Assembly (NCBI RefSeq): GCF_018390635.1 | Contig: NZ_JAHBGE010000026.1 | Location: 1 to 64,000, forward strand | Length of the DNA stretch: 64,000 nucleotides | Reading direction: 5' to 3' | Origin: Ancylobacter lacus | Lineage (GTDB): Bacteria; Pseudomonadota; Alphaproteobacteria; Rhizobiales; Xanthobacteraceae | Shown here: piece after piece, positions 1 through 64,000 of the stretch | Position numbering within the stretch: position 1 is the first letter of the stretch | How the letters are laid out: each line of letters starts with the position of its first letter | The notes under the pieces: generated by a model | Database searches by the model: none | What the model was told of the DNA's origin: nothing | Seen by the model: only the letters and a program-made list of their open reading frames with translations | Translations under genes and position numbers: made by a program

Positions 1-142
1 CGTCCGTGATCCCGGACCGAAGCCCCGCGCCCGACGCCACCGCGACCGAAGCCCCGAGCCCCAAAAGCCGCTTCACCGTATCCGGCGTCGCCCCTACACG
101 AGGCTCAACACCCGATACCTCCCCAAACACACCAATCCGCAT
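1..142 (-). CDS. pntA: NAD(P) transhydrogenase subunit alpha, N-terminal fragment
   Basis: Only the first 47 codons lie inside the window; the gene continues past position 1. The start reads MRIGVFGEVSGVEPRVGATP, followed by a stretch ending in ASGAGLRSGITD. This matches the conserved opening of the PntA/alanine-dehydrogenase fold (R-x-G-V-x-x-E, E-x-R-V-A-x-T-P, E/G-x-G-A-G). The family forms the NAD-binding part of the proton-pumping transhydrogenase that interconverts NADH and NADPH at the inner membrane. The ATG is preceded on the minus strand by AGGGAGGACGTC, a good ribosome site. It is transcribed away from pyruvate kinase. The identity rests on the N-terminus alone, and alanine dehydrogenase is the main alternative. 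Confidence 0.75.
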   Translation of the reverse strand, partial: MRIGVFGEVSGVEPRVGATPDTVKRLLGLGASVAVASGAGLRSGITD

Positions 143-593
143 GACGTCCTCCCTGGTCGTTCTTTCCGGGCCTTCTGCGTGCCCGTCACCTTCGCCGCGC
201 CGGGAGACAGCTCCGCGGCAGAGACGCTTTGTCGCGCCGGGTCGCCCGGCGCCGCGGCAGCCGGCGCCGCCCGCGCGACGGCCCGGCCACGACCGCGCCG
301 GGGAAGCCCGCCGCCGTCGTTTCGCACCCTAATTGGTATACAGAATTCCGAATGCCAGCAAGAGGCTCGACGGCCTTCACGCACCGATCCGGACAGCTTC
401 AGACGACCGGCGGGCTCCCCGCAACATCACGCTGCGTCAGGGAAAAATGGCGCGCTGCCACAACGCCGACACGCTGCAGTGCAAGATAACACATCGGAGA
501 CAGCCTGCGGTTTTTGGTTCATATCAGGCCCGAGCCGACAGGCAGACACAGAACGCGCAGGAGGCATCCGGCGCGGACACGACGGAGGAACCC
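143..593. other. Divergent intergenic region between pntA and pyk
   Basis: This 451-bp region must hold the promoters of the divergent pntA and pyk genes. It is GC-rich except for an AT-rich patch near 330-352 that contains GTATAC. Small open frames here have no recognisable protein and no convincing ribosome sites. I could not fix a -35/-10 pair. Confidence 0.5.
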
Positions 594-2177
594 ATGCATA
601 GCAGGCGGGAACGCGCGACCAAGATCGTGGCGACCCTCGGCCCCGCTTCCTCGAGCCCCGAGAAGATCAAGGCCCTTTACGGAGCGGGTGTCGACGTTTT
701 CCGGCTGAATTTCAGCCATGGCACCCAGGCCGACCACGGCCGGGTCCTCGACACCGTCCGGGCCGTGGAGAAGGAAGCCGGCCGGCCGATCGGCGTGCTG
801 GCCGACCTGCAGGGCCCGAAGCTGCGCGTCGGCCGCTTCGTCGAGAACGCGATCACCCTCACCCCGGGCACCAGCATCCGCTTCGACACCGACATGACGC
901 CGGGCGACGAGAAGCGCGTGCCGATCAACCACCCCGAGATCATCGAGGCGCTGCGCGAAGGCTCCACCGTTCTGCTGGACGACGGCAAGGTGCGGGTGCG
1001 CGTGGTGAAGAAGGGCGCCGGCTATATCGAGGCCGAGGTCATCGCCGGCACCAAGCTGTCCAACAACAAGGGCTTCAACGTCCCCGACGTGCTGCTGCCG
1101 CTCTCGCCGCTGACCGCCAAGGACCGCTCGGACCTGGTCTACGCGCTCGACCTCGGCGTCGAATGGATCGCGCTCTCCTTCGTGCAGCGCCCCGCCGACA
1201 TCCTCGAGGCGCGCGAGCTGATCCAGGACCGCGCCCAGATCAACCTGAAGCTGGAGAAGCCGGCCGCGGTCGAGCATCTCACCGAGATCATCGAGCTGTC
1301 CGACAGCATCATGGTGGCGCGCGGCGACCTCGGCGTCGAGCTGTCGCTGCCGGAGCTGCCGGCGCTGCAGAAGCGCGTGGTGCGCGAGTGCCGCCGGCTC
1401 GGCAAGCCGGTGATCATCGCCACCCAGATGCTCGAATCGATGATCAGCGCCCCGGTGCCGACCCGCGCCGAGGTCTCCGACGTCGCCAACGCCGTCTATG
1501 AGGGCGCGGACGCGGTGATGCTCTCCGCCGAGAGCGCCGCCGGCCAGTACCCGGTCGAGGCGGTGGCGATGATGGAGCAGATCATCAAGCAGGTGGAATG
1601 CGATCCGGCCTACCGCCAGATCATCGATTCCCAGCGCCCCGCCCCCGGCGGCACCGTGGCCGACGCCGTGACCGCCGCCGCCTACCAGGCCGCGCTCTCG
1701 GTGAACGCCAAGGCGCTCGTCACCTACACGCTGTCGGGCACCACCACGCTGCACGCCGCCCGCGAGCGGCCCCGCATGCCGATCCTCGGCATCGCCAGCC
1801 AGCTCGGCACCGCCCGCCGGCTGGTGATGTCCTACGGCGTCCACGCCGTGCACGCGCCGGAGGAGATCCACACCTTCGGCGAGATGGCGACCAAGGCGCA
1901 GCAGGTCGCGGTGGAGCACGGCTTCGCCGGCATCGGCGACCGCCTCGCCATCACCGCGGGCGTGCCCTTCGCCCAGCCCGGCACCACCAACGTGCTGCGC
2001 CTGGTGACCGTCGACAAGAAGGCGGAGAAGACGAAGCCGACCGACAACCTCGACGCCCCCAAGCCCCGCGCCGCCGCCAAGAAGGCGTCGGGCGACGCCC
2101 GCGCCACCCAGAGCCTCGAGGCCCCGGCGCGCAAGGCCGCCGCCAAGAGCCCTGCCCGGCGCACCGGCCGCCGCTGA
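594..2177 (+). CDS. pyk: Pyruvate kinase with a basic C-terminal tail
   Basis: Converts phosphoenolpyruvate and ADP to pyruvate and ATP in the cytosol, the last step of glycolysis and Entner-Doudoroff. The protein opens with RERATKIVATLGPASSS, carries the VDVFRLNFSHG strand, the KLEKPAA catalytic-lysine segment, and the MVARGDLGVEL signature followed by the VIIATQMLESM strand. The ATG at 594 is preceded by GGAGGAACCC; the frame is open further upstream, but the family N-terminus begins here. At 527 aa it is about 50 residues longer than usual pyruvate kinases. The excess is a Lys/Ala/Pro-rich tail (last about 50 residues) that looks disordered. A strong terminator follows at 2299-2327. Confidence 0.96.
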   Translation: MHSRRERATKIVATLGPASSSPEKIKALYGAGVDVFRLNFSHGTQADHGRVLDTVRAVEKEAGRPIGVLADLQGPKLRVGRFVENAITLTPGTSIRFDTDMTPGDEKRVPINHPEIIEALREGSTVLLDDGKVRVRVVKKGAGYIEAEVIAGTKLSNNKGFNVPDVLLPLSPLTAKDRSDLVYALDLGVEWIALSFVQRPADILEARELIQDRAQINLKLEKPAAVEHLTEIIELSDSIMVARGDLGVELSLPELPALQKRVVRECRRLGKPVIIATQMLESMISAPVPTRAEVSDVANAVYEGADAVMLSAESAAGQYPVEAVAMMEQIIKQVECDPAYRQIIDSQRPAPGGTVADAVTAAAYQAALSVNAKALVTYTLSGTTTLHAARERPRMPILGIASQLGTARRLVMSYGVHAVHAPEEIHTFGEMATKAQQVAVEHGFAGIGDRLAITAGVPFAQPGTTNVLRLVTVDKKAEKTKPTDNLDAPKPRAAAKKASGDARATQSLEAPARKAAAKSPARRTGRR

Positions 2178-2298
2178 GGCGGGCAGACGGCCCGGGCTCC
2201 GGTAGCGGGGCCCGGGTGACGGCGCCTTCGGCGCCCCCGCCCGGCGGGGCGGCGGAGGAACCGGGGGCCGTGAAGCCCCGCGCGACCACCGAGAACGC

Positions 2299-2327
2299 AA
2301 AAGGCCCGGCGCGCGCCGGGCCTTTTT
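2299..2327 (+). terminator. Intrinsic terminator after pyk
   Basis: A perfect 12-bp stem (AAAAGGCCCGGC / GCCGGGCCTTTT) with a GCGC loop ends in a run of five T. The complement also ends in four T, so it may work in both directions and stop the convergent SDR transcript as well. Confidence 0.85.
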
Positions 2328-2437
2328 CATGACATGGCGGCCTTCCGGCCCGCCACCCGCCCTGTCCATCCCGGCAGCCCGGGCTCGGCAGGAGCGGCGC
2401 CCCTGCGGCCCCGCCGCCACTCCACCGGTGTCCGGTC

Positions 2438-3199
2438 TCAGTCGAACACGATGCCGCCATCGACGTTCAGCGTCTGCCCGGTGACGAAGGCCGCGTCGTC
2501 GGAGGCGAAGAACGCCACCGGGCCGACCACGTCCTCCGGCGCGCCGATGCGCCGCATCGCGGTGTTGGCGGTCCAGCGCGCCTTGATCGCCGGGTCCTCC
2601 AGATTGGTCCGCCCCATGTCGGTGAGGATGATGCCGGGGCACACGCAGTTCGCGGTGATGCCCTCGGCGCCGACCTCCTGCGCCAGCACCCGGGTGAACC
2701 CCATCACCGCCGCCTTGGAGGCGGAGTAGTGTGCCTGTTCCGGCGCGCCCTGCTTGCCGCCGATCGAGGCGATGTTGACGATCCGGCCGTAGCGCCGCGC
2801 CCGCATGTGCGGCAGCAGCGCCTGGATGACGAGGAAGGTGCCCTTGGCGTTCACGTTCATCACCGCATCCCACACCCCGTCCTCCAGCGTTTCCACCGGG
2901 CTGGTGATGAGGATGCCGGCATTGTTCACCACGGCGTCGATGTGGCCGACCCCGGCGAGGGCCTCGGCTACCATCGCCGTCACCTCCGGCTTGGCGCTGA
3001 CATCGGCGTGGAGCGGCAGGGCGCGCCGGCCAAGCGAGCCGATCTCCGCCGCCAGCGCCGCCAGCGCCTCGGCTTGCCGGGCGATGTCGTTGACGACGAG
3101 GTCGAAGCCGCGCGCGGCGAGGCCGAGCGCGATGGCCCGGCCGATGCCCCGGCTGGCGCCGGTGACGAGGGCGACGCGGGCGGTGTCGGAGGTGCTCAT
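2438..3199 (-). CDS. Short-chain dehydrogenase/reductase, FabG-like
   Basis: Classical SDR of 253 aa with the Rossmann motif TGASRGIG near residue 15, the NNAG strand, a catalytic Ser (NIASIGG), the Y-x3-K pair in HYSASKAAV, and a C-terminal VTGQTLNVDGG. Such enzymes oxidise or reduce a hydroxyl or keto group with NAD(P)(H). The start chosen is ATG at 3199, behind AGGAGACCACC; a longer frame would run into the end of the previous gene. It is the last gene of the minus-strand catabolic operon, 10 bp after another SDR, so it probably acts on the same sugar-derived substrate and not in fatty acid synthesis. The exact substrate cannot be read from the sequence. Confidence 0.88.
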   Translation of the reverse strand: MSTSDTARVALVTGASRGIGRAIALGLAARGFDLVVNDIARQAEALAALAAEIGSLGRRALPLHADVSAKPEVTAMVAEALAGVGHIDAVVNNAGILITSPVETLEDGVWDAVMNVNAKGTFLVIQALLPHMRARRYGRIVNIASIGGKQGAPEQAHYSASKAAVMGFTRVLAQEVGAEGITANCVCPGIILTDMGRTNLEDPAIKARWTANTAMRRIGAPEDVVGPVAFFASDDAAFVTGQTLNVDGGIVFD

Positions 3200-3209
3200 G
3201 GTGGTCTCC

Positions 3210-3974
3210 TCAAAGCGATGTGTAGCCGCCATCCACCGCGAGGATGGACCCGGTGATGAAGCTCGCGGCGTCGGACGCCAGGAACAGCACGGCGTCGGCG
3301 ATCTCCTCCGGCTCGCCCAGCCGGCCCATCGGCGTGCGCTCCAGCCAGGTGGCGAACCAGTCGGGGTTGCTGCGGCCGGCGAGGGTCAGCTCGGTCGCGG
3401 TGTAGCCGGGAGCGACGGCATTGACCCGCACGCCGGCCCGCGCCCACTCCACCGCCAGCGACCGGGTGAGCATGTTCACCCCGGCCTTGGCCGCGTTGTA
3501 GGCGACCTGCGGCTGGGGGTGGACGACGATCTCCCCGCACATGGAGGAGACGTTGACGATGGCGCCGCGCCCCGCCGCCACCATCGCGCCGCCGATGAGC
3601 TGGGCGCAGTGGAACACCCCGTTGAGATCGACGTCGATCACCGCCGACCAGTCGGCGACGCTCATTTCGGCCGCGGGCGCGTTGCGCACGATGCCGGCAT
3701 TGTTGACGAGGATGTGGGGCACGCCGTGGCGGGCCTTCGTGGCCGCCAGCGCGGCGGCGATGCCGGCGCGGTCGGTGACGTCGAGCCCGAGGGCCTCGGC
3801 CCGCGCGCCGGTCGCGCGCAGCCGGGAGGCGAGGGCCTGCGCGGCGGCCTCGTCGCGGTCGGCCACCAGCACATGGGCGCCGGCGGCGGCGAAGCGCCCG
3901 CAGATCGCGGCGCCGATGCCCCGGGCGCCGCCGGTGACGAGGGCGAGCCGCCCGGTGAGGTCCAGCCCGCTCAT
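3210..3974 (-). CDS. SDR polyol dehydrogenase (galactitol/xylitol/threitol dehydrogenase-like)
   Basis: An SDR of 254 aa with TGGARGIG, NNAGIV, VNVSSMCG and YNAAKAG as the catalytic Ser-Tyr-Lys set. Its C-terminal part (APGYTATELTLAGR, then TWLERTPMGRLGEPEEIA and ILAVDGGYTSL) resembles what I know of bacterial SDR-type galactitol 2-dehydrogenases and related polyol dehydrogenases. That suggests oxidation of a polyol to a 2-ketose. Its ATG overlaps the TGA of the upstream FGGY kinase (ATGA), so the two are translationally coupled. The likely scheme is dehydrogenase making a ketose that the kinase then phosphorylates. The substrate assignment is inference. Confidence 0.85.
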   Translation of the reverse strand: MSGLDLTGRLALVTGGARGIGAAICGRFAAAGAHVLVADRDEAAAQALASRLRATGARAEALGLDVTDRAGIAAALAATKARHGVPHILVNNAGIVRNAPAAEMSVADWSAVIDVDLNGVFHCAQLIGGAMVAAGRGAIVNVSSMCGEIVVHPQPQVAYNAAKAGVNMLTRSLAVEWARAGVRVNAVAPGYTATELTLAGRSNPDWFATWLERTPMGRLGEPEEIADAVLFLASDAASFITGSILAVDGGYTSL

Positions 3975-5515
3975 GGCGCACCCACCGGCGCACCCACCGG
4001 CGCACCCACCGGCGCCGCCGCCGCAGGCGCGGCGAGGTTCTTCAGCGCGGGGTAGAGCGCGCGGTAGCTGCGGTAGATCTCGTCGTAGCGGGCGGCCTCG
4101 CGCGGGCGCGGCTCGATGCGCCGGCCGGGCCGGACCATGGCGGCGATGCCCTCGTCGATCGTGCCGAAATGGCCGGCGCCGTGGGCGGCCAGCACCGCCG
4201 CCCCGACCGAGGGCGCCGCGCTGGAGGCGGGAACGCAGACCGGCAGGCCGGCGGTGTCGGCGTGGATCTGCAGCCACAGCTCGGAGGCGGTGGCGCCGCC
4301 GCCCACCGTCAGCTCGGTGGAGCGGAAGCCGGCTTCGGCCATCTGGTCGAGAATGGCGCGGGTGCCGAAGGAGATGCCCTCGATGATGGCGCGGAACAGG
4401 TGCTCCGGCCCGTGCGCCAGCGTCAGCCCGATGAGCGCCCCGCGCGAGAGCGGATCGACATAGGGCGTGCGGTTGCCCTGGAAATGGTCCTGCACCACCA
4501 GCCCGTCGCAGCCGGGCTCCAGCCGCGCCGCCGCGGTGTTGAGGGCGTCGAGATCGAGCGTGCCGCCCATCAGCCGCTTGAGCCATTGCAGGATCGAGCC
4601 GGTCGAGGTCTGTCCGCCCTCGATGATGTGGCGGCCGGGATAGACCGCGTCGGGGTAGGAGCCCCACAGGCCGGGGTGATGCACCTCGCGGTCCGAGACG
4701 CCGAACTGCAGGTGCGAGGAGCCGGTGATGAGGGCGAGCTGGCCCGGCCGGGCGACGCCGAGGCCGATCATGCCGATCAGCGCGTCCGCCCCGCCCTGCA
4801 CCAGCTTCACGCCGGTGTGCAGGCCGACATGCTCGGCCGCCCGGGCGGTGAGCGTGCCGACCACCGCGCCGGGGGCGGCGATCTCCGGCGGCCATTTGTC
4901 CAGCAGCGCCTCCAGCCCCAGCGCCCGCACCAGCGAGGCGGGAACCCCGCCGCGCGTGGTGGCATAGTGCCAGCGGATCGAGGCGTTGTTCAGCGAGGCC
5001 ACCCGCCGCCCGGTGAGGCGGATGGTCATGAAGTCCTGATATTCGCCGATGGTGGCGGCGCGCTCGAAGATGTGCGGCTCGTGGCGCTTCAGCCAGAGCG
5101 CCTTGGGGATCATCCATTCCGCCGAGACCGGGCCGCGCCCGGCGCCGTTGGCGGCGAGCGCGGCGTCGCCGGTGGCGAGCACCGCCCCCGCCTCCTCGGC
5201 GGCCCGCACATCCATCCACAGCAGCGCCGGCCGCAGGGCGTTGCCCTCGGCGTCGAGCGCGACCACGGTGCAGGAGGTGGTGGTCAGGCAGATCGCCTCC
5301 ACCGCGCGGGGATCGACGCCGGCCCTGGCGAGCGCCGCCCGGGTGGCGACGCCGAGGGCGTTCCACCAGTCCTCCGGGTTCTGCTCGGCCCGGGCGCCGG
5401 GCGCGAACTCGGTGCCATAGGGATGGCTCGCCTGCCCGAGACAGGCGCCCGAGGGATCGTAGACGCCCGCGCGCAGGCTCTCGGTTCCGCCATCGACGGC
5501 GACGACATAGGCCAT
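3971..5515 (-). CDS. FGGY-family carbohydrate kinase
   Basis: ATP-dependent sugar kinase of 514 aa. The N-terminus AYVVAVDGGTESLRAGVYD is the FGGY phosphate-1 loop. Further on come ITGSSHLQFGV, the FGGY-like segment GLTLAHGPEHLFRAIIEG and the adenosine-site motif LTVGGGATASELWLQIHAD. Length fits xylulo/ribulokinases. The start at 5515 has a strong GGGAGGAAACGGAC site; a longer frame enters the previous gene. The last 14 residues are the repeated APVG unit, encoded by a 12-nt tandem repeat. It is flanked by a polyol-dehydrogenase-like SDR and the acetoin-dehydrogenase-like genes, so the substrate is probably a ketose released from the imported sugar or polyol. A 61-bp gap upstream holds a small hairpin (CGGGAG/CTCCCG, 5539-5555). 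Confidence 0.9.
   Translation of the reverse strand: MAYVVAVDGGTESLRAGVYDPSGACLGQASHPYGTEFAPGARAEQNPEDWWNALGVATRAALARAGVDPRAVEAICLTTTSCTVVALDAEGNALRPALLWMDVRAAEEAGAVLATGDAALAANGAGRGPVSAEWMIPKALWLKRHEPHIFERAATIGEYQDFMTIRLTGRRVASLNNASIRWHYATTRGGVPASLVRALGLEALLDKWPPEIAAPGAVVGTLTARAAEHVGLHTGVKLVQGGADALIGMIGLGVARPGQLALITGSSHLQFGVSDREVHHPGLWGSYPDAVYPGRHIIEGGQTSTGSILQWLKRLMGGTLDLDALNTAAARLEPGCDGLVVQDHFQGNRTPYVDPLSRGALIGLTLAHGPEHLFRAIIEGISFGTRAILDQMAEAGFRSTELTVGGGATASELWLQIHADTAGLPVCVPASSAAPSVGAAVLAAHGAGHFGTIDEGIAAMVRPGRRIEPRPREAARYDEIYRSYRALYPALKNLAAPAAAAPVGAPVGAPVGAP
3975..4010. repeat. Three 12-nt tandem repeats in the kinase C-terminus
   Basis: GGCGCACCCACC occurs three times head to tail and encodes the APVG repeats at the end of the FGGY kinase. 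It looks like a slippage-prone tract, not a functional domain. Confidence 0.9.
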
Positions 5516-5576
5516 GTCCGTTTCCTCCCAAACCGTCGCGGGAGTTGACCTCCCGTCGACGCCGATCCGCGCGCCG

Positions 5577-5900
5577 TCAGCCGGCGGCGTCGAACGCCTG
5601 CAGCGCCTTGGCGCCGTAGACCATTGCCGGGCCGCCGCCCATCTCCACCGCGACGGCGAGCAGTTCCAGCAGTTCCTCGCGCTCGGCGCCGAGGCGCCGG
5701 GCGGCATCGACATGGTAGAGCACGCAGTCCTCGCAGCCGCGCACCACGCCGAAGGCGGCGGCGAACAGCTCCTTCTGCGCCGGGCTGAAGCGGCCCGCCG
5801 CGCCGGCCGCCTTGGCGAGCTGGCGGAAGCCGGCGGCGGTCTCCGGCACCGCCCGGGCGAAGTGGCCGAGCCGGGCCTGCACCTCCTTCAATTCGCTCAT
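5577..5900 (-). CDS. AhpD/carboxymuconolactone decarboxylase-family protein
   Basis: Small 107-aa helical protein with the AhpD-type active-site pattern GCEDCVLYHVDAARRLG (C-x2-C-x3-H). Family members act as thiol peroxidases or as ring-opening decarboxylases. AhpD itself can be reduced by lipoylated E2 and E3. The start overlaps the stop of the upstream E2 gene (ATGA at 5897-5900), so it is made together with the lipoyl-bearing E2. Peroxide protection of the complex through its lipoyl groups would fit, but that is inference. The longer frame reading into the E2 gene was rejected. Confidence 0.85.
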   Translation of the reverse strand: MSELKEVQARLGHFARAVPETAAGFRQLAKAAGAAGRFSPAQKELFAAAFGVVRGCEDCVLYHVDAARRLGAEREELLELLAVAVEMGGGPAMVYGAKALQAFDAAG

Positions 5901-7564
5901 GCCCCCGCCCCCTCGAACAGGGCGAGCACCTCGCCCGGCTGGTCCCAGTGCGGCATGTGGCCGGCCCCGGCGACGAGATGGACGGCGGCGCGCGCGGGCG
6001 CGGCGGTGACCTGGGTCCAGGGGATGATGCGGTCCTCCAGCCCCACCACGATCCGAACGCCGAGGCGGCGGACGAGGCGGGCCAGCGGCTCGACGATGTC
6101 GACCTTCTGGCCGTTGGGGCCGAAGGCGTCCGCCGCCAGCCCGGCCAGCCGGCCGCGCCCGAGCGCGGCGGCGAGCCCGGCCACCGCGGCGTCGGACAGG
6201 CCGGCGGGACGCGCCGTCAGCCGCCGCAGCAGGTGGCGCAGCGCGCCCGGCGAGGGGGCGCCGCTCATGCCGGCGATGAAGTCGCGGTCGATCTCCAGCC
6301 CGAGGCCGGCGGGGCACAGCAGGGTCAGCCGCTCCACCCCCGGCAGCGTCTCCGCCAGCGCGACCGCGGGCAGCGCGCCGAGCGAATGCGCCACGATCTC
6401 GGTCGGCCGGAAATTCTGCCCGGCGAGGAAGCCCGCCAGCGGCGCGGCGAGATCGGCGACGCCGGCCGCCTCGGCCAAGGTGGCGCCGTGGCCCGGCAGG
6501 TCCGGCACCAGCACCTCGTAGCCGGCGCGGGCGAGCTGCGCGCCGAACGCCGCGAAGGTGGTGCGATCGCCGGAAAAGCCGTGCAGCAGCAGGGCCCGGC
6601 GCGGCGCGCCCGGCGTGCCGTAGCGGTCGAAGGCGATGGCGCCGGCGGTGGGCCCGGCCGGCCCGGCCGGCGCCGCCTCGACATCGCGCGCCTCAATGCG
6701 CCCGCGCCGGCCGGTGCCGCCGATCGCGGCGAGGTCGAGCCCCGCCCGCGCCGCCAGCCGGCGGGCGACCGGGGTTGCCCGCACCGGACCGGACCGCGCG
6801 CCGCCCGACGCGGCGGCGGATGTGTCGGCCGTCACCAGCCGGGGAGCCGCCGTCGGCGCCGGCGCCCCGGAAACAGCCGGCGCGACAGGCACAACGGACG
6901 AAGGCGAGGCGGCTGGAGGCGTAGCGGCTGGAGGCGTAGCGGCTGGAGGCGTAGCGGCTGGAGGCGTAGCGGCTTCCTCCGGCACGAAGCCCTGCAGGCC
7001 GGCATCCTCGCGCGCGATCTCCACCCGCGCCAGCGGCGCGCCGACCGGCAGCATGGAGCCCAGCTCGGCCAGCGTCTCGACGAGCACGCCGTCCATCAGC
7101 GCCGGGAATTCCGCCACCGTCTTGTCGGTCTCGATCTCGAACAGCGCGTCGCCGCGCCGGAACGCCGCCCCCGGCTTGACCAGCCAGCCGACGATGCGGC
7201 CCTCGTCCATGGTCTCGCCGAGGCGGGGCATGGCGAGGGTCCTCGTCACCCGCGCGGCTTCGGCGGGGGCGTTCGCCGGGATCTGCGCCGGGATCTGCGC
7301 GGGGGCCTTGGCCGCCGCGCCGCCCTCGCCCTTCAGCCGGGCGATGGGGGCGCCGACCACGATGACGTCGCCGGGCTGCACCAGCTTCTCCGCCAGCACG
7401 CCGTCGGTCAGCGCGGGCAGCTCGGCCACAGTCTTGTCGGTCTCGATCTCGAGGATGGAATCGCCGCGCCGGAAGGCGTCGCCCTCGGCGATGAGCCAGC
7501 CGACGATGCGCCCCTCCTCCATCGTCTCGCCGAGCCGGGGCATGGTGAGGATGTCGCCGCTCAT
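5897..7564 (-). CDS. E2-like protein: two lipoyl domains, E3/E1-binding domain and alpha/beta hydrolase
   Basis: A 555-aa multidomain protein. Lipoyl domains lie at about residues 4-80 and 103-180, each with EIETDKTVAE holding the lipoylated lysine. An Ala/Pro/Thr linker (15-nt repeat x4) follows. Next comes a peripheral-subunit-binding domain (ATPVARRLAARAGLDL to GRRGRIEARDVE). The C-terminal half is an alpha/beta hydrolase (LLLHGFSGDRT, PDLPGHG, nucleophile AHSLGALPA) where an ordinary E2 has its acyltransferase domain. The hydrolase replacement is typical of AcoC of acetoin dehydrogenase, which normally has one lipoyl domain. The product should take the acyl group from the coupled E1 pair and pass it to CoA. 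It overlaps E1beta by ATGA. Confidence 0.9.
   Translation of the reverse strand: MSGDILTMPRLGETMEEGRIVGWLIAEGDAFRRGDSILEIETDKTVAELPALTDGVLAEKLVQPGDVIVVGAPIARLKGEGGAAAKAPAQIPAQIPANAPAEAARVTRTLAMPRLGETMDEGRIVGWLVKPGAAFRRGDALFEIETDKTVAEFPALMDGVLVETLAELGSMLPVGAPLARVEIAREDAGLQGFVPEEAATPPAATPPAATPPAATPPAASPSSVVPVAPAVSGAPAPTAAPRLVTADTSAAASGGARSGPVRATPVARRLAARAGLDLAAIGGTGRRGRIEARDVEAAPAGPAGPTAGAIAFDRYGTPGAPRRALLLHGFSGDRTTFAAFGAQLARAGYEVLVPDLPGHGATLAEAAGVADLAAPLAGFLAGQNFRPTEIVAHSLGALPAVALAETLPGVERLTLLCPAGLGLEIDRDFIAGMSGAPSPGALRHLLRRLTARPAGLSDAAVAGLAAALGRGRLAGLAADAFGPNGQKVDIVEPLARLVRRLGVRIVVGLEDRIIPWTQVTAAPARAAVHLVAGAGHMPHWDQPGEVLALFEGAGA
6911..6970. repeat. Four exact 15-nt tandem repeats in the E2 linker
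   Basis: GGCTGGAGGCGTAGC is repeated four times exactly and encodes an Ala-Thr-Pro-Pro-Ala linker between the second lipoyl domain and the subunit-binding domain. Such flexible linkers are usual in E2 proteins. The perfect DNA identity suggests recent slippage. Confidence 0.92.
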
Positions 7565-8535
7565 GACAGCAGCCGCCGCACGGTGTCGCCGATCAGCGCC
7601 GGGGACGGCACCGAGCCGGCCTCCAGCTCCTGCGAGACGGAGATGGGGATATCCTCGCCGGCGATGCGGATGACCGGGTCGTGCAGGAAGTCGAAGCACT
7701 CCTCGGTGATGCGGGCGGAGAGCTCGGCGGCGACGCCGGCGGTCATCGGCCCCTCGGAAACCACGGCGACGCGGCCGATCTTCTCGACATGTTCGGCCAC
7801 CGTGTCCATGTCGAGCGGGTTCAGGGTGCGCAGGTCGATGACGGTGGCCTCGATGCCGTCCTTCGCCAGCGACTCGGCGGCCTCCAGCGCGTAGTGAACC
7901 TGGCGCGAATAGGTGACGATGACGACGTCCTTGCCGCTGCGGCGGACCGCCGCCTTGCCCCAGGGCAGCGCCGGGGCGGCGAGATCGGCCTCTTCCTTGC
8001 GGGTATAGAGCGCCTTGTGCTCGATGAAGACCACCGGGTCCGGCATGGTAAGGGCGTGGCGCAGCAGGTGATAGGCGTCCTCGGCGGTGGCCGGCATGAC
8101 GAGGCGCAGCCCCGGCATGTGCATGATCCAGCCTTCGAGGCTCTGCGAGTGCTGGGCGCCGGCGGAGCGGCCGGTGCCACCCTGGGTGCGCAGCACCATC
8201 GGCACGCCGATCTGCCCGCCGAACATGTAGCGGATCTTGGCGGCCTGGTTGGTGAGCTGGTCCATCGTCATGCCGAGGAAGTCGACATACATCAGCTCGG
8301 CCACCGGCCTCAGGCCGCTCATGGCGGCGCCGACGGCGGCACCGATGATCGCCGGCTCGGAGATGGGGGTGTCGATCAGCCGGTCGGGGCCGAAATCGTC
8401 GATCAGGCCCTTGGTGACGCCATAGGCCCCGCCATAGCGGCCGACCTCCTCGCCGATGACGACGACGCGGTGGTCCGCTTCCATGGCATCGATGAGCGCC
8501 TGGCGCAGCGCGTCGCGGTAGGTGATCTGGACCAT
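7561..8535 (-). CDS. Acetoin/2-oxoacid dehydrogenase E1 component, beta subunit
   Basis: The 324-aa beta subunit of a heterotetrameric thiamine-diphosphate E1. Visible family motifs are ITYRDALRQALIDAM at the start, VIGEEVGRYGGAYGVTKGL, the EPAIIGAAVGAAMSGLRPV segment, and RTQGGTGRSAGAQHSQSLE. It pairs with the alpha subunit encoded just upstream (one-base overlap, TGATG) and is coupled by ATGA to the E2 gene. The order alpha-beta-E2(hydrolase) is that of acoABC for acetoin cleavage to acetyl-CoA and acetaldehyde. The operon's sugar-type transporter and kinase suggest another alpha-hydroxyketone here. The ATG at 8535 has AAGGAAATCCGCTG in front. Confidence 0.92.
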   Translation of the reverse strand: MVQITYRDALRQALIDAMEADHRVVVIGEEVGRYGGAYGVTKGLIDDFGPDRLIDTPISEPAIIGAAVGAAMSGLRPVAELMYVDFLGMTMDQLTNQAAKIRYMFGGQIGVPMVLRTQGGTGRSAGAQHSQSLEGWIMHMPGLRLVMPATAEDAYHLLRHALTMPDPVVFIEHKALYTRKEEADLAAPALPWGKAAVRRSGKDVVIVTYSRQVHYALEAAESLAKDGIEATVIDLRTLNPLDMDTVAEHVEKIGRVAVVSEGPMTAGVAAELSARITEECFDFLHDPVIRIAGEDIPISVSQELEAGSVPSPALIGDTVRRLLS

Positions 8536-9605
8536 CAGCGGATTTCCTTGGACAGGACGCGGTCGAGCCGGGTGCGGACCGGCTCGGGTTCGGGCTCGCC
8601 GACGGCGAAGACGTCGCGGAACATGGAGGCGAGCGGGGGGGCCGGCGAGGCGGCGGCGAAGTCGATGGTCGCGTCCATCTCGGTGGCGATCTCGGCATCC
8701 ATCGCCTCGAGCGCGGAAACCCCGGCGATGCCGCGCTCCAGCAGGGCGGCGCGGGCGATCTTCACCGGGTCGCGCTGGCGGCCGGCGAGCTCCTCCTCCT
8801 CCGCGCGGTAGGGGCTCTTGTCCATGCGGGCATGGCCGAAGAAGCGGTAGCACGAGATGGCGAGGAAGGCCGGCCGGCCGGCACGGGCGCCGTCGACCAG
8901 ATCCTTGGCGACCGCCGCGACCGCCTCGACATCCTCGCCGTCGACCATGCCGGCGGCGAGGCCGAAGGCCCGGGCGCGCTCGTCGAACGCCTCGTTGCGG
9001 GTGGCCTGGTCGACCCGGGTGCCCATGCCGTACTGGTTGTTGATGCACACGAACATCACCGGCAGGTCCCACAGCGCGGCCATGTTCATGCTCTCGTAGA
9101 GAATGCCCTGGCCCATCGCGCCGTCGCCGAAGAAGGCGACCGAGACGCTGCCCGTCCCGAGCCGCTTGGCGGCGAGGCCGGCGCCCACCACGGCGGGAAT
9201 GCCGCCGCCGACGATGGCATTGGCGCCGAGATGGCCCAGCGCCATGTCGGCGATGTGCATCGAGCCGCCCTTGCCGGCGCAGTAGCCGGTCTCCTTGCCG
9301 GCGATCTCCGCCATCATCCGGGCGGGATCGGCGCCGCGGGCGAGAAAGATGCCGTGGCCGCGGTGGTGGGTGGTGAAGGTGTCCTGCGGCCGCATGGCGC
9401 TGGCGACGCCCGCCGCCGCCGACTCCTCGCCGATCGACAGATGCAGCATCGAGCCGGCCGAAAGGCCGCGCACGAACAGCTCGCCCACCCGCTCCTCGAA
9501 GGAGCGGATGCGCCGCATGGTGCGATAGAGGCCGAGCAGATCGGTGTTGCCGCCGGCCGCAGGGGCGGGCGCGGAGGCCGTGACGGGGGAAGGTGTGTCG
9601 GTCAT
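8535..9605 (-). CDS. Acetoin/2-oxoacid dehydrogenase E1 component, alpha subunit
   Basis: The 356-aa alpha subunit carrying the thiamine-diphosphate motif: GDGAMGQG at residues 160-167 and the closing NN at 189-190. It also has YCAGKGGSMHIAD and HHRGHGIFLARG, both conserved in E1alpha/AcoA proteins. The first 20 residues are a Ser/Pro/Ala stretch. With E1beta it should decarboxylate or cleave a keto substrate and transfer the acyl group to the lipoyl arms of E2. It sits 32 bp after the ABC permease gene. No dihydrolipoamide dehydrogenase gene is in the operon, so E3 must come from elsewhere. Acetoin versus a sugar-derived ketol as substrate cannot be told by eye. Confidence 0.92.
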   Translation of the reverse strand: MTDTPSPVTASAPAPAAGGNTDLLGLYRTMRRIRSFEERVGELFVRGLSAGSMLHLSIGEESAAAGVASAMRPQDTFTTHHRGHGIFLARGADPARMMAEIAGKETGYCAGKGGSMHIADMALGHLGANAIVGGGIPAVVGAGLAAKRLGTGSVSVAFFGDGAMGQGILYESMNMAALWDLPVMFVCINNQYGMGTRVDQATRNEAFDERARAFGLAAGMVDGEDVEAVAAVAKDLVDGARAGRPAFLAISCYRFFGHARMDKSPYRAEEEELAGRQRDPVKIARAALLERGIAGVSALEAMDAEIATEMDATIDFAAASPAPPLASMFRDVFAVGEPEPEPVRTRLDRVLSKEIR

Positions 9606-9637
9606 GACAGGGCAGGTCCTTGATGACGCGCGCTCGC

Positions 9638-10645
9638 TCAGAGGAGCTTCAGCTTGGTGGTGCGGGAGACGATCGCGACGGCGACGATGATGATGACACC
9701 CTTCACGATGCTCTGGATGTAGGTGTCAAGGCCGAGCAGATTCAGCCCGTTATTGATGACGCCGATGAACAGCGCGCCGAAGAACGTGCCGGCGATGGTC
9801 GCCGTGCCGGGCCGGAACATGGTCATGCCGATGAACACGGTGGCGAGGCCGTCCAGCAGGTAGTCCTGCCCGGCATTGGGCTGGCCGGAGCCGAGCCGGG
9901 CCGAGAGCAGCAGCCCCGCCAGCGCGGCGAACAGGCTGGAGATGACCAGCGCCATCTGGCGGTAGCGCCGGCCGCGAATGCCCGACAGCTCCGCCGCCTT
10001 CAGATTGCCGCCAACGGCATAGACGTAGCGCCCGAAGATGGTGCGCTCCATCACGAACCACGCCACCAGCACGGCCGCGAGCATGAGGAAGGCCAGCACC
10101 GGAATGCCGAACAGCCGGCCCTGGCCGAGCACGAGGTAGCTCTCGGGCAGCCCGCCATAGATCGCCCGGCCGCCGGAGATCAGGAAGTTCACCCCGAACA
10201 GGATCGAGCCCATCGCCAGCGTGGCGATCAGCGAGGGCACCCCGACGAGGGTGACGAGCACGGCGTTGACCGTGCCGACCGCCAGCCCGGCCCCGAGCCC
10301 GGCGGCGAGCGCCACCGGCAGCGGCCAGCCCGCCACCAGCAGGGTCGGCCCGATGAGCCCGGCGAGCCCGGCCATGAAGCCGACGGACAGGTCCATCTCC
10401 CGCGCCGCGAATCCGAAGGTGAGGCCGATGGCGACGATGGTGAGCATCGAGATCTGCTGCAGGATGTTCAGCAGGTTCGAGGTGGTGAGGAAGCGGTCCA
10501 CCCCCAGCGAGAAGCCGGCGAACAACAGCACCAGCACGACAAGCGTGGAATAGCGCAGGAAGAGCTGCTTGCGGCGGCGGCCGGCCTCCCCGGCGCGGGG
10601 AGCGGCGGCGGGGGCGGCACCTCGGGCGGCGGGCGGCGCGCTCAT
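9638..10645 (-). CDS. Sugar ABC transporter permease (RbsC/BPD_transp_2 type)
   Basis: Inner-membrane permease of 335 aa. After a Pro/Ala/Arg-rich cytoplasmic start come eight or more hydrophobic segments, among them TLVVLVLLFAGFSLGVDRFL and AVLVAWFVMERTIFGRYVYA. The conserved loop YAVGGNLKAAELSGI is characteristic of RbsC-type monosaccharide permeases. It uses the ATG at 10645, which overlaps the ATPase stop (ATGA), and not the upstream in-frame start inside the ATPase gene. It forms one importer with the ATPase and the binding protein encoded before it. Confidence 0.93.
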   Translation of the reverse strand: MSAPPAARGAAPAAAPRAGEAGRRRKQLFLRYSTLVVLVLLFAGFSLGVDRFLTTSNLLNILQQISMLTIVAIGLTFGFAAREMDLSVGFMAGLAGLIGPTLLVAGWPLPVALAAGLGAGLAVGTVNAVLVTLVGVPSLIATLAMGSILFGVNFLISGGRAIYGGLPESYLVLGQGRLFGIPVLAFLMLAAVLVAWFVMERTIFGRYVYAVGGNLKAAELSGIRGRRYRQMALVISSLFAALAGLLLSARLGSGQPNAGQDYLLDGLATVFIGMTMFRPGTATIAGTFFGALFIGVINNGLNLLGLDTYIQSIVKGVIIIVAVAIVSRTTKLKLL

Positions 10646-12153
10646 GCCGTGGCTCCCGACATCGCGGCGATGAAGCTCTGTTCCGAGAAGTTGGGCCATT
10701 CGAGGTCTCCGAGGGCCTGCCCATTGACGAAGGAAACGACGCGGGTCGCGAGATCGGCGATCTCGATGAGGTCGGAGGAGGCGACGAGGATCGCCGCGCC
10801 GTCATCGGCGAGGCGGCGCAGCAGGTCGTGGATTTCGCGCTTGGCGCCGATGTCGACGCCCTCGGTGGGCTCCACGAAGATCATCAGCCGGTAGCGGCCG
10901 CCGGCGCCGTAGAGCCATTTGCCGATGGAAATCTTCTGCTTGTTGCCGCCGGAGAGCTCGCCGACCGCCTGCTCGGGCGAGGAGGCCTTCACCGACAGCC
11001 GCTGCATCACCGCCCGCGCCTCCGCGGTTTCGCGGCGCGGGCTGAGGATGCCGGGCGCCACGGCGCCCGCCTCGGGATGGACCATGGCGAGGTTCTCCCG
11101 CGCGCTCCAGTCGCCGATCAGCGAATGGATCATGCGGTGATCGGGGATGAAGGCGACGCCACGGCGGCGCATCTCGTGGGCGGCGACGCGCGGCACCGCC
11201 TCTCCGCCGAGCCGCAGCGTGCCGGCCTCGAGGTCCGGCGCGTCATAGAGCGAGCGGGCGAAGGCGAAGTGGCCGGAGCCGGTGAGCCCGATCAGCCCGA
11301 CGATCTCGCCGGCGCCGATGTGGAAGGCGCCGACCTGCGCCTCCGGGATGCGCCAGCCGGACACCTCCACTACCCGGTCGCCGGCCCGGCGGTGCCGCCG
11401 CCGGTCGACGCCCGATTCGGTCGGGCCGTGGCCGCGCTGGAGCATCAGCGCGGTGAGCTCGCCCTCGGTGGCGCCCGCCGCCGCGAAGGTGCGCACCAGC
11501 CGGCCGTCGCGCAGCACGGTGATGCGGTCGCTCAGCGCCAGGATTTCCGACAGGAAGTGGCTGATGAGGACGACGCCGACGCCCTGCGCCGGCAGCCGCC
11601 GGATGATCGCCCACAGCCGCTCCTTCTCGCGGGCGGGCAGCGTGGCGGTGGGCTCGTCGAGGATGAGGATGCGGATGTCGCCGCGCAGCGCGCGGACGAT
11701 CTCGATGATCTTCTGGTCGGCATAGGGCAGGGTCTCGACCGGGCGGTCGAGGTCGATGGTGAGGTCGGGAAACCAGCGCGCCAGCATGGCCTGCGCCTGC
11801 GCCCGCAGCGCCGCGCGCCGCACCACCACGCCGAGCCGGCGCGGCTCGGCGCCGAGCAGGATGTTCTGCGCCCCGGTGAGGCCGGGCACCAGGCTGCCTT
11901 CCTGCGAGACATGGGCGATGCCGCGCGCCAGCGCCTCGCCGGGCGAGGCCAGCCGGACCTCGGCGCCGTCCAGCCTCATGCGCCCTTCGGTCGGCAGGCG
12001 GCCGCCGCCGAGGATGGAGACCAGCGTCGTCTTGCCCGCGCCGTTCTCGCCGATGAGCCCGTGCACCTCGTCGGTGCGGAAGGCGACGCTGACCCGGTCG
12101 AGCGCCCGGGTGCCGGGGTAGTCCACGATGATGTCGTCGAGTTCGATGGCCAT
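10642..12153 (-). CDS. Sugar ABC transporter ATPase with two nucleotide-binding domains (RbsA-like)
   Basis: Length 503 aa, standard for RbsA-type duplicated ATPases. The first domain has Walker A GENGAGKTT near residue 36 and Walker B LILDEPTATL. The second domain has a degenerate P-loop (GLTGSGHF) and the signature LSGGNKQKISIGKWL. This asymmetry, with catalysis at one site only, is usual in the family. It drives uptake through the coupled permease. The start at 12153 has GGGAG at a proper distance. A hairpin at 12280-12300 separates it from the binding-protein gene. Confidence 0.94.
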   Translation of the reverse strand: MAIELDDIIVDYPGTRALDRVSVAFRTDEVHGLIGENGAGKTTLVSILGGGRLPTEGRMRLDGAEVRLASPGEALARGIAHVSQEGSLVPGLTGAQNILLGAEPRRLGVVVRRAALRAQAQAMLARWFPDLTIDLDRPVETLPYADQKIIEIVRALRGDIRILILDEPTATLPAREKERLWAIIRRLPAQGVGVVLISHFLSEILALSDRITVLRDGRLVRTFAAAGATEGELTALMLQRGHGPTESGVDRRRHRRAGDRVVEVSGWRIPEAQVGAFHIGAGEIVGLIGLTGSGHFAFARSLYDAPDLEAGTLRLGGEAVPRVAAHEMRRRGVAFIPDHRMIHSLIGDWSARENLAMVHPEAGAVAPGILSPRRETAEARAVMQRLSVKASSPEQAVGELSGGNKQKISIGKWLYGAGGRYRLMIFVEPTEGVDIGAKREIHDLLRRLADDGAAILVASSDLIEIADLATRVVSFVNGQALGDLEWPNFSEQSFIAAMSGATA

Positions 12154-12279
12154 GGCCGCTCCCGCCGGGCACCGCTCCCGCCTCGCCGCGGCGAGGATCG
12201 GAGGGTGGCTTCAGGCTGTGGGGCGAGGCCGTCGCGGGCGGGCGCGGGGCGCGGGCCTGCGGCGGCCTCGAAGAAAGAC

Positions 12280-12300
12280 GGCCGGCGTGCGACGCCGGCC
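12280..12300 (-). terminator. Hairpin between binding-protein and ATPase genes (partial terminator)
   Basis: A perfect 9-bp stem (GGCCGGCGT / ACGCCGGCC) with a 3-nt loop is followed on the minus strand by the pyrimidine-rich GTCTTTCTTC. Such hairpins after the binding-protein gene commonly stop part of the transcripts and protect the 3' end, giving more binding protein than ATPase. It is not a full T-run terminator. Confidence 0.55.
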
Positions 12301-12310
12301 GCGAGGCACC

Positions 12311-13267
12311 CTACTTCGGGAGGAAGTCCTTGCAGTTGGCCTTGGTGACGAGCGGGGCGTCGAGATAGACCACCTTGGAGGGAATGACGCTGGCGGCGGC
12401 CTTCTTCTCCACCACGATCTCCTCGATCCACTCGCCGGTCTGCGCGCCCATCTTCTCGAAGGGCTGGCTGATGGTGGCGATCATCTGGCTGTCGGGCTTG
12501 CACACCTCGGCGATGGCCTGGGGGTGGCCGTCAATGCCGATGACCTTGGCGTGGGTGTTGCCGCCGGCCTTGAGGGCGTTGAGCGCGGCCTGCGCCGGCT
12601 CGTCCCACGGCGCCCACACCCCGTCGATCTGGTCGCCGAACCGGGTCACGTAGTCCTGCATGGTGCGGGTCGTGTCCTCGAAGAACGCGGTGTAATCGAT
12701 GTTGTGCTCGGCGAGCACCTTCACGTCCGGGTATTCCTTCAGCACCGCGGCCATGATCTCGCCGCGCTTGCGGGTGCCGTGGTGCTCGGCCATGCGCAGG
12801 AAGATGATGCGGGGGTTCTTGCCCAGCGCGTTCAGGAAATAGGGCGAGACGGTCGCGCTCATCGCCCAGTTGTTGGTGGTGACGTCGACCAGCGTGCCGT
12901 CCACCGCGCCGCTGTCGACGGTGAAGATCGGGATCTTCTGGTCCACCGCTTCCTTGATGGCGGCGGAGGAGGCGCGCAGGTCGGCCATCGACACGATGAT
13001 GGCGGCGACGCCGCGGGAGGCCGCGTCCTGGATGTTGGCGGCGGTCTTCTCGCCGGAGCCGCCGCTGTCGAGGTAGCTGACCTTCCAGTCCGACTTGCCG
13101 GTTTCCTTCAGCCAGGCGGTGAAGCCGGCCTTGACCCGCTGCTCGGACTGGGCCGCCGCGTTGGAATGGACCCAGGCGATGTCCAGCGCGGAGGCCGGCA
13201 CCGCCGCCAGCACGCCCGCCGCGACCAGTGCCCCCAGGACACAGTTCTTCATTGCTCCGAATGGCAT
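12311..13267 (-). CDS. Periplasmic sugar-binding protein of the ABC importer
   Basis: A 318-aa exported protein with signal peptide MPFGAMKNCVLGALVAAGVL ending in VPASA, then the mature start LDIAWVHSNAAAQSEQRVKA. This is the type I periplasmic-binding fold of the ribose/sugar family. Conserved pieces include IIVSMADLRASSAAIKEAVD (two-residue pocket strand), FTVDSGAVDGT, and VIGIDGHPQAIAEV. I chose the start at 13267 because AGGGAGAG lies 8 nt upstream; an internal ATG at 13252 is too close to its GGAG. It is the first gene of the operon and divergent from the SorC regulator. The ligand is unknown, but a polyol or sugar is expected. Confidence 0.92.
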   Translation of the reverse strand: MPFGAMKNCVLGALVAAGVLAAVPASALDIAWVHSNAAAQSEQRVKAGFTAWLKETGKSDWKVSYLDSGGSGEKTAANIQDAASRGVAAIIVSMADLRASSAAIKEAVDQKIPIFTVDSGAVDGTLVDVTTNNWAMSATVSPYFLNALGKNPRIIFLRMAEHHGTRKRGEIMAAVLKEYPDVKVLAEHNIDYTAFFEDTTRTMQDYVTRFGDQIDGVWAPWDEPAQAALNALKAGGNTHAKVIGIDGHPQAIAEVCKPDSQMIATISQPFEKMGAQTGEWIEEIVVEKKAAASVIPSKVVYLDAPLVTKANCKDFLPK

Positions 13268-13395
13268 TTTACAGTCTCTCCCTAGCTGCGCCGGTCTGGC
13301 GCAGGATGTGTCGACCGCCTCTGACGGGCGTTGGGGAGAGGCTAGTTCAGCCTTCGTACAAACGTCAAGATGAATTACATTTGTCAAAGGACATG
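13268..13395. promoter_or_regulatory. Divergent promoter region with a SorC-type operator dyad
   Basis: The only AT-rich tract in the area, 13356-13390, holds the dyad ACAAACGT (13358-13365) - N11 - ACATTTGT (13377-13384), arms matching at 7 of 8 positions. SorC/DeoR-C regulators bind such TG/ACAAA-type repeats. Its position right before the regulator gene and upstream of the transport operon suits joint control and autoregulation. Confidence 0.6.
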
Positions 13396-14388
13396 ATGGA
13401 CGAGACCGACGATACGCTGATGGTGAAGGCCGCGTGGCTCTACCACGTCGGCGGGCTGAACCAGGCCGAAACGGCCGAGCGGCTGGGCCTGACCCGGGCG
13501 CGGGTGAACCGCCTGCTCGCCGACGCGCTGGAAGAGGGCGTGGTGTCGATCACGGTGGACCGCCAGCTCGCCGGCATGGTGCCGGTGGAGGAGGCGCTGC
13601 GCCGCCGCTTCGGGCTGGACTTCTGCCAAGCCACCCCCGCGCTCGAGCTCGGGGGCAGCGACGCGCCGGCCGGGGCGGACAAGACCGGCCTCTCCCCGGC
13701 GCAGAAGGTGGCGTTCCGCGCGGTCGGCCTGCTCGGTGCCAATCACCTGCGCGCCCATCTCGCCCGCGAGGAGCCGGCGACGGTGGGGCTCGGCTGGGGC
13801 CGCACCCTGGAGCAGATGACGCTCCACATGGCCGGCGTCAGCGCCCCCAACGCCCGCTTCATCTCGCTGATGGGCTCGCTGACCGCGAACTCGGCCTTCA
13901 ACCCGTTCGAGCTGGTCCACACCCTCGCCAAGCGCACCGGCGGCGAGGGCTATTTCCTCCCCGTTCCCTTCATCGCCGACACGCTGGAGGACAAGCAGGT
14001 GCTGCTCTCCCAGCGCCAGGTGGCGAAGGCGCTCGCCATCGCCGGCACCGCGACGCTGTGCATGATCAGCGTCGGCGAGCTGGAGGAAAGCGCGCTGCTG
14101 CGGCGCCAGGGCATGCTCTCCGCCGCCGATCTCGACAGCCTCCACGCCGCCGGCGCGGTCGGCGATACCAACGGCATCTTCTTCGACGCCCACGGCCGGC
14201 CGGTGGAGCATCCGCTCAACCAGCGCACCATCGCCGTGCCGTTCGAGGTGCTGCGGGGGCTCAACGTGGTGCTGATGGTGGCGAGCCCGGAGAAGACCCG
14301 CGCCGCCGCCGCGCTGCTCGCCAGCGGCATCGTCAACGGCCTCATCATCGACGGCGACGCCGCCCTCAGCCTCGCCCGGCAGCCGTAG
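13396..14388 (+). CDS. SorC-family sugar-responsive transcriptional regulator
   Basis: A 330-aa regulator. The N-terminal helix-turn-helix is AAWLYHVGGLNQAETAERLG to LTRARVNRLLADALEEG (residues about 10-50). The rest is the SorC sugar-phosphate-binding domain, with VGLGWGRTLEQM, TGGEGYFLPVPFIAD and GDTNGIFFDAHGRPVEHPLN as family landmarks. Members usually repress a divergent catabolic operon until a phosphorylated sugar binds. Of two adjacent ATGs, that at 13396 has the better spacing to AAAGGA. The divergent operon contains the kinase that could make the phosphorylated inducer. Convergent with the AceE-like gene, 53 bp apart. Confidence 0.92.
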   Translation: MDETDDTLMVKAAWLYHVGGLNQAETAERLGLTRARVNRLLADALEEGVVSITVDRQLAGMVPVEEALRRRFGLDFCQATPALELGGSDAPAGADKTGLSPAQKVAFRAVGLLGANHLRAHLAREEPATVGLGWGRTLEQMTLHMAGVSAPNARFISLMGSLTANSAFNPFELVHTLAKRTGGEGYFLPVPFIADTLEDKQVLLSQRQVAKALAIAGTATLCMISVGELEESALLRRQGMLSAADLDSLHAAGAVGDTNGIFFDAHGRPVEHPLNQRTIAVPFEVLRGLNVVLMVASPEKTRAAAALLASGIVNGLIIDGDAALSLARQP

Positions 14389-14441
14389 CCGCCGGGAAGG
14401 GGAGCCGCGGCTCGACGAGACCGGCGCGCGGACGGGGCCGC

Positions 14442-16871
14442 CTACCCCTCCAGCGCGCGGAGGTGGCGGATCGGCCGGCCGGGGGCGATGCTCTCCGCCG
14501 CGGCGACGATGGCGTTGGCGTCGATGCCGTGGTGGCGGTAGAGGTCGGCGATGGTGCCGGTCTGGCCGAAATGCTCGACGCCCAGCGCCCGGGTGCGATG
14601 CCCGGCCACCGAGCCGAGCCAGCCCAGCGTGGCGGGGTGGCCATCCAGCACGGTGACCAGCGCGCAGTTCCGCGGCACCGCCGCCAGCAGCCGCTCGACA
14701 TGGCTGCGGGCCCGGAGCTGACCGCGCTCCCGGGCGCGGGCGGCGGCGGTCCAGCCGGCATTGAGCCGGTCCGCCGAGGTCACCGCCAGCAGCCCGACGT
14801 CGCGGCGGTCTTCCGCCATCAGCCCGACCGCCTCCAGCGCCTCCGGCGCGAGAACCCCGGCATAGACCACCACCACCTCGGCATTGGGGCCGGGCCGGCG
14901 CACCCAGTAGCCGCCATCGATGATGTCGCGGGCGAGGCCCTCGTCCATGCCGCGGGCAGGCTGCGCCAGCGTCCGCGTCGACAGCCGCAGATAGACCGAG
15001 CCGCCGCTCTCGTCGCACAGCCAGCTCCGCTCCTCCGGCTCGCCCTCGGCCGTGACCGCGCCGCCCTCGCGCTGGAGATAGTCGAAAGCCCAGCGCAGGA
15101 TCACGGCGAGTTCGTCGACATAGGCCGGCTCGAAGGCGGCGAGCCCGTCCTGCGCCATGCCGATCAACGGGGTGCCGATCGACTGGTGTGCCCCGCCCTC
15201 CGGGGCGAGGGTGAGGCCGGAGGGCGTGGCGACGAGGATGAAGCGGGCGTCCTGGTAGCAGGCATAGTTCAGCGCATCGAGCCCGCGCTGGATGAAGGGG
15301 TCGTAGAGCGTGCCGATCGGCAGCAGCCGTGCCCCGAACAGCGAATGCGACAGGCCGAGCGCGCCGAGCAGGATGAACAGGTTCATCTCGGCGATGCCGA
15401 GCTCGATATGCTGGCCCTTCGGCGAGAAGGTCCAGTCGAAGGTGGAGGGGATGCGCTCCTGCCGGAACAGGTCGGCCATCGCCTCGCGCGCGAACAGGCC
15501 GCGCCGGTTCACCCAGCCGCCGAGATTGGTGGAGACGGTGACATCCGGCGAGGTGGTGACGATGCGGTCGGCCATCGGGCCGCCGAGCCGGGCGAGTTCG
15601 GCCATGATCAGGCCGAAGCCCTGCTGGGTGGAAAGCTCCGGCTGGGCCGGCACCGGCAGCGCCGCCGGCACCGCGAGCGGGGCCTCGCCATAGCGCCGCC
15701 GGCCCTGCGCATTGAAGGGCACCGCGTCGAGAAAGGCCCGCAGCCGCTCCGCCGGCAGGTCCAGCCCCTCGAAAGGCTCCCATTCATGGCCCGGCCGCAC
15801 CTTCATGGCGGCGCGGAACGCCTCCATCTGGGTCGGCGTCATCAGGCCGGCATGGTTGTCCTTGTGGCCCGCCAGCGGCAGGCCGTAGCCCTTGATGGTG
15901 TAGGCGATGAACAGCACCGGGCGGTCATGGTCCACCGCCTCGAACGCCTCGACCAGCGAGGGCAGGTCGTGGCCGCCGAGATTGGTCATCAGCCGCGCCA
16001 GCTCCTCGTCGCTGCGCCGCTCGATCAGGGCGGTGACGGGTCCCTGGTCGCCGATCTCGTCGAGCAGCCGGCGCCGCCACGCCGCCCCGCCCTGGAAGGT
16101 CAGCGCGGCATAGAGCTGGTTGGGGCAGCGGTCGATGAAATCGCGCAGCCGGTCCCCGCCCGGCTCGGCGAAGGCGGCCATCAGCGCGGCGCCGTATTTC
16201 AGCGTCACCACCTCCCAGCCGAAGGCGCGGAACAGCGCCTCCAGCCGCGCCGGCAGCCCCTCGCGGATGACCGCGTCGAGGCTCTGGCGGTTGTAGTCGA
16301 GAATCCACCAGCAGTTGCGAAGCCCCTGCTTCCAGCCCTCCAGCAACGCCTCGTAGATGTTGCCCTCGTCCATCTCGGCATCGCCGACAAGGGCGATCAT
16401 CCGGCCCTCCGGGCGGCCGCCGTCGAGGCCCCGGGCATGGACATAGTCCTGAACGAGGCTGGCGAAGAGGGTCTGGGCGACGCCGAGCCCGACCGAGCCG
16501 GTGGAGAAGTCGACGTCGTCGATGTCCTTGGTGCGGGAGGGGTAGGACTGGGCGCCCTTGTAGCCGCGATAGGCCTCCAGCTTCTCCCGCGTCTGGTTGC
16601 CGAGCAGGTACTGGATGGCGTGGAAGATCGGGCTGGCATGGGGCTTCACCGCCACCCGGTCCTGCGGGCGGAGCACGGCGAGGTAGAGCGCGGTGAGCAC
16701 CGAGGCGAGCGAGGCGGAGGAGGCCTGATGACCGCCCACCTTCAGCCCGTCCGCATTGGGGCGCACATGGTTGGCGTGGTGGATGGTCCAGGCCGACAGC
16801 CAGGAGACCTTGCGCTCCAGCGCGGCCAGCGCTTCCAGATCGACGGCGGGACGGCGGATCGACGCAGCCAT
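14442..16871 (-). CDS. AceE-like thiamine-diphosphate enzyme (annotated in relatives as transketolase)
   Basis: An 809-aa protein with the three-part architecture of homodimeric pyruvate dehydrogenase E1/transketolase. The thiamine-diphosphate motif is GDAEMDEGN near residue 163, ending around WWILDYNRQSLDA. Other landmarks are KVGGHQASSASLASVL, FSTGSVGLGVAQTL, IELGIAEMNLFILLGALGLS, and LAPEGGAHQSIGTP. E. coli AceE is about 890 aa; this one is shorter at the N-terminus. It may be a second pyruvate dehydrogenase E1 or act on another ketose or keto acid. The start at 16871 has GGGAGCGAACC in front. No E2 or E3 gene is beside it. It converges on the SorC regulator and may or may not belong to that catabolic locus. 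Confidence 0.85.
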   Translation of the reverse strand: MAASIRRPAVDLEALAALERKVSWLSAWTIHHANHVRPNADGLKVGGHQASSASLASVLTALYLAVLRPQDRVAVKPHASPIFHAIQYLLGNQTREKLEAYRGYKGAQSYPSRTKDIDDVDFSTGSVGLGVAQTLFASLVQDYVHARGLDGGRPEGRMIALVGDAEMDEGNIYEALLEGWKQGLRNCWWILDYNRQSLDAVIREGLPARLEALFRAFGWEVVTLKYGAALMAAFAEPGGDRLRDFIDRCPNQLYAALTFQGGAAWRRRLLDEIGDQGPVTALIERRSDEELARLMTNLGGHDLPSLVEAFEAVDHDRPVLFIAYTIKGYGLPLAGHKDNHAGLMTPTQMEAFRAAMKVRPGHEWEPFEGLDLPAERLRAFLDAVPFNAQGRRRYGEAPLAVPAALPVPAQPELSTQQGFGLIMAELARLGGPMADRIVTTSPDVTVSTNLGGWVNRRGLFAREAMADLFRQERIPSTFDWTFSPKGQHIELGIAEMNLFILLGALGLSHSLFGARLLPIGTLYDPFIQRGLDALNYACYQDARFILVATPSGLTLAPEGGAHQSIGTPLIGMAQDGLAAFEPAYVDELAVILRWAFDYLQREGGAVTAEGEPEERSWLCDESGGSVYLRLSTRTLAQPARGMDEGLARDIIDGGYWVRRPGPNAEVVVVYAGVLAPEALEAVGLMAEDRRDVGLLAVTSADRLNAGWTAAARARERGQLRARSHVERLLAAVPRNCALVTVLDGHPATLGWLGSVAGHRTRALGVEHFGQTGTIADLYRHHGIDANAIVAAAESIAPGRPIRHLRALEG

Positions 16872-17110
16872 GGTTCGCTCCCAATCGGTGCGACAGAGTG
16901 CGGCGGTCCGGCCGCTCTTGCAAGGCACCAGACAGCCCGGCGCCGCAGCGTCGCGAAGGGCGGCCCCGCCGATCGGTTCAAAATTGCAACTAAACAGCGC
17001 CGGATACGTAGCGCCGGCGTTTACCCTGCTTTAACCATGTGGGGGAATGGTGGCGAGCGCGCCGGAGAGCATGTAGGATTCCGCTCGGCGGCGCAGGAGT
17101 CGGGAATGTG
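16872..17110. promoter_or_regulatory. Divergent promoter region, AceE-like gene and autotransporter
   Basis: A 239-bp gap between two divergent genes. An AT-rich stretch at 16975-17040 (AAAATTGCAACTAAACA, later TTTAACCATGTG) is the likely promoter area. No clear operator was found. Confidence 0.4.
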
Positions 17111-18769
17111 ATGCGGTCGCGACCTTTGGACAGGATGGGACGGGGCGTCGCGGCACTGGCGCCGTCGTTGCTGGCGCTGGCACTGGCCGGCTCCGCCCAG
17201 GCCGCGGAGATTTCCTGCGATCTCACCGCCCAGTCGCTGTCCTGTGGCGGCACCGCGAGCGGCACCAAGGCGACCGCCGTGGGCCAGGGCTCCAGCGCCA
17301 CCCAGAACGGCGCCACCGCCACCGGACAGGGCGCTGCGGCCACCGCGGTCTATTCCTCCTCCTATGGCAATCTCGCCGTGGCCTCGGGGGTCAGCTCCAC
17401 GGCCATCGGCGCGTCCTCCGTGGCGAATCGGGATTACAGCACGGCGGTGGGTGACGGCGCCGGGGCGAAGGGACTTGCCGCGTCCGCCTTCGGGCAGAAC
17501 GCGCAGGCGGTCGGCACCGGTGCTTCCGCCTTCGGCCAGAACGCGGAAGCGTCCGGCGACCTGACGACCGCGGTGGGCCAGGGCGCCAAGGCGTTCGCCA
17601 CCAGCGCCACCGCCGTCGGCCAGGGCGCCACGGCGAACGGCGCCTCCTCCACCGCGGTGGGCCGCGCCGCCGCCGCCAACGGCACCGCCTCCACCGCCAT
17701 CGGCGAGAGCGCCGCCGCGAACGGGGCGAATTCGCTGGCGGTCGGCCAGGGCGCGACCGCCAATCTCGACCAGACCACCGCCGTCGGCTCCGGCGCGGTG
17801 GCGCAGGGCACCGGCGCGGCCTCCTTCGGCTATGGCGCGCAGGCGAACGCCACCAACAGCACCGCCCTCGGCACCGGCTCCGGGGCGCAGGGCACCAATT
17901 CCTCCGCCTTCGGCAATGGCGCGCAGGCCAACGGCGCCAATGCCACCGCGCTCGGCCAGGGCGCGATCGCCAGCACCACCTCCTCGACCGCGCTGGGCCA
18001 GAACGCGCGGGCCAACGGCCTCTCCTCCACCGCCGTCGGCCAGGAAGCCATCGCCAACGGCGCCAACGCCACCGCGCTGGGCCAGAACGCCACCGCCAAC
18101 AGTTCCGGCGCCACCGCGATCGGCCAGATCGCGACCGCCAATGCGGTGAACTCCACCGCGCTGGGCTGGAACGCCACCGCCAACGGCACCGGCTCCACCG
18201 CGCTGGGACAGGGCGCGATCGCCGCCTCCAGCGGCACCACCGCGCTGGGCCAGAACGCCAATGCGGCGGCCGAGAACGCCAGCGCCTTCGGCTATGGCTC
18301 GACCGCGGCGTATTCCGGCTCCACCGCGGTCGGCAGCGGCGCGACGACGACGCGCTCGAACCAGATGGTGTTCGGCACCAGCGACACCACCTACACCATG
18401 CCCGGGCTCACCTCCTCGGCGAGCAAGTCGGCGCAGTCCGGGTCGATCCAGGTGGTGACCACCGATTCGAACGGCAATCTCGCCAGCGCCAACATGTCCG
18501 ACCTCGTCGACTACACCAGCATCTACAACGACATCGACAAGGTCCGCGAGGGCGTCGCCATGGCGATGGCGATGGACACGCCGAACCTGCCGGCCGGCAA
18601 GAACCTCGCCATGAGCGCGCAGTGGGGCACCTATGGCGGCCAGAACGCCATCGCCCTCTCCGCCATCGCCCGGCTGAGCGACGACGATCTGTTCCTCACC
18701 GGCGGCATCGGCTTCGGCCTGAACGAGGGCTCGATTGGCGGCAAGGCCGGGCTTGTCGTGGCATGGTGA
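17111..18769 (+). CDS. YadA-type trimeric autotransporter adhesin
   Basis: A 552-aa surface protein. Residues 1-31 form a signal peptide ending AGSAQA. About two dozen YadA-head repeats of roughly 14 residues follow, of the pattern xATAxGxxAxAxGxxS (for example NATALGQNATANSSG). Then comes a short stalk. The C-terminal anchor (about residues 480-552) reads GVAMAMAMDTPNL, then LAMSAQWGTYGGQNAIAL, and ends in AGLVVAW with the aromatic last residue typical of outer-membrane barrels. Such proteins assemble as trimers and mediate adhesion or autoagglutination. AGGAG lies 13 nt before the ATG; a GTG one codon upstream is also possible. The next gene overlaps its end by 7 bp. Confidence 0.9.
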   Translation: MRSRPLDRMGRGVAALAPSLLALALAGSAQAAEISCDLTAQSLSCGGTASGTKATAVGQGSSATQNGATATGQGAAATAVYSSSYGNLAVASGVSSTAIGASSVANRDYSTAVGDGAGAKGLAASAFGQNAQAVGTGASAFGQNAEASGDLTTAVGQGAKAFATSATAVGQGATANGASSTAVGRAAAANGTASTAIGESAAANGANSLAVGQGATANLDQTTAVGSGAVAQGTGAASFGYGAQANATNSTALGTGSGAQGTNSSAFGNGAQANGANATALGQGAIASTTSSTALGQNARANGLSSTAVGQEAIANGANATALGQNATANSSGATAIGQIATANAVNSTALGWNATANGTGSTALGQGAIAASSGTTALGQNANAAAENASAFGYGSTAAYSGSTAVGSGATTTRSNQMVFGTSDTTYTMPGLTSSASKSAQSGSIQVVTTDSNGNLASANMSDLVDYTSIYNDIDKVREGVAMAMAMDTPNLPAGKNLAMSAQWGTYGGQNAIALSAIARLSDDDLFLTGGIGFGLNEGSIGGKAGLVVAW

Positions 18770-19851
18770 GGCTTCGGCCGACCCGGATCGGCCTTGCCGT
18801 CGCCATGGGGCTCGTGGGCCTTCCGCCCGCGCTGCAGGCCCTCTCGCCCTCCAGCGACGGCGGCGTTCGCCTCGCCCAGGCCGAGGCGCCCAAAACGGCA
18901 CAGCCCGATTACCGCATGGGCACCAGCCAGAAGACCGGCGCCGGGGCGAAGGCCAAGAACACGGCCAATGGCCCGGCCAAACCTCCCGCCAAGGCGACGG
19001 GGCCGGTCTCGGCCGATCCGGCGGCCGAAATCACCGCGGTGGCGCCGAGCCAGACCCCGATGCCGTCGGCCCCGGTGCTGCTTGCGCTGCTGCGCGGCAC
19101 GCTGGTGGCGGTGAACCAGGCCAATGTCACCGGCAATTATTCGGTTCTCCGCGACCTCGGCGCCCCGGCGTTCCGCGAGAGCTATTCCATGGCGGAGCTG
19201 GCGGAGCAGTTCCGCTCGTGGCGCGACAGCCAGCTCGATTTCGCCGCCGTGCTGCTGCTGGACGCCAAGCTCTCCCGCGCGCCGGAAATCGAGCCGGACG
19301 GCTCGCTGCGGCTGACCGGCCATTTCCCGACAGCGCCGCTGCGCATCCTGTTCGACCTGCGGTTCCAGCCGGTGGGGGGGCATTGGCGGCTCTCGACCAT
19401 CGCGCTGGAGGCCCGGCCAGGTGAGGCCGACGGCGCCGCCATGGCTTCCGCCCCGGCACAGGCCCCGGCCCAGGGTGAAGCCCGCAACGCCGCGACGAAC
19501 CCGCCGCCGGCGCCGCGCCCGGCCACGGTGCAGGCCGAACCGGCGCCGGTGGTACCCATGGGCCCGTCGGCCACCGCGCAGGCGACGACCGCCCCGCCGG
19601 CAGCCCCTCCCCTGCAAACGGCCGCCCGCGCGGCACCGCCCGCCACCGTCCCGGCCGCCTCAGCCGCGACCCTGTCGAATCAGGCCGTGCGCCCGGTGCT
19701 GCCGCCGGTTGTGCCGAGCGCGCCGGTGGCGACGTCCACCGAGGCCAGCCTGCCGCCGCCGGCCGATTCCGCGCCGTTCGTGATGCGGGCTGATTCGGAC
19801 CTGACGGCGCCGCTGGTGCAGGCGACCGATGGAGCCGCGCCCGCGCGCTGA
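18763..19851 (+). CDS. Exported protein of unknown function coupled to the adhesin
   Basis: A 362-aa protein starting at an ATG that overlaps the adhesin's stop (ATGGTGA). The N-terminus VRLRPTRIGLAVAMGLVGLP is a probable signal peptide. A single folded region of about 125 residues (near 95-220) contains LLALLRGTLVAVNQANVTGN, AELAEQFRSW and PLRILFDLRFQPVGGHWRLS. Its pattern resembles small alpha+beta NTF2-like/DUF4019-like domains, but I do not recognise it firmly. The remaining 140 residues are an Ala/Pro-rich tail that is probably disordered. The overlap with the adhesin suggests a partner in its export, trimer assembly or anchoring; that is inference. Confidence 0.75.
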   Translation: MVRLRPTRIGLAVAMGLVGLPPALQALSPSSDGGVRLAQAEAPKTAQPDYRMGTSQKTGAGAKAKNTANGPAKPPAKATGPVSADPAAEITAVAPSQTPMPSAPVLLALLRGTLVAVNQANVTGNYSVLRDLGAPAFRESYSMAELAEQFRSWRDSQLDFAAVLLLDAKLSRAPEIEPDGSLRLTGHFPTAPLRILFDLRFQPVGGHWRLSTIALEARPGEADGAAMASAPAQAPAQGEARNAATNPPPAPRPATVQAEPAPVVPMGPSATAQATTAPPAAPPLQTAARAAPPATVPAASAATLSNQAVRPVLPPVVPSAPVATSTEASLPPPADSAPFVMRADSDLTAPLVQATDGAAPAR

Positions 19852-19887
19852 CCGCCCGATCGGCGTCACGCGGACACCGGCGACGCC

Positions 19888-20988
19888 TCAGTTGGCGTCG
19901 GCTCCGGGCATGGCGGAGCTGTTGGAGGTGCCCGGCCCCACCTTCCGAATCGCCGCGGGCGCCGAAGAGGTTGCCGACGCCGGGGACGAAGCTCCCGACG
20001 CGGGAGACGCGGCACCTGCCGGCGTCTGGATCGCCGAATTCTGCGGCACGACCTGATTCGGCGCCGGCACCATGGGATAGCCCTCGAGCGGCTCCGACGG
20101 CTTGACCGGGCCGGTCGGCTCCACGAGGGCCGGACTCGCATCGCCGCGCGATTCGTGCCGCACCCGGCGCACCGGGGCCGCACGCGGTGCCGGCTCCGGT
20201 CCCAGCGCACCATCGAGCACGGTGGCGTCGCCCTCGACCCCGGTGGGGAAGGCGAGCGGCCCACCGATTCGCCCGATTCCGTCCGGCTCGCCCATCGGGC
20301 GGCCATAGGGCTGCCAGGAGCGGGGCAGGAAATAGCCGTTGATGGAGTAGCGATACATGCCGCGCAGCAGCGTCTGCTCGGTCGCGCCGGTCTGGCAGAA
20401 GCGATAGCGCAGGGACAGCACGCCGCGGTCGCGGCCCAGCACGTTCACCGGCACCTGCGACTGGATGCGCTGCCACGCATAGATGCACATGTCGTTGGAG
20501 CCGCCGCGGCCGATGGCATAGCCGAACGGGCCGTAGCGGTTTTGCACAAAATAGTTGGAGCGGCGCATGTAAACGTTGGGCAGCGCCTGCTCCATCTGCC
20601 GGTCGAGCTCGTCCTCGTCCAGCCGGTCGTAGCTGAGGATGTTCTCACGCCCGGTCCGCCCGTCCACCGGACCGAAGAAGGTCACGTGAAAGGCGTTCTG
20701 GCCGGGCGCCACCGAATTGGTGGCAAGGATGATTTCCTGTTCCAGCGCATTGAGATAGCGGGTTTCCAGCACGGTGATGACGCGCGGGCCGCCGGGCTCG
20801 GGCAGCACCAGCGCCTCCCCGGTGGGAACCTCGATGGTCTGGGTCGCGATCTTCGGACTTTGCCCCTGCAGCGGATAGGGCGCGCACCCCGCCACCGTGG
20901 CGGCAACCGCCAGGAGCACCACCATACCCATGCGCCGCCGACGACCCGTCGGGATACTGGCGATGTTGTGCGGAGCGAGTTCGGTCAA
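19888..20988 (-). CDS. bcsN: Cellulose biosynthesis protein BcsN
   Basis: A probable lipoprotein divergent from bcsA. It has an arginine run, a hydrophobic stretch and the lipobox VAATVAGC. The conserved BcsN core follows: EALVLPEPGGPRVITVLETR, FFGPVDGRTGRENILSYDRL, MRRSNYFVQNRYGPFGYAIG, and a Pro/Ala-rich tail. BcsN occurs in alphaproteobacterial cellulose loci; its exact role is not settled. The start is uncertain. The ATG at 20931 leaves the signal peptide without positive charges, so I prefer the in-frame TTG at 20988, which includes the arginine run, although its ribosome site is weak. Confidence 0.85.
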   Translation of the reverse strand: MTELAPHNIASIPTGRRRRMGMVVLLAVAATVAGCAPYPLQGQSPKIATQTIEVPTGEALVLPEPGGPRVITVLETRYLNALEQEIILATNSVAPGQNAFHVTFFGPVDGRTGRENILSYDRLDEDELDRQMEQALPNVYMRRSNYFVQNRYGPFGYAIGRGGSNDMCIYAWQRIQSQVPVNVLGRDRGVLSLRYRFCQTGATEQTLLRGMYRYSINGYFLPRSWQPYGRPMGEPDGIGRIGGPLAFPTGVEGDATVLDGALGPEPAPRAAPVRRVRHESRGDASPALVEPTGPVKPSEPLEGYPMVPAPNQVVPQNSAIQTPAGAASPASGASSPASATSSAPAAIRKVGPGTSNSSAMPGADAN

Positions 20989-21201
20989 AGCTGGGGTCCG
21001 TAGCTGTAAGCAGGAATTCGAGCGACAATGGGCCGAATCGCGTGGCGTGCAGGACTCTAGCCTGCCGGCCCGCGCGGCCAAAACGGGGCGGCGTTGCGAC
21101 AGCTCCGGCATGTACAACAGGCCGGAAAAAATTGCTTCAAAATCGGAAGCATTTTATCGCTTTCTGGTGTAGAGCCGTCGGGAGTTAAGCTGTGAGGACA
21201 G
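20989..21201. promoter_or_regulatory. Divergent bcsN/bcsA promoter region with a TGCTTC-N7-GAAGCA dyad
   Basis: An AT-rich segment at 21123-21175 precedes bcsA. It contains a perfect 6-bp inverted repeat, TGCTTC (21133-21138) and GAAGCA (21146-21151), about 50 bp before the bcsA start. It could be the operator of a regulator of cellulose synthesis. No -35/-10 pair was fixed. Confidence 0.45.
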
Positions 21202-23394
21202 ATGCGTAAGGCTTGGATCGCCGGCCTCTGGGCCATTGCCTCGGCCATGGCCGTCTTCCTGATCACCTTGCCGATCAGCCTGCAGGCGCATCTCATCGCC
21301 GGCTGCATCGTGGTGCTGGTCATCATCCTGCTGAAGCTCTTCGCCCCGGTTGGTATCCCCCGCCTGATCGCGCTTTCGCTCGGCAGCACGATCGTGCTGC
21401 GCTACATCTATTGGCGCACCACCAGCACGCTGCCCCCGATCAGCCAGATCGAGGACTTCATCCCCGGCTTCCTGCTCTATCTGGCGGAGCTCTACAGCGT
21501 GGGCATGCTGGTGCTGTCGCTGTTCGTGGTGTCCTCGCCGCTTCCCTCGCGCACCGCCCCGCCGATTCCGGCCGGACGGGTGCCGACGGTCGACATCTTC
21601 GTGCCGACCTACAACGAGGATTCCTCGCTGCTCGCCTCCACCCTGGCGGCGGCCAAGGCGATCGACTACCCCGCCGACAAGTTCAACGTCTGGCTGCTCG
21701 ACGATGGCGGCACGGACCAGAAATGCCATCAGGACGACCCCGAACAGGCCGCCGCGGCCCAGGAACGACGACGAGAACTCACCGCGCTGTGCGAGGGGCT
21801 CGGCGTGCGCTACCTCACGCGCCGCCGCAACGAGCATGCAAAGGCCGGCAACCTCAACAACGGGCTCGCCAACTCCACCGGCGAGCTCGCTGCCGTCTTC
21901 GATGCCGACCATGCCCCGGCGCGCAGCTTCCTCACCGAGACGGTGGGCTATTTCGAGCAGGACCACCGGCTGTTCCTGGTCCAGACCCCGCATTTCTTCA
22001 TCAACCCGGACCCGCTGGAGCGCAATCTCGACACCTTCGACCACATGCCGTCGGAAAACGAGATGTTCTACGGCATCATCCAGCGCGGCCTCGACAAGTG
22101 GGACGCGGCGTTCTTCTGCGGCTCGGCGGCGCTGCTGCGGCGCGAGGCCCTGAACGAGACCAACGGTTTCAGCGGCATCTCCATCACCGAGGACTGCGAA
22201 ACCGCGCTGGAGCTGCATTCGCGCGGCTGGCACAGCATCTATGTCGACAAGCCGCTGATCGCGGGGCTGCAGCCGGAGACCTTCGCCAGCTTCATCGGCC
22301 AGCGCTCGCGCTGGGCGCAGGGCATGTACCAGATCCTGCGCTTCCGTTTTCCCCCGGTGAAGCTGGGCCTCAGCCTGCCGCAGCGGCTCTGCTACATGTC
22401 GAGCATGCTGTTCTGGTTCTTCCCCATCGCCCGCATGATCTTCCTGCTGTCGCCGCTGTGCTACCTCGTCTTCGGCCTGGAGATCTTCAACGCGTCGGGC
22501 GCCGAGTTCCTCGCCTATACCTCGACCTACATGCTGGTGAACCTGCTCATGCAGAACTACCTGTACGGGCGCTATCGCTGGCCTTGGATCTCGGAATTGT
22601 ATGAATACATACAATCCGTCTACCTGCTCCCGGCCCTGCTCTCGGTGATGCTGAATCCGCGCAAGCCGACCTTCAAGGTCACGGCGAAGGGCGAGACGCT
22701 GCATGAGAGCCACATTTCGGAAATCGGCAAGCCGTTCTTCATCCTGTTCGCGGTCATGACGCTGGCGGCGGTGCTCACCATCTGGCGCGTGCTAACGGAC
22801 CCCTTCACCGCGGACGTCACCGCCGTGGTCGGCGCCTGGAACATCCTGAACATGATCATCGCCGGCTGCGCGCTGGGCGTGGTGTCGGAGCGCCAGAACC
22901 GCCGGCGCACCCACCGCGTCAACCTGTTCCGCCGCTGCGAGCTGATCCTCAACGACGCCGCCTATCCCGCCGTGGTGGAGGACGTCTCGATCGGCGGCGC
23001 CAGCGTGCGCGTGGCGATGAACAACCTGCCGCCGGTGGAGCGCGGCCAGATGGCGGGCATCCGGTTCAAGCCGCAGGCCGACATCGGGCTCGACACGCTG
23101 CCGGTGCAGGTCCGCAACATGAAGCGCGACGGCAACGGCCAGCTTTTCGGCTGCCAGTTCGAAGCCGAAGTGCCGCTGCACCACCGCCTCATCGCCGACC
23201 TGATGTTCGCCAATGCGGCCGAATGGAGCAAGTTCCAGGAGTCGCGCCGCTACAATCCGGGGGTTCTGCGGGGCACGTTCCGCTTCCTCGTCATCGCCCT
23301 CTACCAGACCGGCCGCGGGCTCTCCTACTTCCTGCGCCTGAACAAGCTGAGAAGCGCCGGCGCCAGTCAACCCGCGGTGGCGAAATCTCAATGA
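21202..23394 (+). CDS. bcsA: Cellulose synthase catalytic subunit BcsA
   Basis: An inner-membrane processive glycosyltransferase (GT2) of 730 aa that polymerises UDP-glucose to beta-1,4-glucan and threads it through its own channel. N-terminal membrane helices precede the GT domain: VDIFVPTYNED near 130, LLDDGGTDQK near 166, FDADHAP near 233, the catalytic TEDCETALELHSRGW near 328 and QRSRWAQGM near 366. More helices follow. A PilZ domain has RRRTHRVNLFRR near 566 and DVSIGGASVRV near 593, so activity should need cyclic di-GMP. GTGAGGACAG precedes the ATG. bcsB starts on its stop codon. Confidence 0.97.
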   Translation: MRKAWIAGLWAIASAMAVFLITLPISLQAHLIAGCIVVLVIILLKLFAPVGIPRLIALSLGSTIVLRYIYWRTTSTLPPISQIEDFIPGFLLYLAELYSVGMLVLSLFVVSSPLPSRTAPPIPAGRVPTVDIFVPTYNEDSSLLASTLAAAKAIDYPADKFNVWLLDDGGTDQKCHQDDPEQAAAAQERRRELTALCEGLGVRYLTRRRNEHAKAGNLNNGLANSTGELAAVFDADHAPARSFLTETVGYFEQDHRLFLVQTPHFFINPDPLERNLDTFDHMPSENEMFYGIIQRGLDKWDAAFFCGSAALLRREALNETNGFSGISITEDCETALELHSRGWHSIYVDKPLIAGLQPETFASFIGQRSRWAQGMYQILRFRFPPVKLGLSLPQRLCYMSSMLFWFFPIARMIFLLSPLCYLVFGLEIFNASGAEFLAYTSTYMLVNLLMQNYLYGRYRWPWISELYEYIQSVYLLPALLSVMLNPRKPTFKVTAKGETLHESHISEIGKPFFILFAVMTLAAVLTIWRVLTDPFTADVTAVVGAWNILNMIIAGCALGVVSERQNRRRTHRVNLFRRCELILNDAAYPAVVEDVSIGGASVRVAMNNLPPVERGQMAGIRFKPQADIGLDTLPVQVRNMKRDGNGQLFGCQFEAEVPLHHRLIADLMFANAAEWSKFQESRRYNPGVLRGTFRFLVIALYQTGRGLSYFLRLNKLRSAGASQPAVAKSQ

Positions 23395-26072
23395 TGCGGG
23401 TTCGTTTCCCCTCGCTCCTCGGTTGTCTGGCGCTGCTTGCCACCCTCGGCACCGGCGCGCCGGTGCTGCACGCGGCCGAGGCGTTCAGTGCCGCTTCCCG
23501 GCCGGTGGCCGAAGCCGCGGCGTCGAGGATTCGTCTGGCGCAGGCGCCGAGCCCGGTGCCGTTCAGCCTCAACCCGGCGGGTTCCCCCACCACGGCGGTG
23601 CAGGGCAGCGGCGGCACGACCTTCCCCATGCCGGACGCCAGCCGCCCGCCGCCGCCTCCGGCCGCCACGCCGCCCCGCGCCGGCGACGCCGCCGGCTCCG
23701 CGGATTCGGGCACCGGCCCGGCCACCCCGCCGGCCGCGGCCGATACGCCGTTCCGCATGCCCGGTGCGCCCCCGCCCGCACCGGTGGCCGCCCCCGGCAG
23801 CGCGAATGCGCCGCCCGATACCCCCGGCATGCCGGATCGCTACATCATTCCCGCGCCGCGGCTGACGCTCGAAGGCGAGTACGACGCGCGCGCCTGGACC
23901 ACCTATCTGACCGAGGACGAGGCCGCCCGGCAGGCCAGCTTCCAGCTCAGCTACCTCAATGCCGTGCTTGTGATGCCGGAGGTGTCGCGCCTGCGGATCA
24001 CGATCAATGGCCAGGTCATCCTCGAAACGCCGATCGCCTCGGCCAACGGCCCCTCGCATCTCAGCGTGCCGATCCGCCGCGGCGTGCTGCGCGCCGGGCC
24101 GAATCTGGTGCGGTTCGAGGCGGTGCAGCGGCACCGCACCGATTGCAGCGTGCCGGCCACCTATGAGCTGTGGACCGAGATCGACAACGCGACCACGGGC
24201 CTGACCTTCCAGGGCGGGCGGCTGCCGCTGGTGGGCGGGCTGGAAAACCTGCCCGCGATCGGGGTGGACGCCACCGGCGCCACCAATGTGCGGGTGATCA
24301 CGCCGACGCCGCTTGATCCCACCGGCATCAACCGGGTGATGCGCGCGGTGCAGGGCCTCGCGCTGCGCGGCCGGTTTCCCAACCCGGTCGTCAATCTCGC
24401 CGCCAATGCCTATGGCCCGACCCCTCCCGGCACGGTCACGCTGGTGCTCGCCACCGCCGCCGAACTGCCGAAGCTGATGGGTGCGCCGCCGCTCGAAGCC
24501 CAGCAGAGGGCCGTGGCCGGCATGGTGCGCGACAGCCGCATCGAGGGTCCGGTCCTGGTCGTCTCCGGCCCCAACAACCAGTCCGTCGACACCGCGATCG
24601 ACCGCCTCACCACACTGGCGGCGCCGTCCGGCACGGTGATCAACACCGCCAGTTTTGCGGCGCCGGATGCCCCGCTCTTCACCGGGCAGCGCGCCGTGAC
24701 GCTGGCCGATCTCGGGGTGTCGACGCAGGAATTCTCCGGCCGGCGCCTGCGCGTGCGCTTCGACATCGCGCTGCCGGACGATTTCTACGCCTCGGTCTAT
24801 GGCCAGGCGATCTTCCTGCTGGACGCCGCCTTCACCGCCGCGGTGCGCCCCGGCAGCCATGTCGACCTCTATGTGAACGGCCAGATCGCCTCGAACCTGC
24901 CGATCACCTCGCGCACCGGCGGCCTGTTCCAGCGCCAGCCGATCAAGATGCCGCTGCACAATTTCCGCCCCGGCCTGAACCGGCTGTGGCTGGAGGTGGT
25001 GCTCGACACCGAGGCCGACCGGCAATGCGTTCCCGGCGCCACCCTGCCGGGCGACGATCGCATCGTCCTGTTCGATTCCTCCCAGTTCACCATGGCGGAC
25101 TTCGCCCGGATCGGGCGTACGCCGGACCTCGCCGCCTTCGCGGCCACCGGGTTTCCCTATGATCGCAGCGGCGGCGAACCGGTCGCCCTGGTGCTGGCGC
25201 GGCAGGATGTGCCCACCGTGTCGGCCGCCGGCACGCTGATGTCGCGCCTCGCCCTGTCGCGCGGCGTGATGCTCGACGTCGAGACCCAGCTCAACACCGC
25301 GACGCTTGCCAACCGCCCGGCGATCTTCGTCGGCGGCATCGGCCAGGTCGCCACCGGCGTGCTGGGCCAGGTCGGCATCGCCGAGACCACCCGGGTGAGC
25401 TGGCTCGCCGGCCCGGCGGATGGCGGCGCCCGCGCGGCGGGCGCCAGCGCCGAATATGACGACGTGCTCCAGCGCTTCCGCAGCCGCCAGCGCGCCGAAG
25501 CCACGCCGGACAAGCCCGGCATGGCCGATCCCTTCGGCACGGGCAACGAGCCCGACACCTATGAGCGCTGGCGCGACAACATCAGCGGCAGCGGCCTGCA
25601 GAGCCTGCTGAACGGCTTCGAAAACTGGATGCAGCGGACCTTCGACATCTCCTACGCCTCGCTCCGCATCGGCGAGACCCAGCAGGGCCTCTATGAACCG
25701 CCGCCCCGCACCAGCGTGCTGATGGCCCAGGGCAATTCGCCGAGCGGCGACCAGACCTGGACGCTGGTCGCGGGCCGGACCCCGGAGAGCCTCGCCGCCG
25801 GCATCGCCGCGCTGGCGCAGCCGAACCTGTGGAACAACATCGGCGGGCGGGCGGTCGCGTTCCAGTCGGGAACCGGCACCATCGAGCGGCAGGAGATCGG
25901 CACCTACCGCTTCATCGTCACCGAGCCGCTCGGCCTCGCCAATTTCCGCATGGTCGCGGCCAACTGGCTGTCGATCAACATCGTGACCTACGCGCTGATG
26001 CTGGTCCTGTGCGGCACCATCCTCGGCGTCTCCACCGCCTTCCTGCTGCGACGACTCGGGCGCACGGCATGA
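23391..26072 (+). CDS. bcsB: Cellulose synthase periplasmic subunit BcsB
   Basis: An 893-aa periplasmic protein anchored by one C-terminal helix (LSINIVTYALMLVLCGTILG). It guides the glucan from BcsA and is needed for BcsA activity. After a signal peptide (ending VLHAA) comes a Pro/Ala-rich region to about residue 145. Repeated carbohydrate-binding and flavodoxin-like units follow, with RLRITINGQVILETPIA, HLSVPIRRGVLRAGPNLVRF, VDLYVNGQIASNLPI and FRPGLNRLWLEVVLDTEADR as landmarks. The ATG overlaps the bcsA stop (ATGA); an ATG one codon later is equally possible. It is longer than the E. coli protein, mainly through the N-terminal linker. Confidence 0.95.
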   Translation: MMRVRFPSLLGCLALLATLGTGAPVLHAAEAFSAASRPVAEAAASRIRLAQAPSPVPFSLNPAGSPTTAVQGSGGTTFPMPDASRPPPPPAATPPRAGDAAGSADSGTGPATPPAAADTPFRMPGAPPPAPVAAPGSANAPPDTPGMPDRYIIPAPRLTLEGEYDARAWTTYLTEDEAARQASFQLSYLNAVLVMPEVSRLRITINGQVILETPIASANGPSHLSVPIRRGVLRAGPNLVRFEAVQRHRTDCSVPATYELWTEIDNATTGLTFQGGRLPLVGGLENLPAIGVDATGATNVRVITPTPLDPTGINRVMRAVQGLALRGRFPNPVVNLAANAYGPTPPGTVTLVLATAAELPKLMGAPPLEAQQRAVAGMVRDSRIEGPVLVVSGPNNQSVDTAIDRLTTLAAPSGTVINTASFAAPDAPLFTGQRAVTLADLGVSTQEFSGRRLRVRFDIALPDDFYASVYGQAIFLLDAAFTAAVRPGSHVDLYVNGQIASNLPITSRTGGLFQRQPIKMPLHNFRPGLNRLWLEVVLDTEADRQCVPGATLPGDDRIVLFDSSQFTMADFARIGRTPDLAAFAATGFPYDRSGGEPVALVLARQDVPTVSAAGTLMSRLALSRGVMLDVETQLNTATLANRPAIFVGGIGQVATGVLGQVGIAETTRVSWLAGPADGGARAAGASAEYDDVLQRFRSRQRAEATPDKPGMADPFGTGNEPDTYERWRDNISGSGLQSLLNGFENWMQRTFDISYASLRIGETQQGLYEPPPRTSVLMAQGNSPSGDQTWTLVAGRTPESLAAGIAALAQPNLWNNIGGRAVAFQSGTGTIERQEIGTYRFIVTEPLGLANFRMVAANWLSINIVTYALMLVLCGTILGVSTAFLLRRLGRTA

Positions 26073-27127
26073 GATGGCTCCGGACGGCCCTCGTCGGCGC
26101 CCTGATGCTGGTCGGCAGCCTGATGCCGCTGTGCGCGCAGTCGGGAATGGCGATGATTCCGAAGGACGCCTGGGCCCTCTATCTCAGCCGCTATGTCGAT
26201 GCCTCCGGCCGGGTGGTGGACGATGCCAATGGCGGCATCAGCCACAGCGAAGGACAGGGCTATGGCATGCTGCTGGCCTTCTACGCCGACGACCGGGCGA
26301 GTTTCGAGCGCATCTGGAGCTTCACCCGGACCGAGATGCTGATCCGCGACGACGGGCTCGCCGCGTGGCGCTGGGACCCTGACAAGAACCCGCACATCAC
26401 TGATGTGAACGCCGCCAGCGACGGCGACCTGCTGATCGCCTATGCGCTGGCCCGCGCCGGCCAGAACTGGAACGAGCCCGGCTATCTCGCCAGCGCCCGC
26501 CGGCTTGCCCGCGCGATCGGTCGCGTCATGGTGGTGCGGGACGGCAGCCGCACCATCCTGCTGCCCGGCGCGGTCGGCTTCGGCGCCGAGGAGCGGCCCG
26601 ACGGGCCGATCGTGAACCTGTCCTACTGGATATTCGAAGCCCTGCCGGTCATGAAGCAGTTCGCCCCCGACACCAAATGGGACGCGCTGCAGCAGAGCGG
26701 GCTCGACCTGATCCGGGCCGCCCAGCTCGGGCCGGCCAAGCTGCCGCCGGACTGGATCTCGCTTGCGGAGACCCCCCCGGTCCCCGCCGCCGGGTTCCCA
26801 CCCGTCTTCGGTTATAATTCATTAAGGATAGTTCTTTACCTTTTGCGCGCGGGCATTCGGGACACCTCGCTGCTCGCGGCGTTCCAGCGAAGCTGGCTGA
26901 CCGAGAACGACGGCGCTCCGGCCGTCGTCGACATAAAGAGCGGGCGGGTCGTCACCCGCCTGACCGAGCCGGGTTACCGCATGCTTGGCGCAACGCTGGC
27001 GTGCGCGATGTCCGGCACACCCATTCCGGAGGATCTGCGGCAGTTCCAGCCCACCTTCTACTATCCCGCGACACTTTACCTCCTCAGCTATCAGCTGATC
27101 GCCGAGAAATATCCTCAATGTCTGTGA
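26069..27127 (+). CDS. bcsZ: Periplasmic endoglucanase BcsZ (glycoside hydrolase family 8)
   Basis: A 352-aa exported cellulase with signal peptide MRWLRTALVGALMLVGSLMP ending LCAQS. The GH8 general acid is in ISHSEGQGYGMLLAFYADD near residue 59. Other GH8 landmarks are WRWDPDKNPHITDVNAASDG near residues 100-118 and IVNLSYWIFEALPVM. It trims glucan during synthesis and is known to influence fibre formation. It overlaps bcsB by four bases and the next gene by ten, placing all four genes in one coupled operon. Confidence 0.95.
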   Translation: MRWLRTALVGALMLVGSLMPLCAQSGMAMIPKDAWALYLSRYVDASGRVVDDANGGISHSEGQGYGMLLAFYADDRASFERIWSFTRTEMLIRDDGLAAWRWDPDKNPHITDVNAASDGDLLIAYALARAGQNWNEPGYLASARRLARAIGRVMVVRDGSRTILLPGAVGFGAEERPDGPIVNLSYWIFEALPVMKQFAPDTKWDALQQSGLDLIRAAQLGPAKLPPDWISLAETPPVPAAGFPPVFGYNSLRIVLYLLRAGIRDTSLLAAFQRSWLTENDGAPAVVDIKSGRVVTRLTEPGYRMLGATLACAMSGTPIPEDLRQFQPTFYYPATLYLLSYQLIAEKYPQCL

Positions 27128-29610
27128 ACCGAGCTCTCCTTCTGGTCCTGCTTGGCGTCGCCGTGGTTCCGGCGATCGCGCAGCAGATCGAGCTGCCCGG
27201 CCAGACGTCGGGAAAGTCCGGCGCCGCCGCCGACAGCGCCGCCGGCGCGCCCGCCGCCGTGGCGCAGACCGACCGGCCCGCCGACAACAATGCCCCGCAG
27301 CGGCCGGCGACCACGCGGGTCGACGAATCGGCGCTGCGCTATTTCGCGTCGCAGGGCGACACCCGCCGGATGGAGGCGGAAATCGCCCGCCTGCGCGCGC
27401 TCTACCCCGACTGGACCCCGCCGGCGGACCTCTATGCCCCCATCTCCCAGTCCGATCCCGAGCTGGAGCAGATGTGGCGCCTGTTCGGCGAAGGAAAATA
27501 CGGCGACGTGCGCAGCGCAATCGCGGCGCGGCAGGCCTCCGACGCCAATTGGAAGCCGCCGGCGGACCTGATCGCCCGGCTCGACGAGGCCGAGGCCCGG
27601 CGCCGCCTCGTCAACGCCTCGAACGCGCAGCAATGGGGAACCGTGCTGAGGGTCGCCACCGAGACCCCGGCGCTGCTCACCTGCGCCAATGTCGACGTGA
27701 TGTGGCGGGTCGCGGAAGCCTTCGCCAAGACCAGCCAGCCGGAGCGGGCGAAGGACGCCTACGCCTATGTCCTCACCAACTGCACCAACGCCAACGAGCG
27801 TCTGGCGACGGTGCAGAAGGCCATGACCCTGCTGGACGATGCCGGCCTTGCCCAGCTCATGGCGCTGGAGCACAAGAACGGCGACCAGGGCGAGTTCCAG
27901 GCCCTGCGCAACGACCTGCTGCGCCGGAAGATGGGCCAGGCCGCCAGCGACCCCAAGGTCGTGGTCAGCCCCGAACAGGTTGCCAGCATGGAGGCGCTGG
28001 CCCGGCAGGACACCGGCGCGGGCGATCCGCTGCTGCTCGGCTGGTATCTCTACCGCCACGACCAGCAGGCCGCCGCGCTCGAGTGGTTCAAGCTGGCGCT
28101 GGACCGCAATGGCGGGGCCAAGGCCGCCGAGGGCTATGCGCTCACGCTGGTGGCCCAGGGCCGCGCCATCGAGGCCGAGCCCATCGCCTATCAGTGGCGC
28201 GATTCCAGCCCGGAGAACCGCAAGGCCTATCTGGACACGGTGGTGAGCCTTCTCACCGCGGACCCGCCGATCCTGCTCAACCAGACGGTGATCGACAATT
28301 TCAGCCCCGTCGTCGTCGGGTCGAAATACGTTCCAGGTGCCCAGGCCCTGGGGTGGTACGCCTATAATACGGGCCAGCTCCGCACCGCGCTGACCTGGTT
28401 CCAGACCGCCGTGAACTGGGCACCGAACGACGAGCCCTCCGCCTATGGGCTCGCACTCACCCTGTTCCGCCTGAACGAGACCGCCGCGCTCAACGCGGTG
28501 GTGGCGCGCTGGCGTGGCCGGTCGGAACGCATCATGGCGCTGACGGACGCGGAGCTGCGCCGCCGGCTGGCGGCCGAAGAGGCCGCCAAGGCCGCGGCCA
28601 ACCCGCAGAACAACCCGATGCAGAGCTATGCCGACCCCGTCGCCGCGGCCGCCGCGCGCGCCCGCGCCGGGCTGGACCTCGGCCCGCTGCCTGCAGCCGG
28701 CGCACAGGCGGCGGTCAGCTACGCCGCCCCCGCCGCGGTGGGCGGACCGGCCTATCCCGCCGCGATCAGCGGCGCCGTCGCCGCGCCCCCGGCCGGCATG
28801 GCCTATGCCGGCCAGCCGGCTCCCGGCAGCCACAGCCCGCCGCCGGTCCAGCAGGCACAGACCGGCGCCTATGCCGTGCCGGCGCGTGTCGTCGCCGCCC
28901 AGCCCGCCCCGGCTCCGGTCGGTGGGACCGGCACGATGGCCTATGCGGCCGGCGCTCCAGCCCCCCAGACCAGCGTGGTGGTCCGCAAGGGCGCTCCGGC
29001 GGAGACGGGCGCGGCCCCGCGCGCGTCGGGCGGCGGCGCGAGCGGTACGGCGGCGGCCCTCAGCCGGCGCAACTACGGCGCCTGCATCGCCCGCAGCAAT
29101 GCCGGCTTCCGCTCCGGCCGGCTCTCCCCCGGCGACGCCGTGGCCCGGGGCTGGTGCCTGATGCAGATGAAACGGCCGATGGAAGCGGCACAGGCCTTCG
29201 ACCTCGCCCTGAACAACGGCGCCACCGGCCGCGTCGCCGAGGACGCCGCCTATGGCAAGTCGCTGGCGCTGATGCAGAAGAACCTGACCAATGACGCGCA
29301 GGTGGCCGCCACCGAGGCCCCGCAGTCGCCGCGCCGCGCCACCCAGCTCAGCGCCGATCTGCTGGCCCAACGCGCCGTGACCTCCTACCGCGACGACCGC
29401 TATGTCGAGACGCTGATCGCGCTCGACGAGCGGGCGCGGCTGGTGCCGGAGGATCAGGGGCTGATGATGCTGCGCGGCTGGTCCTACTACCATCTGCGCG
29501 ACTTCATCTCGGCCGACCGCATCTTCAAGGCGCTCGCCGCCACCGGCAACACCGACGCGCAGGCCGGCATCGCCGCGATTCTCGACGTCACCCGCAAGAC
29601 CCGCTACTGA
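27118..29610 (+). CDS. TPR-repeat cellulose synthesis protein (BcsC/BcsK-like, no beta-barrel)
   Basis: An 830-aa exported protein (signal peptide MSVNRALLLVLLGVAVVPAI then AQQ) built of tetratricopeptide-like repeats. Examples are TSQPERAKDAYAYVLTNC, DQQAAALEWFKLALDRNGG, TGQLRTALTWFQTAVNW and RPMEAAQAFDLALNNGATG. A Pro/Ala-rich linker of about 170 residues splits two repeat blocks. The end, AGIAAILDVTRKTRY, is still helical. The roughly 340-residue outer-membrane barrel of BcsC is absent. This agrees with the TPR protein called BcsK in Agrobacterium-type cellulose operons. It probably scaffolds the glucan path in the periplasm; the outer-membrane exit is not encoded here. Confidence 0.85.
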   Translation: MSVNRALLLVLLGVAVVPAIAQQIELPGQTSGKSGAAADSAAGAPAAVAQTDRPADNNAPQRPATTRVDESALRYFASQGDTRRMEAEIARLRALYPDWTPPADLYAPISQSDPELEQMWRLFGEGKYGDVRSAIAARQASDANWKPPADLIARLDEAEARRRLVNASNAQQWGTVLRVATETPALLTCANVDVMWRVAEAFAKTSQPERAKDAYAYVLTNCTNANERLATVQKAMTLLDDAGLAQLMALEHKNGDQGEFQALRNDLLRRKMGQAASDPKVVVSPEQVASMEALARQDTGAGDPLLLGWYLYRHDQQAAALEWFKLALDRNGGAKAAEGYALTLVAQGRAIEAEPIAYQWRDSSPENRKAYLDTVVSLLTADPPILLNQTVIDNFSPVVVGSKYVPGAQALGWYAYNTGQLRTALTWFQTAVNWAPNDEPSAYGLALTLFRLNETAALNAVVARWRGRSERIMALTDAELRRRLAAEEAAKAAANPQNNPMQSYADPVAAAAARARAGLDLGPLPAAGAQAAVSYAAPAAVGGPAYPAAISGAVAAPPAGMAYAGQPAPGSHSPPPVQQAQTGAYAVPARVVAAQPAPAPVGGTGTMAYAAGAPAPQTSVVVRKGAPAETGAAPRASGGGASGTAAALSRRNYGACIARSNAGFRSGRLSPGDAVARGWCLMQMKRPMEAAQAFDLALNNGATGRVAEDAAYGKSLALMQKNLTNDAQVAATEAPQSPRRATQLSADLLAQRAVTSYRDDRYVETLIALDERARLVPEDQGLMMLRGWSYYHLRDFISADRIFKALAATGNTDAQAGIAAILDVTRKTRY

Positions 29611-29665
29611 CGGAGCCCCGCGCGCGGCAGCGCGCGGCCGCCGGCCCGGCGAGGGATGGCGGGGT

Positions 29666-30145
29666 TCAGAAATCGACGCGCGGGGTTTCCGGCAGCTCGA
29701 CGTCGAACAGCTCCCAGAAGACCAATCCGCGCTCGGCGGCGTACCAGACCTCGAACCGCGCCAGCGCGGCGGCGGGGTCGGGCGGCGCGGCATCGTCGGG
29801 CGGCGGGCCGGCGTCGACCCCCTCCGGCGCCGGGTGGAGCGCGGCGTGCAGCGCCGTCACCACCGGCGCGAACGCCTCCAGCACCGTCCGCCGCGCCGTG
29901 CCCGCCACATCCTCGTGCCAGCCGAGGCGGGCCCGCAGCACGGCGAGCCCGCCAGCGAGGGCGACCCCGCGTTCAGGCGCCTGCGCCGCGGCGACGATAT
30001 CGCCCATCAGGTCGAGACGGCGGAAGGCGAAGGCGCGGCTGCGTTCCAGCGCCGCGAGGCGGCTGGCCCAATCGCGCCGGAAGGCTTCTTCCTCCTGCCG
30101 GGCGGCAATGGCCGCCTGCCGCAGATCGTCCAGAAGGGCCGTCAT
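29666..30145 (-). CDS. Conserved small protein of unknown function downstream of selB
   Basis: A 159-aa soluble protein, not recognised. The N-terminal half is helical and charged (LLDDLRQAAIAARQEEEAFR, DWASRLAALERSRAFAFRRL). The C-terminal half ends ALARFEVWYAAERGLVFWEL then FDVELPETPRVDF. Its ATG overlaps the TGA of the selB frame (ATGA at 30142-30145), and GGGAGCGAGCG provides its own ribosome site. It is the last gene of the formate dehydrogenase-selenocysteine operon, so a role in formate dehydrogenase maturation or selenium use is possible, but this is only from position. Confidence 0.75.
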   Translation of the reverse strand: MTALLDDLRQAAIAARQEEEAFRRDWASRLAALERSRAFAFRRLDLMGDIVAAAQAPERGVALAGGLAVLRARLGWHEDVAGTARRTVLEAFAPVVTALHAALHPAPEGVDAGPPPDDAAPPDPAAALARFEVWYAAERGLVFWELFDVELPETPRVDF

Positions 30146-32232
30146 CGCTCGCTCCCGGAAGCTGGCGGAAGAGAGTGGGAGTCGAACCCACCAGAGACCG
30201 GCTCGCGGCCCCTCCCGGATTTGAAGTCCGGACGCCCCACCAGGGACGCTTCCCTTCCATCGGCACGGGCGGCTTCCTGTAGGGAGGGTCCGAACAGGTC
30301 CAGCCGATGCCGGTTGATGCGCCTCAGATCGCCACGGCGCAAGGTGACGCCGTGCCGATCGAGAAATTCGAGGATCTGGATCGCCACCTTGCGGCCGACC
30401 TGCGGCCGCCCCGCCTCGGCCTCGTCCCGCTCGATGCGGTCGCGAAACTGCGCGGCAGAGAATTCGCCCCGGGCGCCGGCACCGGCCAGCTCGGTGACCA
30501 TGGTGACGAGCGCGGAGACGGTGGCGCGGAGGAAGAAATGGTCGTGCGCCACCTCGTCGACCCGGCCCATGCGGGAGAGCCGCTTCATCAGCCGGCGAAT
30601 GTCCGGCTCGGCCGCACCGGTGAGGCCGGCAATATCCCGCACGCGCGGCGGCCGGTACCGCTCGATCCCCTCCATCAGGGGTCGGATCGACGACCACAGC
30701 GCCTCGTCCGCGGCCGTGAGCCGCACCTCATGGCCGGGCAGCCGCACCCACGCGCCTTCCAGCGCCACCGCATTCTCCCGCGCCAGCCGCTGCAGCAGAA
30801 CGCCGAAGGCGGGCTTGGGCAGGGATGGTGCCAGCGCGAGGCGAAGCCGCTCGGCGCCCATGCCGGGAAGATCGGGATTCTCGGCATGAAAGGCATCGAG
30901 CCGGGCGAGCAGCTCCTCCGTCAGCGCCCGGGCATGGGCCGCGTCGAGCACGACGCGGGCCTCGCCGACGGGCAGCACCCTGAGGTCGAGCTGGCGGGCG
31001 ATGGATTCGGCCGCGTCCGCCGCCAGCGCATGGTCGCGGACGAAGCCGGCGAGGTCGAGATGGAACGGCGCCACCGCCAGCAGTCCCGCCACCGCCTCCA
31101 CCGGCGCGTGGGCCAGGGCGGCGAGCTGGGCGAGGCGCCCGGGCGCGCGGCGCTTGCGCGTCGGGGGCCGCAGATCGAGCAGCCGCCCGCCGCCGACCGT
31201 CCGCCGCGCAGACGTGTCGCGCACCACGAAGCGATCCCCGGCCGCCATCGCGACCGGGCGCTCGAGGACGATCTGCACCAGACCCGTGCCGCCCGGCACC
31301 AGCGTCTCCGGTTCGAGCGGCACCAGCCGAGCCCCCACCTCGGCGGCGCCGTGGTGGAACCGGACCGGAAACCACGCGCCGATCGGCTTCGGCTCGCCCG
31401 GCAGCACGGTGAGCGTGGCGTCGACGCGCTCGGCGGGGGCGTGGAGATGCGCGGCGAGCACGACATCGCCACGGGCGATCGCCTCATGGGTCACGCCGGG
31501 ACCGGCGAGGTTCAGCGCGCAGCGCTCGCCCGCGTGACCGCGTTCGGCCGGCCGGTTCTGGGCATGGATCGAGCGCACCCGCGCCTCCAGCCCCGAGGGC
31601 GAGACGATGACACGCTCACCCACGCTCACCATGCCGGAGAGCACGGTGCCGGTGACGACCGTGCCCGCGCCCGAAAGCGTGAAGCAGCGATCCACCGCCA
31701 GCCGGAAGCCGCCGTCGACGCTGCGCGCGGCCCGCCGGCGGGCCGCCTCCACCAGCCGCGCCCGAAGCTCGGCGATGCCCTCCCCCGTGCGGGCCGAAAC
31801 CGGCAATACCGACGCGCCCGCCAGCGTCGTGCCGGCCAGCACCGCCGCGATCTCGCCGGCCACGGCTTCGCGGCGGGGAGCGTCGGCAAGGTCGGCCTTG
31901 CTCAGCGCGACAATGGCCTCCTCGACCCCGAGCAGGTCCAGCAGCGCCAGATGCTCGCAGGTCTGCGGCATCACGCCGTCGTCAGCGGCCACCACCAGCA
32001 GCGCGAGGTCGATGCCGCTCGCGCCCGCCAGCATGGTGTGGACCAGGCCTTCATGGCCGGGCACGTCGATGAAGCCGAGAATGCCGGCCTCGGTGGGCAG
32101 ATAGGCGAAGCCGAGATCGATGGAGATGCCGCGTGCCTTCTCCTCCTTCAGCCGGTCGGTGTCGACGCCGGTCAGCGCGCCCACAAGCGCGGTCTTGCCG
32201 TGATCAATGTGTCCGGCCGTGCCGATGATCAT
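30142..32232 (-). CDS. selB: Selenocysteine-specific elongation factor SelB
   Basis: A GTPase that carries Sec-tRNA to UGA codons marked by a SECIS hairpin. It has the EF-Tu-like G domain ([19 protein letters not shown] from residue 4, [24 protein letters not shown]). The domain-2/3 barrels follow. The C-terminal winged helices that bind SECIS end in [20 protein letters not shown] then [10 protein letters not shown], matching the end of known SelB proteins. The frame continues about 40 codons past this point, straight through selC, to a TGA at 30142. Total length is 696 aa, longer than the 614 of E. coli. The last residues therefore come from tRNA sequence. It overlaps the selA stop by ATGA. 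Confidence 0.95.
30163..30258 (-). tRNA. selC: tRNA-Sec (anticodon UCA)
   Basis: A 96-nt gene that folds as tRNA-Sec. The 8-bp acceptor stem is GGAAGGGA with TCTCTTCC (one G-T pair), discriminator G and encoded CCA. The anticodon arm is CGGACTTCAAATCCG with UCA (30222-30224). It has a long variable arm (GAGGGGCCGCGAGCCGGTCTC) and T arm GTGGGTTCGACTCCCAC. The length and anticodon arm match E. coli SelC closely. It lies entirely inside the 3' part of the selB reading frame on the same strand. Confidence 0.95.
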
Positions 32233-33656
32233 GCCGAGCCCCCGGCGGCGGCGAAGCCATCCAGCGCGGCGAGAAAGCCGGCTTCGTCCTCAAGGCAGCG
32301 CAGATCGAGCAGAAGCGCGTCGTCGGCGAGGCGCCCGACGATCGGCACCGCGAGCCGGCGCAGCCCGCTCGCCAGCCGGCCAAGCGCAGCCCCCGACCCC
32401 GCAGCCGGGCGGAGGGCGAGGCCCGCGCTCGGTATCTGTTCGAGCGGCAGGGCGCCGGAGCCGATCTGGCTGCAGCAGTCGACCACGGCCACCCCGTGGC
32501 CGGCCCCCAGCCGTGCCGCCACCGGCGCCGCCAGCCTGCCCGCCAAAGCGGCGATCTCGGCAGCCGGGCGGGCGAGGAGACGCAGGGTCGGCAGCCGCGC
32601 GGCGAGCCGGTCAGGATCGCGGTAAAGCCGCAGCGTCGCCTCCAGCGCGGCGAGGCGAATCTTGTCGACCCGCAGCGCGCGCTTCATCGGGTTGCGGTTG
32701 ATGGCGGCGATGAGGTCGCGGCGGCCGACGATGAAGCCGGCCTGCGGCCCGCCAAGCAGCTTGTCGCCGGAGAAGGTGACGAGGTCGGCACCTTCCGCCA
32801 CCGCCTCGCGCACGGTGGGCTCGTGCTTCAGCCCATAGCGGGCGAGGTCGGCCAGCGTGCCGGAGCCGAGGTCGTTCACCAGCGGCACCCCATGGGCCCT
32901 GGCGATGCCGGCGAGATCGCGCGCCGCCACCTCGGCGGTGAAGCCCTCGATGCGGTAATTCGAGGTGTGCACCTTCATCACCAGCCCGGTATCGGGACCG
33001 ATGGCCCCGGCATAATCCTTGGAGTGGGTGCGGTTGGTGGTGCCGACCTCCACCAGCCGGACCCCGGCCCGGGCCATGATGTCCGGCATGCGGAAGGCAC
33101 CGCCGATCTCGATCAGCTCGCCGCGCGAGACCACGGCTTCGCGGGGCGCCCCGGCGGCGGTGCGGCCCAGCGTGTTCAGCACCAGCAGCACGGCGGCGGC
33201 ATTGTTGTTGACGAGGGTGGCGTCCTCGGCCCCGGTGAGCTCACGCAAGAGGTCGCGCAGATGGTCGTCGCGCTCGCCGCGCCCGCCGCTGTCGAGATCA
33301 AACTCGAGCGCCACCGCCTGGCGCATCGCCGCCACCGCCGCCGCCACCGCCTCCTCGGCGAGGATGGCGCGGCCGAGATTGGTGTGCAGCACCGTGCCGG
33401 TGAGATTGAAGACCGGCCGCAGCGAGGCCCGCGCCGCCGCCTCCAGCGCCGCCAGCGCCACCGCCGCCACCGCCTCGGCATCCGGCACGGCCCCGCCGGC
33501 GCGCACCGCGAGACGCTGGCGCGCCAGCTCCTCGCGGATGGCGCGGGTCGCCTCGATGCGGCCGTGGCGGTCCAGCGCCAGCGCGGCGGCCGGGCTCTTC
33601 AGGACGAGATCGACCGAGGGAAGGGCGCGCAGCGCGTGGGCGGCATCCTCGTTCAT
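32229..33656 (-). CDS. selA: L-seryl-tRNA(Sec) selenium transferase SelA
   Basis: A 475-aa pyridoxal-phosphate enzyme that turns Ser-tRNA(Sec) into Sec-tRNA(Sec) using selenophosphate. Family landmarks are [20 protein letters not shown] near residue 85, [14 protein letters not shown], the [20 protein letters not shown] segment, EVGTTNRTH, and the cofactor lysine in [13 protein letters not shown] near residue 295. Length is close to the E. coli enzyme (463). It follows fdhE by 7 bp and is coupled to selB by ATGA. Confidence 0.97.
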
Positions 33657-33663
33657 GGCGGCC

Positions 33664-34575
33664 TCAATAGCCGAGGAGATAGGGGTTGAACGCGGCCCGG
33701 CGGTAGGGCCCCTCCCCCATCAGCATGTCGAGGCCGAGGCTGGCGACATCGTCGGCCACCGGCTCCAGCCGCGGGTCCTTCTGCTGGTAGAGCACCTTCA
33801 CATAGGTGCGGCAGTTGTCGCAGGTCTCGGCCTTCACCGTGCCCGGCCCGCCCTCGATCTCCTGGTAGCCGATGCCCTTGGTCTGGCCGCAGCAGGTGCA
33901 GCGGATGCGGACATAGTTCCATAGCGTGTTGCAGAGCGAGCAGGCGCAGTAGCGCACGCCATGGGCCCGCGGCCATTCCACCACCAGCGAGGCGACCGGC
34001 GGACCGCCACAGGCCGGGCAGGCCCCCTCGCCCACCGGCACCAGCGCCGCGGCGTCAAGCCGGGCGGCGACGCGGGTGGCATGAAGTTCAAGCCCGGCGG
34101 CGACAAAGACGTGTTCGGCCAGCCGTTCCATCGGGATGGACTGGGCGAGAACGGCGGACACCATGGCCGCGAGGCCGGCACGGTCGCTGGCCACCACAGC
34201 CGCGAGCGCCTCGGCAGCGGCGGCGGGCTTGGGGATTGCGGCGGCGGCATCGAACAGCCGGTGCAACGTCGTCGCCAGCACATCGTCGAGGCCGAGAGCG
34301 GCGCGGTCGAGCGGCGGCATCTCGTGTTCGCGGGCCCGCGCCCGGACCGCGGGAGATGGCATCGCCGGCTCCGGCAGTTCCGCCAGCACGGCGGCCTGCG
34401 CATCGGCGAGCCCGGTGAGAAAGCGGAGATAGGGACCGATGGGGCTGGAGGGCGCCAGCTCCTCGAAGCGGCGGGCGCGCCGGGCGAAGACAACAGCGGG
34501 ATCCGGCGGGACCGCGAAATCGGGAATGGAGGGATCGCCGATGGCGGTCGGGTCCGGCTGGAGCAGATTCGTCAT
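33664..34575 (-). CDS. fdhE: Formate dehydrogenase accessory protein FdhE
   Basis: A 303-aa cytoplasmic maturation factor for respiratory formate dehydrogenases. The C-terminal rubredoxin-like half carries paired cysteines: [31 protein letters not shown], and CDNCRTY. The N-terminal part has [20 protein letters not shown]. FdhE is known to interact with the catalytic subunit and is required for activity. The ATG at 34575 with GAGGATGTG was preferred over an in-frame ATG 18 codons upstream. It sits between fdoI and selA in the same operon. Confidence 0.95.
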
Positions 34576-34653
34576 CACATCCTCACGAACCACACGGGCC
34601 ACGTAGAGAGAGGGGTCGGGCAGCGGCACCGGCAGACCCGGCGCCGCGACCGT

Positions 34654-35391
34654 TCATTCGGCCGGGGTGCGGCGACCCGGCTTCTGCACGAGTTCGCGCA
34701 GCCATTTGCGGTGGTGCCGCCACGCCCAGCCACCGGTGACATGGCCGCGGGTCATGGCGCTCAACGTGCCCCGCACCCAGATGGCGGCATAGACATGGAC
34801 AATCCAGACGCAGATCGCCACCACCGCGGCGATGGAATGCGCCAGGATGGCGACGCGCTTCTGCTCGATCGTGGTGAAGGAATAGAAATACTGGTCCCAC
34901 ATCACGATGCCGCTGGTGATCAGCAGCAGGATGAGCGCCGACATCGACCAGAACACCGCCTTCTGCCCGGCATTGTACTTGCCGACCTCGGGCAGCCGCT
35001 CTTCATGGCCGCCGAGCACGTCCGAAATCCGCGCCACCCAGACGCCGTCCTCCCGCGCCGGCAGGTTCGCCCGCCAGAAGCGGAAGAACAGGCCCATGAA
35101 GGAGAAGAACAGCACCACCCCGATCCAGGGATGGATGGCGCGGGTCCACTGTCCCCCGCCGAACAGGCCGGTGAGGAAGAACAGCTTCGGCGTGAACAGC
35201 GCCATGCCCGACAGGGCCAGCAGCACGAGGCTGACGGCCGTGATCCAGTGATTGATGCGGGCGGCGCCGGAATAGCGGTCCACCGTCACCGGCTTGCCCG
35301 GATGAACGGCGTCGCCGGGCTCGACGTCCGCCGGGACCGCGGCCGGAACCGCGTTGGGCATGATGATGGGGCGGGTCCGGTCGCGGCTCAT
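34654..35391 (-). CDS. fdoI: Formate dehydrogenase cytochrome b556 (gamma) subunit
   Basis: A 245-aa inner-membrane subunit with four hydrophobic helices: [60 protein letters not shown], and [20 protein letters not shown]. Histidines for two haem b groups are in INHWITA, HPWIG and HVYAA. It passes electrons from formate to the quinone pool. A cytoplasmic extension of about 45 residues precedes the first histidine. Its ATG overlaps the fdoH stop. Confidence 0.94.
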
Positions 35392-36329
35392 GTCGGCTTT
35401 CCTCCGGCAAGCTTCTCGGCCTCCGCCTCATCTTCCGGCGACACCCGGTTGGGCCCGGCGATGAGGTGGTGCACGAAACCGGCCGCCACCGCGAAGCCCA
35501 TGGCCGCGAGGCCGACATATTTCGTCACGCCCTTCCACGTCTCGACCAGCGGCGAGATCCGCGGGTTGTCCGGCAGGCCGGCATAGAGGCTGGGCTTGTC
35601 CGCGTGCTGGAGCACGTACATGACATGGGTGCCGCCGACGCCCTGCGGGTCGTAGAGGCCGGCATTGTCATAGCCGCGCGACTTCAGGTCCTTGATGCGG
35701 AAATCCGCCCAGTCCTTCATCTCGTCCTTGGTGCCGAACACGATGGCCTGGGTCGGGCACGCCTTCTGGCAGGCCGGCCCCTGGCCGACCGCGACACGGT
35801 CGGAACAGAGCGTGCACTTGTAGGCGGTGTGGTCGACCTTGGAGATGCGCGGGATGTTGAAGGGGCATCCCTTGATGCAGTAGCCGCAGCCGATGCAGTT
35901 CTCGTGGACGAAATCCACGATGCCGTTGGAATACTGCACGATGGCGCCGGGCGAGGGGCAGGCCTTGAGGCAGCCCGGATCGGCGCAGTGCATGCAGCCG
36001 TCCTTGCGGATGAGCCATTCGAGATTGTCGGTCTCGGGGTTCACCCACTCGGTAAAGCGCATCAGCGTGAAGCTGTTCTCCGTGAGGTCCGGCGGGTTGG
36101 TGTAGAAGCCGGTGTTGTAGCCGATCTCCTCATGCAGGTTGTTCCACTCGATGCAGGCGGCCTGGCACGCCTTGCAGCCGATGCATTTGGACACGTCGAT
36201 CAGCTTGGCGACCTCGGTCAGCCGGGTCGCGGGAGGGGTCACCTCCGAGGCGGAGCGGCGGACGAGATCGGCCTCGCCGAATTTCGGCGCGGGCGGGGTG
36301 ACGGGCGGGTTCGGAATGGCCGGAAACAT
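35388..36329 (-). CDS. fdoH: Formate dehydrogenase iron-sulfur (beta) subunit
   Basis: A 313-aa subunit with four [4Fe-4S] cysteine clusters: [50 protein letters not shown], and [21 protein letters not shown] single C-terminal helix ([20 protein letters not shown]) anchors it to the periplasmic face. It conducts electrons from the catalytic subunit to the cytochrome. TGAGGGAGG lies before the ATG. Thirteen base pairs separate it from fdoG. Confidence 0.96.
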
Positions 36330-36342
36330 GTCGCCGCCTCCC

Positions 36343-39300
36343 TCAAGCCGATGCCGGACCGGCGGACGCTTCGATGTTCACCAGAAACGCCTTGAACTCG
36401 GGCGTCTCGATGTTCGCGTCGCCGACATAGGGGGTGAGGACATTGGCGCCAAAGCCCTTGCGGGCCGCGCCGATGAATCCCCAGTGGATGGGTATGCCGA
36501 CGATGTGCACCGTCTTCCCGTCGCAGACGAGAGGCCGGATGCGCTTCGTCACCACGGTCTTGGCGAGGACCGAGCCGCGTTTGGACCAGACCCGCGACCA
36601 GCCGCCATTGGCGATGCCCTTCTCCTTCGCCAGCTCTTCCGAGATTTCGACGAAGAACTCCGGCTGCAGCACCGAATTCACGTGGTTGTTCTTGGTCCAG
36701 TAATGGAAATGCTCGGTCAGCCGGTAGGAGGTCGCGGCATAGGGGAATTCCGGCGAGGCGGTCTCGGCGAACTGGGCGAGGTCGTCCTTGAACACCCGGG
36801 CCACCGGATTGCCCTTGATCTTCGGGGCGATGACGTTGACCACCGGGCTCTCGAACGGCTCGTAATGCGCCGGGAACGGGCCGTCCCGCATCATCCCCCG
36901 GGTGAACAGGCGGGAGACGCCTTCCGGGTTCATGATGAACGGGCCGACATCGCGCGGCTTGGCGGTCGGCGCGATGTCCGGCACGTCGTAGCCGCTCCAC
37001 TTGGTGCCGTCCCACTCGATCAGCTTGCGGGAGGGGTCCCACGGCTTGCCGTCGAGGTCGCAGGAGGCGCGGTTGTAGAGGATGCGCCGGTTCGCTGGCC
37101 AGGCGAACGACCATTTGAGATAGGTGCCGGTGTCGCCGGGATCGGAATTGTCGCGGCGGGCCATCATGTTGCCGGCCTCGGTGTAGCAGCCGGTGAAGAT
37201 CCAGCAGCCCGCCGCGGTCGAGCCGTCGTCGCGCAGGGCGCCGAAGGTGGCGAGCTGCTTGCCGGCCTCCAGCACCTTCTTGGTGGGGTCGTTGGGGTCG
37301 AGCACGTCGGAGACGACATAGCCGTTCATCTCCTTCGCCAGCTCGTCGGCGGTCGGCTCCTCCGGATTGGCGTAGTTCCAGGTGAGGTTGAGGATGGGAT
37401 CGGGGAAGGCCCCGCCCTCCTTCCGGTACAGCTCCTTCAGGCGCAGATGGATGTTCGCCAGGATGAAGCTGTCGGTCCGCGCCTCGCCGGGGGGCGAGCC
37501 CGCCGGCCAGTGCCACTGCAGCCAGCGGCCCGAATTCACCAGCGAGCCTTCGTCTTCGGCAAAGCAGGTGGTCGGGAGCTGGATCACCTCGGTCTGGATC
37601 GCGGCGGGATCGGCGGCGTTGTAGATGCCGTGGTTCTCCCAGAACCGCGCGGTCTCCGTCTCCAGCGGGTCCATGATCACGAGGAGCTTCAGCCGGGCGA
37701 GCGATTCCGCCAGCTTGGCCTTGTTGGGGAAGGCCTGGAGCGGGTTGAAGCCCTGGCAGAAATACACGTTCATCTTGCCCTGGTGCATCAGCTCGAAGGC
37801 ACGCAGGACGTCGTAGGACGGCACGTCGAGCTTGGGCAGCCACTGATAGGCGTAGTCGTTGGCCGGCGTCGCCGCCGCACCCCACATCGCCTTCTGGAAG
37901 CTGACGAAGAACTTCCGGTAGTTCTGCCAGTAGCTCATCTGGTTCGGCCGCAGCGGCTTGAAGCCGCGGGTCGACATGTAGGTGGGGAAGTCCGCTTCCT
38001 TTTCCGTGGGGATCGTCAGGTAGCCCGGGATCAGGTTCGACATCAGCCCGAGATCGGTCAGGCCCTGGATGTTGGAGTGACCGCGCAGCGCGTTCATGCC
38101 GCCGCCGCGCACGCCGATATTGCCGAGGATGAGCTGGACCATCGCCATGGCGCGGATGTTCTGCGCGCCCTTGGAATGCTGGGTCCAGCCCAGCGCGTAC
38201 ATCGAGGTCATCGTCCGGGTCGGGGACGAGCACTCCGCGATCATCTCGCAGATCTTGAGGAACTTGTCCTTCGGCGTGCCGCAGATGCGGTTCACCATCT
38301 CGGGCGTGTAGACCGAGACGTGCTGCTTCAGCAGGTTCCAGACGCAGCGCGGGTTCTGCAGGGTCTCGTCGACCACGGCATAGCCGTCCTCGCCGATGAC
38401 ATAGTCCCAGCTCGAGCGGTTGTAGTCGCGCTTGACCTCGTCATAGCCGGTGAACAGGCCGTCCTGATAGGCAAAGCCGTCCTTCACGACATAGGCCGCG
38501 TTGGTGAAGGCCTTCACATAGTCCCACTGCACCTTGTCGTTCTGGATGCAGTAATTGATGACGCCCAGCAGGAAGGCGATGTCGCTGCCCTGGCGGATGG
38601 GGGCGTAATAGTCCGACACCGCGGCCGAGCGGGTGTAGCGCGGATCGACGACGATCAGCTTGGCACCGCGATTTGCCTTGGCCTCTGTCACCCATTTGAA
38701 GCCGCACGGATGCGCTTCGGCGGCATTGCCGCCCATGATGACGACGAGGTCGGTGTTCTTGATGTCCGTCCAGGCGTTGGTCATGGCGCCACGGCCGAAT
38801 GTTGGGGCGAGACTCGCCACCGTCGGGCCGTGTCAGACGCGTGCCTGGTTGTCGAACACCAGCATGCCCGTGCTGCGCACCACCTTGTACGTGCACCAGG
38901 CTGTTTCGTTGGTCGTGGCGGAGGCGGCGAGGAAGCCGGTGGTGGTCCACCGGTTCACCGTCACGCCGTCCTTGTTGGTCGCGACGAAATTGGCGTCGCG
39001 ATCGTCCTTCATGGCGCGGGCGATCTTGTCGAAGGCCTCGTCCCAGGAGATCGGCTCGAAGCTGGCGGCGCCGGCCTTGCGCAGCATCGGCCGGGTGAGG
39101 CGGGTCTTGGCGTGCACGATGTCGAGCAGCGCCGCGCCCTTGGGGCAGAGCGTGCCGCGGTTGGTCGGGTGGTCGCTGTCACCCTCGATATGGGTGATGT
39201 CAGCCCTCTCGCCCTTCCGCAGGTCGCCCTTGGAATAGATGATGATGCCGCAGGCCACCGAGCAATAGGTGCAGGTGTTCCGGGTTTCGGTGGTGTTCGC

Positions 39301-39432
39301 GAGCTTGAAGGGCCGGATGGCGGCGGCCATCGCCTGCTCCACCTCGCCGAAGCCCATGGCCCCCAGCGTGGTGCCCGCGAGCCCCGCGCCTGCCGTTCGC
39401 AAGAACGCGCGGCGCGACAACTCCATGTTCAT
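36343..39432 (-). CDS. fdoG: Formate dehydrogenase catalytic subunit, selenocysteine-containing
   Basis: A 1029-aa molybdenum/tungsten bis-pterin enzyme oxidising formate to CO2 in the periplasm. It starts with a Tat signal ([16 protein letters not shown]). The [4Fe-4S] motif CTYCSVACG is near residue 52, with [10 protein letters not shown] after it. An in-frame TGA at 38833-38835 is residue 200: the flanks [22 protein letters not shown] are those of the Sec site in E. coli FdnG/FdoG. Automated calls split the gene here into 208-aa and 825-aa pieces. Later come [15 protein letters not shown] and [13 protein letters not shown]. The start at 39432 has GGGAGGAACTCGA in front. It is the first gene of an operon that also encodes the Sec machinery. 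Confidence 0.97.
38795..38826 (-). promoter_or_regulatory. SECIS element downstream of the fdoG UGA codon
   Basis: Starting seven bases past the UGA, the mRNA can fold with a lower pairing CCGA/TCGG and an apical hairpin GGCGA-GTC-TCGCC (38806-38818). The loop context AGUCU parallels the GGUCU loop of the E. coli fdhF SECIS bound by SelB. Position and shape fit a bacterial SECIS. Confidence 0.85.
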
Positions 39433-39752
39433 TCGAGTTCCTCCCAGAACCATCGACAAACGCGGATGGGAATGACCCCGCCGGGGTACGTCAGGGCAAC
39501 ACGCTATTTTTTAGAGCCTCCAATGTCAAACTGGAGCAGGCCGCGCCAGGCCGCGAAAAATCATGCAATTGCAACATTTTACCTTGCACCGCAGCACACG
39601 CGGGCGTGACCGGCGGCAGGATTGACGCGCTCTTCGTCGGGCGATTACAAAAATCTATCGTGATCGCGCTCAAGGCTCCCGCGTGGCGGGGCGTCACCTT
39701 TCGACATCGCCCGCGCTGCCGCCTGCGGCGCGCGGAAGAGGGAACGCTGCGC
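39433..39752. promoter_or_regulatory. Divergent promoter region of the formate dehydrogenase operon
   Basis: A 320-bp region between fdoG and the TlpA-like gene. AT-rich parts at 39500-39520 and 39555-39585 include the 10-bp palindrome TGCAATTGCA (39564-39573) and CTCCA-N9-TGGAG (39518-39536). Either could be an operator. I found no TTGAT-N4-ATCAA box and no clear sigma-54 site. Confidence 0.45.
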
Positions 39753-40376
39753 GTGGCGGGAGGCGGGCAGGCGCGACGCGGTCTGCCCCGCTCCTCGTGT
39801 GCCGGCCTCGCCACGGTCCTTCTGCTTTCCGCGGGCCTTACAGCGTCCTTGCCCGCCCGCGCCGATGCCGTGCTGGCGCCGCTGCCGGCCGGCGCGCCCG
39901 CCCCCGCCCTTGCGCTGCCGGCGCTGCAGGGTGATGTGCAGGCCCCCTTCGGCCGCCAGCCCGTCCTGGTGCACTTTTTCGCGACCTGGTGCGCACCCTG
40001 TCGGGAGGAGCTGGCGGCGCTGGACCGGCTGGCGCGCGCCCGCCCGCCGGGCAGTCCGGCAATCCTCGCCATCGATGTCGGCGAGCCGGTGGTGCGGGTG
40101 CGCCGCTTCTTCGCCGGGAAACCTCCAGCCTTCCCGGTCCTCATCGACGAAGGCCGCGAGACCATGGCCCTCTGGAAGGTCGAGGTGCTGCCCTCGACCT
40201 ATCTCGTCGATCCCGGCGGCCGCATCGCCCATGTCGCCACCGGCCCGGTGGCGTGGGACGACGATGCCGCATCCCGCCTGCTCGATGCTCTCGCCGCCGG
40301 CAGGCCGGTCGCCTCCACGGCCCTGCCCGAAGCCCCTCCGCCGCCCGATTCCAGCTCATCCGGGAGTGAACCATGA
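39753..40376 (+). CDS. TlpA-like periplasmic thioredoxin-fold protein
   Basis: A 207-aa thiol:disulfide protein. A signal segment (SSCAGLATVLLLSAGLTASL then PARA) precedes a thioredoxin fold with active site HFFATWCAPCREELAALDRL near residue 75 and the cis-Pro region VEVLPSTYLVDPGGRIAHV. Such proteins reduce periplasmic disulfides, for example in cytochrome or cofactor maturation. The start is GTG at 39753, behind AGAGGGAA; an upstream in-frame ATG would add about 50 non-homologous residues. Its stop overlaps the start of the transglutaminase-like gene (ATGA). Confidence 0.82.
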   Translation: MAGGGQARRGLPRSSCAGLATVLLLSAGLTASLPARADAVLAPLPAGAPAPALALPALQGDVQAPFGRQPVLVHFFATWCAPCREELAALDRLARARPPGSPAILAIDVGEPVVRVRRFFAGKPPAFPVLIDEGRETMALWKVEVLPSTYLVDPGGRIAHVATGPVAWDDDAASRLLDALAAGRPVASTALPEAPPPPDSSSSGSEP

Positions 40377-41512
40377 CCAGCCGCCGCGATCTGCTCAAAG
40401 CCGGAGCCGGCCTTGCCGCCGCCCTCGGCCTTTCCCGTGCTGCCTTCGCCCAGTCCGCCGCCGGTCCCGCGGTGGCGGGCGCCGTGCCCTTCGAGCCGAA
40501 GCCGGGGTCGTGGCGGAACTTCCAGGTGGTGACGACGCTGAACGTCGCCGCGCCGCCCGGCGCCGCCGGCCCCGCCCAGGCTTGGGTGCCGCTGCCCTCC
40601 TACAGCGCCGACGACTGGTTCCGGCCGGCCGGCAACAGCTGGACCACCAATGCCGCCGCCGCCGAGGTCGTGACCGACCCCGTCTACGGCGCGCAGATGC
40701 TGCACCTGACCTGGAAGGACGGGCAGGCGGACCCGACCGTCGCGATCACCTCCCGCTTCGCCACGCGCGACCGCGCCACCGATTTCTCACGCCCCGGCAG
40801 CGTCGCGCCGCTCTCCGCCGAGGAGCGCGCCCTGTTCCTGCGCGCCACCGACCTCATTCCCACCGACGGGCTGGTGAAGGAGACCTCCGACCGCATCACC
40901 GCGGGCAAGAGCGGGGACCTCGACAAGGCCCGCGCCATCTACGAATGGATGGTGGAGAACACCTATCGCAACGCCGCCACCCGTGGCTGCGGCACCGGCG
41001 ACATCGCCTCGCTGCTGAAGAGCGGCAATCTCGGTGGCAAATGCGCCGATCTCAACGCGCTCTATGTCGGGCTCGTGCGCGCCGCCGGCATTCCCGCCCG
41101 CGACATTTACGGGCTGCGGGTGGCGCCCTCGAAATTCGGCTACAAGAGCCTCGGCGCCAACTCGGAAGTCGTCAGCAAGTCCCAGCACTGCCGTTCGGAA
41201 GTGTGGCTGGAGGGCTTCGGCTGGGTCGCCACCGATCCCGCCGACGTGCGCAAGGTCGTGCTGGAGGAGCCGCCCGGGAAGAACGCGCTCGACGACGCCA
41301 AGGTCACCGCCGTCCGCGCCGCGCTGTTCGGCGCGTGGGAAGGCAACTGGCTGGCCTATAATGACGGGCACGACATCACCCTGCCCGGCTCCGGCGGCCA
41401 CAAGCTCGGCTTCCTGATGTACCCGCAGGCGCAGGTGGCGAGCCTGTCGCTCGATTGCCTCGATCCCGACAGCTTCAAATATGTGATCCGGGCGAGCGAG
41501 TTCGCGGCCTAG
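40373..41512 (+). CDS. Tat-exported transglutaminase-like protein
   Basis: A 379-aa protein. The N-terminus TSRRDLLKAGAGLAAALGLS is a twin-arginine signal. The C-terminal part is a transglutaminase/protease-like domain with the Cys-His-Asp set in GGKCADLNALYVGLVRAAG (near 223), SKSQHCRSEVWLEGFGW (near 271) and VATDPAD (near 287). A front domain of about 140 residues (AWVPLPSYSADDWFR, YGAQMLHLTWKDGQ) is of the beta-sandwich kind often fused to such domains. It is translated with the TlpA-like protein, which could keep its cysteine reduced. The role is unknown; a periplasmic protease or amide hydrolase is as likely as a cross-linker. Confidence 0.82.
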   Translation: MTSRRDLLKAGAGLAAALGLSRAAFAQSAAGPAVAGAVPFEPKPGSWRNFQVVTTLNVAAPPGAAGPAQAWVPLPSYSADDWFRPAGNSWTTNAAAAEVVTDPVYGAQMLHLTWKDGQADPTVAITSRFATRDRATDFSRPGSVAPLSAEERALFLRATDLIPTDGLVKETSDRITAGKSGDLDKARAIYEWMVENTYRNAATRGCGTGDIASLLKSGNLGGKCADLNALYVGLVRAAGIPARDIYGLRVAPSKFGYKSLGANSEVVSKSQHCRSEVWLEGFGWVATDPADVRKVVLEEPPGKNALDDAKVTAVRAALFGAWEGNWLAYNDGHDITLPGSGGHKLGFLMYPQAQVASLSLDCLDPDSFKYVIRASEFAA

Positions 41513-41593
41513 CCGCGCCGGCGGCCGAAAACCGGCTCTGCGCCTTCGCCCGCCGGCCTCCTGCCGCCTTTCCCGCCTGACCGGAGTTCCGCC

Positions 41594-42652
41594 ATGCTCG
41601 ACACCCCCGCCCCCGCCGCGCTGCGGCTCACAAGCCTCGCCCATGGCGGGGGCTGCGGCTGCAAGCTGTCTCCGGCGGTGCTGCACGACCTCCTGGCGGA
41701 CCAGCCGACGGCGGGGCCCTTCGCCCGGCTGTTGGTGGGCACCGAGACCGGCGACGACGCCGCCGTCTGGGCGCTGGACGAGGACACCTGCCTGATCGCC
41801 ACCACGGATTTCTTCATGCCGATGGTGGACGATCCCTTCCAGTTCGGCCGCATCGCCGCGACCAACGCCATTTCCGACGTCTATGCGATGGGAGGCAAGC
41901 CATTGCTGGCGCTCGCCATTCTCGGCATGCCGCTCGGCAAGATCCCGGTGGATATGGTCCGCGAGATCCTGAAAGGAGGCGCCAGCATCGCGGCGGAGGC
42001 CGGTATTCCGGTGGCGGGCGGGCATTCCATCGATTCGCCCGAGCCGATCTACGGCCTCGCCGTCGTCGGCACCGCGCCGCGCGCCGCCATCCGCCGGAAC
42101 GCCGGCGCGCGGGCGGGCGACGCGCTGATCCTCACCAAGCCGCTCGGGGTCGGCATCTATTCCGCCGCCTTCAAGAAACAGGCGCTGTCGCCCGCCGCCT
42201 ATGCCGAGATGATCGCCAGCATGACCCTGCTGAACCGGGTCGGCCCCCGGCTCGGCGGCGAGGCGTCGGTGCACGCGCTCACCGACGTGACCGGCTTCGG
42301 CATTCTCGGCCATGGCCTTGAAGTTGCTCGCGGATCGGGCCTCGCCCTCGAGCTGCGGCTCGACGCCCTGCCCCTGCTCGCCGAGGCCGCGGCGCTGGCG
42401 GAGGCCGGCTTCGTGACGGGCGCCTCGCACCGCAACTGGGCGAGCTATGGCGCGGCGGTGACCCTGCCCGCCGGCCTGCCGGAGTCCCGGCGCCACCTCC
42501 TCACCGACCCGCAGACCTCCGGCGGGCTGCTGGTGGCCTGCGCGCCGGAGGCGGCGGAAGGGCTGCTCGCCGGCATCCGCGTCGAGGGATTTCCCCACGC
42601 CGCGATCATCGGCGAGGCGGTGGCGGGCCCGGCGGCGGTGCGGATGGTGTGA
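41594..42652 (+). CDS. selD: Selenide, water dikinase SelD
   Basis: A 352-aa enzyme that makes selenophosphate from selenide and ATP, the selenium donor for SelA. The active-site loop is [14 protein letters not shown], with catalytic Cys21 and Lys24; here the residue is Cys, not Sec. Further motifs are [60 protein letters not shown], and [20 protein letters not shown]. Length matches the family (about 347). It is on the opposite strand to selAB, 80 bp after the transglutaminase-like gene. It completes the Sec pathway in this window. Confidence 0.96.
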
Positions 42653-42770
42653 CCGGTGAGGTGGAGGATGTGTCCATCCACAGTCGCCGACGGCCGAAGC
42701 CGGGGCGCCATTGGCAGCGGCGGCGGCGGCGCCTAAATTCCCGCCCCCGCGACGCGCAGACGAGACCGCC

Positions 42771-45131
42771 ATGGCCGCCCCCACCCCCGCCCAGAGCGCC
42801 CTGATCGCCCGGCTCATCGCCGGAGAGATCGGCGCCCGTCCCGCCCAGGTCGAGGCCGCGGTCGCGCTCATCGACGAGGGCGCGACCATTCCCTTCATCG
42901 CGCGCTACCGCAAGGAGGTCACCGGCGGGCTGGACGACACCCAGCTCCGCACGCTGGACGAGCGCCTCGCCTATCTGCGCGAGCTGGAGGCCCGGCGGGC
43001 GGCGGTGCTGGACTCGATCCGCACCCAGGGCAAGCTGACCGACGAGCTCGCGGCCCGCATCGATGCCGTCGCCACCAAGGCGGAGCTGGAGGACATCTAC
43101 CTCCCCTTCAAGCCGAAGCGCCGCACCCGGGCCGAGATCGCGCGCGAGCGCGGGCTGGGGCCGCTCGCCGCCGCCATCCTCGCCGACCGGGCGACGCCGC
43201 CGGCGGAGCTGGCGGCGCCCTTCGTCACCGGCGAGGTGGCCGACCTCAAGACGGCGCTGGACGGTGCCCGCGACATCATCGTCGAGGGTCTTGCCGAAAA
43301 TGCCGACCTGCTCGGCGCGCTGCGCGCCCACATGCGGGAAAAGGCGATGCTGCGGGCCCGGGTGATCGAGGGCAAGCAGGAGGCGGGGGCCAAGTTCTCC
43401 GACTATTTCGACCACGCCGAGCGCTGGGCCGCCGCGCCGAGCCACCGCGTGCTCGCCATGCTGCGCGGGCGCAACGAGGAGGTGCTCGACGTCTCGATCG
43501 AGGTCGACGCCGAGGATACCGCCCCGGTGAAGCCGGTGGAGCGGCTGATCGCCGCCGCGGCGCAGATCGCCGCCGACGGGAAGCCCGGCAATGTCTGGCT
43601 GATGGAGGTGGCGCGCTGGGCCTGGCGGGTGCGGCTGTCGCTCACCCTCTCGGTCGACCTGATGACGGAGGCGCGGGAGCGGGCCGAGGAGGAGGCGATC
43701 CGCGTCTTCGCCCGCAACCTCAAGGACCTGCTGCTGGCCGCCCCCGCCGGCTCGCGCGCCACCATGGGGCTCGACCCCGGCATCCGCACCGGCGTGAAGG
43801 TGGCGGTGGTGGACGGCACCGGCAAGCTGCTGGCGACCTCGACCGTCTACCCCTTCCAGCCGAAGAACGACGTGCGCGGCGCCCAGGCCGAGCTCGCCGC
43901 CCTCCTCGTGCGGCACAATGTCGAGCTGATCGCCATCGGCAACGGCACCGCCAGCCGCGAGACCGACCGGCTGGTGGCCGACCTGCTCGCCGCCCTGCCG
44001 GCGGAGCGGCGGCCGATCAAGGTGGTGGTCAGCGAGGCGGGCGCCTCGGTCTATTCCGCCTCGGAAACCGCCGCCGCCGAATTCCCCGGCCTCGATGTGT
44101 CGCTGCGCGGCGCCGTCTCCATCGCCCGCCGGCTGCAGGACCCGCTGGCCGAGCTGGTGAAGATCGACCCCAAGTCGATCGGCGTCGGGCAATATCAGCA
44201 CGATGTCGACCAGTACCGCCTCGCCCGCTCGCTCGACGCGGTGGTGGAGGATGCGGTGAACGCGGTCGGCGTCGACCTCAACACCGCCTCCGCCTCGCTG
44301 CTGGCCCGGGTCTCCGGGCTCGGCGCCTCGCTGGCCGAGGCGATCACCGCCCATCGCGACGCCAACGGCCCCTTCGCCAGCCGCCGGGAGCTGCTGAAGG
44401 TCGCCCGGCTCGGCCCGAAGACCTTCGAGCAGTGCGCCGGCTTCCTGCGCATACGCGACGGGCGGGAGCCGCTCGACGCCTCCTCGGTCCACCCCGAGGC
44501 CTATGGCGTGGCGGCGAAGATCGTCGCCGCCTGCGGGCGCGACGTGCGGGCGCTGATGGGCGACAGCGCCGCGCTGAAGGCGCTGGACCCCCGGGTCTTC
44601 GTCGACGAGAAATTCGGCCTGCCCACCGTGCGCGACATCATCGCCGAGCTGGAGAAGCCCGGCCGCGACCCGCGCCCGGAATTCCGCACCGCGACCTTCA
44701 ACGACGAGGTCCACGACATCAAGCAGCTCAAGCCCGGCATGCTGCTGGAAGGCACCGTCACCAATGTCGCGGCGTTCGGCGCCTTCGTCGACATCGGGGT
44801 GCACCAGGACGGGCTGGTGCACGTCTCCCAGCTCGCCGACCGCTTCATCAAGGACGCCCATGAGGTGGTGAAGGCCGGCGACGTGGTGAAGGTGCGGGTG
44901 CTGGAGGTGGATGTGCCGCGCAAGCGCATCAGCCTCACCATGCGCAGGGACGCCCCCGCCGCCGGCCGGCCCACCGACAAGGCGGCGCGCGGCGGGGCCG
45001 ACACGGCCTCCCGCGAAGGCGCGCGGCCGGACTCTCGAGGACCCCGCACCCCGCCGGGCGGCGGCCGCAGCGCCGAGCCCTCGGGCGCGCTGGCCGCGGC
45101 CCTCGCCGCCGCCATGAAGCGGGGAAAATAG
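42771..45131 (+). CDS. tex: Tex-family RNA-binding protein
   Basis: A 786-aa protein of the Tex/Spt6-like family, linked in other bacteria to transcription and RNA handling. It has the N-terminal [20 protein letters not shown] and [20 protein letters not shown], the YqgF/RNase-H-like domain ([19 protein letters not shown]), helix-hairpin-helix repeats ([18 protein letters not shown]), and a C-terminal S1 domain at about residues 652-724 ([20 protein letters not shown]). A 60-residue low-complexity tail follows. The ATG at 42771 was chosen because the family N-terminus begins there; the ribosome site is weak. Confidence 0.95.
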
Positions 45132-45162
45132 GGCGCCTCGCCCGGCCATTGAAAACGGCGCG

Positions 45163-45189
45163 AAAAAGCCCGGCCTGTGCGGCCGGGCT
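45163..45189 (-). terminator. Intrinsic terminator of the acidic-protein gene
   Basis: A perfect 9-bp stem AGCCCGGCC / GGCCGGGCT with a 5-nt loop is followed on the minus strand by a run of five T. It lies 30 bp past the stop of the 103-aa gene. Confidence 0.8.
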
Positions 45190-45218
45190 CGCCTCATCGC
45201 GGACGGAAGGCGCCGGGC

Positions 45219-45530
45219 TCAGCGCCCGTCGTCATCGTCGTCGTCGTTGGGAATGTCGAGATCGGGCTCGTCCGGCCGGGTGTCGAACAGCATGGCGTCG
45301 GCGCGGGCGATGTCGGCCACCGCCTCGCCCTCGCCCTCCGGCACGTCCTGCTCCTCGGTGATGGCCTCGGCCTCGTCCATGTCGGACGCCTCGACATCGT
45401 CGTCGTCGATTTCGCCGGCGGGCGGCCGGGCCGGGCTGGTGACGGCGGTCGGGCGATCCTCGAGCACCGCGTCGACATTGGCGGGATCGATGACGACCGG
45501 GTTCTGGTCGAGCGTGCGGGGGTCGCGCAT
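45219..45530 (-). CDS. Small acidic protein of unknown function
   Basis: A 103-aa strongly acidic protein without recognised domain. It begins MRDPRTLDQNPVVIDPANVD and is rich in Asp/Glu (for example GEIDDDDVEASDMDEAEAIT). It ends in a run of six Asp before GR. Codon use and the strong GGGAGGACTGAC site support a real gene, and it has its own terminator. There is no signal peptide or membrane segment. It is probably disordered. Confidence 0.75.
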   Translation of the reverse strand: MRDPRTLDQNPVVIDPANVDAVLEDRPTAVTSPARPPAGEIDDDDVEASDMDEAEAITEEQDVPEGEGEAVADIARADAMLFDTRPDEPDLDIPNDDDDDDGR

Positions 45531-45737
45531 GTCAGTCCTCCCAGGGAATGGGCCGGGCCGGAGAGCGGCCGGGCCTTCGCGTATCGGGCGGATAAGCAGG
45601 CAGGGGCCGGGTTCGTTCCCGCCCCCGGGGCGTGCGTCAGACGTTGCGGAATGCAGCGGAACCGGCGGAACCGAACGACGGATTGCGGCGTTTTCCCGGC
45701 ATGCAACCCCGCCATCGCGGAGCAACCGGAGGTTACC

Positions 45738-46004
45738 ATGACCCGTGGTCTCATCAGCGCGGCGATCGCCGCCGCCATTCTCACCTTCACCGTCCCGACC
45801 GCCCATGCCGACCCGCAGGGCCCGCGCAACCAGCGCTACAACGCGGACCAGGACACCCGCCGCGCCCAGGTGCTGGAGCATGAAAAGATGCGCCGCAAGC
45901 AGGTCCGCCAGAACGCGAACCGCCCGGTCTACCAGCCGCTGTTCCACAATCTCTACCAGGGCCACAATTCCCCGGTGCAGCGGACCAAGCGCGCCTTCAA
46001 CTGA
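45738..46004 (+). CDS. Small exported basic protein of unknown function
   Basis: An 88-aa protein with signal peptide TRGLISAAIAAAILTFTVPT ending AHA and a mature basic, Gln/Arg/Asn-rich chain (QDTRRAQVLEHEKMRRKQVR, PLFHNLYQGHNSPVQRTKRA). GGAGGTTACC precedes the ATG. A 16-bp stem terminator follows. It has no recognised family. The high positive charge suggests a periplasmic protein binding polyanions, which is a guess. Confidence 0.75.
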   Translation: MTRGLISAAIAAAILTFTVPTAHADPQGPRNQRYNADQDTRRAQVLEHEKMRRKQVRQNANRPVYQPLFHNLYQGHNSPVQRTKRAFN

Positions 46005-46034
46005 CGCCCGCGCCGGACGGTCCGCGACGTCCGC

Positions 46035-46071
46035 AAACCGGCGCCACCGGCAGACCCGGTGGCGCCGGTTT
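46035..46071 (+). terminator. Long hairpin terminator after the small exported protein
   Basis: A perfect 16-bp stem, AAACCGGCGCCACCGG with its complement, and a 5-nt loop. The 3' T-run is only three bases. The strong stem still makes it a likely terminator, acting either way. Confidence 0.7.
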
Positions 46072-46186
46072 CGTGTATGCCCCGGCGCGCCGAGTGACGA
46101 GCCGGGTGTTTTACCGGGGAACAGCCCGCGGCCGGCGAGGTTGTCCCCTCGGGGATGCACGGAGGCAGCACAGAGGAGACCTGACC

Positions 46187-46411
46187 ATGGCTGACAACAC
46201 CCAGCATCGTGGCGGTTCCGGGAACGTCGCCGAGGATCGCGAGCGCGCCAGCGAGGCGGGCCGCAAGGGCGGCCAGCACGCCCATGGCAGCCACCAGCAG
46301 AACCAGGCCGGCGGCGACCACCGCCAGCAGGGCGGCTCGGGCAACCCCGGCAACGCCGCCAATGACCCCGAGCGGGTCAGCGAGGCCGGCCGCAAGAGCG
46401 GCCAGCACTAG
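46187..46411 (+). CDS. KGG-repeat stress-type small protein
   Basis: A 74-aa hydrophilic protein with two copies of the KGG (con-10/YciG-like) motif: GGSGNVAEDRERASEAGRKG then GQH, and GGSGNPGNAANDPERVSEAG then RKSGQH, joined by a His/Gln linker. Proteins with this motif are usually induced by general stress, desiccation or stationary phase, and are intrinsically disordered. CAGAGGAGACCTGACC precedes the ATG. A terminator follows at 46535-46565. Confidence 0.85.
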   Translation: MADNTQHRGGSGNVAEDRERASEAGRKGGQHAHGSHQQNQAGGDHRQQGGSGNPGNAANDPERVSEAGRKSGQH

Positions 46412-46534
46412 CAATTCCGACCGGGCGTGGCCGGCGCAGCGCGCCGGCCCGTTCCCATCGCGTCCGGCAGGGGCAAGGGTGACGGTTCACCGGCCCGAAC
46501 CCCGGCCGACAGGGTCATAAGGCCCCGCCTTCAC

Positions 46535-46565
46535 GCCCCGGCGCCGCCCCGCGCCGGGGCTTTTT
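46535..46565 (+). terminator. Intrinsic terminator after the KGG protein gene
   Basis: A perfect 10-bp stem GCCCCGGCGC / GCGCCGGGGC, a 6-nt loop, then five T. Confidence 0.85.
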
Positions 46566-46659
46566 CATGGTTTGATTCCGCAGCGGCACCCTGGCGCCCG
46601 AAGCGGGCACGCACCTCCTCAATGGCCTTTCGCCTCGCGGTCGTTCACGTGACCGCCGC

Positions 46660-46854
46660 TCACTCCGGCGCCGGATCGCTCAGCAGGCGGCCGCCGACCG
46701 CCCAGCTTTCCTTCGAGACCGGAATGAAGATGATCTCCACATCGCCGGGGTCGCAGGCGAGGATGCGGACGCTCTCGCGGGTGATGGCGTCGGCAAACTG
46801 CCGCTTCTGTTCGAGGGTGCGGCCTTCCAGTAGTTCTACGCGGATCATCGGCAT
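46660..46854 (-). CDS. 4-oxalocrotonate tautomerase-family enzyme
   Basis: A 64-aa protein whose start MPMIRVELLEGRTLEQKRQF gives the catalytic N-terminal proline after Met removal. The rest (ADAITRESVRILACDPGDVE, IIFIPVSKESWAVGG) follows the 4-OT beta-alpha-beta fold. Enzymes of this size form hexamers and tautomerise keto-enol compounds. The ATG at 46854 was chosen over an upstream in-frame ATG because only it exposes the proline. The substrate is unknown. Confidence 0.9.
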   Translation of the reverse strand: MPMIRVELLEGRTLEQKRQFADAITRESVRILACDPGDVEIIFIPVSKESWAVGGRLLSDPAPE

Positions 46855-47008
46855 GGGTGGTTTCCCGGCTCGAGCGAAGGGCGGGCGCGCGGCGGCGCCC
46901 CGCGCCGGTATCACCGATCGGGGCGCCGCCGTCGAGAGGGTTCGGCCGCGCCCCGGCCGGGTGGCGCGGACGCGTCGGGCGCGGAAAGCGGGAAACGCGG
47001 GAAACGCG

Positions 47009-47224
47009 TCAGGCGCGTGGGGCGGCGGGCGCGCCGAGCTCGTCCCGCGCCTTGCGGCGGTAGCGCTCGCGGTCCTCGGCGTTCAGGAACTCGGGCGGCT
47101 GCGACATCGGCGCATCGACCGAGGCCGCGTCCCAGAAGCGGTTGTCGGGGTGGAGGCCGGTGCGCTTGTCGGCCTCGAAGGTGCGCAGGGCGAGCGCTTC
47201 CACATGTTCGCGGGTGGCGGTCAT
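47009..47224 (-). CDS. Small hypothetical protein
   Basis: A 71-aa soluble protein, not recognised: TATREHVEALALRTFEADKR, then NRFWDAASVDAPMSQPPEFL, then helical EDRERYRRKARDELGA. CGGAGCCACCT precedes the ATG. The amino-acid composition is ordinary and there is no better frame across it, so it is probably a real gene. Confidence 0.6.
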   Translation of the reverse strand: MTATREHVEALALRTFEADKRTGLHPDNRFWDAASVDAPMSQPPEFLNAEDRERYRRKARDELGAPAAPRA

Positions 47225-47328
47225 AGGTGGCTCCGGTTGAGGGCGGGAACGGCGGTCGGGCCGCCGGCTGTCGCAGGGTGAACCGGTGGCCGGGCCTCCG
47301 GTTCCGGCTCCGCCGGGCGAATACCGGC

Positions 47329-48597
47329 TCAGGCGCCGGGCTCCGCCTCCCAGCCGAACACGCTGCGCCCGCCATAGCCGGCGGAGAGCCGGCGCTCATC
47401 GGCCACGATCTCGTCCCAGCTCCGCCCGCCGGCGAGGCCCTCGACGCGACGCGCCTCGCGGTCCAGCCGCTGCAGCGCCGCCAGTTCCTCCTCGCGCCCG
47501 AGCCGGGCCCGCGCCACGGCGGCGCCCATCACCCGGATGGTCTCGTCATAGACCTTCAGCGGCACCGGAAAGGGGTGGCGGTCCTTGCCGCCATGGGCAT
47601 AGGAGAACCGGGCGGGGTCGGTGAAGCGGCAGGGCGCGCCGTGCACCACCTCCGCCACCAGGGCGAGCGCCTCCACCGTGCGGGCGCCGACGCCGGGCAC
47701 CAGCAGCAGGTCGGCGAAATCCGCCGGCCCGCGCTCGGCGGCGGCGGTGAGCGCGGCGTGGAGCCGGCGCGGGACGATGTCCTCGGCGCGCACCTCATGG
47801 TGCGCCGGCATGACGAGGTGCGGCAGCAGCATCTGGGCGGGCGCCTCGGCCTCCGCCTCGGCCTCCGGCCGGGCGGCCGGCTCCGCCTGCCGGGCGAGCC
47901 CGGCCCATTCGCGGGCGATGCGGTCCGGCCCCAACGACGCCAGCAGGTCGAGCTGGCCCTGGCGCGAGCGCGCGGCGCGGCGGTCGGCGAGGTTCACGAT
48001 GGTGCCGCGCGCCGGCCCCTCTATGCCGCTGTGGGGGTCGTCGAGGAAGCTCGCCAGCCCCTCGGAGCGCCAGTGGTAGCGGCGGGCCTGGCGCCGCGCC
48101 TCGTTCATGCCCTGCTGCACCACGACCCACTTGCCGTCGTCGGCGACGATGAAGCCGTGGAGATAGAGATCGAACCCGTCCTGCACCGCGGCGCTGTCGA
48201 CCTTGGCGACCAGCCGGCTGGCCTGCGCCAGCGCCGCGCCGTCGATCCCGACCCGCGCGCCCACCGCCGCCAGCTCGTCCGGGGTGCGGCGGGAATGGCG
48301 GCCGCGCCCGCCGCAGACATGCAGCCCCAGCTCATGCGCGCGGGGCGCCAGCCCCCGCTTCAGCGCGCCGACCACGCTGGTGGTGATGCCGGAGGAATGC
48401 CAGTCCATCCCCATCACCGCGCCGAAGCTCTGGAACCAGAACGGGCTGGCGAGCCGGCGCAGGAATTCGTCGCGGCCGTAATGGAGGAGGATGGCCTCGG
48501 TGATGACCGCGCCGAGCCGCGACATCCGCTCGCCGAGCCACGCCGGCACGCGGCCGCCATGCAGCGGCAGGTCGGCGCTTCCGGAGCGGTTGGCCAT
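47329..48597 (-). CDS. DUF763 domain-containing protein
   Basis: A 422-aa protein of the DUF763 family, found in bacteria and archaea, with no settled function. Landmarks are SADLPLHGGRVPAWLGERM at the start, FWFQSFGAVMGMDWHSSGIT, GLHVCGGRGRHSRRTPDEL, DGKWVVVQQGMNEARRQARR then YHW, and SRQGQLDLLA. A helix-hairpin-helix-like LLLVPGVGARTVEALALVAE lies near residue 295, which hints at nucleic-acid binding. An acidic insert (RPEAEAEAEAPAQ) is near residue 245. The start at 48597 is backed by GGGAGTCCCGCC. Confidence 0.88.
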   Translation of the reverse strand: MANRSGSADLPLHGGRVPAWLGERMSRLGAVITEAILLHYGRDEFLRRLASPFWFQSFGAVMGMDWHSSGITTSVVGALKRGLAPRAHELGLHVCGGRGRHSRRTPDELAAVGARVGIDGAALAQASRLVAKVDSAAVQDGFDLYLHGFIVADDGKWVVVQQGMNEARRQARRYHWRSEGLASFLDDPHSGIEGPARGTIVNLADRRAARSRQGQLDLLASLGPDRIAREWAGLARQAEPAARPEAEAEAEAPAQMLLPHLVMPAHHEVRAEDIVPRRLHAALTAAAERGPADFADLLLVPGVGARTVEALALVAEVVHGAPCRFTDPARFSYAHGGKDRHPFPVPLKVYDETIRVMGAAVARARLGREEELAALQRLDREARRVEGLAGGRSWDEIVADERRLSAGYGGRSVFGWEAEPGA

Positions 48598-48671
48598 GGC
48601 GGGACTCCCAGCGGGATCGGGCCGGCATCCTAGAGCCGGCGCCGGGGGAATCAATCCGGCCGGCCAAGGGC

Positions 48672-48719
48672 GCCGAAACCCCGAGGGCAGGAAACCCCGG
48701 GGACAGGAAACCCACGGGG
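48672..48719. repeat. Three 16-nt tandem repeats upstream of the DUF1003 gene
   Basis: The units are GCCGAAACCCCGAGGG, CAGGAAACCCCGGGGA and CAGGAAACCCACGGGG, head to tail in the 5' region of the DUF1003 gene. The spacing of 16 is not a full helical turn multiple. Function unknown. Confidence 0.8.
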
Positions 48720-48764
48720 TTGCGGCGCGTTGGGCTGCACCGCTCGGAACGGACTCCCCCCGCC

Positions 48765-49331
48765 ATGGCCACCCGCCTCGCCCGCGACACCACCGCCACG
48801 CCGCAGCCCGCCGATCTCGCCGGCGTGCTGGCGCGCAACGTCCGGGCGCTGACCGATCGCGACCGGGAGCAGCAGGCGAAGGCCGCGCTCAGCGTGCGCA
48901 TCGCCGACAGGGTCACCGCCTTCACCGGCAGCATGCTGTTCGTGGCCGTCCACCTCGCCATCCTCGCGGCGTGGATCGTGCTCAACAGCGGGCTGGCGCC
49001 GGAGCGGCTGCGCTTCGACCCCAGCTTCATCATTCTCGCCACCAGCGCCTCGGTGGAGGCGATCTTCCTCTCCACCTTCGTGCTGATCAGCCAGAACCGC
49101 GCCATGGAGGCCTCGCGCCGGCAGGCCGAGCTCGACCTGCAGATCAACCTCCTGACCGAGCACGAGCTGACCCGGCTCATCGGCCTCGTCGTCGCCATCG
49201 CCTCGCGGCTGGACGTGGAAGCGGCGCAGGATCCCGCGCTCGGCGAATTGCTGAAGCATGTCGCGCCCGAGAAGGTGCTGGACCACATCGCGCGGGAAAC
49301 GGGCGAGGGACGGGAGAGCGGCGGCCGCTAG
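48765..49331 (+). CDS. DUF1003 membrane protein
   Basis: A 188-aa inner-membrane protein of the DUF1003 family. A soluble N-terminus (ARNVRALTDRDREQQAKAAL) precedes two membrane helices (SMLFVAVHLAILAAWIVLNS and FIILATSASVEAIFLSTFVL). The conserved ISQNRAMEASRRQAELDLQI with a cytosolic helix follows. The role is unknown. The ATG was chosen because the family begins there; the leader upstream contains three 16-nt repeats. Confidence 0.88.
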   Translation: MATRLARDTTATPQPADLAGVLARNVRALTDRDREQQAKAALSVRIADRVTAFTGSMLFVAVHLAILAAWIVLNSGLAPERLRFDPSFIILATSASVEAIFLSTFVLISQNRAMEASRRQAELDLQINLLTEHELTRLIGLVVAIASRLDVEAAQDPALGELLKHVAPEKVLDHIARETGEGRESGGR

Positions 49332-49716
49332 GGTCGAAACCCTATCACGGACGCACTTCCCGCGCGCCGATCCGGGAAGTTCCCCGGTTGGAAAGGCTCC
49401 ACCATGGCGGGACGTTGCTCCGGTTGTCGGATGAAAGGGGATGCTCGAGCCGCCCTTGCCGAGGGATCAGCCGCGCGCGCGCCGGGTCGATGGTCCAGGT
49501 GATCGGACATCGTGCACAGGCTCACATGCGGCGACCGCCGGCGCCCGAAAGAAGTTCGCGCGAAAGATGTTCGGCCGCGTCAGGGACGTCCGCCGCATCG
49601 CCACGCGAAACGACAGGCTCGCCCGCAGCGATGCCTCGGCGGCGGCCATTGCCACCGTTAGCGCCCTCTGGTGCTAATGACCTCGGGATGCTTCACTCCC
49701 TTCCGCAGAGGTCTCG
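49332..49716. other. Intergenic region between DUF1003 and GNAT genes
   Basis: This 385-bp region holds short open frames on both strands, but none has a recognisable product, a good ribosome site or typical codon use. I see no clear promoter, repeat or RNA. Confidence 0.4.
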
Positions 49717-50409
49717 ATGTCACATTTCCCGGATCGCTGGCCGTCGCCCGAGCGACAGTCCATCGAAGGGCGGTACTGCCGCCTGGAGCCGCTCGATCCC
49801 GCCCTCCATGGCGACGGATTGTTCGATGTCGTCTCCGGCCCCGAAGCCGACCGCCTGCATCGCTGGCTGCCTGACCCCGTGCCGGGCTCCCGATCCGAAT
49901 TCGACGACTGGCTCGTGTCGAGAGCGGCCTCGACCGACCCGATATTCTACGCGGTGATCGACGTGGCCACGGGTCGCGTCGAAGGCCGGCAAAGCCTCAT
50001 GGATATCAGCACCGCATATGGCAGTGCCGAGATCGGGCACATCCTGTGGGGCCCGCGGATCGCCGGCACGCGGGTCGCCACGGAGGCGTTCTTCCTCATG
50101 GCGGATTACGTGTTCGGGCTCGGCTACCGTCGCTACCAGTGGCGCTGCAACGCCCGAAATAGCCCCTCGCGACGCGCGGCCGAGCGTTTCGGCTACACCC
50201 ATGAGGGCATCTTCCGCCAGCACATGGTGGTGAAGGGTGAGAGCCGGGATACAGCGTGGTACTCGATCCTTGACGAGGAATGGCCCCGTCATCGCGCGGC
50301 ATATGAGCGTTGGCTTCGACCCGACAACTTCGATGGCGAGGGCCGCCAAAAGGCCCGGCTCAACGAACTGCGGCAGGATTCTGTGCCCACCACGTCCGTC
50401 AACGACTGA
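49717..50409 (+). CDS. GNAT-family N-acetyltransferase (RimJ/RimL type)
   Basis: A 230-aa acetyl-CoA-dependent acetyltransferase. It shows the RimJ/RimL pattern RYCRLEPLDPALHGDGLFD, FYAVIDVATGRVEGRQSLMD, EIGHILWGPRIAGTRVATEA, YRRYQWRCNARNSPSRRAAE and RFGYTHEGIFRQHMVVKGES. The target is unknown; relatives act on ribosomal proteins or small amines. AGAGGTCTCG precedes the ATG. The GC content is slightly lower than in its neighbours, which may hint at a different history. Confidence 0.88.
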   Translation: MSHFPDRWPSPERQSIEGRYCRLEPLDPALHGDGLFDVVSGPEADRLHRWLPDPVPGSRSEFDDWLVSRAASTDPIFYAVIDVATGRVEGRQSLMDISTAYGSAEIGHILWGPRIAGTRVATEAFFLMADYVFGLGYRRYQWRCNARNSPSRRAAERFGYTHEGIFRQHMVVKGESRDTAWYSILDEEWPRHRAAYERWLRPDNFDGEGRQKARLNELRQDSVPTTSVND

Positions 50410-50567
50410 GTCGAGACCCTGGCCGGCCCGGCCGCGCCACGCCGGGCCGGGCCGACGACGACCCACCCGCACCCGCCGGGATCGCGCGCGACGAGCGGCG
50501 GGCGCGGCAGGCCGGCGGGCGCGTTCTCTGGCGTCCCTTGGGGCGCGTGCCCGTGCGGGTGCGAGGC

Positions 50568-51620
50568 CTAGCCCCGCCAGTAGAGGCGATCCAGCACATC
50601 CGCCACCGCGACCAGCTCCTCGGCCTCCGGCGCGAAGCGCTCGCCGGCCGCCAGCCGGCGCACCCACGCCGCCGCGGCGCGGCCGCCCCAGGGCTCGCGC
50701 CCGCCGGGCGGCGGCGCGGTGAGGGTCCGGCGCGCGGTGCGCTCGAAGCGTTCGGCGGTGAAATCGTAGAAGGAGCCGCCGACATTGCGGAAGGCGGCGC
50801 CCCCGGCGGTGCCGTAGACCTCGGCGGCGATCACCGCGTCCTGGCCGGCGTGCAGCCACCATGAGGCGGCGAGGCGCACCACGGTGCCCCCGGCAAGGGT
50901 GAGGGTGGCGACGGCGTGGTCCTCCACCTGCCGGTCGGGATCGGCCAGCGGCTCGCCGCCAGCGGAGAGATGGGCCTCGACCCGCTCGACCCTGGGAAAA
51001 TCGAGCAGCCACAGCGCGAGGTCGATAAGGTGGATGCCGAGGTCCATCATCGCCCCGCCGCCCGCCAGCGCGGGGTCGTGGAACCACGGCTTGTCCGGGC
51101 CATAGGCGTTGTGGAAGGTGAAGTCGATGGCGTGGATGCGGCCGAGCCCGCCGCCCGCCACCTCGCGGCGCAGCGCCGCCATGCCTTCGGTGAAGCGGTA
51201 GGAGAAATCGACCCCGAGCAGCCGGTCGGCCCGGCGCGCCGCCGCCACCACGGCGCGGGTCTCCTCGCCCGTGCGCCCCAGCGGCTTCTGGCAGAACACC
51301 GCGACGCCCGCCGCCAGCGCCGCGAGGCACTGTTCGGCGTGCAGCGCCGAGGGGGTGGCGATCACCACGCCGTCGAGATCGTGCCGCAGCAGGGCGTCGA
51401 GCGTCTCCGCCCGCTCCGCCCCGGGAGCCGCCTCGGCCGCGCGCGCCACCATCTCGGGATTGGCGTCGGCAAGGGCGGCGATGTCGGCAAGGCCGGTGGC
51501 GTGGATCGCCTGCAGGCGGTCGAGCCCGATCCAGCCGACGCCGAGGAAGCCGAGGCGGGGCCGGCGCAGCGCCGGCACGGCCACGGAACGCGCCTCGCGC
51601 ATGGGGATGGCCGCGCTCAT
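50568..51620 (-). CDS. Gfo/Idh/MocA-family oxidoreductase
   Basis: A 350-aa NAD(P)-dependent oxidoreductase, typically for sugars or inositols. The Rossmann start is RLGFLGVGWIGLDRLQAI. Family motifs are VVIATPSALHAEQCLAALAA, CQKPLGRTGEETRAVV (the usual EKP becomes QKP) and GGGAMMDLGIHLIDLALWLL. The ATG overlaps the stop of the upstream MDR dehydrogenase (ATGA), so the two probably act in one pathway. The substrate is not evident. Confidence 0.9.
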   Translation of the reverse strand: MSAAIPMREARSVAVPALRRPRLGFLGVGWIGLDRLQAIHATGLADIAALADANPEMVARAAEAAPGAERAETLDALLRHDLDGVVIATPSALHAEQCLAALAAGVAVFCQKPLGRTGEETRAVVAAARRADRLLGVDFSYRFTEGMAALRREVAGGGLGRIHAIDFTFHNAYGPDKPWFHDPALAGGGAMMDLGIHLIDLALWLLDFPRVERVEAHLSAGGEPLADPDRQVEDHAVATLTLAGGTVVRLAASWWLHAGQDAVIAAEVYGTAGGAAFRNVGGSFYDFTAERFERTARRTLTAPPPGGREPWGGRAAAAWVRRLAAGERFAPEAEELVAVADVLDRLYWRG

Positions 51621-52618
51621 GAGAACCGGATCGCCGCTTTGAGGAAACCGTCCGGCCGGTCGCGCGTGGCGTCGAGCGCGGCGCCGAGCTGTTCCAGCGC
51701 GAAGGAATGCGTCACCAGACGCCGGGGGTCGATCCGCCCGGCCTCGACCTGCGCCACCGCCTCCCGCATGCCGGCGAGATAGATGGCGGGGTCGCGCTCA
51801 TGGGCGTTGATGACATCGAGCCCGCGCCAGTTCCACAGCCACATGTTCACCTGCCGCGGCCCGTCCTGATGATAGCCGGCGATGACGAGCCGGCCGCGCT
51901 CGCCGGTCAGCTCGCCGGCGAGATCGAGCGGCCACGGCTTGCCCACCGCCTCGATCACCCGCTCGCAGAACCGCCCCTCGGTGAGGTCCTTCACCGCCGC
52001 GATGATGGCGCCGTGATCCTCCATCGCCAGCACCTCGGCCGCGCCCATCTCGCGGGCGAGCTGCCGGGCATAGGGCCGGCGGGCAATGGCGATCACCCGG
52101 GCGCCGGCGTCGCTGGCGAGCCGGGTGAGCACCGCGCCGAGGAAGCCGATGCCGACGATGGCGACGGTCTGGCCCGGCTCGATGGCGCTGCGGCGGAAGA
52201 TGTTCATGGCGCAGCCCAGCGGCTCGCCGGGAAACGGCATGCCGTCCAGCGCGGGCGGCAGCGGCACCAGGGCGTCGGCCGCCGCGACGTCATAGGCGGC
52301 ATAGGACCGGAAGGAGAGCGCGGCGACGCGGGTACCCGGCGCGGGAGCGGTCACCCCTTCGCCCACCGCGTCGACCACGCCCCAGCCCTCATGGCCGAGA
52401 TCGCCCGGCGGGGTGGGAAAGTTCATCCACGCCGGCCCCGACCACGGCACGAGGTTGGAGGCACAGACGCCGCAGCCCTCGAGGCGGATGCGCACCTGCC
52501 CCGGTCCCGGCTCGGGGCGCGGCACCGCCGCCAGCTCGACCCGGCCGGGGCCGGTGAGGATCGCCGCGGGCATGCTCGCTGCCGTCGTGGCGGGGTTGAG
52601 GCGGACATTGGTGTTCAC
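51617..52618 (-). CDS. Zinc-dependent MDR alcohol/polyol dehydrogenase
   Basis: A 333-aa medium-chain dehydrogenase. The GroES-like half has LEGCGVCASNLVPW and GDLGHEGWGVVDAVGEG with ligand Cys and Glu. The coenzyme half has TVAIVGIGFLGAVLTRLASD. The structural-zinc cysteine cluster is missing, as in some sugar-type members. Translation starts with GTG at 52618 behind GGGGGAACGATCCAC. It is coupled to the Gfo/Idh gene and could oxidise an alcohol or amino-sugar intermediate for it. Confidence 0.88.
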   Translation of the reverse strand: MNTNVRLNPATTAASMPAAILTGPGRVELAAVPRPEPGPGQVRIRLEGCGVCASNLVPWSGPAWMNFPTPPGDLGHEGWGVVDAVGEGVTAPAPGTRVAALSFRSYAAYDVAAADALVPLPPALDGMPFPGEPLGCAMNIFRRSAIEPGQTVAIVGIGFLGAVLTRLASDAGARVIAIARRPYARQLAREMGAAEVLAMEDHGAIIAAVKDLTEGRFCERVIEAVGKPWPLDLAGELTGERGRLVIAGYHQDGPRQVNMWLWNWRGLDVINAHERDPAIYLAGMREAVAQVEAGRIDPRRLVTHSFALEQLGAALDATRDRPDGFLKAAIRFS

Positions 52619-52956
52619 GTGGATCGTTCCCCCTGCTCACACGGATGTGGGACGCCAACGTGGCAGCGGGCGCGAGGTTCCGGCCCCGGGCGGCGGGCGG
52701 CGGGCGGCGGGCGGGAGCCTCACGCCCCGCCGCCCGAAGACCCTGTCCTCCCGGCCGTGCGAATACCACCGGGAACGCGTGTCATCCGGAAGAACGACTG
52801 CAAAATGGAAATGAACGCCCCGGCAATCAAATGCTATGCCGCAGATGAAAATGCTACCGCTCTGTCACGAATACTTGCTCATGACAGAGGTAGATACGGA
52901 ACCTTCTTTGTAGCTGCTGGTTCGCTTTTGCACCGAGACGAGCAGCGGAGCGCCTC
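52619..52956. promoter_or_regulatory. Intergenic region with GC repeats and a CTCTGTCA/TGACAGAG dyad
   Basis: In this 338-bp gap, 52688-52714 is nearly four copies of GGGCGGC. An AT-rich tract at 52790-52930 carries a perfect 8-bp inverted repeat: CTCTGTCA at 52860-52867 and TGACAGAG at 52882-52889. It could be an operator or an mRNA hairpin for the downstream genes. It is about 70-100 bp before the 87-aa gene. Confidence 0.5.
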
Positions 52957-53220
52957 ATGTCCCATGCCAGCACGACCACCGACCATGACGCGATCCGGCG
53001 CTGGGCCGAGGAGCGCGGCGGGCGTCCCTCCCGCGTCAAGGAGACCGGCGCGGGCGACGCCGGCATCCTGCGGCTCGACTTCGGCGACCGGGACGAGGGG
53101 CTGGAAGAGATTTCCTGGGACGAGTTCTTCGAAACCTTCGAGCGCAGCAAGCTGGCCCTTCTCCACGGCGAGGAGAAGGACAGCCGGTTCAACAAGCTCG
53201 TCCACCGCAGCGCCAACTGA
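52957..53220 (+). CDS. Small conserved protein of unknown function
   Basis: An 87-aa acidic soluble protein. It begins [20 protein letters not shown] and continues [21 protein letters not shown] know this pattern from small hypothetical proteins of alphaproteobacteria, sometimes wrongly labelled as glucan-branching enzymes. There is no catalytic motif. It is 20 bp ahead of the nucleotide-sugar and glycosyltransferase operon. Confidence 0.8.
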
Positions 53221-53240
53221 TCCCCCGCACTGGAGAGCCG

Positions 53241-54341
53241 ATGTCGATCGTACTCATCACCGGTGGCGCCGGCTTCATCGGCAGCCACGTCGCCTCCGCC
53301 TTGCTCGCCCGCGGCCATGAGGTGCGGGTGCTCGACAGCCTGATCGAGCAGGTGCACGGCGGCAGCCGGCCCGCCCGGCTGGCGCCCGAGGCCGACTTCA
53401 TCGCCGGCGACATTCGCGATGCCGACACCGTGGCCCGCGCGCTGCGGGGCGTCGACAAGGTGGTGCACCTCGCCGCCGAGGTGGGCGTCGGCCAGTCCAT
53501 GTACGCCATCGAGCGCTATGTCTCGGTCAACGAGCTTGGCACCGCGGTGCTGTTCCAGCAGCTCATCGAGCGGCCGGTTCAGCGGGTGGTCACCGCCTCC
53601 TCCATGAGCATCTATGGCGAAGGGCTGTACCGCCGGAGCGACGGCGGGCTGGCGGAAAGCGTGGAGCGCATCGAGGCCCGCCCCGGCGCCTGGGACCCGC
53701 GCGACGCCGACGGCGCGGCGCTGGTGCCCGTCGCGACCCCGGAGTGGAAGCGCCCGGCGCTCGCCTCGGTCTACGCGCTGGGCAAATACGCGCAGGAGCG
53801 GCTCACCCTCACCGTCTGCGGCGCCTACGGCATGGAAGGCGTCGCGCTGCGGCTGTTCAACGTCTACGGCCCCGGCCAGGCCCTCTCCAACCCCTATACC
53901 GGCGTGCTCGCCATCTTCGCCTCGCGCCTGCTGAACAGGCGCCCGCCGCTGGTGTTCGAGGACGGCGCGCAGCGCCGCGACTTCGTTCACGTCAGCGATG
54001 TCGCCGAGGCCTTCGCGGTGGCGCTGGAGCATGAGAAGGCGCCGGGGCAGGTGTTCAACATCGGCAGCGGCGAGCACCGCACCATCAGCGAGGTCGGCAC
54101 CCTGCTGGCGCAGGCGATGGGCAGCCCCCTCATGCCCGAGATCACCGGCAAGACCCGCTCCGGCGACATCCGGCACTGCTTCGCCGACATCTCCCGGGCC
54201 GAGCGCGAACTCGGCTTCCGCCCGCGGCAGGATTTCGCCGCCGGCCTCGCCGAGCTGGCCGAATGGGTGGCGCGGCAGGAAGCGGTGGACCGGGCGGACG
54301 AGGCCCGCCGCGAACTCGAAGCGCGGGGGCTGGTGGCATGA
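53241..54341 (+). CDS. NAD-dependent epimerase/dehydratase (nucleotide sugar)
   Basis: A 366-aa extended SDR. The Rossmann start is IVLITGGAGFIGSHVASALL; the catalytic set is SSMSIYGEG and the Y-x3-K in SVYALGKYAQERL. NVYGPGQALSNPYTGVLAIF is the substrate-side motif, and FVHVSDVAEAF follows. Such enzymes act on UDP- or GDP-sugars as epimerases or dehydratases. It is the first gene of a coupled run; the next starts on its stop codon. Confidence 0.9.
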   Translation: MSIVLITGGAGFIGSHVASALLARGHEVRVLDSLIEQVHGGSRPARLAPEADFIAGDIRDADTVARALRGVDKVVHLAAEVGVGQSMYAIERYVSVNELGTAVLFQQLIERPVQRVVTASSMSIYGEGLYRRSDGGLAESVERIEARPGAWDPRDADGAALVPVATPEWKRPALASVYALGKYAQERLTLTVCGAYGMEGVALRLFNVYGPGQALSNPYTGVLAIFASRLLNRRPPLVFEDGAQRRDFVHVSDVAEAFAVALEHEKAPGQVFNIGSGEHRTISEVGTLLAQAMGSPLMPEITGKTRSGDIRHCFADISRAERELGFRPRQDFAAGLAELAEWVARQEAVDRADEARRELEARGLVA

Positions 54342-55438
54342 GCGCGGACGGCTCCGCCTTTCCCCGCTCGCTCCGGCCGGTGCTGGTCACCGGCGGCGCG
54401 GGCTTCATCGGCAGCAACCTCGCCGACCGGCTGGCGCGCGAGGGCCACGAGGTGCGGCTGCTGGATTCGCTCGCCCGCCCCGGGGTCGAGCGCAACGCGG
54501 CCTGGCTCGAAGCCCGCCACCCCGGCCGGGTGACGCTGATCGAGGCCGATATTCGCGACGAAGCCGCCGTCGCGGCGGCGGTGGCGGAGGTGCAGGCGGT
54601 GTTCCACCTCGCCGCCCAGGTGGCGGTGACCAGCAGCCTCGCCGATCCGCGCGCGGATTTCGGCGTCAATCTCGCCGGCACCGTCACCCTGCTGGAAGCG
54701 GTGCGCGCGCGCAGCCCCGAGGCGCCGGTGATCTTCGCCAGCACCAACAAGGTCTATGGCGATCTCGGCGATCTCGCCCTCAGCGACATCGAGGGCGCCT
54801 GGAAGCCCACGGACGAGATCCTGCGGGCCCGGGGCATCGCCGAGGACGGGCCGCTCGACTTCCACACCCCCTATGGCTGCTCCAAGGGCGCGGCCGACCA
54901 GTATGTGCTGGACTATGCCCGCTCCTTCGGGCTGCAGGCCTGCGTGATGCGGATGAGCTGCATCTATGGCGCGCGCCAGTTCGGCACCGAGGACCAGGGC
55001 TGGGTGGCGCATTTCCTCATCCGCGCGCTCGAGGGCGCGCCCATCGCCATCTTCGGCGACGGCCGGCAGGTGCGCGACATCCTGTATGTCGACGACGCGG
55101 TGGAGGCCTATCTGCGGGCCTGGCGGCGGATCGACCGGGTGAGCGGGCGGCCGCTCAATCTCGGCGGCGGCCCGGCCAATGCGGTGAGCCTGCTGCAGCT
55201 TCTCGGTCATGTCGAGGCGCTGACCGGCCGGCCCGCCGAGGTCACCTTCCACGACTGGCGCGCCGGCGACCAGCTCTATTACGTCTCCGACACCCGCCGC
55301 GCCCTGCGCGAGCTGGAGCTGCCGATCCCGGTGGGCTGGCGCACCGGCGTCGGCCGGCTGGCGGACTGGCTGGTCGCGGAGGGGATCGGCGCCGCCGTCC
55401 GGCAGGATGCGGCGCTGCGGCTTTCGGGCGTGCTGTGA
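54338..55438 (+). CDS. NAD-dependent epimerase/dehydratase (CDP-sugar 2-epimerase-like)
   Basis: A 366-aa extended SDR with VLVTGGAGFIGSNLADRLAR. The signature STNKVYGDLGDL and the catalytic TPYGCSKGAADQY resemble CDP-paratose 2-epimerases. MRMSCIYGARQFGTEDQGWV and FGDGRQVRDILYVDDAVEAY are also typical of that group. It likely supplies one sugar donor for the glycosyltransferases that follow. The exact sugar is inference. It is coupled upstream (ATGA) and downstream (TGATG). Confidence 0.9.
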   Translation: MSADGSAFPRSLRPVLVTGGAGFIGSNLADRLAREGHEVRLLDSLARPGVERNAAWLEARHPGRVTLIEADIRDEAAVAAAVAEVQAVFHLAAQVAVTSSLADPRADFGVNLAGTVTLLEAVRARSPEAPVIFASTNKVYGDLGDLALSDIEGAWKPTDEILRARGIAEDGPLDFHTPYGCSKGAADQYVLDYARSFGLQACVMRMSCIYGARQFGTEDQGWVAHFLIRALEGAPIAIFGDGRQVRDILYVDDAVEAYLRAWRRIDRVSGRPLNLGGGPANAVSLLQLLGHVEALTGRPAEVTFHDWRAGDQLYYVSDTRRALRELELPIPVGWRTGVGRLADWLVAEGIGAAVRQDAALRLSGVL

Positions 55439-56583
55439 TGGAAGGCCTCGCCCTCGCCGACCCGCGCGCCCGCGCGCCCCGCCCCGGCCGCGGCTTCCAC
55501 CTTCTCCTCACCGCCGATGCGGTGGGCGGGGTGTTCCAGCATGCGGTGGACCTCGCCCGCGGGCTCGCCGCCCGCGGCGTCACCACGACGCTGGCCCTGC
55601 TTGGCCCGGCCCCGCAGCCGGCCCAGCGCGCCAGCGCCGCCGAGGTGCCGGGCCTTGCCCTGGTGGAGACCGGCCTGCCGCTCGACTGGCTGGCCGACGG
55701 GCCCGAACCGCTCGCCGCCGCCGCCCGCGCGCTGGCGGCGCTGGCGGTCCGCCACGACGTCGACATCGTTCATCTCAATTCCCCACCGCTCGCCCTCGCG
55801 CCCTATCCGGTGCCGGTGGTGGTGGGGGTGCATTCCTGCCTCGCGAGCTGGTGGCGGGCGGTGAAGCAGGGGCCGGCGCCCGAGGATTTCGCCTGGCGCA
55901 CCCGGCTCACCGGCGAGGCCATCGCCACCGCCGACGCCGTGGTCTGCCCCAGCCACAGCTTCGCCGACACCCTCGCCGCGCTCTATGGCCGCCGTCCCGA
56001 CGTCGTGTGGAACGGGCGCACCCTGCCCGAGCCGGTGGACGCGGCGGTGCCGCCCGACCATGTCGTCGCCACTGGCCGGTTGTGGGACGCCGGCAAGGAC
56101 ATCGCCACGCTGGCGCTGGCGGCCGGGCTCACCCGGCTGCCGGTCGCGGTGGCGGGCCCGCTGCGCGGGCCCAATGGCGCGGCGGTCGACACCGGCGCAT
56201 TGCGCGTGCTCGGCTCGCGCAGCGAGGCCGAGGTGCGCGCCGTGCTGGCACACCGGCCGATCTTCGCCTCCACCGCGCTCTACGAGCCGTTCGGGCTCGG
56301 CGTGCTGGAGGCGGCGCAGGCCGGCTGCGCGCTGGTGCTCTCCGACATCCCGACCTTCCGGGAATTATGGGGCGGCGCCGCGCTGTTCGTGCCGCCGCGC
56401 CGGCCGGAAGCCTTTGCCCGCGCCTTCGACGAGCTGGACGCCGAGCCCTCGCGCCGGGCCGCGCTCGGCGAGGCCGCCCGCGAGCGCGCGGCACGCTACG
56501 GCGTGGAGCCGATGGCCGCGGCCATGGCCGCCCTCTATCGGCGGCTGCTGTTTCCCGCCACCGCGGACGAGGAGGCGGCATGA
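55438..56583 (+). CDS. Glycosyltransferase, GT-B fold (GT4 type)
   Basis: A 381-aa cytoplasmic glycosyltransferase. The N-terminal domain starts FHLLLTADAVGGVFQHAVDL. The C-terminal donor domain has VVATGRLWDAGKDIATLALA and the E-x7-E motif in STALYEPFGLGVLEAAQAGC, then ALVLSDIPTFRELWGGAALF. These are GT4 hallmarks. It probably adds a sugar to a surface glycan. Starts inside the stop of the previous gene (TGATG). Confidence 0.92.
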   Translation: MEGLALADPRARAPRPGRGFHLLLTADAVGGVFQHAVDLARGLAARGVTTTLALLGPAPQPAQRASAAEVPGLALVETGLPLDWLADGPEPLAAAARALAALAVRHDVDIVHLNSPPLALAPYPVPVVVGVHSCLASWWRAVKQGPAPEDFAWRTRLTGEAIATADAVVCPSHSFADTLAALYGRRPDVVWNGRTLPEPVDAAVPPDHVVATGRLWDAGKDIATLALAAGLTRLPVAVAGPLRGPNGAAVDTGALRVLGSRSEAEVRAVLAHRPIFASTALYEPFGLGVLEAAQAGCALVLSDIPTFRELWGGAALFVPPRRPEAFARAFDELDAEPSRRAALGEAARERAARYGVEPMAAAMAALYRRLLFPATADEEAA

Positions 56584-57701
56584 AGCTGGTCTATTTCACC
56601 CATTCGCTGCGCTCCTGCTGGAATCACGGCAACGCCCACTTTCTGCGCGGCGTGCTGCGGGAGCTGCTCCGCCTCGGCCACGAGGTGGTGGCGCTGGAAC
56701 CGGAAAACGGCTGGAGCCTCGCCAACCTGTTCGCGGACCACGGCGCCGACGGGCTGATAGCATTCCGCACCGCCTATCCCGACCTCGCCCCGCAGAGCTA
56801 CACGCCCGGCAGCGATGTCGCGGCGCTGGTCGAGGGCGCCGACGTCGTCATCGCGCATGAATGGAACGAACCCGCGCTGGTCGCCGCGCTCGGCCGCCTG
56901 CGCCGCGAAGGCGCGCGGTTCCGCCTGCTGTTCCACGACACCCACCACCGCGCGGTCAGCGATCCCGACGCGATCCGGGCGTTCGATCTCGACGGCTATG
57001 ACGGGGTGCTCGCCTTCGGCGCCTCGCTCGCCGAGGTCTATCGCCGCTGGGGCTGGGGCGAGCGGGTTTTCGTCTGGCACGAGGCCGCCGACCTCACCCT
57101 GTTCCACCCCCCGGCTGACCCGGTCGACGAGCCCGCCCGCCGTGAGGGGCTGGTGTGGATCGGCAATTGGGGCGATGGCGAGCGCACCGCGGAGATCGAG
57201 CGCTTCCTGCTGCGCCCGGCGCGGCAGGCCGGCCTCGCACTGGACATCCACGGCGTGCGCTACCCGCCGGAAGCGCTGGCGCTGCTCGCGCGCTACGGCG
57301 CGACCTATCGCGGCTGGTTGCCCAATGCCCGCGCGCCCCGGATCTTCGCCCAGCATCTCGCCACGGTGCACGTGCCGCGGCGCTACTACGCGTCCATTCT
57401 GCCGGGCATTCCCACCATCCGGGTCTTCGAGGCGCTCGCCTGCGGCATTCCGCTGGTATCGGCACCGTGGGAGGACAGCGAGGGGCTGTTCACCCCGGGC
57501 GAGGACTACCTCGTCGCCCGCAGCGGCGCGGCGATGACGCGACATCTGCGCGCCGTGAAGGAAGACGGCGCGCTGCGCGCCCGGCTCGCCGCCCACGGCC
57601 TCGCCACCATCCGCGCCCGGCATGGCTGCGCCCACCGCGCCGGGGAGCTTCTGTCCATCATCGCCCGGCTTGGCCGCGAGGGCGTGGAGGCCGCCGCATG
57701 A
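56580..57701 (+). CDS. CgeB-like glycosyltransferase 1
   Basis: A 373-aa protein beginning MKLVYFTHSLRSCWNHGNAH. LLFHDTHHRAVSD and LAFGASLAEVYRRWGWGERV form the N-terminal (DUF3880-like) half. The C-terminal half has GLVWIGNWGDGERTAEIERF and IPTIRVFEALACGIPLVSAP, the Glyco_trans_1_2 pattern seen in CgeB-family proteins. No membrane segment. It is the first of three consecutive paralogues in the operon; ATGA overlap on both sides. Confidence 0.88.
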   Translation: MKLVYFTHSLRSCWNHGNAHFLRGVLRELLRLGHEVVALEPENGWSLANLFADHGADGLIAFRTAYPDLAPQSYTPGSDVAALVEGADVVIAHEWNEPALVAALGRLRREGARFRLLFHDTHHRAVSDPDAIRAFDLDGYDGVLAFGASLAEVYRRWGWGERVFVWHEAADLTLFHPPADPVDEPARREGLVWIGNWGDGERTAEIERFLLRPARQAGLALDIHGVRYPPEALALLARYGATYRGWLPNARAPRIFAQHLATVHVPRRYYASILPGIPTIRVFEALACGIPLVSAPWEDSEGLFTPGEDYLVARSGAAMTRHLRAVKEDGALRARLAAHGLATIRARHGCAHRAGELLSIIARLGREGVEAAA

Positions 57702-58792
57702 ACATCGCCTTCTACGGGTCCAGCCTGCTGTCCTCCTACTGGAACGGCGCCGCCACCTATTATCGCGGCCTGCTGAGCGACCTCGCCCGGCGGGGCCACG
57801 CCATCACCTTCTACGAGCCGGATGCGTTCGACCGGCAGCAGCACCGCGACATCGAGCCGCCGGACTGGGCCCGGGTGGTGGTGTGGCCGGCCACCGAGGA
57901 CGCCGCCCGCCGGGTGGCGGCGGAGGCCGCCCGCGCCGATGTGGTGGTGAAGGCGAGCGGGGTCGGCGTGTTCGACGACCTGCTGCTGGAAGGCGTGGTC
58001 GCCGCCTCGCGGCCGGACGCCATCCGCATCTTCTGGGATGTCGATGCCCCCGCCACGCTGGCGGAGATCCGCCCGGCACCGGACCACCCGCTGCGCCGTG
58101 CCCTGCCCGCGCTCGATCTGGTGCTGACCTATGGGGGCGGCCCACCGGTGATCGGGGCCTATGAGGGTCTCGGCGCCCGCGCCTGCATCCCGGTCTATAA
58201 CGGGCTCGATCCGGCGACCCACCACCCGGTCCCGCCCGATCCGCGCTTTTCCTGCGACCTCGCCTTTCTCGGCAACCGCCTGCCCGACCGCGAGGAACGG
58301 GTGACGCAGTTCTTCCTCATGCCGGCCGCCCGGCTGCGGGAACGCCGCTTCCTCATCGGCGGCAATGGCTGGGGCGACCGGGCGATGCCGCCCAACGTCA
58401 CCGCGCTCGGCCACGTCTACACGCGCGAGCACAATGCCTTCAACGCCACGCCCCGCGCCGTGCTGAACATCGCGCGCGACAGCATGGCGGCGACCGGCTT
58501 TTCCCCCGCCACCCGCGTCTTCGAGGCTGCCGGGGCCGGCGCCTGCCTCATCACCGATGCCTGGGAGGGCATCGAGCTGTTCCTCGAACCGGAGCGGGAG
58601 GTGCTGGTGGCCCGCGACGGCATGGACGTCGCCGCCCATCTCGACGCGCTCACCCCGGAGCGGGCCCGCGACATCGGCGCGGCGGCGCTGAAGCGGGTGC
58701 TGGCGGAGCACACCTATGCCCGCCGCGGCGCGCAGGTCGACGCCATCCTCGCCGGGGCGGCCGCCCTGAAACGGGAAAGGAGGCTGGCATGA
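57698..58792 (+). CDS. CgeB-like glycosyltransferase 2
   Basis: A 364-aa protein that starts MNIAFYGSSLLSSYWNGAAT. It shares with its neighbours FWDVDAPATLAEI (acceptor domain) and LDLVLTYGGGPPVIGAYEGL. LAFLGNRLPDREERV and FSPATRVFEAAGAGACLITD form the CgeB-type donor domain. The second of three paralogues; the divergence among them suggests each adds a different residue. Confidence 0.88.
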   Translation: MNIAFYGSSLLSSYWNGAATYYRGLLSDLARRGHAITFYEPDAFDRQQHRDIEPPDWARVVVWPATEDAARRVAAEAARADVVVKASGVGVFDDLLLEGVVAASRPDAIRIFWDVDAPATLAEIRPAPDHPLRRALPALDLVLTYGGGPPVIGAYEGLGARACIPVYNGLDPATHHPVPPDPRFSCDLAFLGNRLPDREERVTQFFLMPAARLRERRFLIGGNGWGDRAMPPNVTALGHVYTREHNAFNATPRAVLNIARDSMAATGFSPATRVFEAAGAGACLITDAWEGIELFLEPEREVLVARDGMDVAAHLDALTPERARDIGAAALKRVLAEHTYARRGAQVDAILAGAAALKRERRLA

Positions 58793-59997
58793 CCGCGCGC
58801 ACGAGCACCCCGCACCTGGGCGCGCCGCCCATGGCCGCGCCCGCGGGCGGCCGGCTTTCCATCGTCGTCCTCGGCCTCAGCCTCTCCTCGTCCTGGGGCA
58901 ATGGCCACGCCACCACCTGGCGGGCCCTGCTGAAGGCCCTTGCCGGGCGCGGCCACGACATCCTGTTCCTGGAGCGGGACCGGCCGTGGTACGCCGAGCA
59001 CCGCGACCTGCCGACGCCCGACTTCTGCACCCTGCGGCTCTATGACGAGGTCGAGGACCTCGCCGTCCATGCCGGCGCGATCGCCGGGGCCGACCTCGTG
59101 ATCGTTGGCTCGTTCGTGCCGGACGGCATCGCCGTCGGCCGCTTCGTGCAGGAACAGGCAAGCGGCCTCACCGCCTTCTACGACATCGACACGCCGGTGA
59201 CGCTGGCACGGCTGGAGCGGGAAGCGGGCGAGTATGTCTCCGCCGACCTCATTCCCGGCTTCGACCTCTATCTCTCCTTCACCGGCGGCCCTACTCTGGA
59301 GCGGCTGATGCGGGATTTCGGCGCCCCCGCCGCGCGCGCTCTCTACTGCTCGGTCGATGAGAAGGTGTACCGGCCCCTCGATGCCGCGGCCCGCGGCGCC
59401 ACCACCTATGATCTCGGCTATCTCGGCACCTATTCGGCCGACCGCCAGCCGACGCTGGAGGCGCTGCTGATCGAGCCGGCGCGACGGCGGCCGGACCTCT
59501 CCTTCGTGGTGGCGGGGCCGCTCTATCCCCCCGACCTCGCCTGGCCGGCCAATGTGGCGCGCATCGACCACCTGCCGCCGGACCGCCACCCCGCCTTCTA
59601 CAATGCCTGCCGCTTCACCCTCAACGTGACGCGGGCGGACATGATCCGCGCCGGGCACAGCCCGAGCGTGCGGCTGTTCGAGGCCGCCGCCTGCGGCACC
59701 CCGATCGTCTCCGACATCTGGGCCGGGCTGGACACGCTGTTCCGCCCCGGCCGCGAAATCCTGCTCGCGCAGGGAACGGAGGATGTGCTGGCGGCGCTCG
59801 ACCTGACGGAGGAAGCCCGCCGCCGGCTCGGCGCGGCCGGCCGCGGCCGCATTCTCGAAAGCCACACCGCCGCGCACCGCGCGGCCGAACTCGAACGCCA
59901 CGTGGCGGAGGCCGGGGAAGCGCGCCGGCACGGCCGGGTGCGCGCCGCCGCCGGCCGCGCCGCGCCGGACACACAGGACAGGGGGATCGCGCCGTGA
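58789..59997 (+). CDS. CgeB-like glycosyltransferase 3
   Basis: A 402-aa paralogue with LSIVVLGLSLSSSWGNGHAT, FYDIDTPVTLARLE, DLYLSFTGGPTLERLMRDFG, LGYLGTYSADRQPTLEALLI and SPSVRLFEAAACGTPIVSDI. Thirty extra residues at each end are Ala/Pro/Arg-rich. Its stop overlaps the GTG start of the UDP-xylose-type gene. The shared FDIDTP/FWDVDAP segment marks it and the previous protein as closest to each other. Confidence 0.88.
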   Translation: MTARTSTPHLGAPPMAAPAGGRLSIVVLGLSLSSSWGNGHATTWRALLKALAGRGHDILFLERDRPWYAEHRDLPTPDFCTLRLYDEVEDLAVHAGAIAGADLVIVGSFVPDGIAVGRFVQEQASGLTAFYDIDTPVTLARLEREAGEYVSADLIPGFDLYLSFTGGPTLERLMRDFGAPAARALYCSVDEKVYRPLDAAARGATTYDLGYLGTYSADRQPTLEALLIEPARRRPDLSFVVAGPLYPPDLAWPANVARIDHLPPDRHPAFYNACRFTLNVTRADMIRAGHSPSVRLFEAAACGTPIVSDIWAGLDTLFRPGREILLAQGTEDVLAALDLTEEARRRLGAAGRGRILESHTAAHRAAELERHVAEAGEARRHGRVRAAAGRAAPDTQDRGIAP

Positions 59998-61133
59998 GCC
60001 ACGACCAGAACCAGAACCACACGCCGCCCCCCGCCACGGCCAGCCCGGAACCGAAGGCGGCCGCCGACCGCAAGGCCCGCAGAACCATCGACGCCTCGTC
60101 CCACCGCACCGCGCTGCTCGCCGGCGGCGCCGGCTTCATCGGCTCCCATCTCGCCGACGCGCTGCTGGCGCGCGGCTTCCGCGTCATCTGCCTCGACAAT
60201 CTGCAGACCGGCCGGCTGGACAATCTCCGGCACCTCGAACGCGAGCCGAACTTCACCTTCGTCGAAGCCGACATCATCGAGGCGCCGCCGGCGAAGCTTG
60301 CGGGGGCCGGGCCGGCGCCGACCCATGTGTTCAACCTCGCCTGCGCCGCCTCGCCGCCGCACTACCAGGCCGATCCCGAGCACACGCTGCTGACCTGCGT
60401 GCTCGGCACCCGCAACCTGCTGCACCTCGCCCAGGCGAGCGGCGCGCGCTTCCTGCAGGCCTCGACCAGCGAGATCTATGGCGACCCGCAGGTGCACCCG
60501 CAGGACGAGAGCTACTGGGGCAACGTCAACCCGACCGGCCCCCGCGCCTGCTACGACGAGGGCAAGCGCGCGGCGGAAACGCTCACCTTCGACTTCCTGC
60601 GCGCCCGCCGGGTCGATGCCCGCATCGCCCGCATCTTCAACACCTATGGCCCGCGCATGCGGGCCGATGACGGCCGCGTGGTCTCCAACGTCGTCACCCA
60701 GGCGCTCGCCGGCGACGACATCACGATCTATGGCAGTGGCGAGCAGACCCGCTCCTTCTGCTATGTCGACGACCTCGTCGAGGGTCTGCTGCGGCTGATG
60801 CTGCACGAGGGGACGCTGCCGAGCGCGGTCAATCTCGGCAACCCGGCCGAGCTGATGGTGCGCGAACTGGTCGACCGGGTGGTGGCGCTGACCGGCACGC
60901 GCTCCGCCGTCACCTATCATCCGCTGCCCGTCGACGATCCCCGCCGCCGCCGGCCCGACATCGCGCTGGCGCGGAGGCTTCTCGGGTGGGAACCGCGGGT
61001 GGCGCTCGATGTCGGCCTCGCCCGCACGGTGGAGCACTTCGCGGCGGAGGCGGAACGCGCGGCGGCGGCCGAGGCGCGGATCGGGCACAACCGGCGGGGC
61101 GGCGAGCGCGAGGAGCGTGTCTGCGGGCCGTGA
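59994..61133 (+). CDS. UDP-glucuronate decarboxylase-like nucleotide-sugar SDR
   Basis: A 379-aa extended SDR close to UDP-xylose synthases. The Rossmann start is LLAGGAGFIGSHLADALLAR; the signature segments are FNLACAASPPHYQADPEHT, STSEIYGDPQVHPQDESYWG, GPRACYDEGKRAAETLTFDF and RIFNTYGPRMRADDGRVVSN. The Arg/Tyr-Lys set is intact. Starts with GTG overlapping the previous stop. It has a 40-residue polar extension before the fold. It likely makes UDP-xylose for one of the upstream transferases; last gene of the operon. Confidence 0.92.
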   Translation: MSHDQNQNHTPPPATASPEPKAAADRKARRTIDASSHRTALLAGGAGFIGSHLADALLARGFRVICLDNLQTGRLDNLRHLEREPNFTFVEADIIEAPPAKLAGAGPAPTHVFNLACAASPPHYQADPEHTLLTCVLGTRNLLHLAQASGARFLQASTSEIYGDPQVHPQDESYWGNVNPTGPRACYDEGKRAAETLTFDFLRARRVDARIARIFNTYGPRMRADDGRVVSNVVTQALAGDDITIYGSGEQTRSFCYVDDLVEGLLRLMLHEGTLPSAVNLGNPAELMVRELVDRVVALTGTRSAVTYHPLPVDDPRRRRPDIALARRLLGWEPRVALDVGLARTVEHFAAEAERAAAAEARIGHNRRGGEREERVCGP

Positions 61134-61157
61134 ATCCGACCGGCGCGCGGGCACGCC

Positions 61158-63323
61158 TCACGCCACCTCCCGCTGCGCCTCCGCCTCGGCGTGGGCCGGC
61201 AGGGTGATGGTGAACACCGCCCCGGTGCCGTCATTGGCCACGGTGAGCGTGCCGCCATGGTCGCGCACGATGCCGAAGCTGACGGAGAGCCCGAGGCCGG
61301 TGCCCTTGCCGGCCGGCTTGGTGGTGAAGAAGGGTTGGAACACCTTCGCCAGCACCTTTTCGGGAATGCCGCCGCCATTGTCGCGGACGACGATGCGGAT
61401 GGACGGCGGGTGGTCGGGCGGCGACTGCCGCTTGCAGGAGAGCCAGACCTCCGGCTGGAAGCCGGGATCGCTTTCCTGGCGGGAGCGCAGCGCGTCGCGC
61501 GCGTTCAGCAGCAGGTTGATCAGCACCTGTTCGAGCTGGTCCTCGCGGCAGAGCACGTTGAGATGTTCCGGCGGATCGATGTCGGTGTGGAGCTGGATGC
61601 CCTCGATGCGCAGATCGGCGCCGATGACCTGCAGCACCCCGCTGATCGCGTTCGCCGCCGAGGCGGCCTCGGGCCGCAGCGTGCTGCGCCGGCCGAAGAT
61701 GCGCATGTGGTCGATGATGCCCTTCATCCGCTCCACCTGCCGGATGATGCGGCCGATCTTGTCCTCCACCACCTGGGTCGGCTGACCCTTGGCCAGAGCG
61801 GTCTGGACATTGGCGGCGGCGAGCCGGATCACGCCGAGCGGCTGGTTGATCTCGTGCGCCAGCCCCGTCACCAGCTCGCCGAGCGCCGCCATCTTCGACA
61901 TCTGGTAGAGCTGGTTCTCCTCGAACCGCTTGGCGGTCTGGTCGACGGCGAAGACGACGATGGCGTCGGGAGCGGCGTCCTCGTCCTGGCCGTCCTCCGC
62001 CGCCACGTGGACGATGCGCCCCACCACCATCTGCACCTCGAACTCCTCGCCGTCGCGGGCGAAATGCTCGACGATGACCGGCGGGGCATCCGAGGCGCGG
62101 GCGCGGGCGAGGAATTCGGGACTGCGCACCCGCTCCTCCACCAGCGAGCCGAGCGGCTCCTTCAGCCCGCTGCCGATCCGCGTGGTCTCGCTGCCCACCA
62201 CCGAAATGACGTCGATGCCGGGCACCTGGCTGATCGCCCGCAGCACCCGCGCCTCACGCCGGCGGGCATCGGCCTGCGCCTCCCGACGCTGCAGCCGGCG
62301 TTCCAGCCGGGCGAAGCGCAGGGCGAGCGCGCCGATCACGAACAGCGTCAGCGTCGCCGTCGAGGCGAGGATGATGCTGGAGAGCCGGAACTCGCGAGAC
62401 TGGTTCAGCACCTCGGCGCGGTCCGCCGCCACCACCACCATGAAGGGATAGCGCTGCGAGCGGATGTAGTAGCCGACGCGGGAAACCCCTGTGGCCGGGT
62501 CGCTCGCGTCATAGACGCCCTCGCCGCCGGTGAGGCCGGCATAGCCCGGCACGATGTCCGCGCCGGCGATCGGCACGGCGTGCTCCTCCGGCGTAACACT
62601 GGCGCGAACCACCCCGTCGGTGCCGATCAAGGCGATCAGCCCCTGCCCCTCGGGACGCAGGCGCCGGTAGAAATCGATGAAGTCCGATATCTGGTAGGAC
62701 GCGACCACAATGCCTTCCAGCTCGTTCTGCTGGGAGCGGATGGCCTTCGAGAACTGGATGGACCACGCCCCCGTGATCCGCCCCTTCACCGGCTTGCTGA
62801 GAAAGATGCCTTCCGGTGGCTCGCGATCCAACCCGTCGCTTCCCCTGCGGCGGTCGAGATGCACGCGGATATGCTCGCGGTCGGTGAGATCGAAGGGCTT
62901 GCCGGGCGCCTGGATGTTGCTGGTGATGAACGCCCCGGCGGCGGAGACGAAGGAAATCTGGATCACCGAGGCCGGCAGGCGGGCGTCGCGCAGCCGCGCA
63001 TAGGTCTGCTCGGCCGCGTCACCCCCGCGAATGTCGCCGAACGACGTGAGGAAGGTGTCGATCGATTCCACCGTCCGCTCGAAATTGGACAGCAGGACGA
63101 GAGCGATGCGACGCGACGCGCTGACGGATTCCTCGACCTCGTGGCGCTCGTGGAAGCGGATCGAGATCACCGCCACGGACACCGGTACCGCGCAGGCCAG
63201 AAGCATCAGAACCGCCAGCAGCATCCATTTGGACGCCCGCGGCCAAGGCCCGATGAAAAACCGGCGCCTGCGCTCTTCCGCGAGGCGGGCGGCTGCGGGA
63301 TTTTCGACTGCGAAGGGCACCAC
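61158..63323 (-). CDS. Membrane-bound sensor histidine kinase (double-cache type)
   Basis: A 721-aa kinase. Helices at about residues 32-52 (MLLAVLMLLACAVPVSVAVI) and 325-350 (IILASTATLTLFVIGALALR) flank a periplasmic cache-like sensor. A PAS-like domain follows. The dimerisation H-box is ELVTGLAHEINQPLGVIRLA near residue 490. The ATPase domain has NLLLNARDAL, VVRDNGGGIPEKVLAK and KGTGLGLSVSFGIVRDHGG. It resembles DctB-class kinases; no response regulator is in the window. The frame opens further at 63416, but the GTG at 63323 is preferred because an AT-rich operator region lies beyond it. The start is uncertain. Confidence 0.88.
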   Translation of the reverse strand: MVPFAVENPAAARLAEERRRRFFIGPWPRASKWMLLAVLMLLACAVPVSVAVISIRFHERHEVEESVSASRRIALVLLSNFERTVESIDTFLTSFGDIRGGDAAEQTYARLRDARLPASVIQISFVSAAGAFITSNIQAPGKPFDLTDREHIRVHLDRRRGSDGLDREPPEGIFLSKPVKGRITGAWSIQFSKAIRSQQNELEGIVVASYQISDFIDFYRRLRPEGQGLIALIGTDGVVRASVTPEEHAVPIAGADIVPGYAGLTGGEGVYDASDPATGVSRVGYYIRSQRYPFMVVVAADRAEVLNQSREFRLSSIILASTATLTLFVIGALALRFARLERRLQRREAQADARRREARVLRAISQVPGIDVISVVGSETTRIGSGLKEPLGSLVEERVRSPEFLARARASDAPPVIVEHFARDGEEFEVQMVVGRIVHVAAEDGQDEDAAPDAIVVFAVDQTAKRFEENQLYQMSKMAALGELVTGLAHEINQPLGVIRLAAANVQTALAKGQPTQVVEDKIGRIIRQVERMKGIIDHMRIFGRRSTLRPEAASAANAISGVLQVIGADLRIEGIQLHTDIDPPEHLNVLCREDQLEQVLINLLLNARDALRSRQESDPGFQPEVWLSCKRQSPPDHPPSIRIVVRDNGGGIPEKVLAKVFQPFFTTKPAGKGTGLGLSVSFGIVRDHGGTLTVANDGTGAVFTITLPAHAEAEAQREVA

Positions 63324-63792
63324 GGTTTCTCGGTCAACAGAGGAATGTATGCACAACAATGGCAGGAGAACCTTGCCGCCAATCCGCTCGTCGCACATAC
63401 GACATGTTGTATGCAATAACAGGTGAACCGGTTCTTGATCGATATCAAGAAGGAAGATGGCCTGCTAATAGGATATTGAAATCACATTCAAAGTCGGCCC
63501 GCCGCAGACGGCGGCGGCGGCGAAACCAGCCACCTTTCCTTCCAAACGCCTCATTGTTGCATCCAGAATACCTCCAGACGAGCCATCACATCTGCCGATT
63601 GGTCCAGTTTGGAGTGAATTCTGACCATTCCCCTGCAATTTGGTACAACTCCTTCACAGGCGCCCCCTGGGGATGTGACATAACTAAGGGGGGCATCCAT
63701 GCAGGCGCGCGGCGGGCGCGTCTCGCGAGCATGCCTCGCCGGCCGGACGACGCGCCAGCGAGGTCGAACCCGAGGACGTCGGTTTTCCAGCC
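63324..63792. promoter_or_regulatory. Divergent AT-rich regulatory region of the kinase and molybdopterin-protein genes
   Basis: This 469-bp intergenic stretch is much richer in A/T than its surroundings. It holds a perfect FNR/FixK box (63435-63448). An 18-bp dyad CATAC-N-ACATGT-N-GTATG lies at 63396-63413. A TTGAA-N6-TTCAA dyad lies at 63476-63491. No further gene is convincing here. Confidence 0.6.
63435..63448. promoter_or_regulatory. FNR/FixK/Anr-type binding site
   Basis: TTGAT-CGAT-ATCAA matches the FNR/FixK consensus TTGAT-N4-ATCAA exactly. The symmetry extends to 8 bp on each side (TTCTTGAT...ATCAAGAA). A TATA-like CATACA on the minus strand (63408-63413) would be a -10 for a start near 63400. 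That puts the box at about -41.5, the class II activation position for the kinase gene. Confidence 0.7.
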
Positions 63793-64000
63793 ATGATGAA
63801 GCTGTTCCGTAGGATCGCGATCGTCGTCGCATTGTTTTCTTCAACTCTGAGCGGCGCGTTCGCGGCCGATCTCAACCTGCGCTGGCTCGACGCAAAGGGA
63901 GCCGTCACGGCCGAGCGCATGCTCTCGCTGGCGGATATCGACAAGCTCGCCCAGGTGAAGATCGACACCTCCACCCCGTGGACCAGCGGTCTCCAGCATT
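63793..64000 (+). CDS. Periplasmic molybdopterin-oxidoreductase-domain protein, N-terminal fragment
   Basis: The first 69 codons are inside the window; the gene continues beyond 64000. A signal peptide (MMKLFRRIAIVVALFSSTLS ending GAFA) is followed by ADLNLRWLDAKGAVTAERML, SLADIDKLAQVKIDT and STPWTSGLQ. This start fits small exported proteins with a sulfite-oxidase-type molybdopterin-binding domain, in which STPW-T-x-G precedes the cofactor region. The assignment rests on the N-terminus only. It is divergent from the sensor kinase, a pairing that suggests linked regulation. Confidence 0.6.
   Translation, partial: MMKLFRRIAIVVALFSSTLSGAFAADLNLRWLDAKGAVTAERMLSLADIDKLAQVKIDTSTPWTSGLQH

Follow-up and report, generated by a model that had tools for sequence, protein, structure and literature searches.

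In the window, by which we mean the whole 64,000-nt stretch of Ancylobacter lacus DNA that was analyzed, the entire selC gene (tRNA-Sec) lies inside the open reading frame of selB, on the same strand and in frame. In sequence comparisons among related loci, this frame is retained through selC, codon-level selection on the encoded peptide is not visible, and nesting is associated with the gene that follows. The comparisons suggest that selection keeps the frame through selC, and real translation of the selC sequence by ribosomes is the best explanation for this. We consider it fairly likely that ribosomes read through selC, that the resulting peptide is a passenger, that coupling of the downstream gene is part of the reason for keeping the frame, and that a transcript gives either full-length SelB or the tRNA. 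Co-transcription, coupling, processing and this either/or outcome are what we infer from the arrangement.

The selB-selC locus and the spread of nesting

The locus is part of a minus-strand operon in which formate dehydrogenase genes, with an in-frame TGA at 38835-38833 in the large-subunit gene, precede selA, selB, selC and a gene for a 159-aa protein (Table 1). The selB family model TIGR00475 matched the product with 397.7 bits against a cut-off of 242.25 (profile positions 1-579 of 581), and the match ends at residue 639, leaving 57 SelB residues beyond the family model. ARAGORN placed a tRNA-Sec with anticodon TCA at 30259-30163, and Rfam RF01852 matched 30258-30167 at 77.5 bits against a cut-off of 47 (model positions 1-91 of 91). 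The start of the tRNA coincides with the start of a selB codon, GGA. The 96 nt, a multiple of 3, are read in the selB frame from Gly (GGA) to Pro (CCA) as 32 residues (GREAS...SLPP; full letters not shown), followed by ASGSER. In the predicted fold of a 211-nt transcript piece around selC the cloverleaf was retained, and the overall folding of this piece was no better than that of shuffles (z −0.56).

The selB TGA (30144-30142) overlaps the ATG (30145-30143) of the 159-aa gene, and ATGA overlaps also join selA to selB and fdoH to fdoI. The preliminary description had claimed that selB runs without a stop from its family domain to a TGA at 30142, through the whole of selC, and that this TGA overlaps the next ATG as in other genes of the operon; both claims were borne out by the open reading frame, ARAGORN, RF01852 and TIGR00475 results and by the two further overlaps. 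By a rough estimate, an open stretch of about 48 codons has a chance of roughly one in three at this G+C content, and the non-randomness of the frame comes from relatives, not from the single window sequence.

Table 1. Features of the selB-selC locus in the window.
Feature	Coordinates	Strand	Basis
selA, its TGA overlapping the selB ATG	32229..33656	−	product name from sequence and operon context only, without its own family search
selB reading frame, 696 codons, ATG start, TGA stop	30142..32232	−	ORF call; TIGR00475 above its cut-off over residues 1-639
Linker, 9 codons, from the end of SelB conservation (HRLDLFGP) to selC	30259..30285	−	lengths in relatives vary almost only by multiples of 3
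selC, tRNA-Sec, 96 nt including encoded CCA, selB codons 659-690	30163..30258	−	ARAGORN, Rfam, predicted fold
Trailer, 17 nt, from selC to the next ATG, with Shine-Dalgarno-like GGGAG	30146..30162	−	trailers tested in 38 overlapping loci
ATGA, shared by the selB stop and the next gene's start	30142..30145	−	sequence; similar overlap in 48 of 65 nested loci carrying the downstream gene
Downstream gene P0001, 159 aa, all-helical, no Pfam/NCBIfam family	29666..30145	−	family searches, structure model, occurrence

Related loci were collected with a SelB query and with tRNA-Sec searches. The SelB-query sample held 80 named loci, nested in 74 of the 79 that have selC, and it favors nested loci because the query included the tail. 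In the tRNA-Sec-based samples, selC was accepted from RF01852 searches, which also match ordinary long tRNAs, at E < 1e-12 in the class sample (placed at a visible gap) and at E 1e-11 elsewhere. The class sample gave 41 selC genomes of 289, two of them nested, the window being one; the order sample gave 23 of 297, four of them nested, window included. Among 299 genomes of the phylum sample, 35 had selC; 27 loci were newly retrieved from these, 26 of them from outside the class, and none of the 27 was nested. The family sample had 64 selC genomes of 149, and 52 of these were nested, one of them on a contig that stops 5 nt past selC. In these samples, nesting predominates in the window's family and is rare elsewhere. 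Removal of duplicates by the tRNA plus 100 nt upstream left 207 distinct selC loci, 106 of them nested. One locus (L083), whose contig ends before selC, was dropped from all counts; two others (L037 and L202, with contigs ending 80 and 5 nt after selC) were kept in the tree-change count and left out of the association count, and separate loci with a stop more than 400 nt upstream of selC were left out of the tree. Three family genomes carry two selC loci each. Both are nested in G890 (L227 and L238), and in G878 (L223 and L240) and G959 (L186 and L212) one is nested while the other has a stop before selC.

Six other genomes of the window's genus were divided evenly: two nested, two interrupted by a stop inside selC and two by one ahead of it. 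None of the six has the downstream gene. Close relatives with a conserved stop between selB and selC had been named in advance as evidence against the nested reading. Stops before selC do occur in the genus, in those two genomes, but the same-genus stops share neither position nor frame, which points to repeated decay and not to a conserved stop.

Reading frame retention and the tRNA-encoded tail

The spacer from the RxGDxR motif to selC has 25 different lengths, between 30 and 141 nt, in the 106 nested loci, and is a multiple of 3 in 105 of them. Parsimony on the SelB tree assigned about 51 length changes and a single phase change (L185) to nested loci, versus 33 length changes and 20 phase changes to loci with a stop before selC, a comparison in which the nested class is partly self-selected, since it requires an open frame, and loci whose linker has shifted frame often run into a stop and so pass into the separate class. 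In the loci with a stop before selC, the spacer phases were spread 22/15/12 (n = 49). The family sample alone had phase 0 in 52 of 53 nested loci across 19 spacer lengths, and therefore the bias of the SelB query does not explain the phase constancy. Stops inside the tRNA in the other frames were also considered as a cause of the constant phase and rejected, because each of those two frames is mostly free of stops across the nested tRNAs (open in 91 and 104 of the 106 loci). In-frame stop-creating changes within the tRNA (0 of 227 changes in nested versus 14 of 434 in separate loci) were not used as evidence, because "nested" is itself defined by an open frame. The sole nested locus out of phase, L185 (genome G921), still carries the downstream gene; its frame shifts within the conserved end of SelB, some 80 nt ahead of selC, perhaps through a recent mutation or an error in sequencing.

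These counts bear directly on chance, that is, on an open frame in GC-rich DNA which is common by descent and is not translated past SelB. A single open stretch is unremarkable, and all three frames are mostly open in nested tRNAs, both of which fit chance, but the scarcity of phase changes among so many length changes in nested loci, set against their abundance in loci with a stop before selC, makes this explanation barely credible. The claim that ribosomes may really translate the tRNA sequence found support in the same comparison, as the frame is kept into and past selC and the overlap with the next start recurs at many spacings.

Selection on the peptide was assessed from the changes within the tRNA. 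Nested loci had 91/67/69 of them at the three codon positions and separate loci 166/117/151 (p = 0.51). Within nested tRNAs, the real frame was no richer in synonymous changes (65 of 227) than the other two frames (74 of 226 and 62 of 225). Amino-acid selection on the tail is thus not visible, as the codon-position pattern does not differ between the two kinds of locus. SelB was modelled with AlphaFold2 from 37 sequences (mean pLDDT 82.9), and residues 649-696, comprising the linker, the tRNA part and the trailer, came out as disordered (pLDDT < 50). In the absence of a codon-position effect, and given the disorder in the model, a functional tail was rejected as the main reason. More generally, the tail could be a working part of SelB that is kept for its amino-acid sequence, as the high conservation of the 32-residue stretch in the alignment would have it. 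That conservation is what the tRNA demands, however, and the tail in this form is absent from four of the six same-genus relatives; together with the codon-level and structural results, this makes a functional tail very improbable.

The downstream gene and its overlap with selB

Among loci with selB within 400 nt, selC was nested in 65 of 68 with the downstream gene adjacent versus 39 of 90 without it (39 of 59 among closer SelBs). On the tree, changes between the nested and not-nested states numbered one in 68 loci with the gene and 13 in 61 without. In the family, 47 genomes carry the gene: 46 are nested (G867 included), and the contig of the other ends 21 nt before selC. The 17 family selC genomes without the gene comprised six nested (G945 among them, with 80 nt of contig beyond selC), seven not nested with selB, and four with no selB found upstream, which gives an association between nesting and the gene of p 5e-6 in a Fisher test that ignores relatedness. 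The gene lies beside selC without nesting at three loci (L094, L126 and L130), and in the class and order samples only two of five loci with the gene beside selC, window included, were nested.

The gene itself was present in 47 of 149 family, 6 of 289 class and 8 of 297 order genomes, every one of which also has selC. It adjoins selC in 46 of the 47 family genomes; G867 is the exception, its match being weak (E 9e-4) and located on a different contig. In the class and order samples, it lies away from selC in 8 of 13 distinct genomes (G093, G178, G274, G280, G427, G500, G520 and G537), none of which is nested. Occurrence away from selC, yet only in genomes with selC, suggests that the 159-aa protein has a role in the Sec system or in its formate dehydrogenase itself. 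Its predicted structure was confident (pLDDT 91.9, pTM 0.78). Pfam and NCBIfam gave no match for the window's protein and only scattered matches over 57 members (best E 0.0013 and 0.0012, one member each); the best E was 0.12 against PDB sequences and 1.7 for the structure model in a Foldseek search of the PDB. From its position and distribution, the gene is probably ORF2 of Mukai 2021 (PMC8124441).

The start of the gene overlaps the selB stop in 48 of the 65 nested loci that carry it and does not overlap directly in the other 17. The distance from the tRNA end to the start is in one phase in 51 of 66 nested loci with the gene, and the 38 overlapping loci have nine tRNA-to-start spacings, from 14 to 143 nt; for these distances the starts were chosen automatically, wrongly in about ten loci, and in a further step a start was shifted to the overlapping codon if the frame agreed. 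A Shine-Dalgarno-like match is present in the last 17 nt of 29 of the 38 trailers (shuffles: mean 17.5, highest 25 in 200 rounds). With its own Shine-Dalgarno-like sequence so frequent, the downstream gene may not need coupling, and once the tRNA has been excised its message may retain a short leader carrying a ribosome site.

Phase was likewise kept at nested loci that lack the downstream gene, in 41 of 41 cases, with 19 length changes and no phase changes. Consequently, coupling cannot be the whole reason for retention, and the gene was rejected as the sole reason. We favor the view that the downstream gene helps to keep the frame, with part of the retention left without explanation in lineages lacking it. 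In 6 of 40 such nested loci the selB stop overlaps another open reading frame (at least 80 codons), four of these encoding related 126-aa proteins. This different 126-aa protein follows selC in L043, L045, L046, L097 and L121, and four of these five genes overlap the selB stop. At L121 the start that overlaps is a GTG further upstream, in a longer frame. It is perhaps ORF1 of Mukai 2021 (PMC8124441).

Alternatively, the frame could be kept for translational coupling only, and tRNA processing would have no regulatory effect on SelB, either with uncut transcripts in excess or with selC sufficiently expressed by other means. Neither the association with the downstream gene nor the locked stop/start overlap needs a processing switch. 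The in-phase nested loci that lack the gene do not fit coupling alone, and a complete tRNA within a message hardly evades tRNA-processing enzymes. We regard coupling alone as unlikely.

Transcription, processing and comparison with known systems

The 80 nt before selC were scanned for the best TTGACA-N15-19-TATAAT match, with a score of at least 9 counted as strong, although this sigma70 consensus is a weak guide in GC-rich alphaproteobacteria. Among nested or partly nested loci, 1 of 111 had a strong match (shuffles 1.4%); the figures were 6 of 53 for loci with a stop before selC (shuffles 3%) and 6 of 40 for free-standing selC genes (shuffles 6%). The mean score of nested loci was 6.70 versus 6.41 in shuffles, and mean scores were slightly above shuffles in all three groups, which makes the scan weak evidence for a selC without its own promoter. 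On the separate selC promoter that the preliminary description had raised as a counter-argument, the scan thus speaks only for consensus promoters, which occur in nested loci at about the shuffled rate. If selC had its own internal promoter in the end of selB, the overlap would be a harmless by-product of a compact operon and processing would carry little weight. A weak or non-sigma70 promoter is compatible with such scans, but strong matches are rarer in nested or partly nested loci than in the other two groups, and the frame retention would be left unexplained; an internal promoter is accordingly improbable.

The reading that we prefer, translation through selC with a passenger peptide, would work as follows. 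The genes selA, selB, selC and the downstream gene would form one transcription unit. Ribosomes finishing selB would continue through the selC sequence and halt at the ATGA, where a restart on the downstream gene would be possible. The 32 tRNA-encoded residues would be an unstructured passenger, and selection would hold the frame open and in phase, in part for the coupling of selB to the downstream gene. Where selC folds first on a transcript, processing would free tRNA-Sec and leave the selB message without a stop, so that each transcript would yield either full-length SelB or the tRNA. A trade-off between SelB and its tRNA through an RNase P cut of the selB message is plausible. If processing does choose between tRNA and protein, an elongation factor and the one tRNA it serves would be linked by a simple feedback. 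A bolder and doubtful extension is that the tRNA gene acts as an RNA switch in coding sequence, setting tRNA-Sec against full-length SelB plus a coupled, Sec-linked helper of unseen fold, a hidden part of the Sec system.

Nesting may also affect annotation. In the PLSDB gene tables of two nested plasmid records (L244 and L246), the selB CDS is not listed, in tables that omit pseudogenes and RNA genes, and the locus-tag numbers skip two between the neighbors of selB. In Roseomonas mucosa (L245), which has no selC beside selB, selB is listed in the PLSDB table. Annotation pipelines may drop selB or mark it as a pseudogene when a tRNA lies inside it. Annotators should be warned that a selB with an internal tRNA was unlisted in both annotated nested plasmid records examined.

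The nested selB-selC arrangement and the tRNA-processing model, which the preliminary description also put forward, are already known and were published by Mukai 2021 (PMC8124441). That paper described diverse Alphaproteobacteria with a complete same-strand selC nested in selB, a tRNA of 96 or 93 nt (a multiple of 3) giving an extension from Gly (GGA) to Pro (CCA), often but not always a selB stop overlapping an ORF1 or ORF2 start, and loss of nesting in some relatives. It proposed, as a hypothesis, that tRNA processing produces a nonstop selB mRNA and represses SelB, with the downstream message assumed to be leaderless. The arrangement is repeated in passages of two reviews (PMC13188914, PMC9312934). 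No experimental test of nested selB-selC was found in the literature searched, whose coverage excluded most subscription journals. The arrangement was published as a prediction only, and the present comparisons make a testable case of it: selection appears to preserve translation across a working tRNA gene, but apparently not the peptide itself, and a family-less, Sec-linked gene is tied in. Added to the earlier account are the frame-retention statistics, the codon-level test, the promoter scan, the link to the downstream gene and the structure models.

In anatomy, the window's locus does not differ from the nested loci of Mukai 2021 (PMC8124441), sharing the complete same-strand 96-nt tRNA-Sec in the selB frame, the Gly-to-Pro tail, the overlap of the stop with the next open reading frame, the same proposed processing model and the losses in some relatives. 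The mitochondrion of Armadillidium vulgare, as cited in Mukai 2021 (PMC8124441), likewise has a whole tRNA, tRNA-Lys, in direct orientation inside a protein frame, cox1, although that is a compact mitochondrial genome and the present case lies in a 4.6-Mb bacterial genome. In Shewanella and Ferrimonas, according to Mukai 2021 (PMC8124441), the selB open reading frame also spans the selC sequence, but there selC is on the opposite strand.
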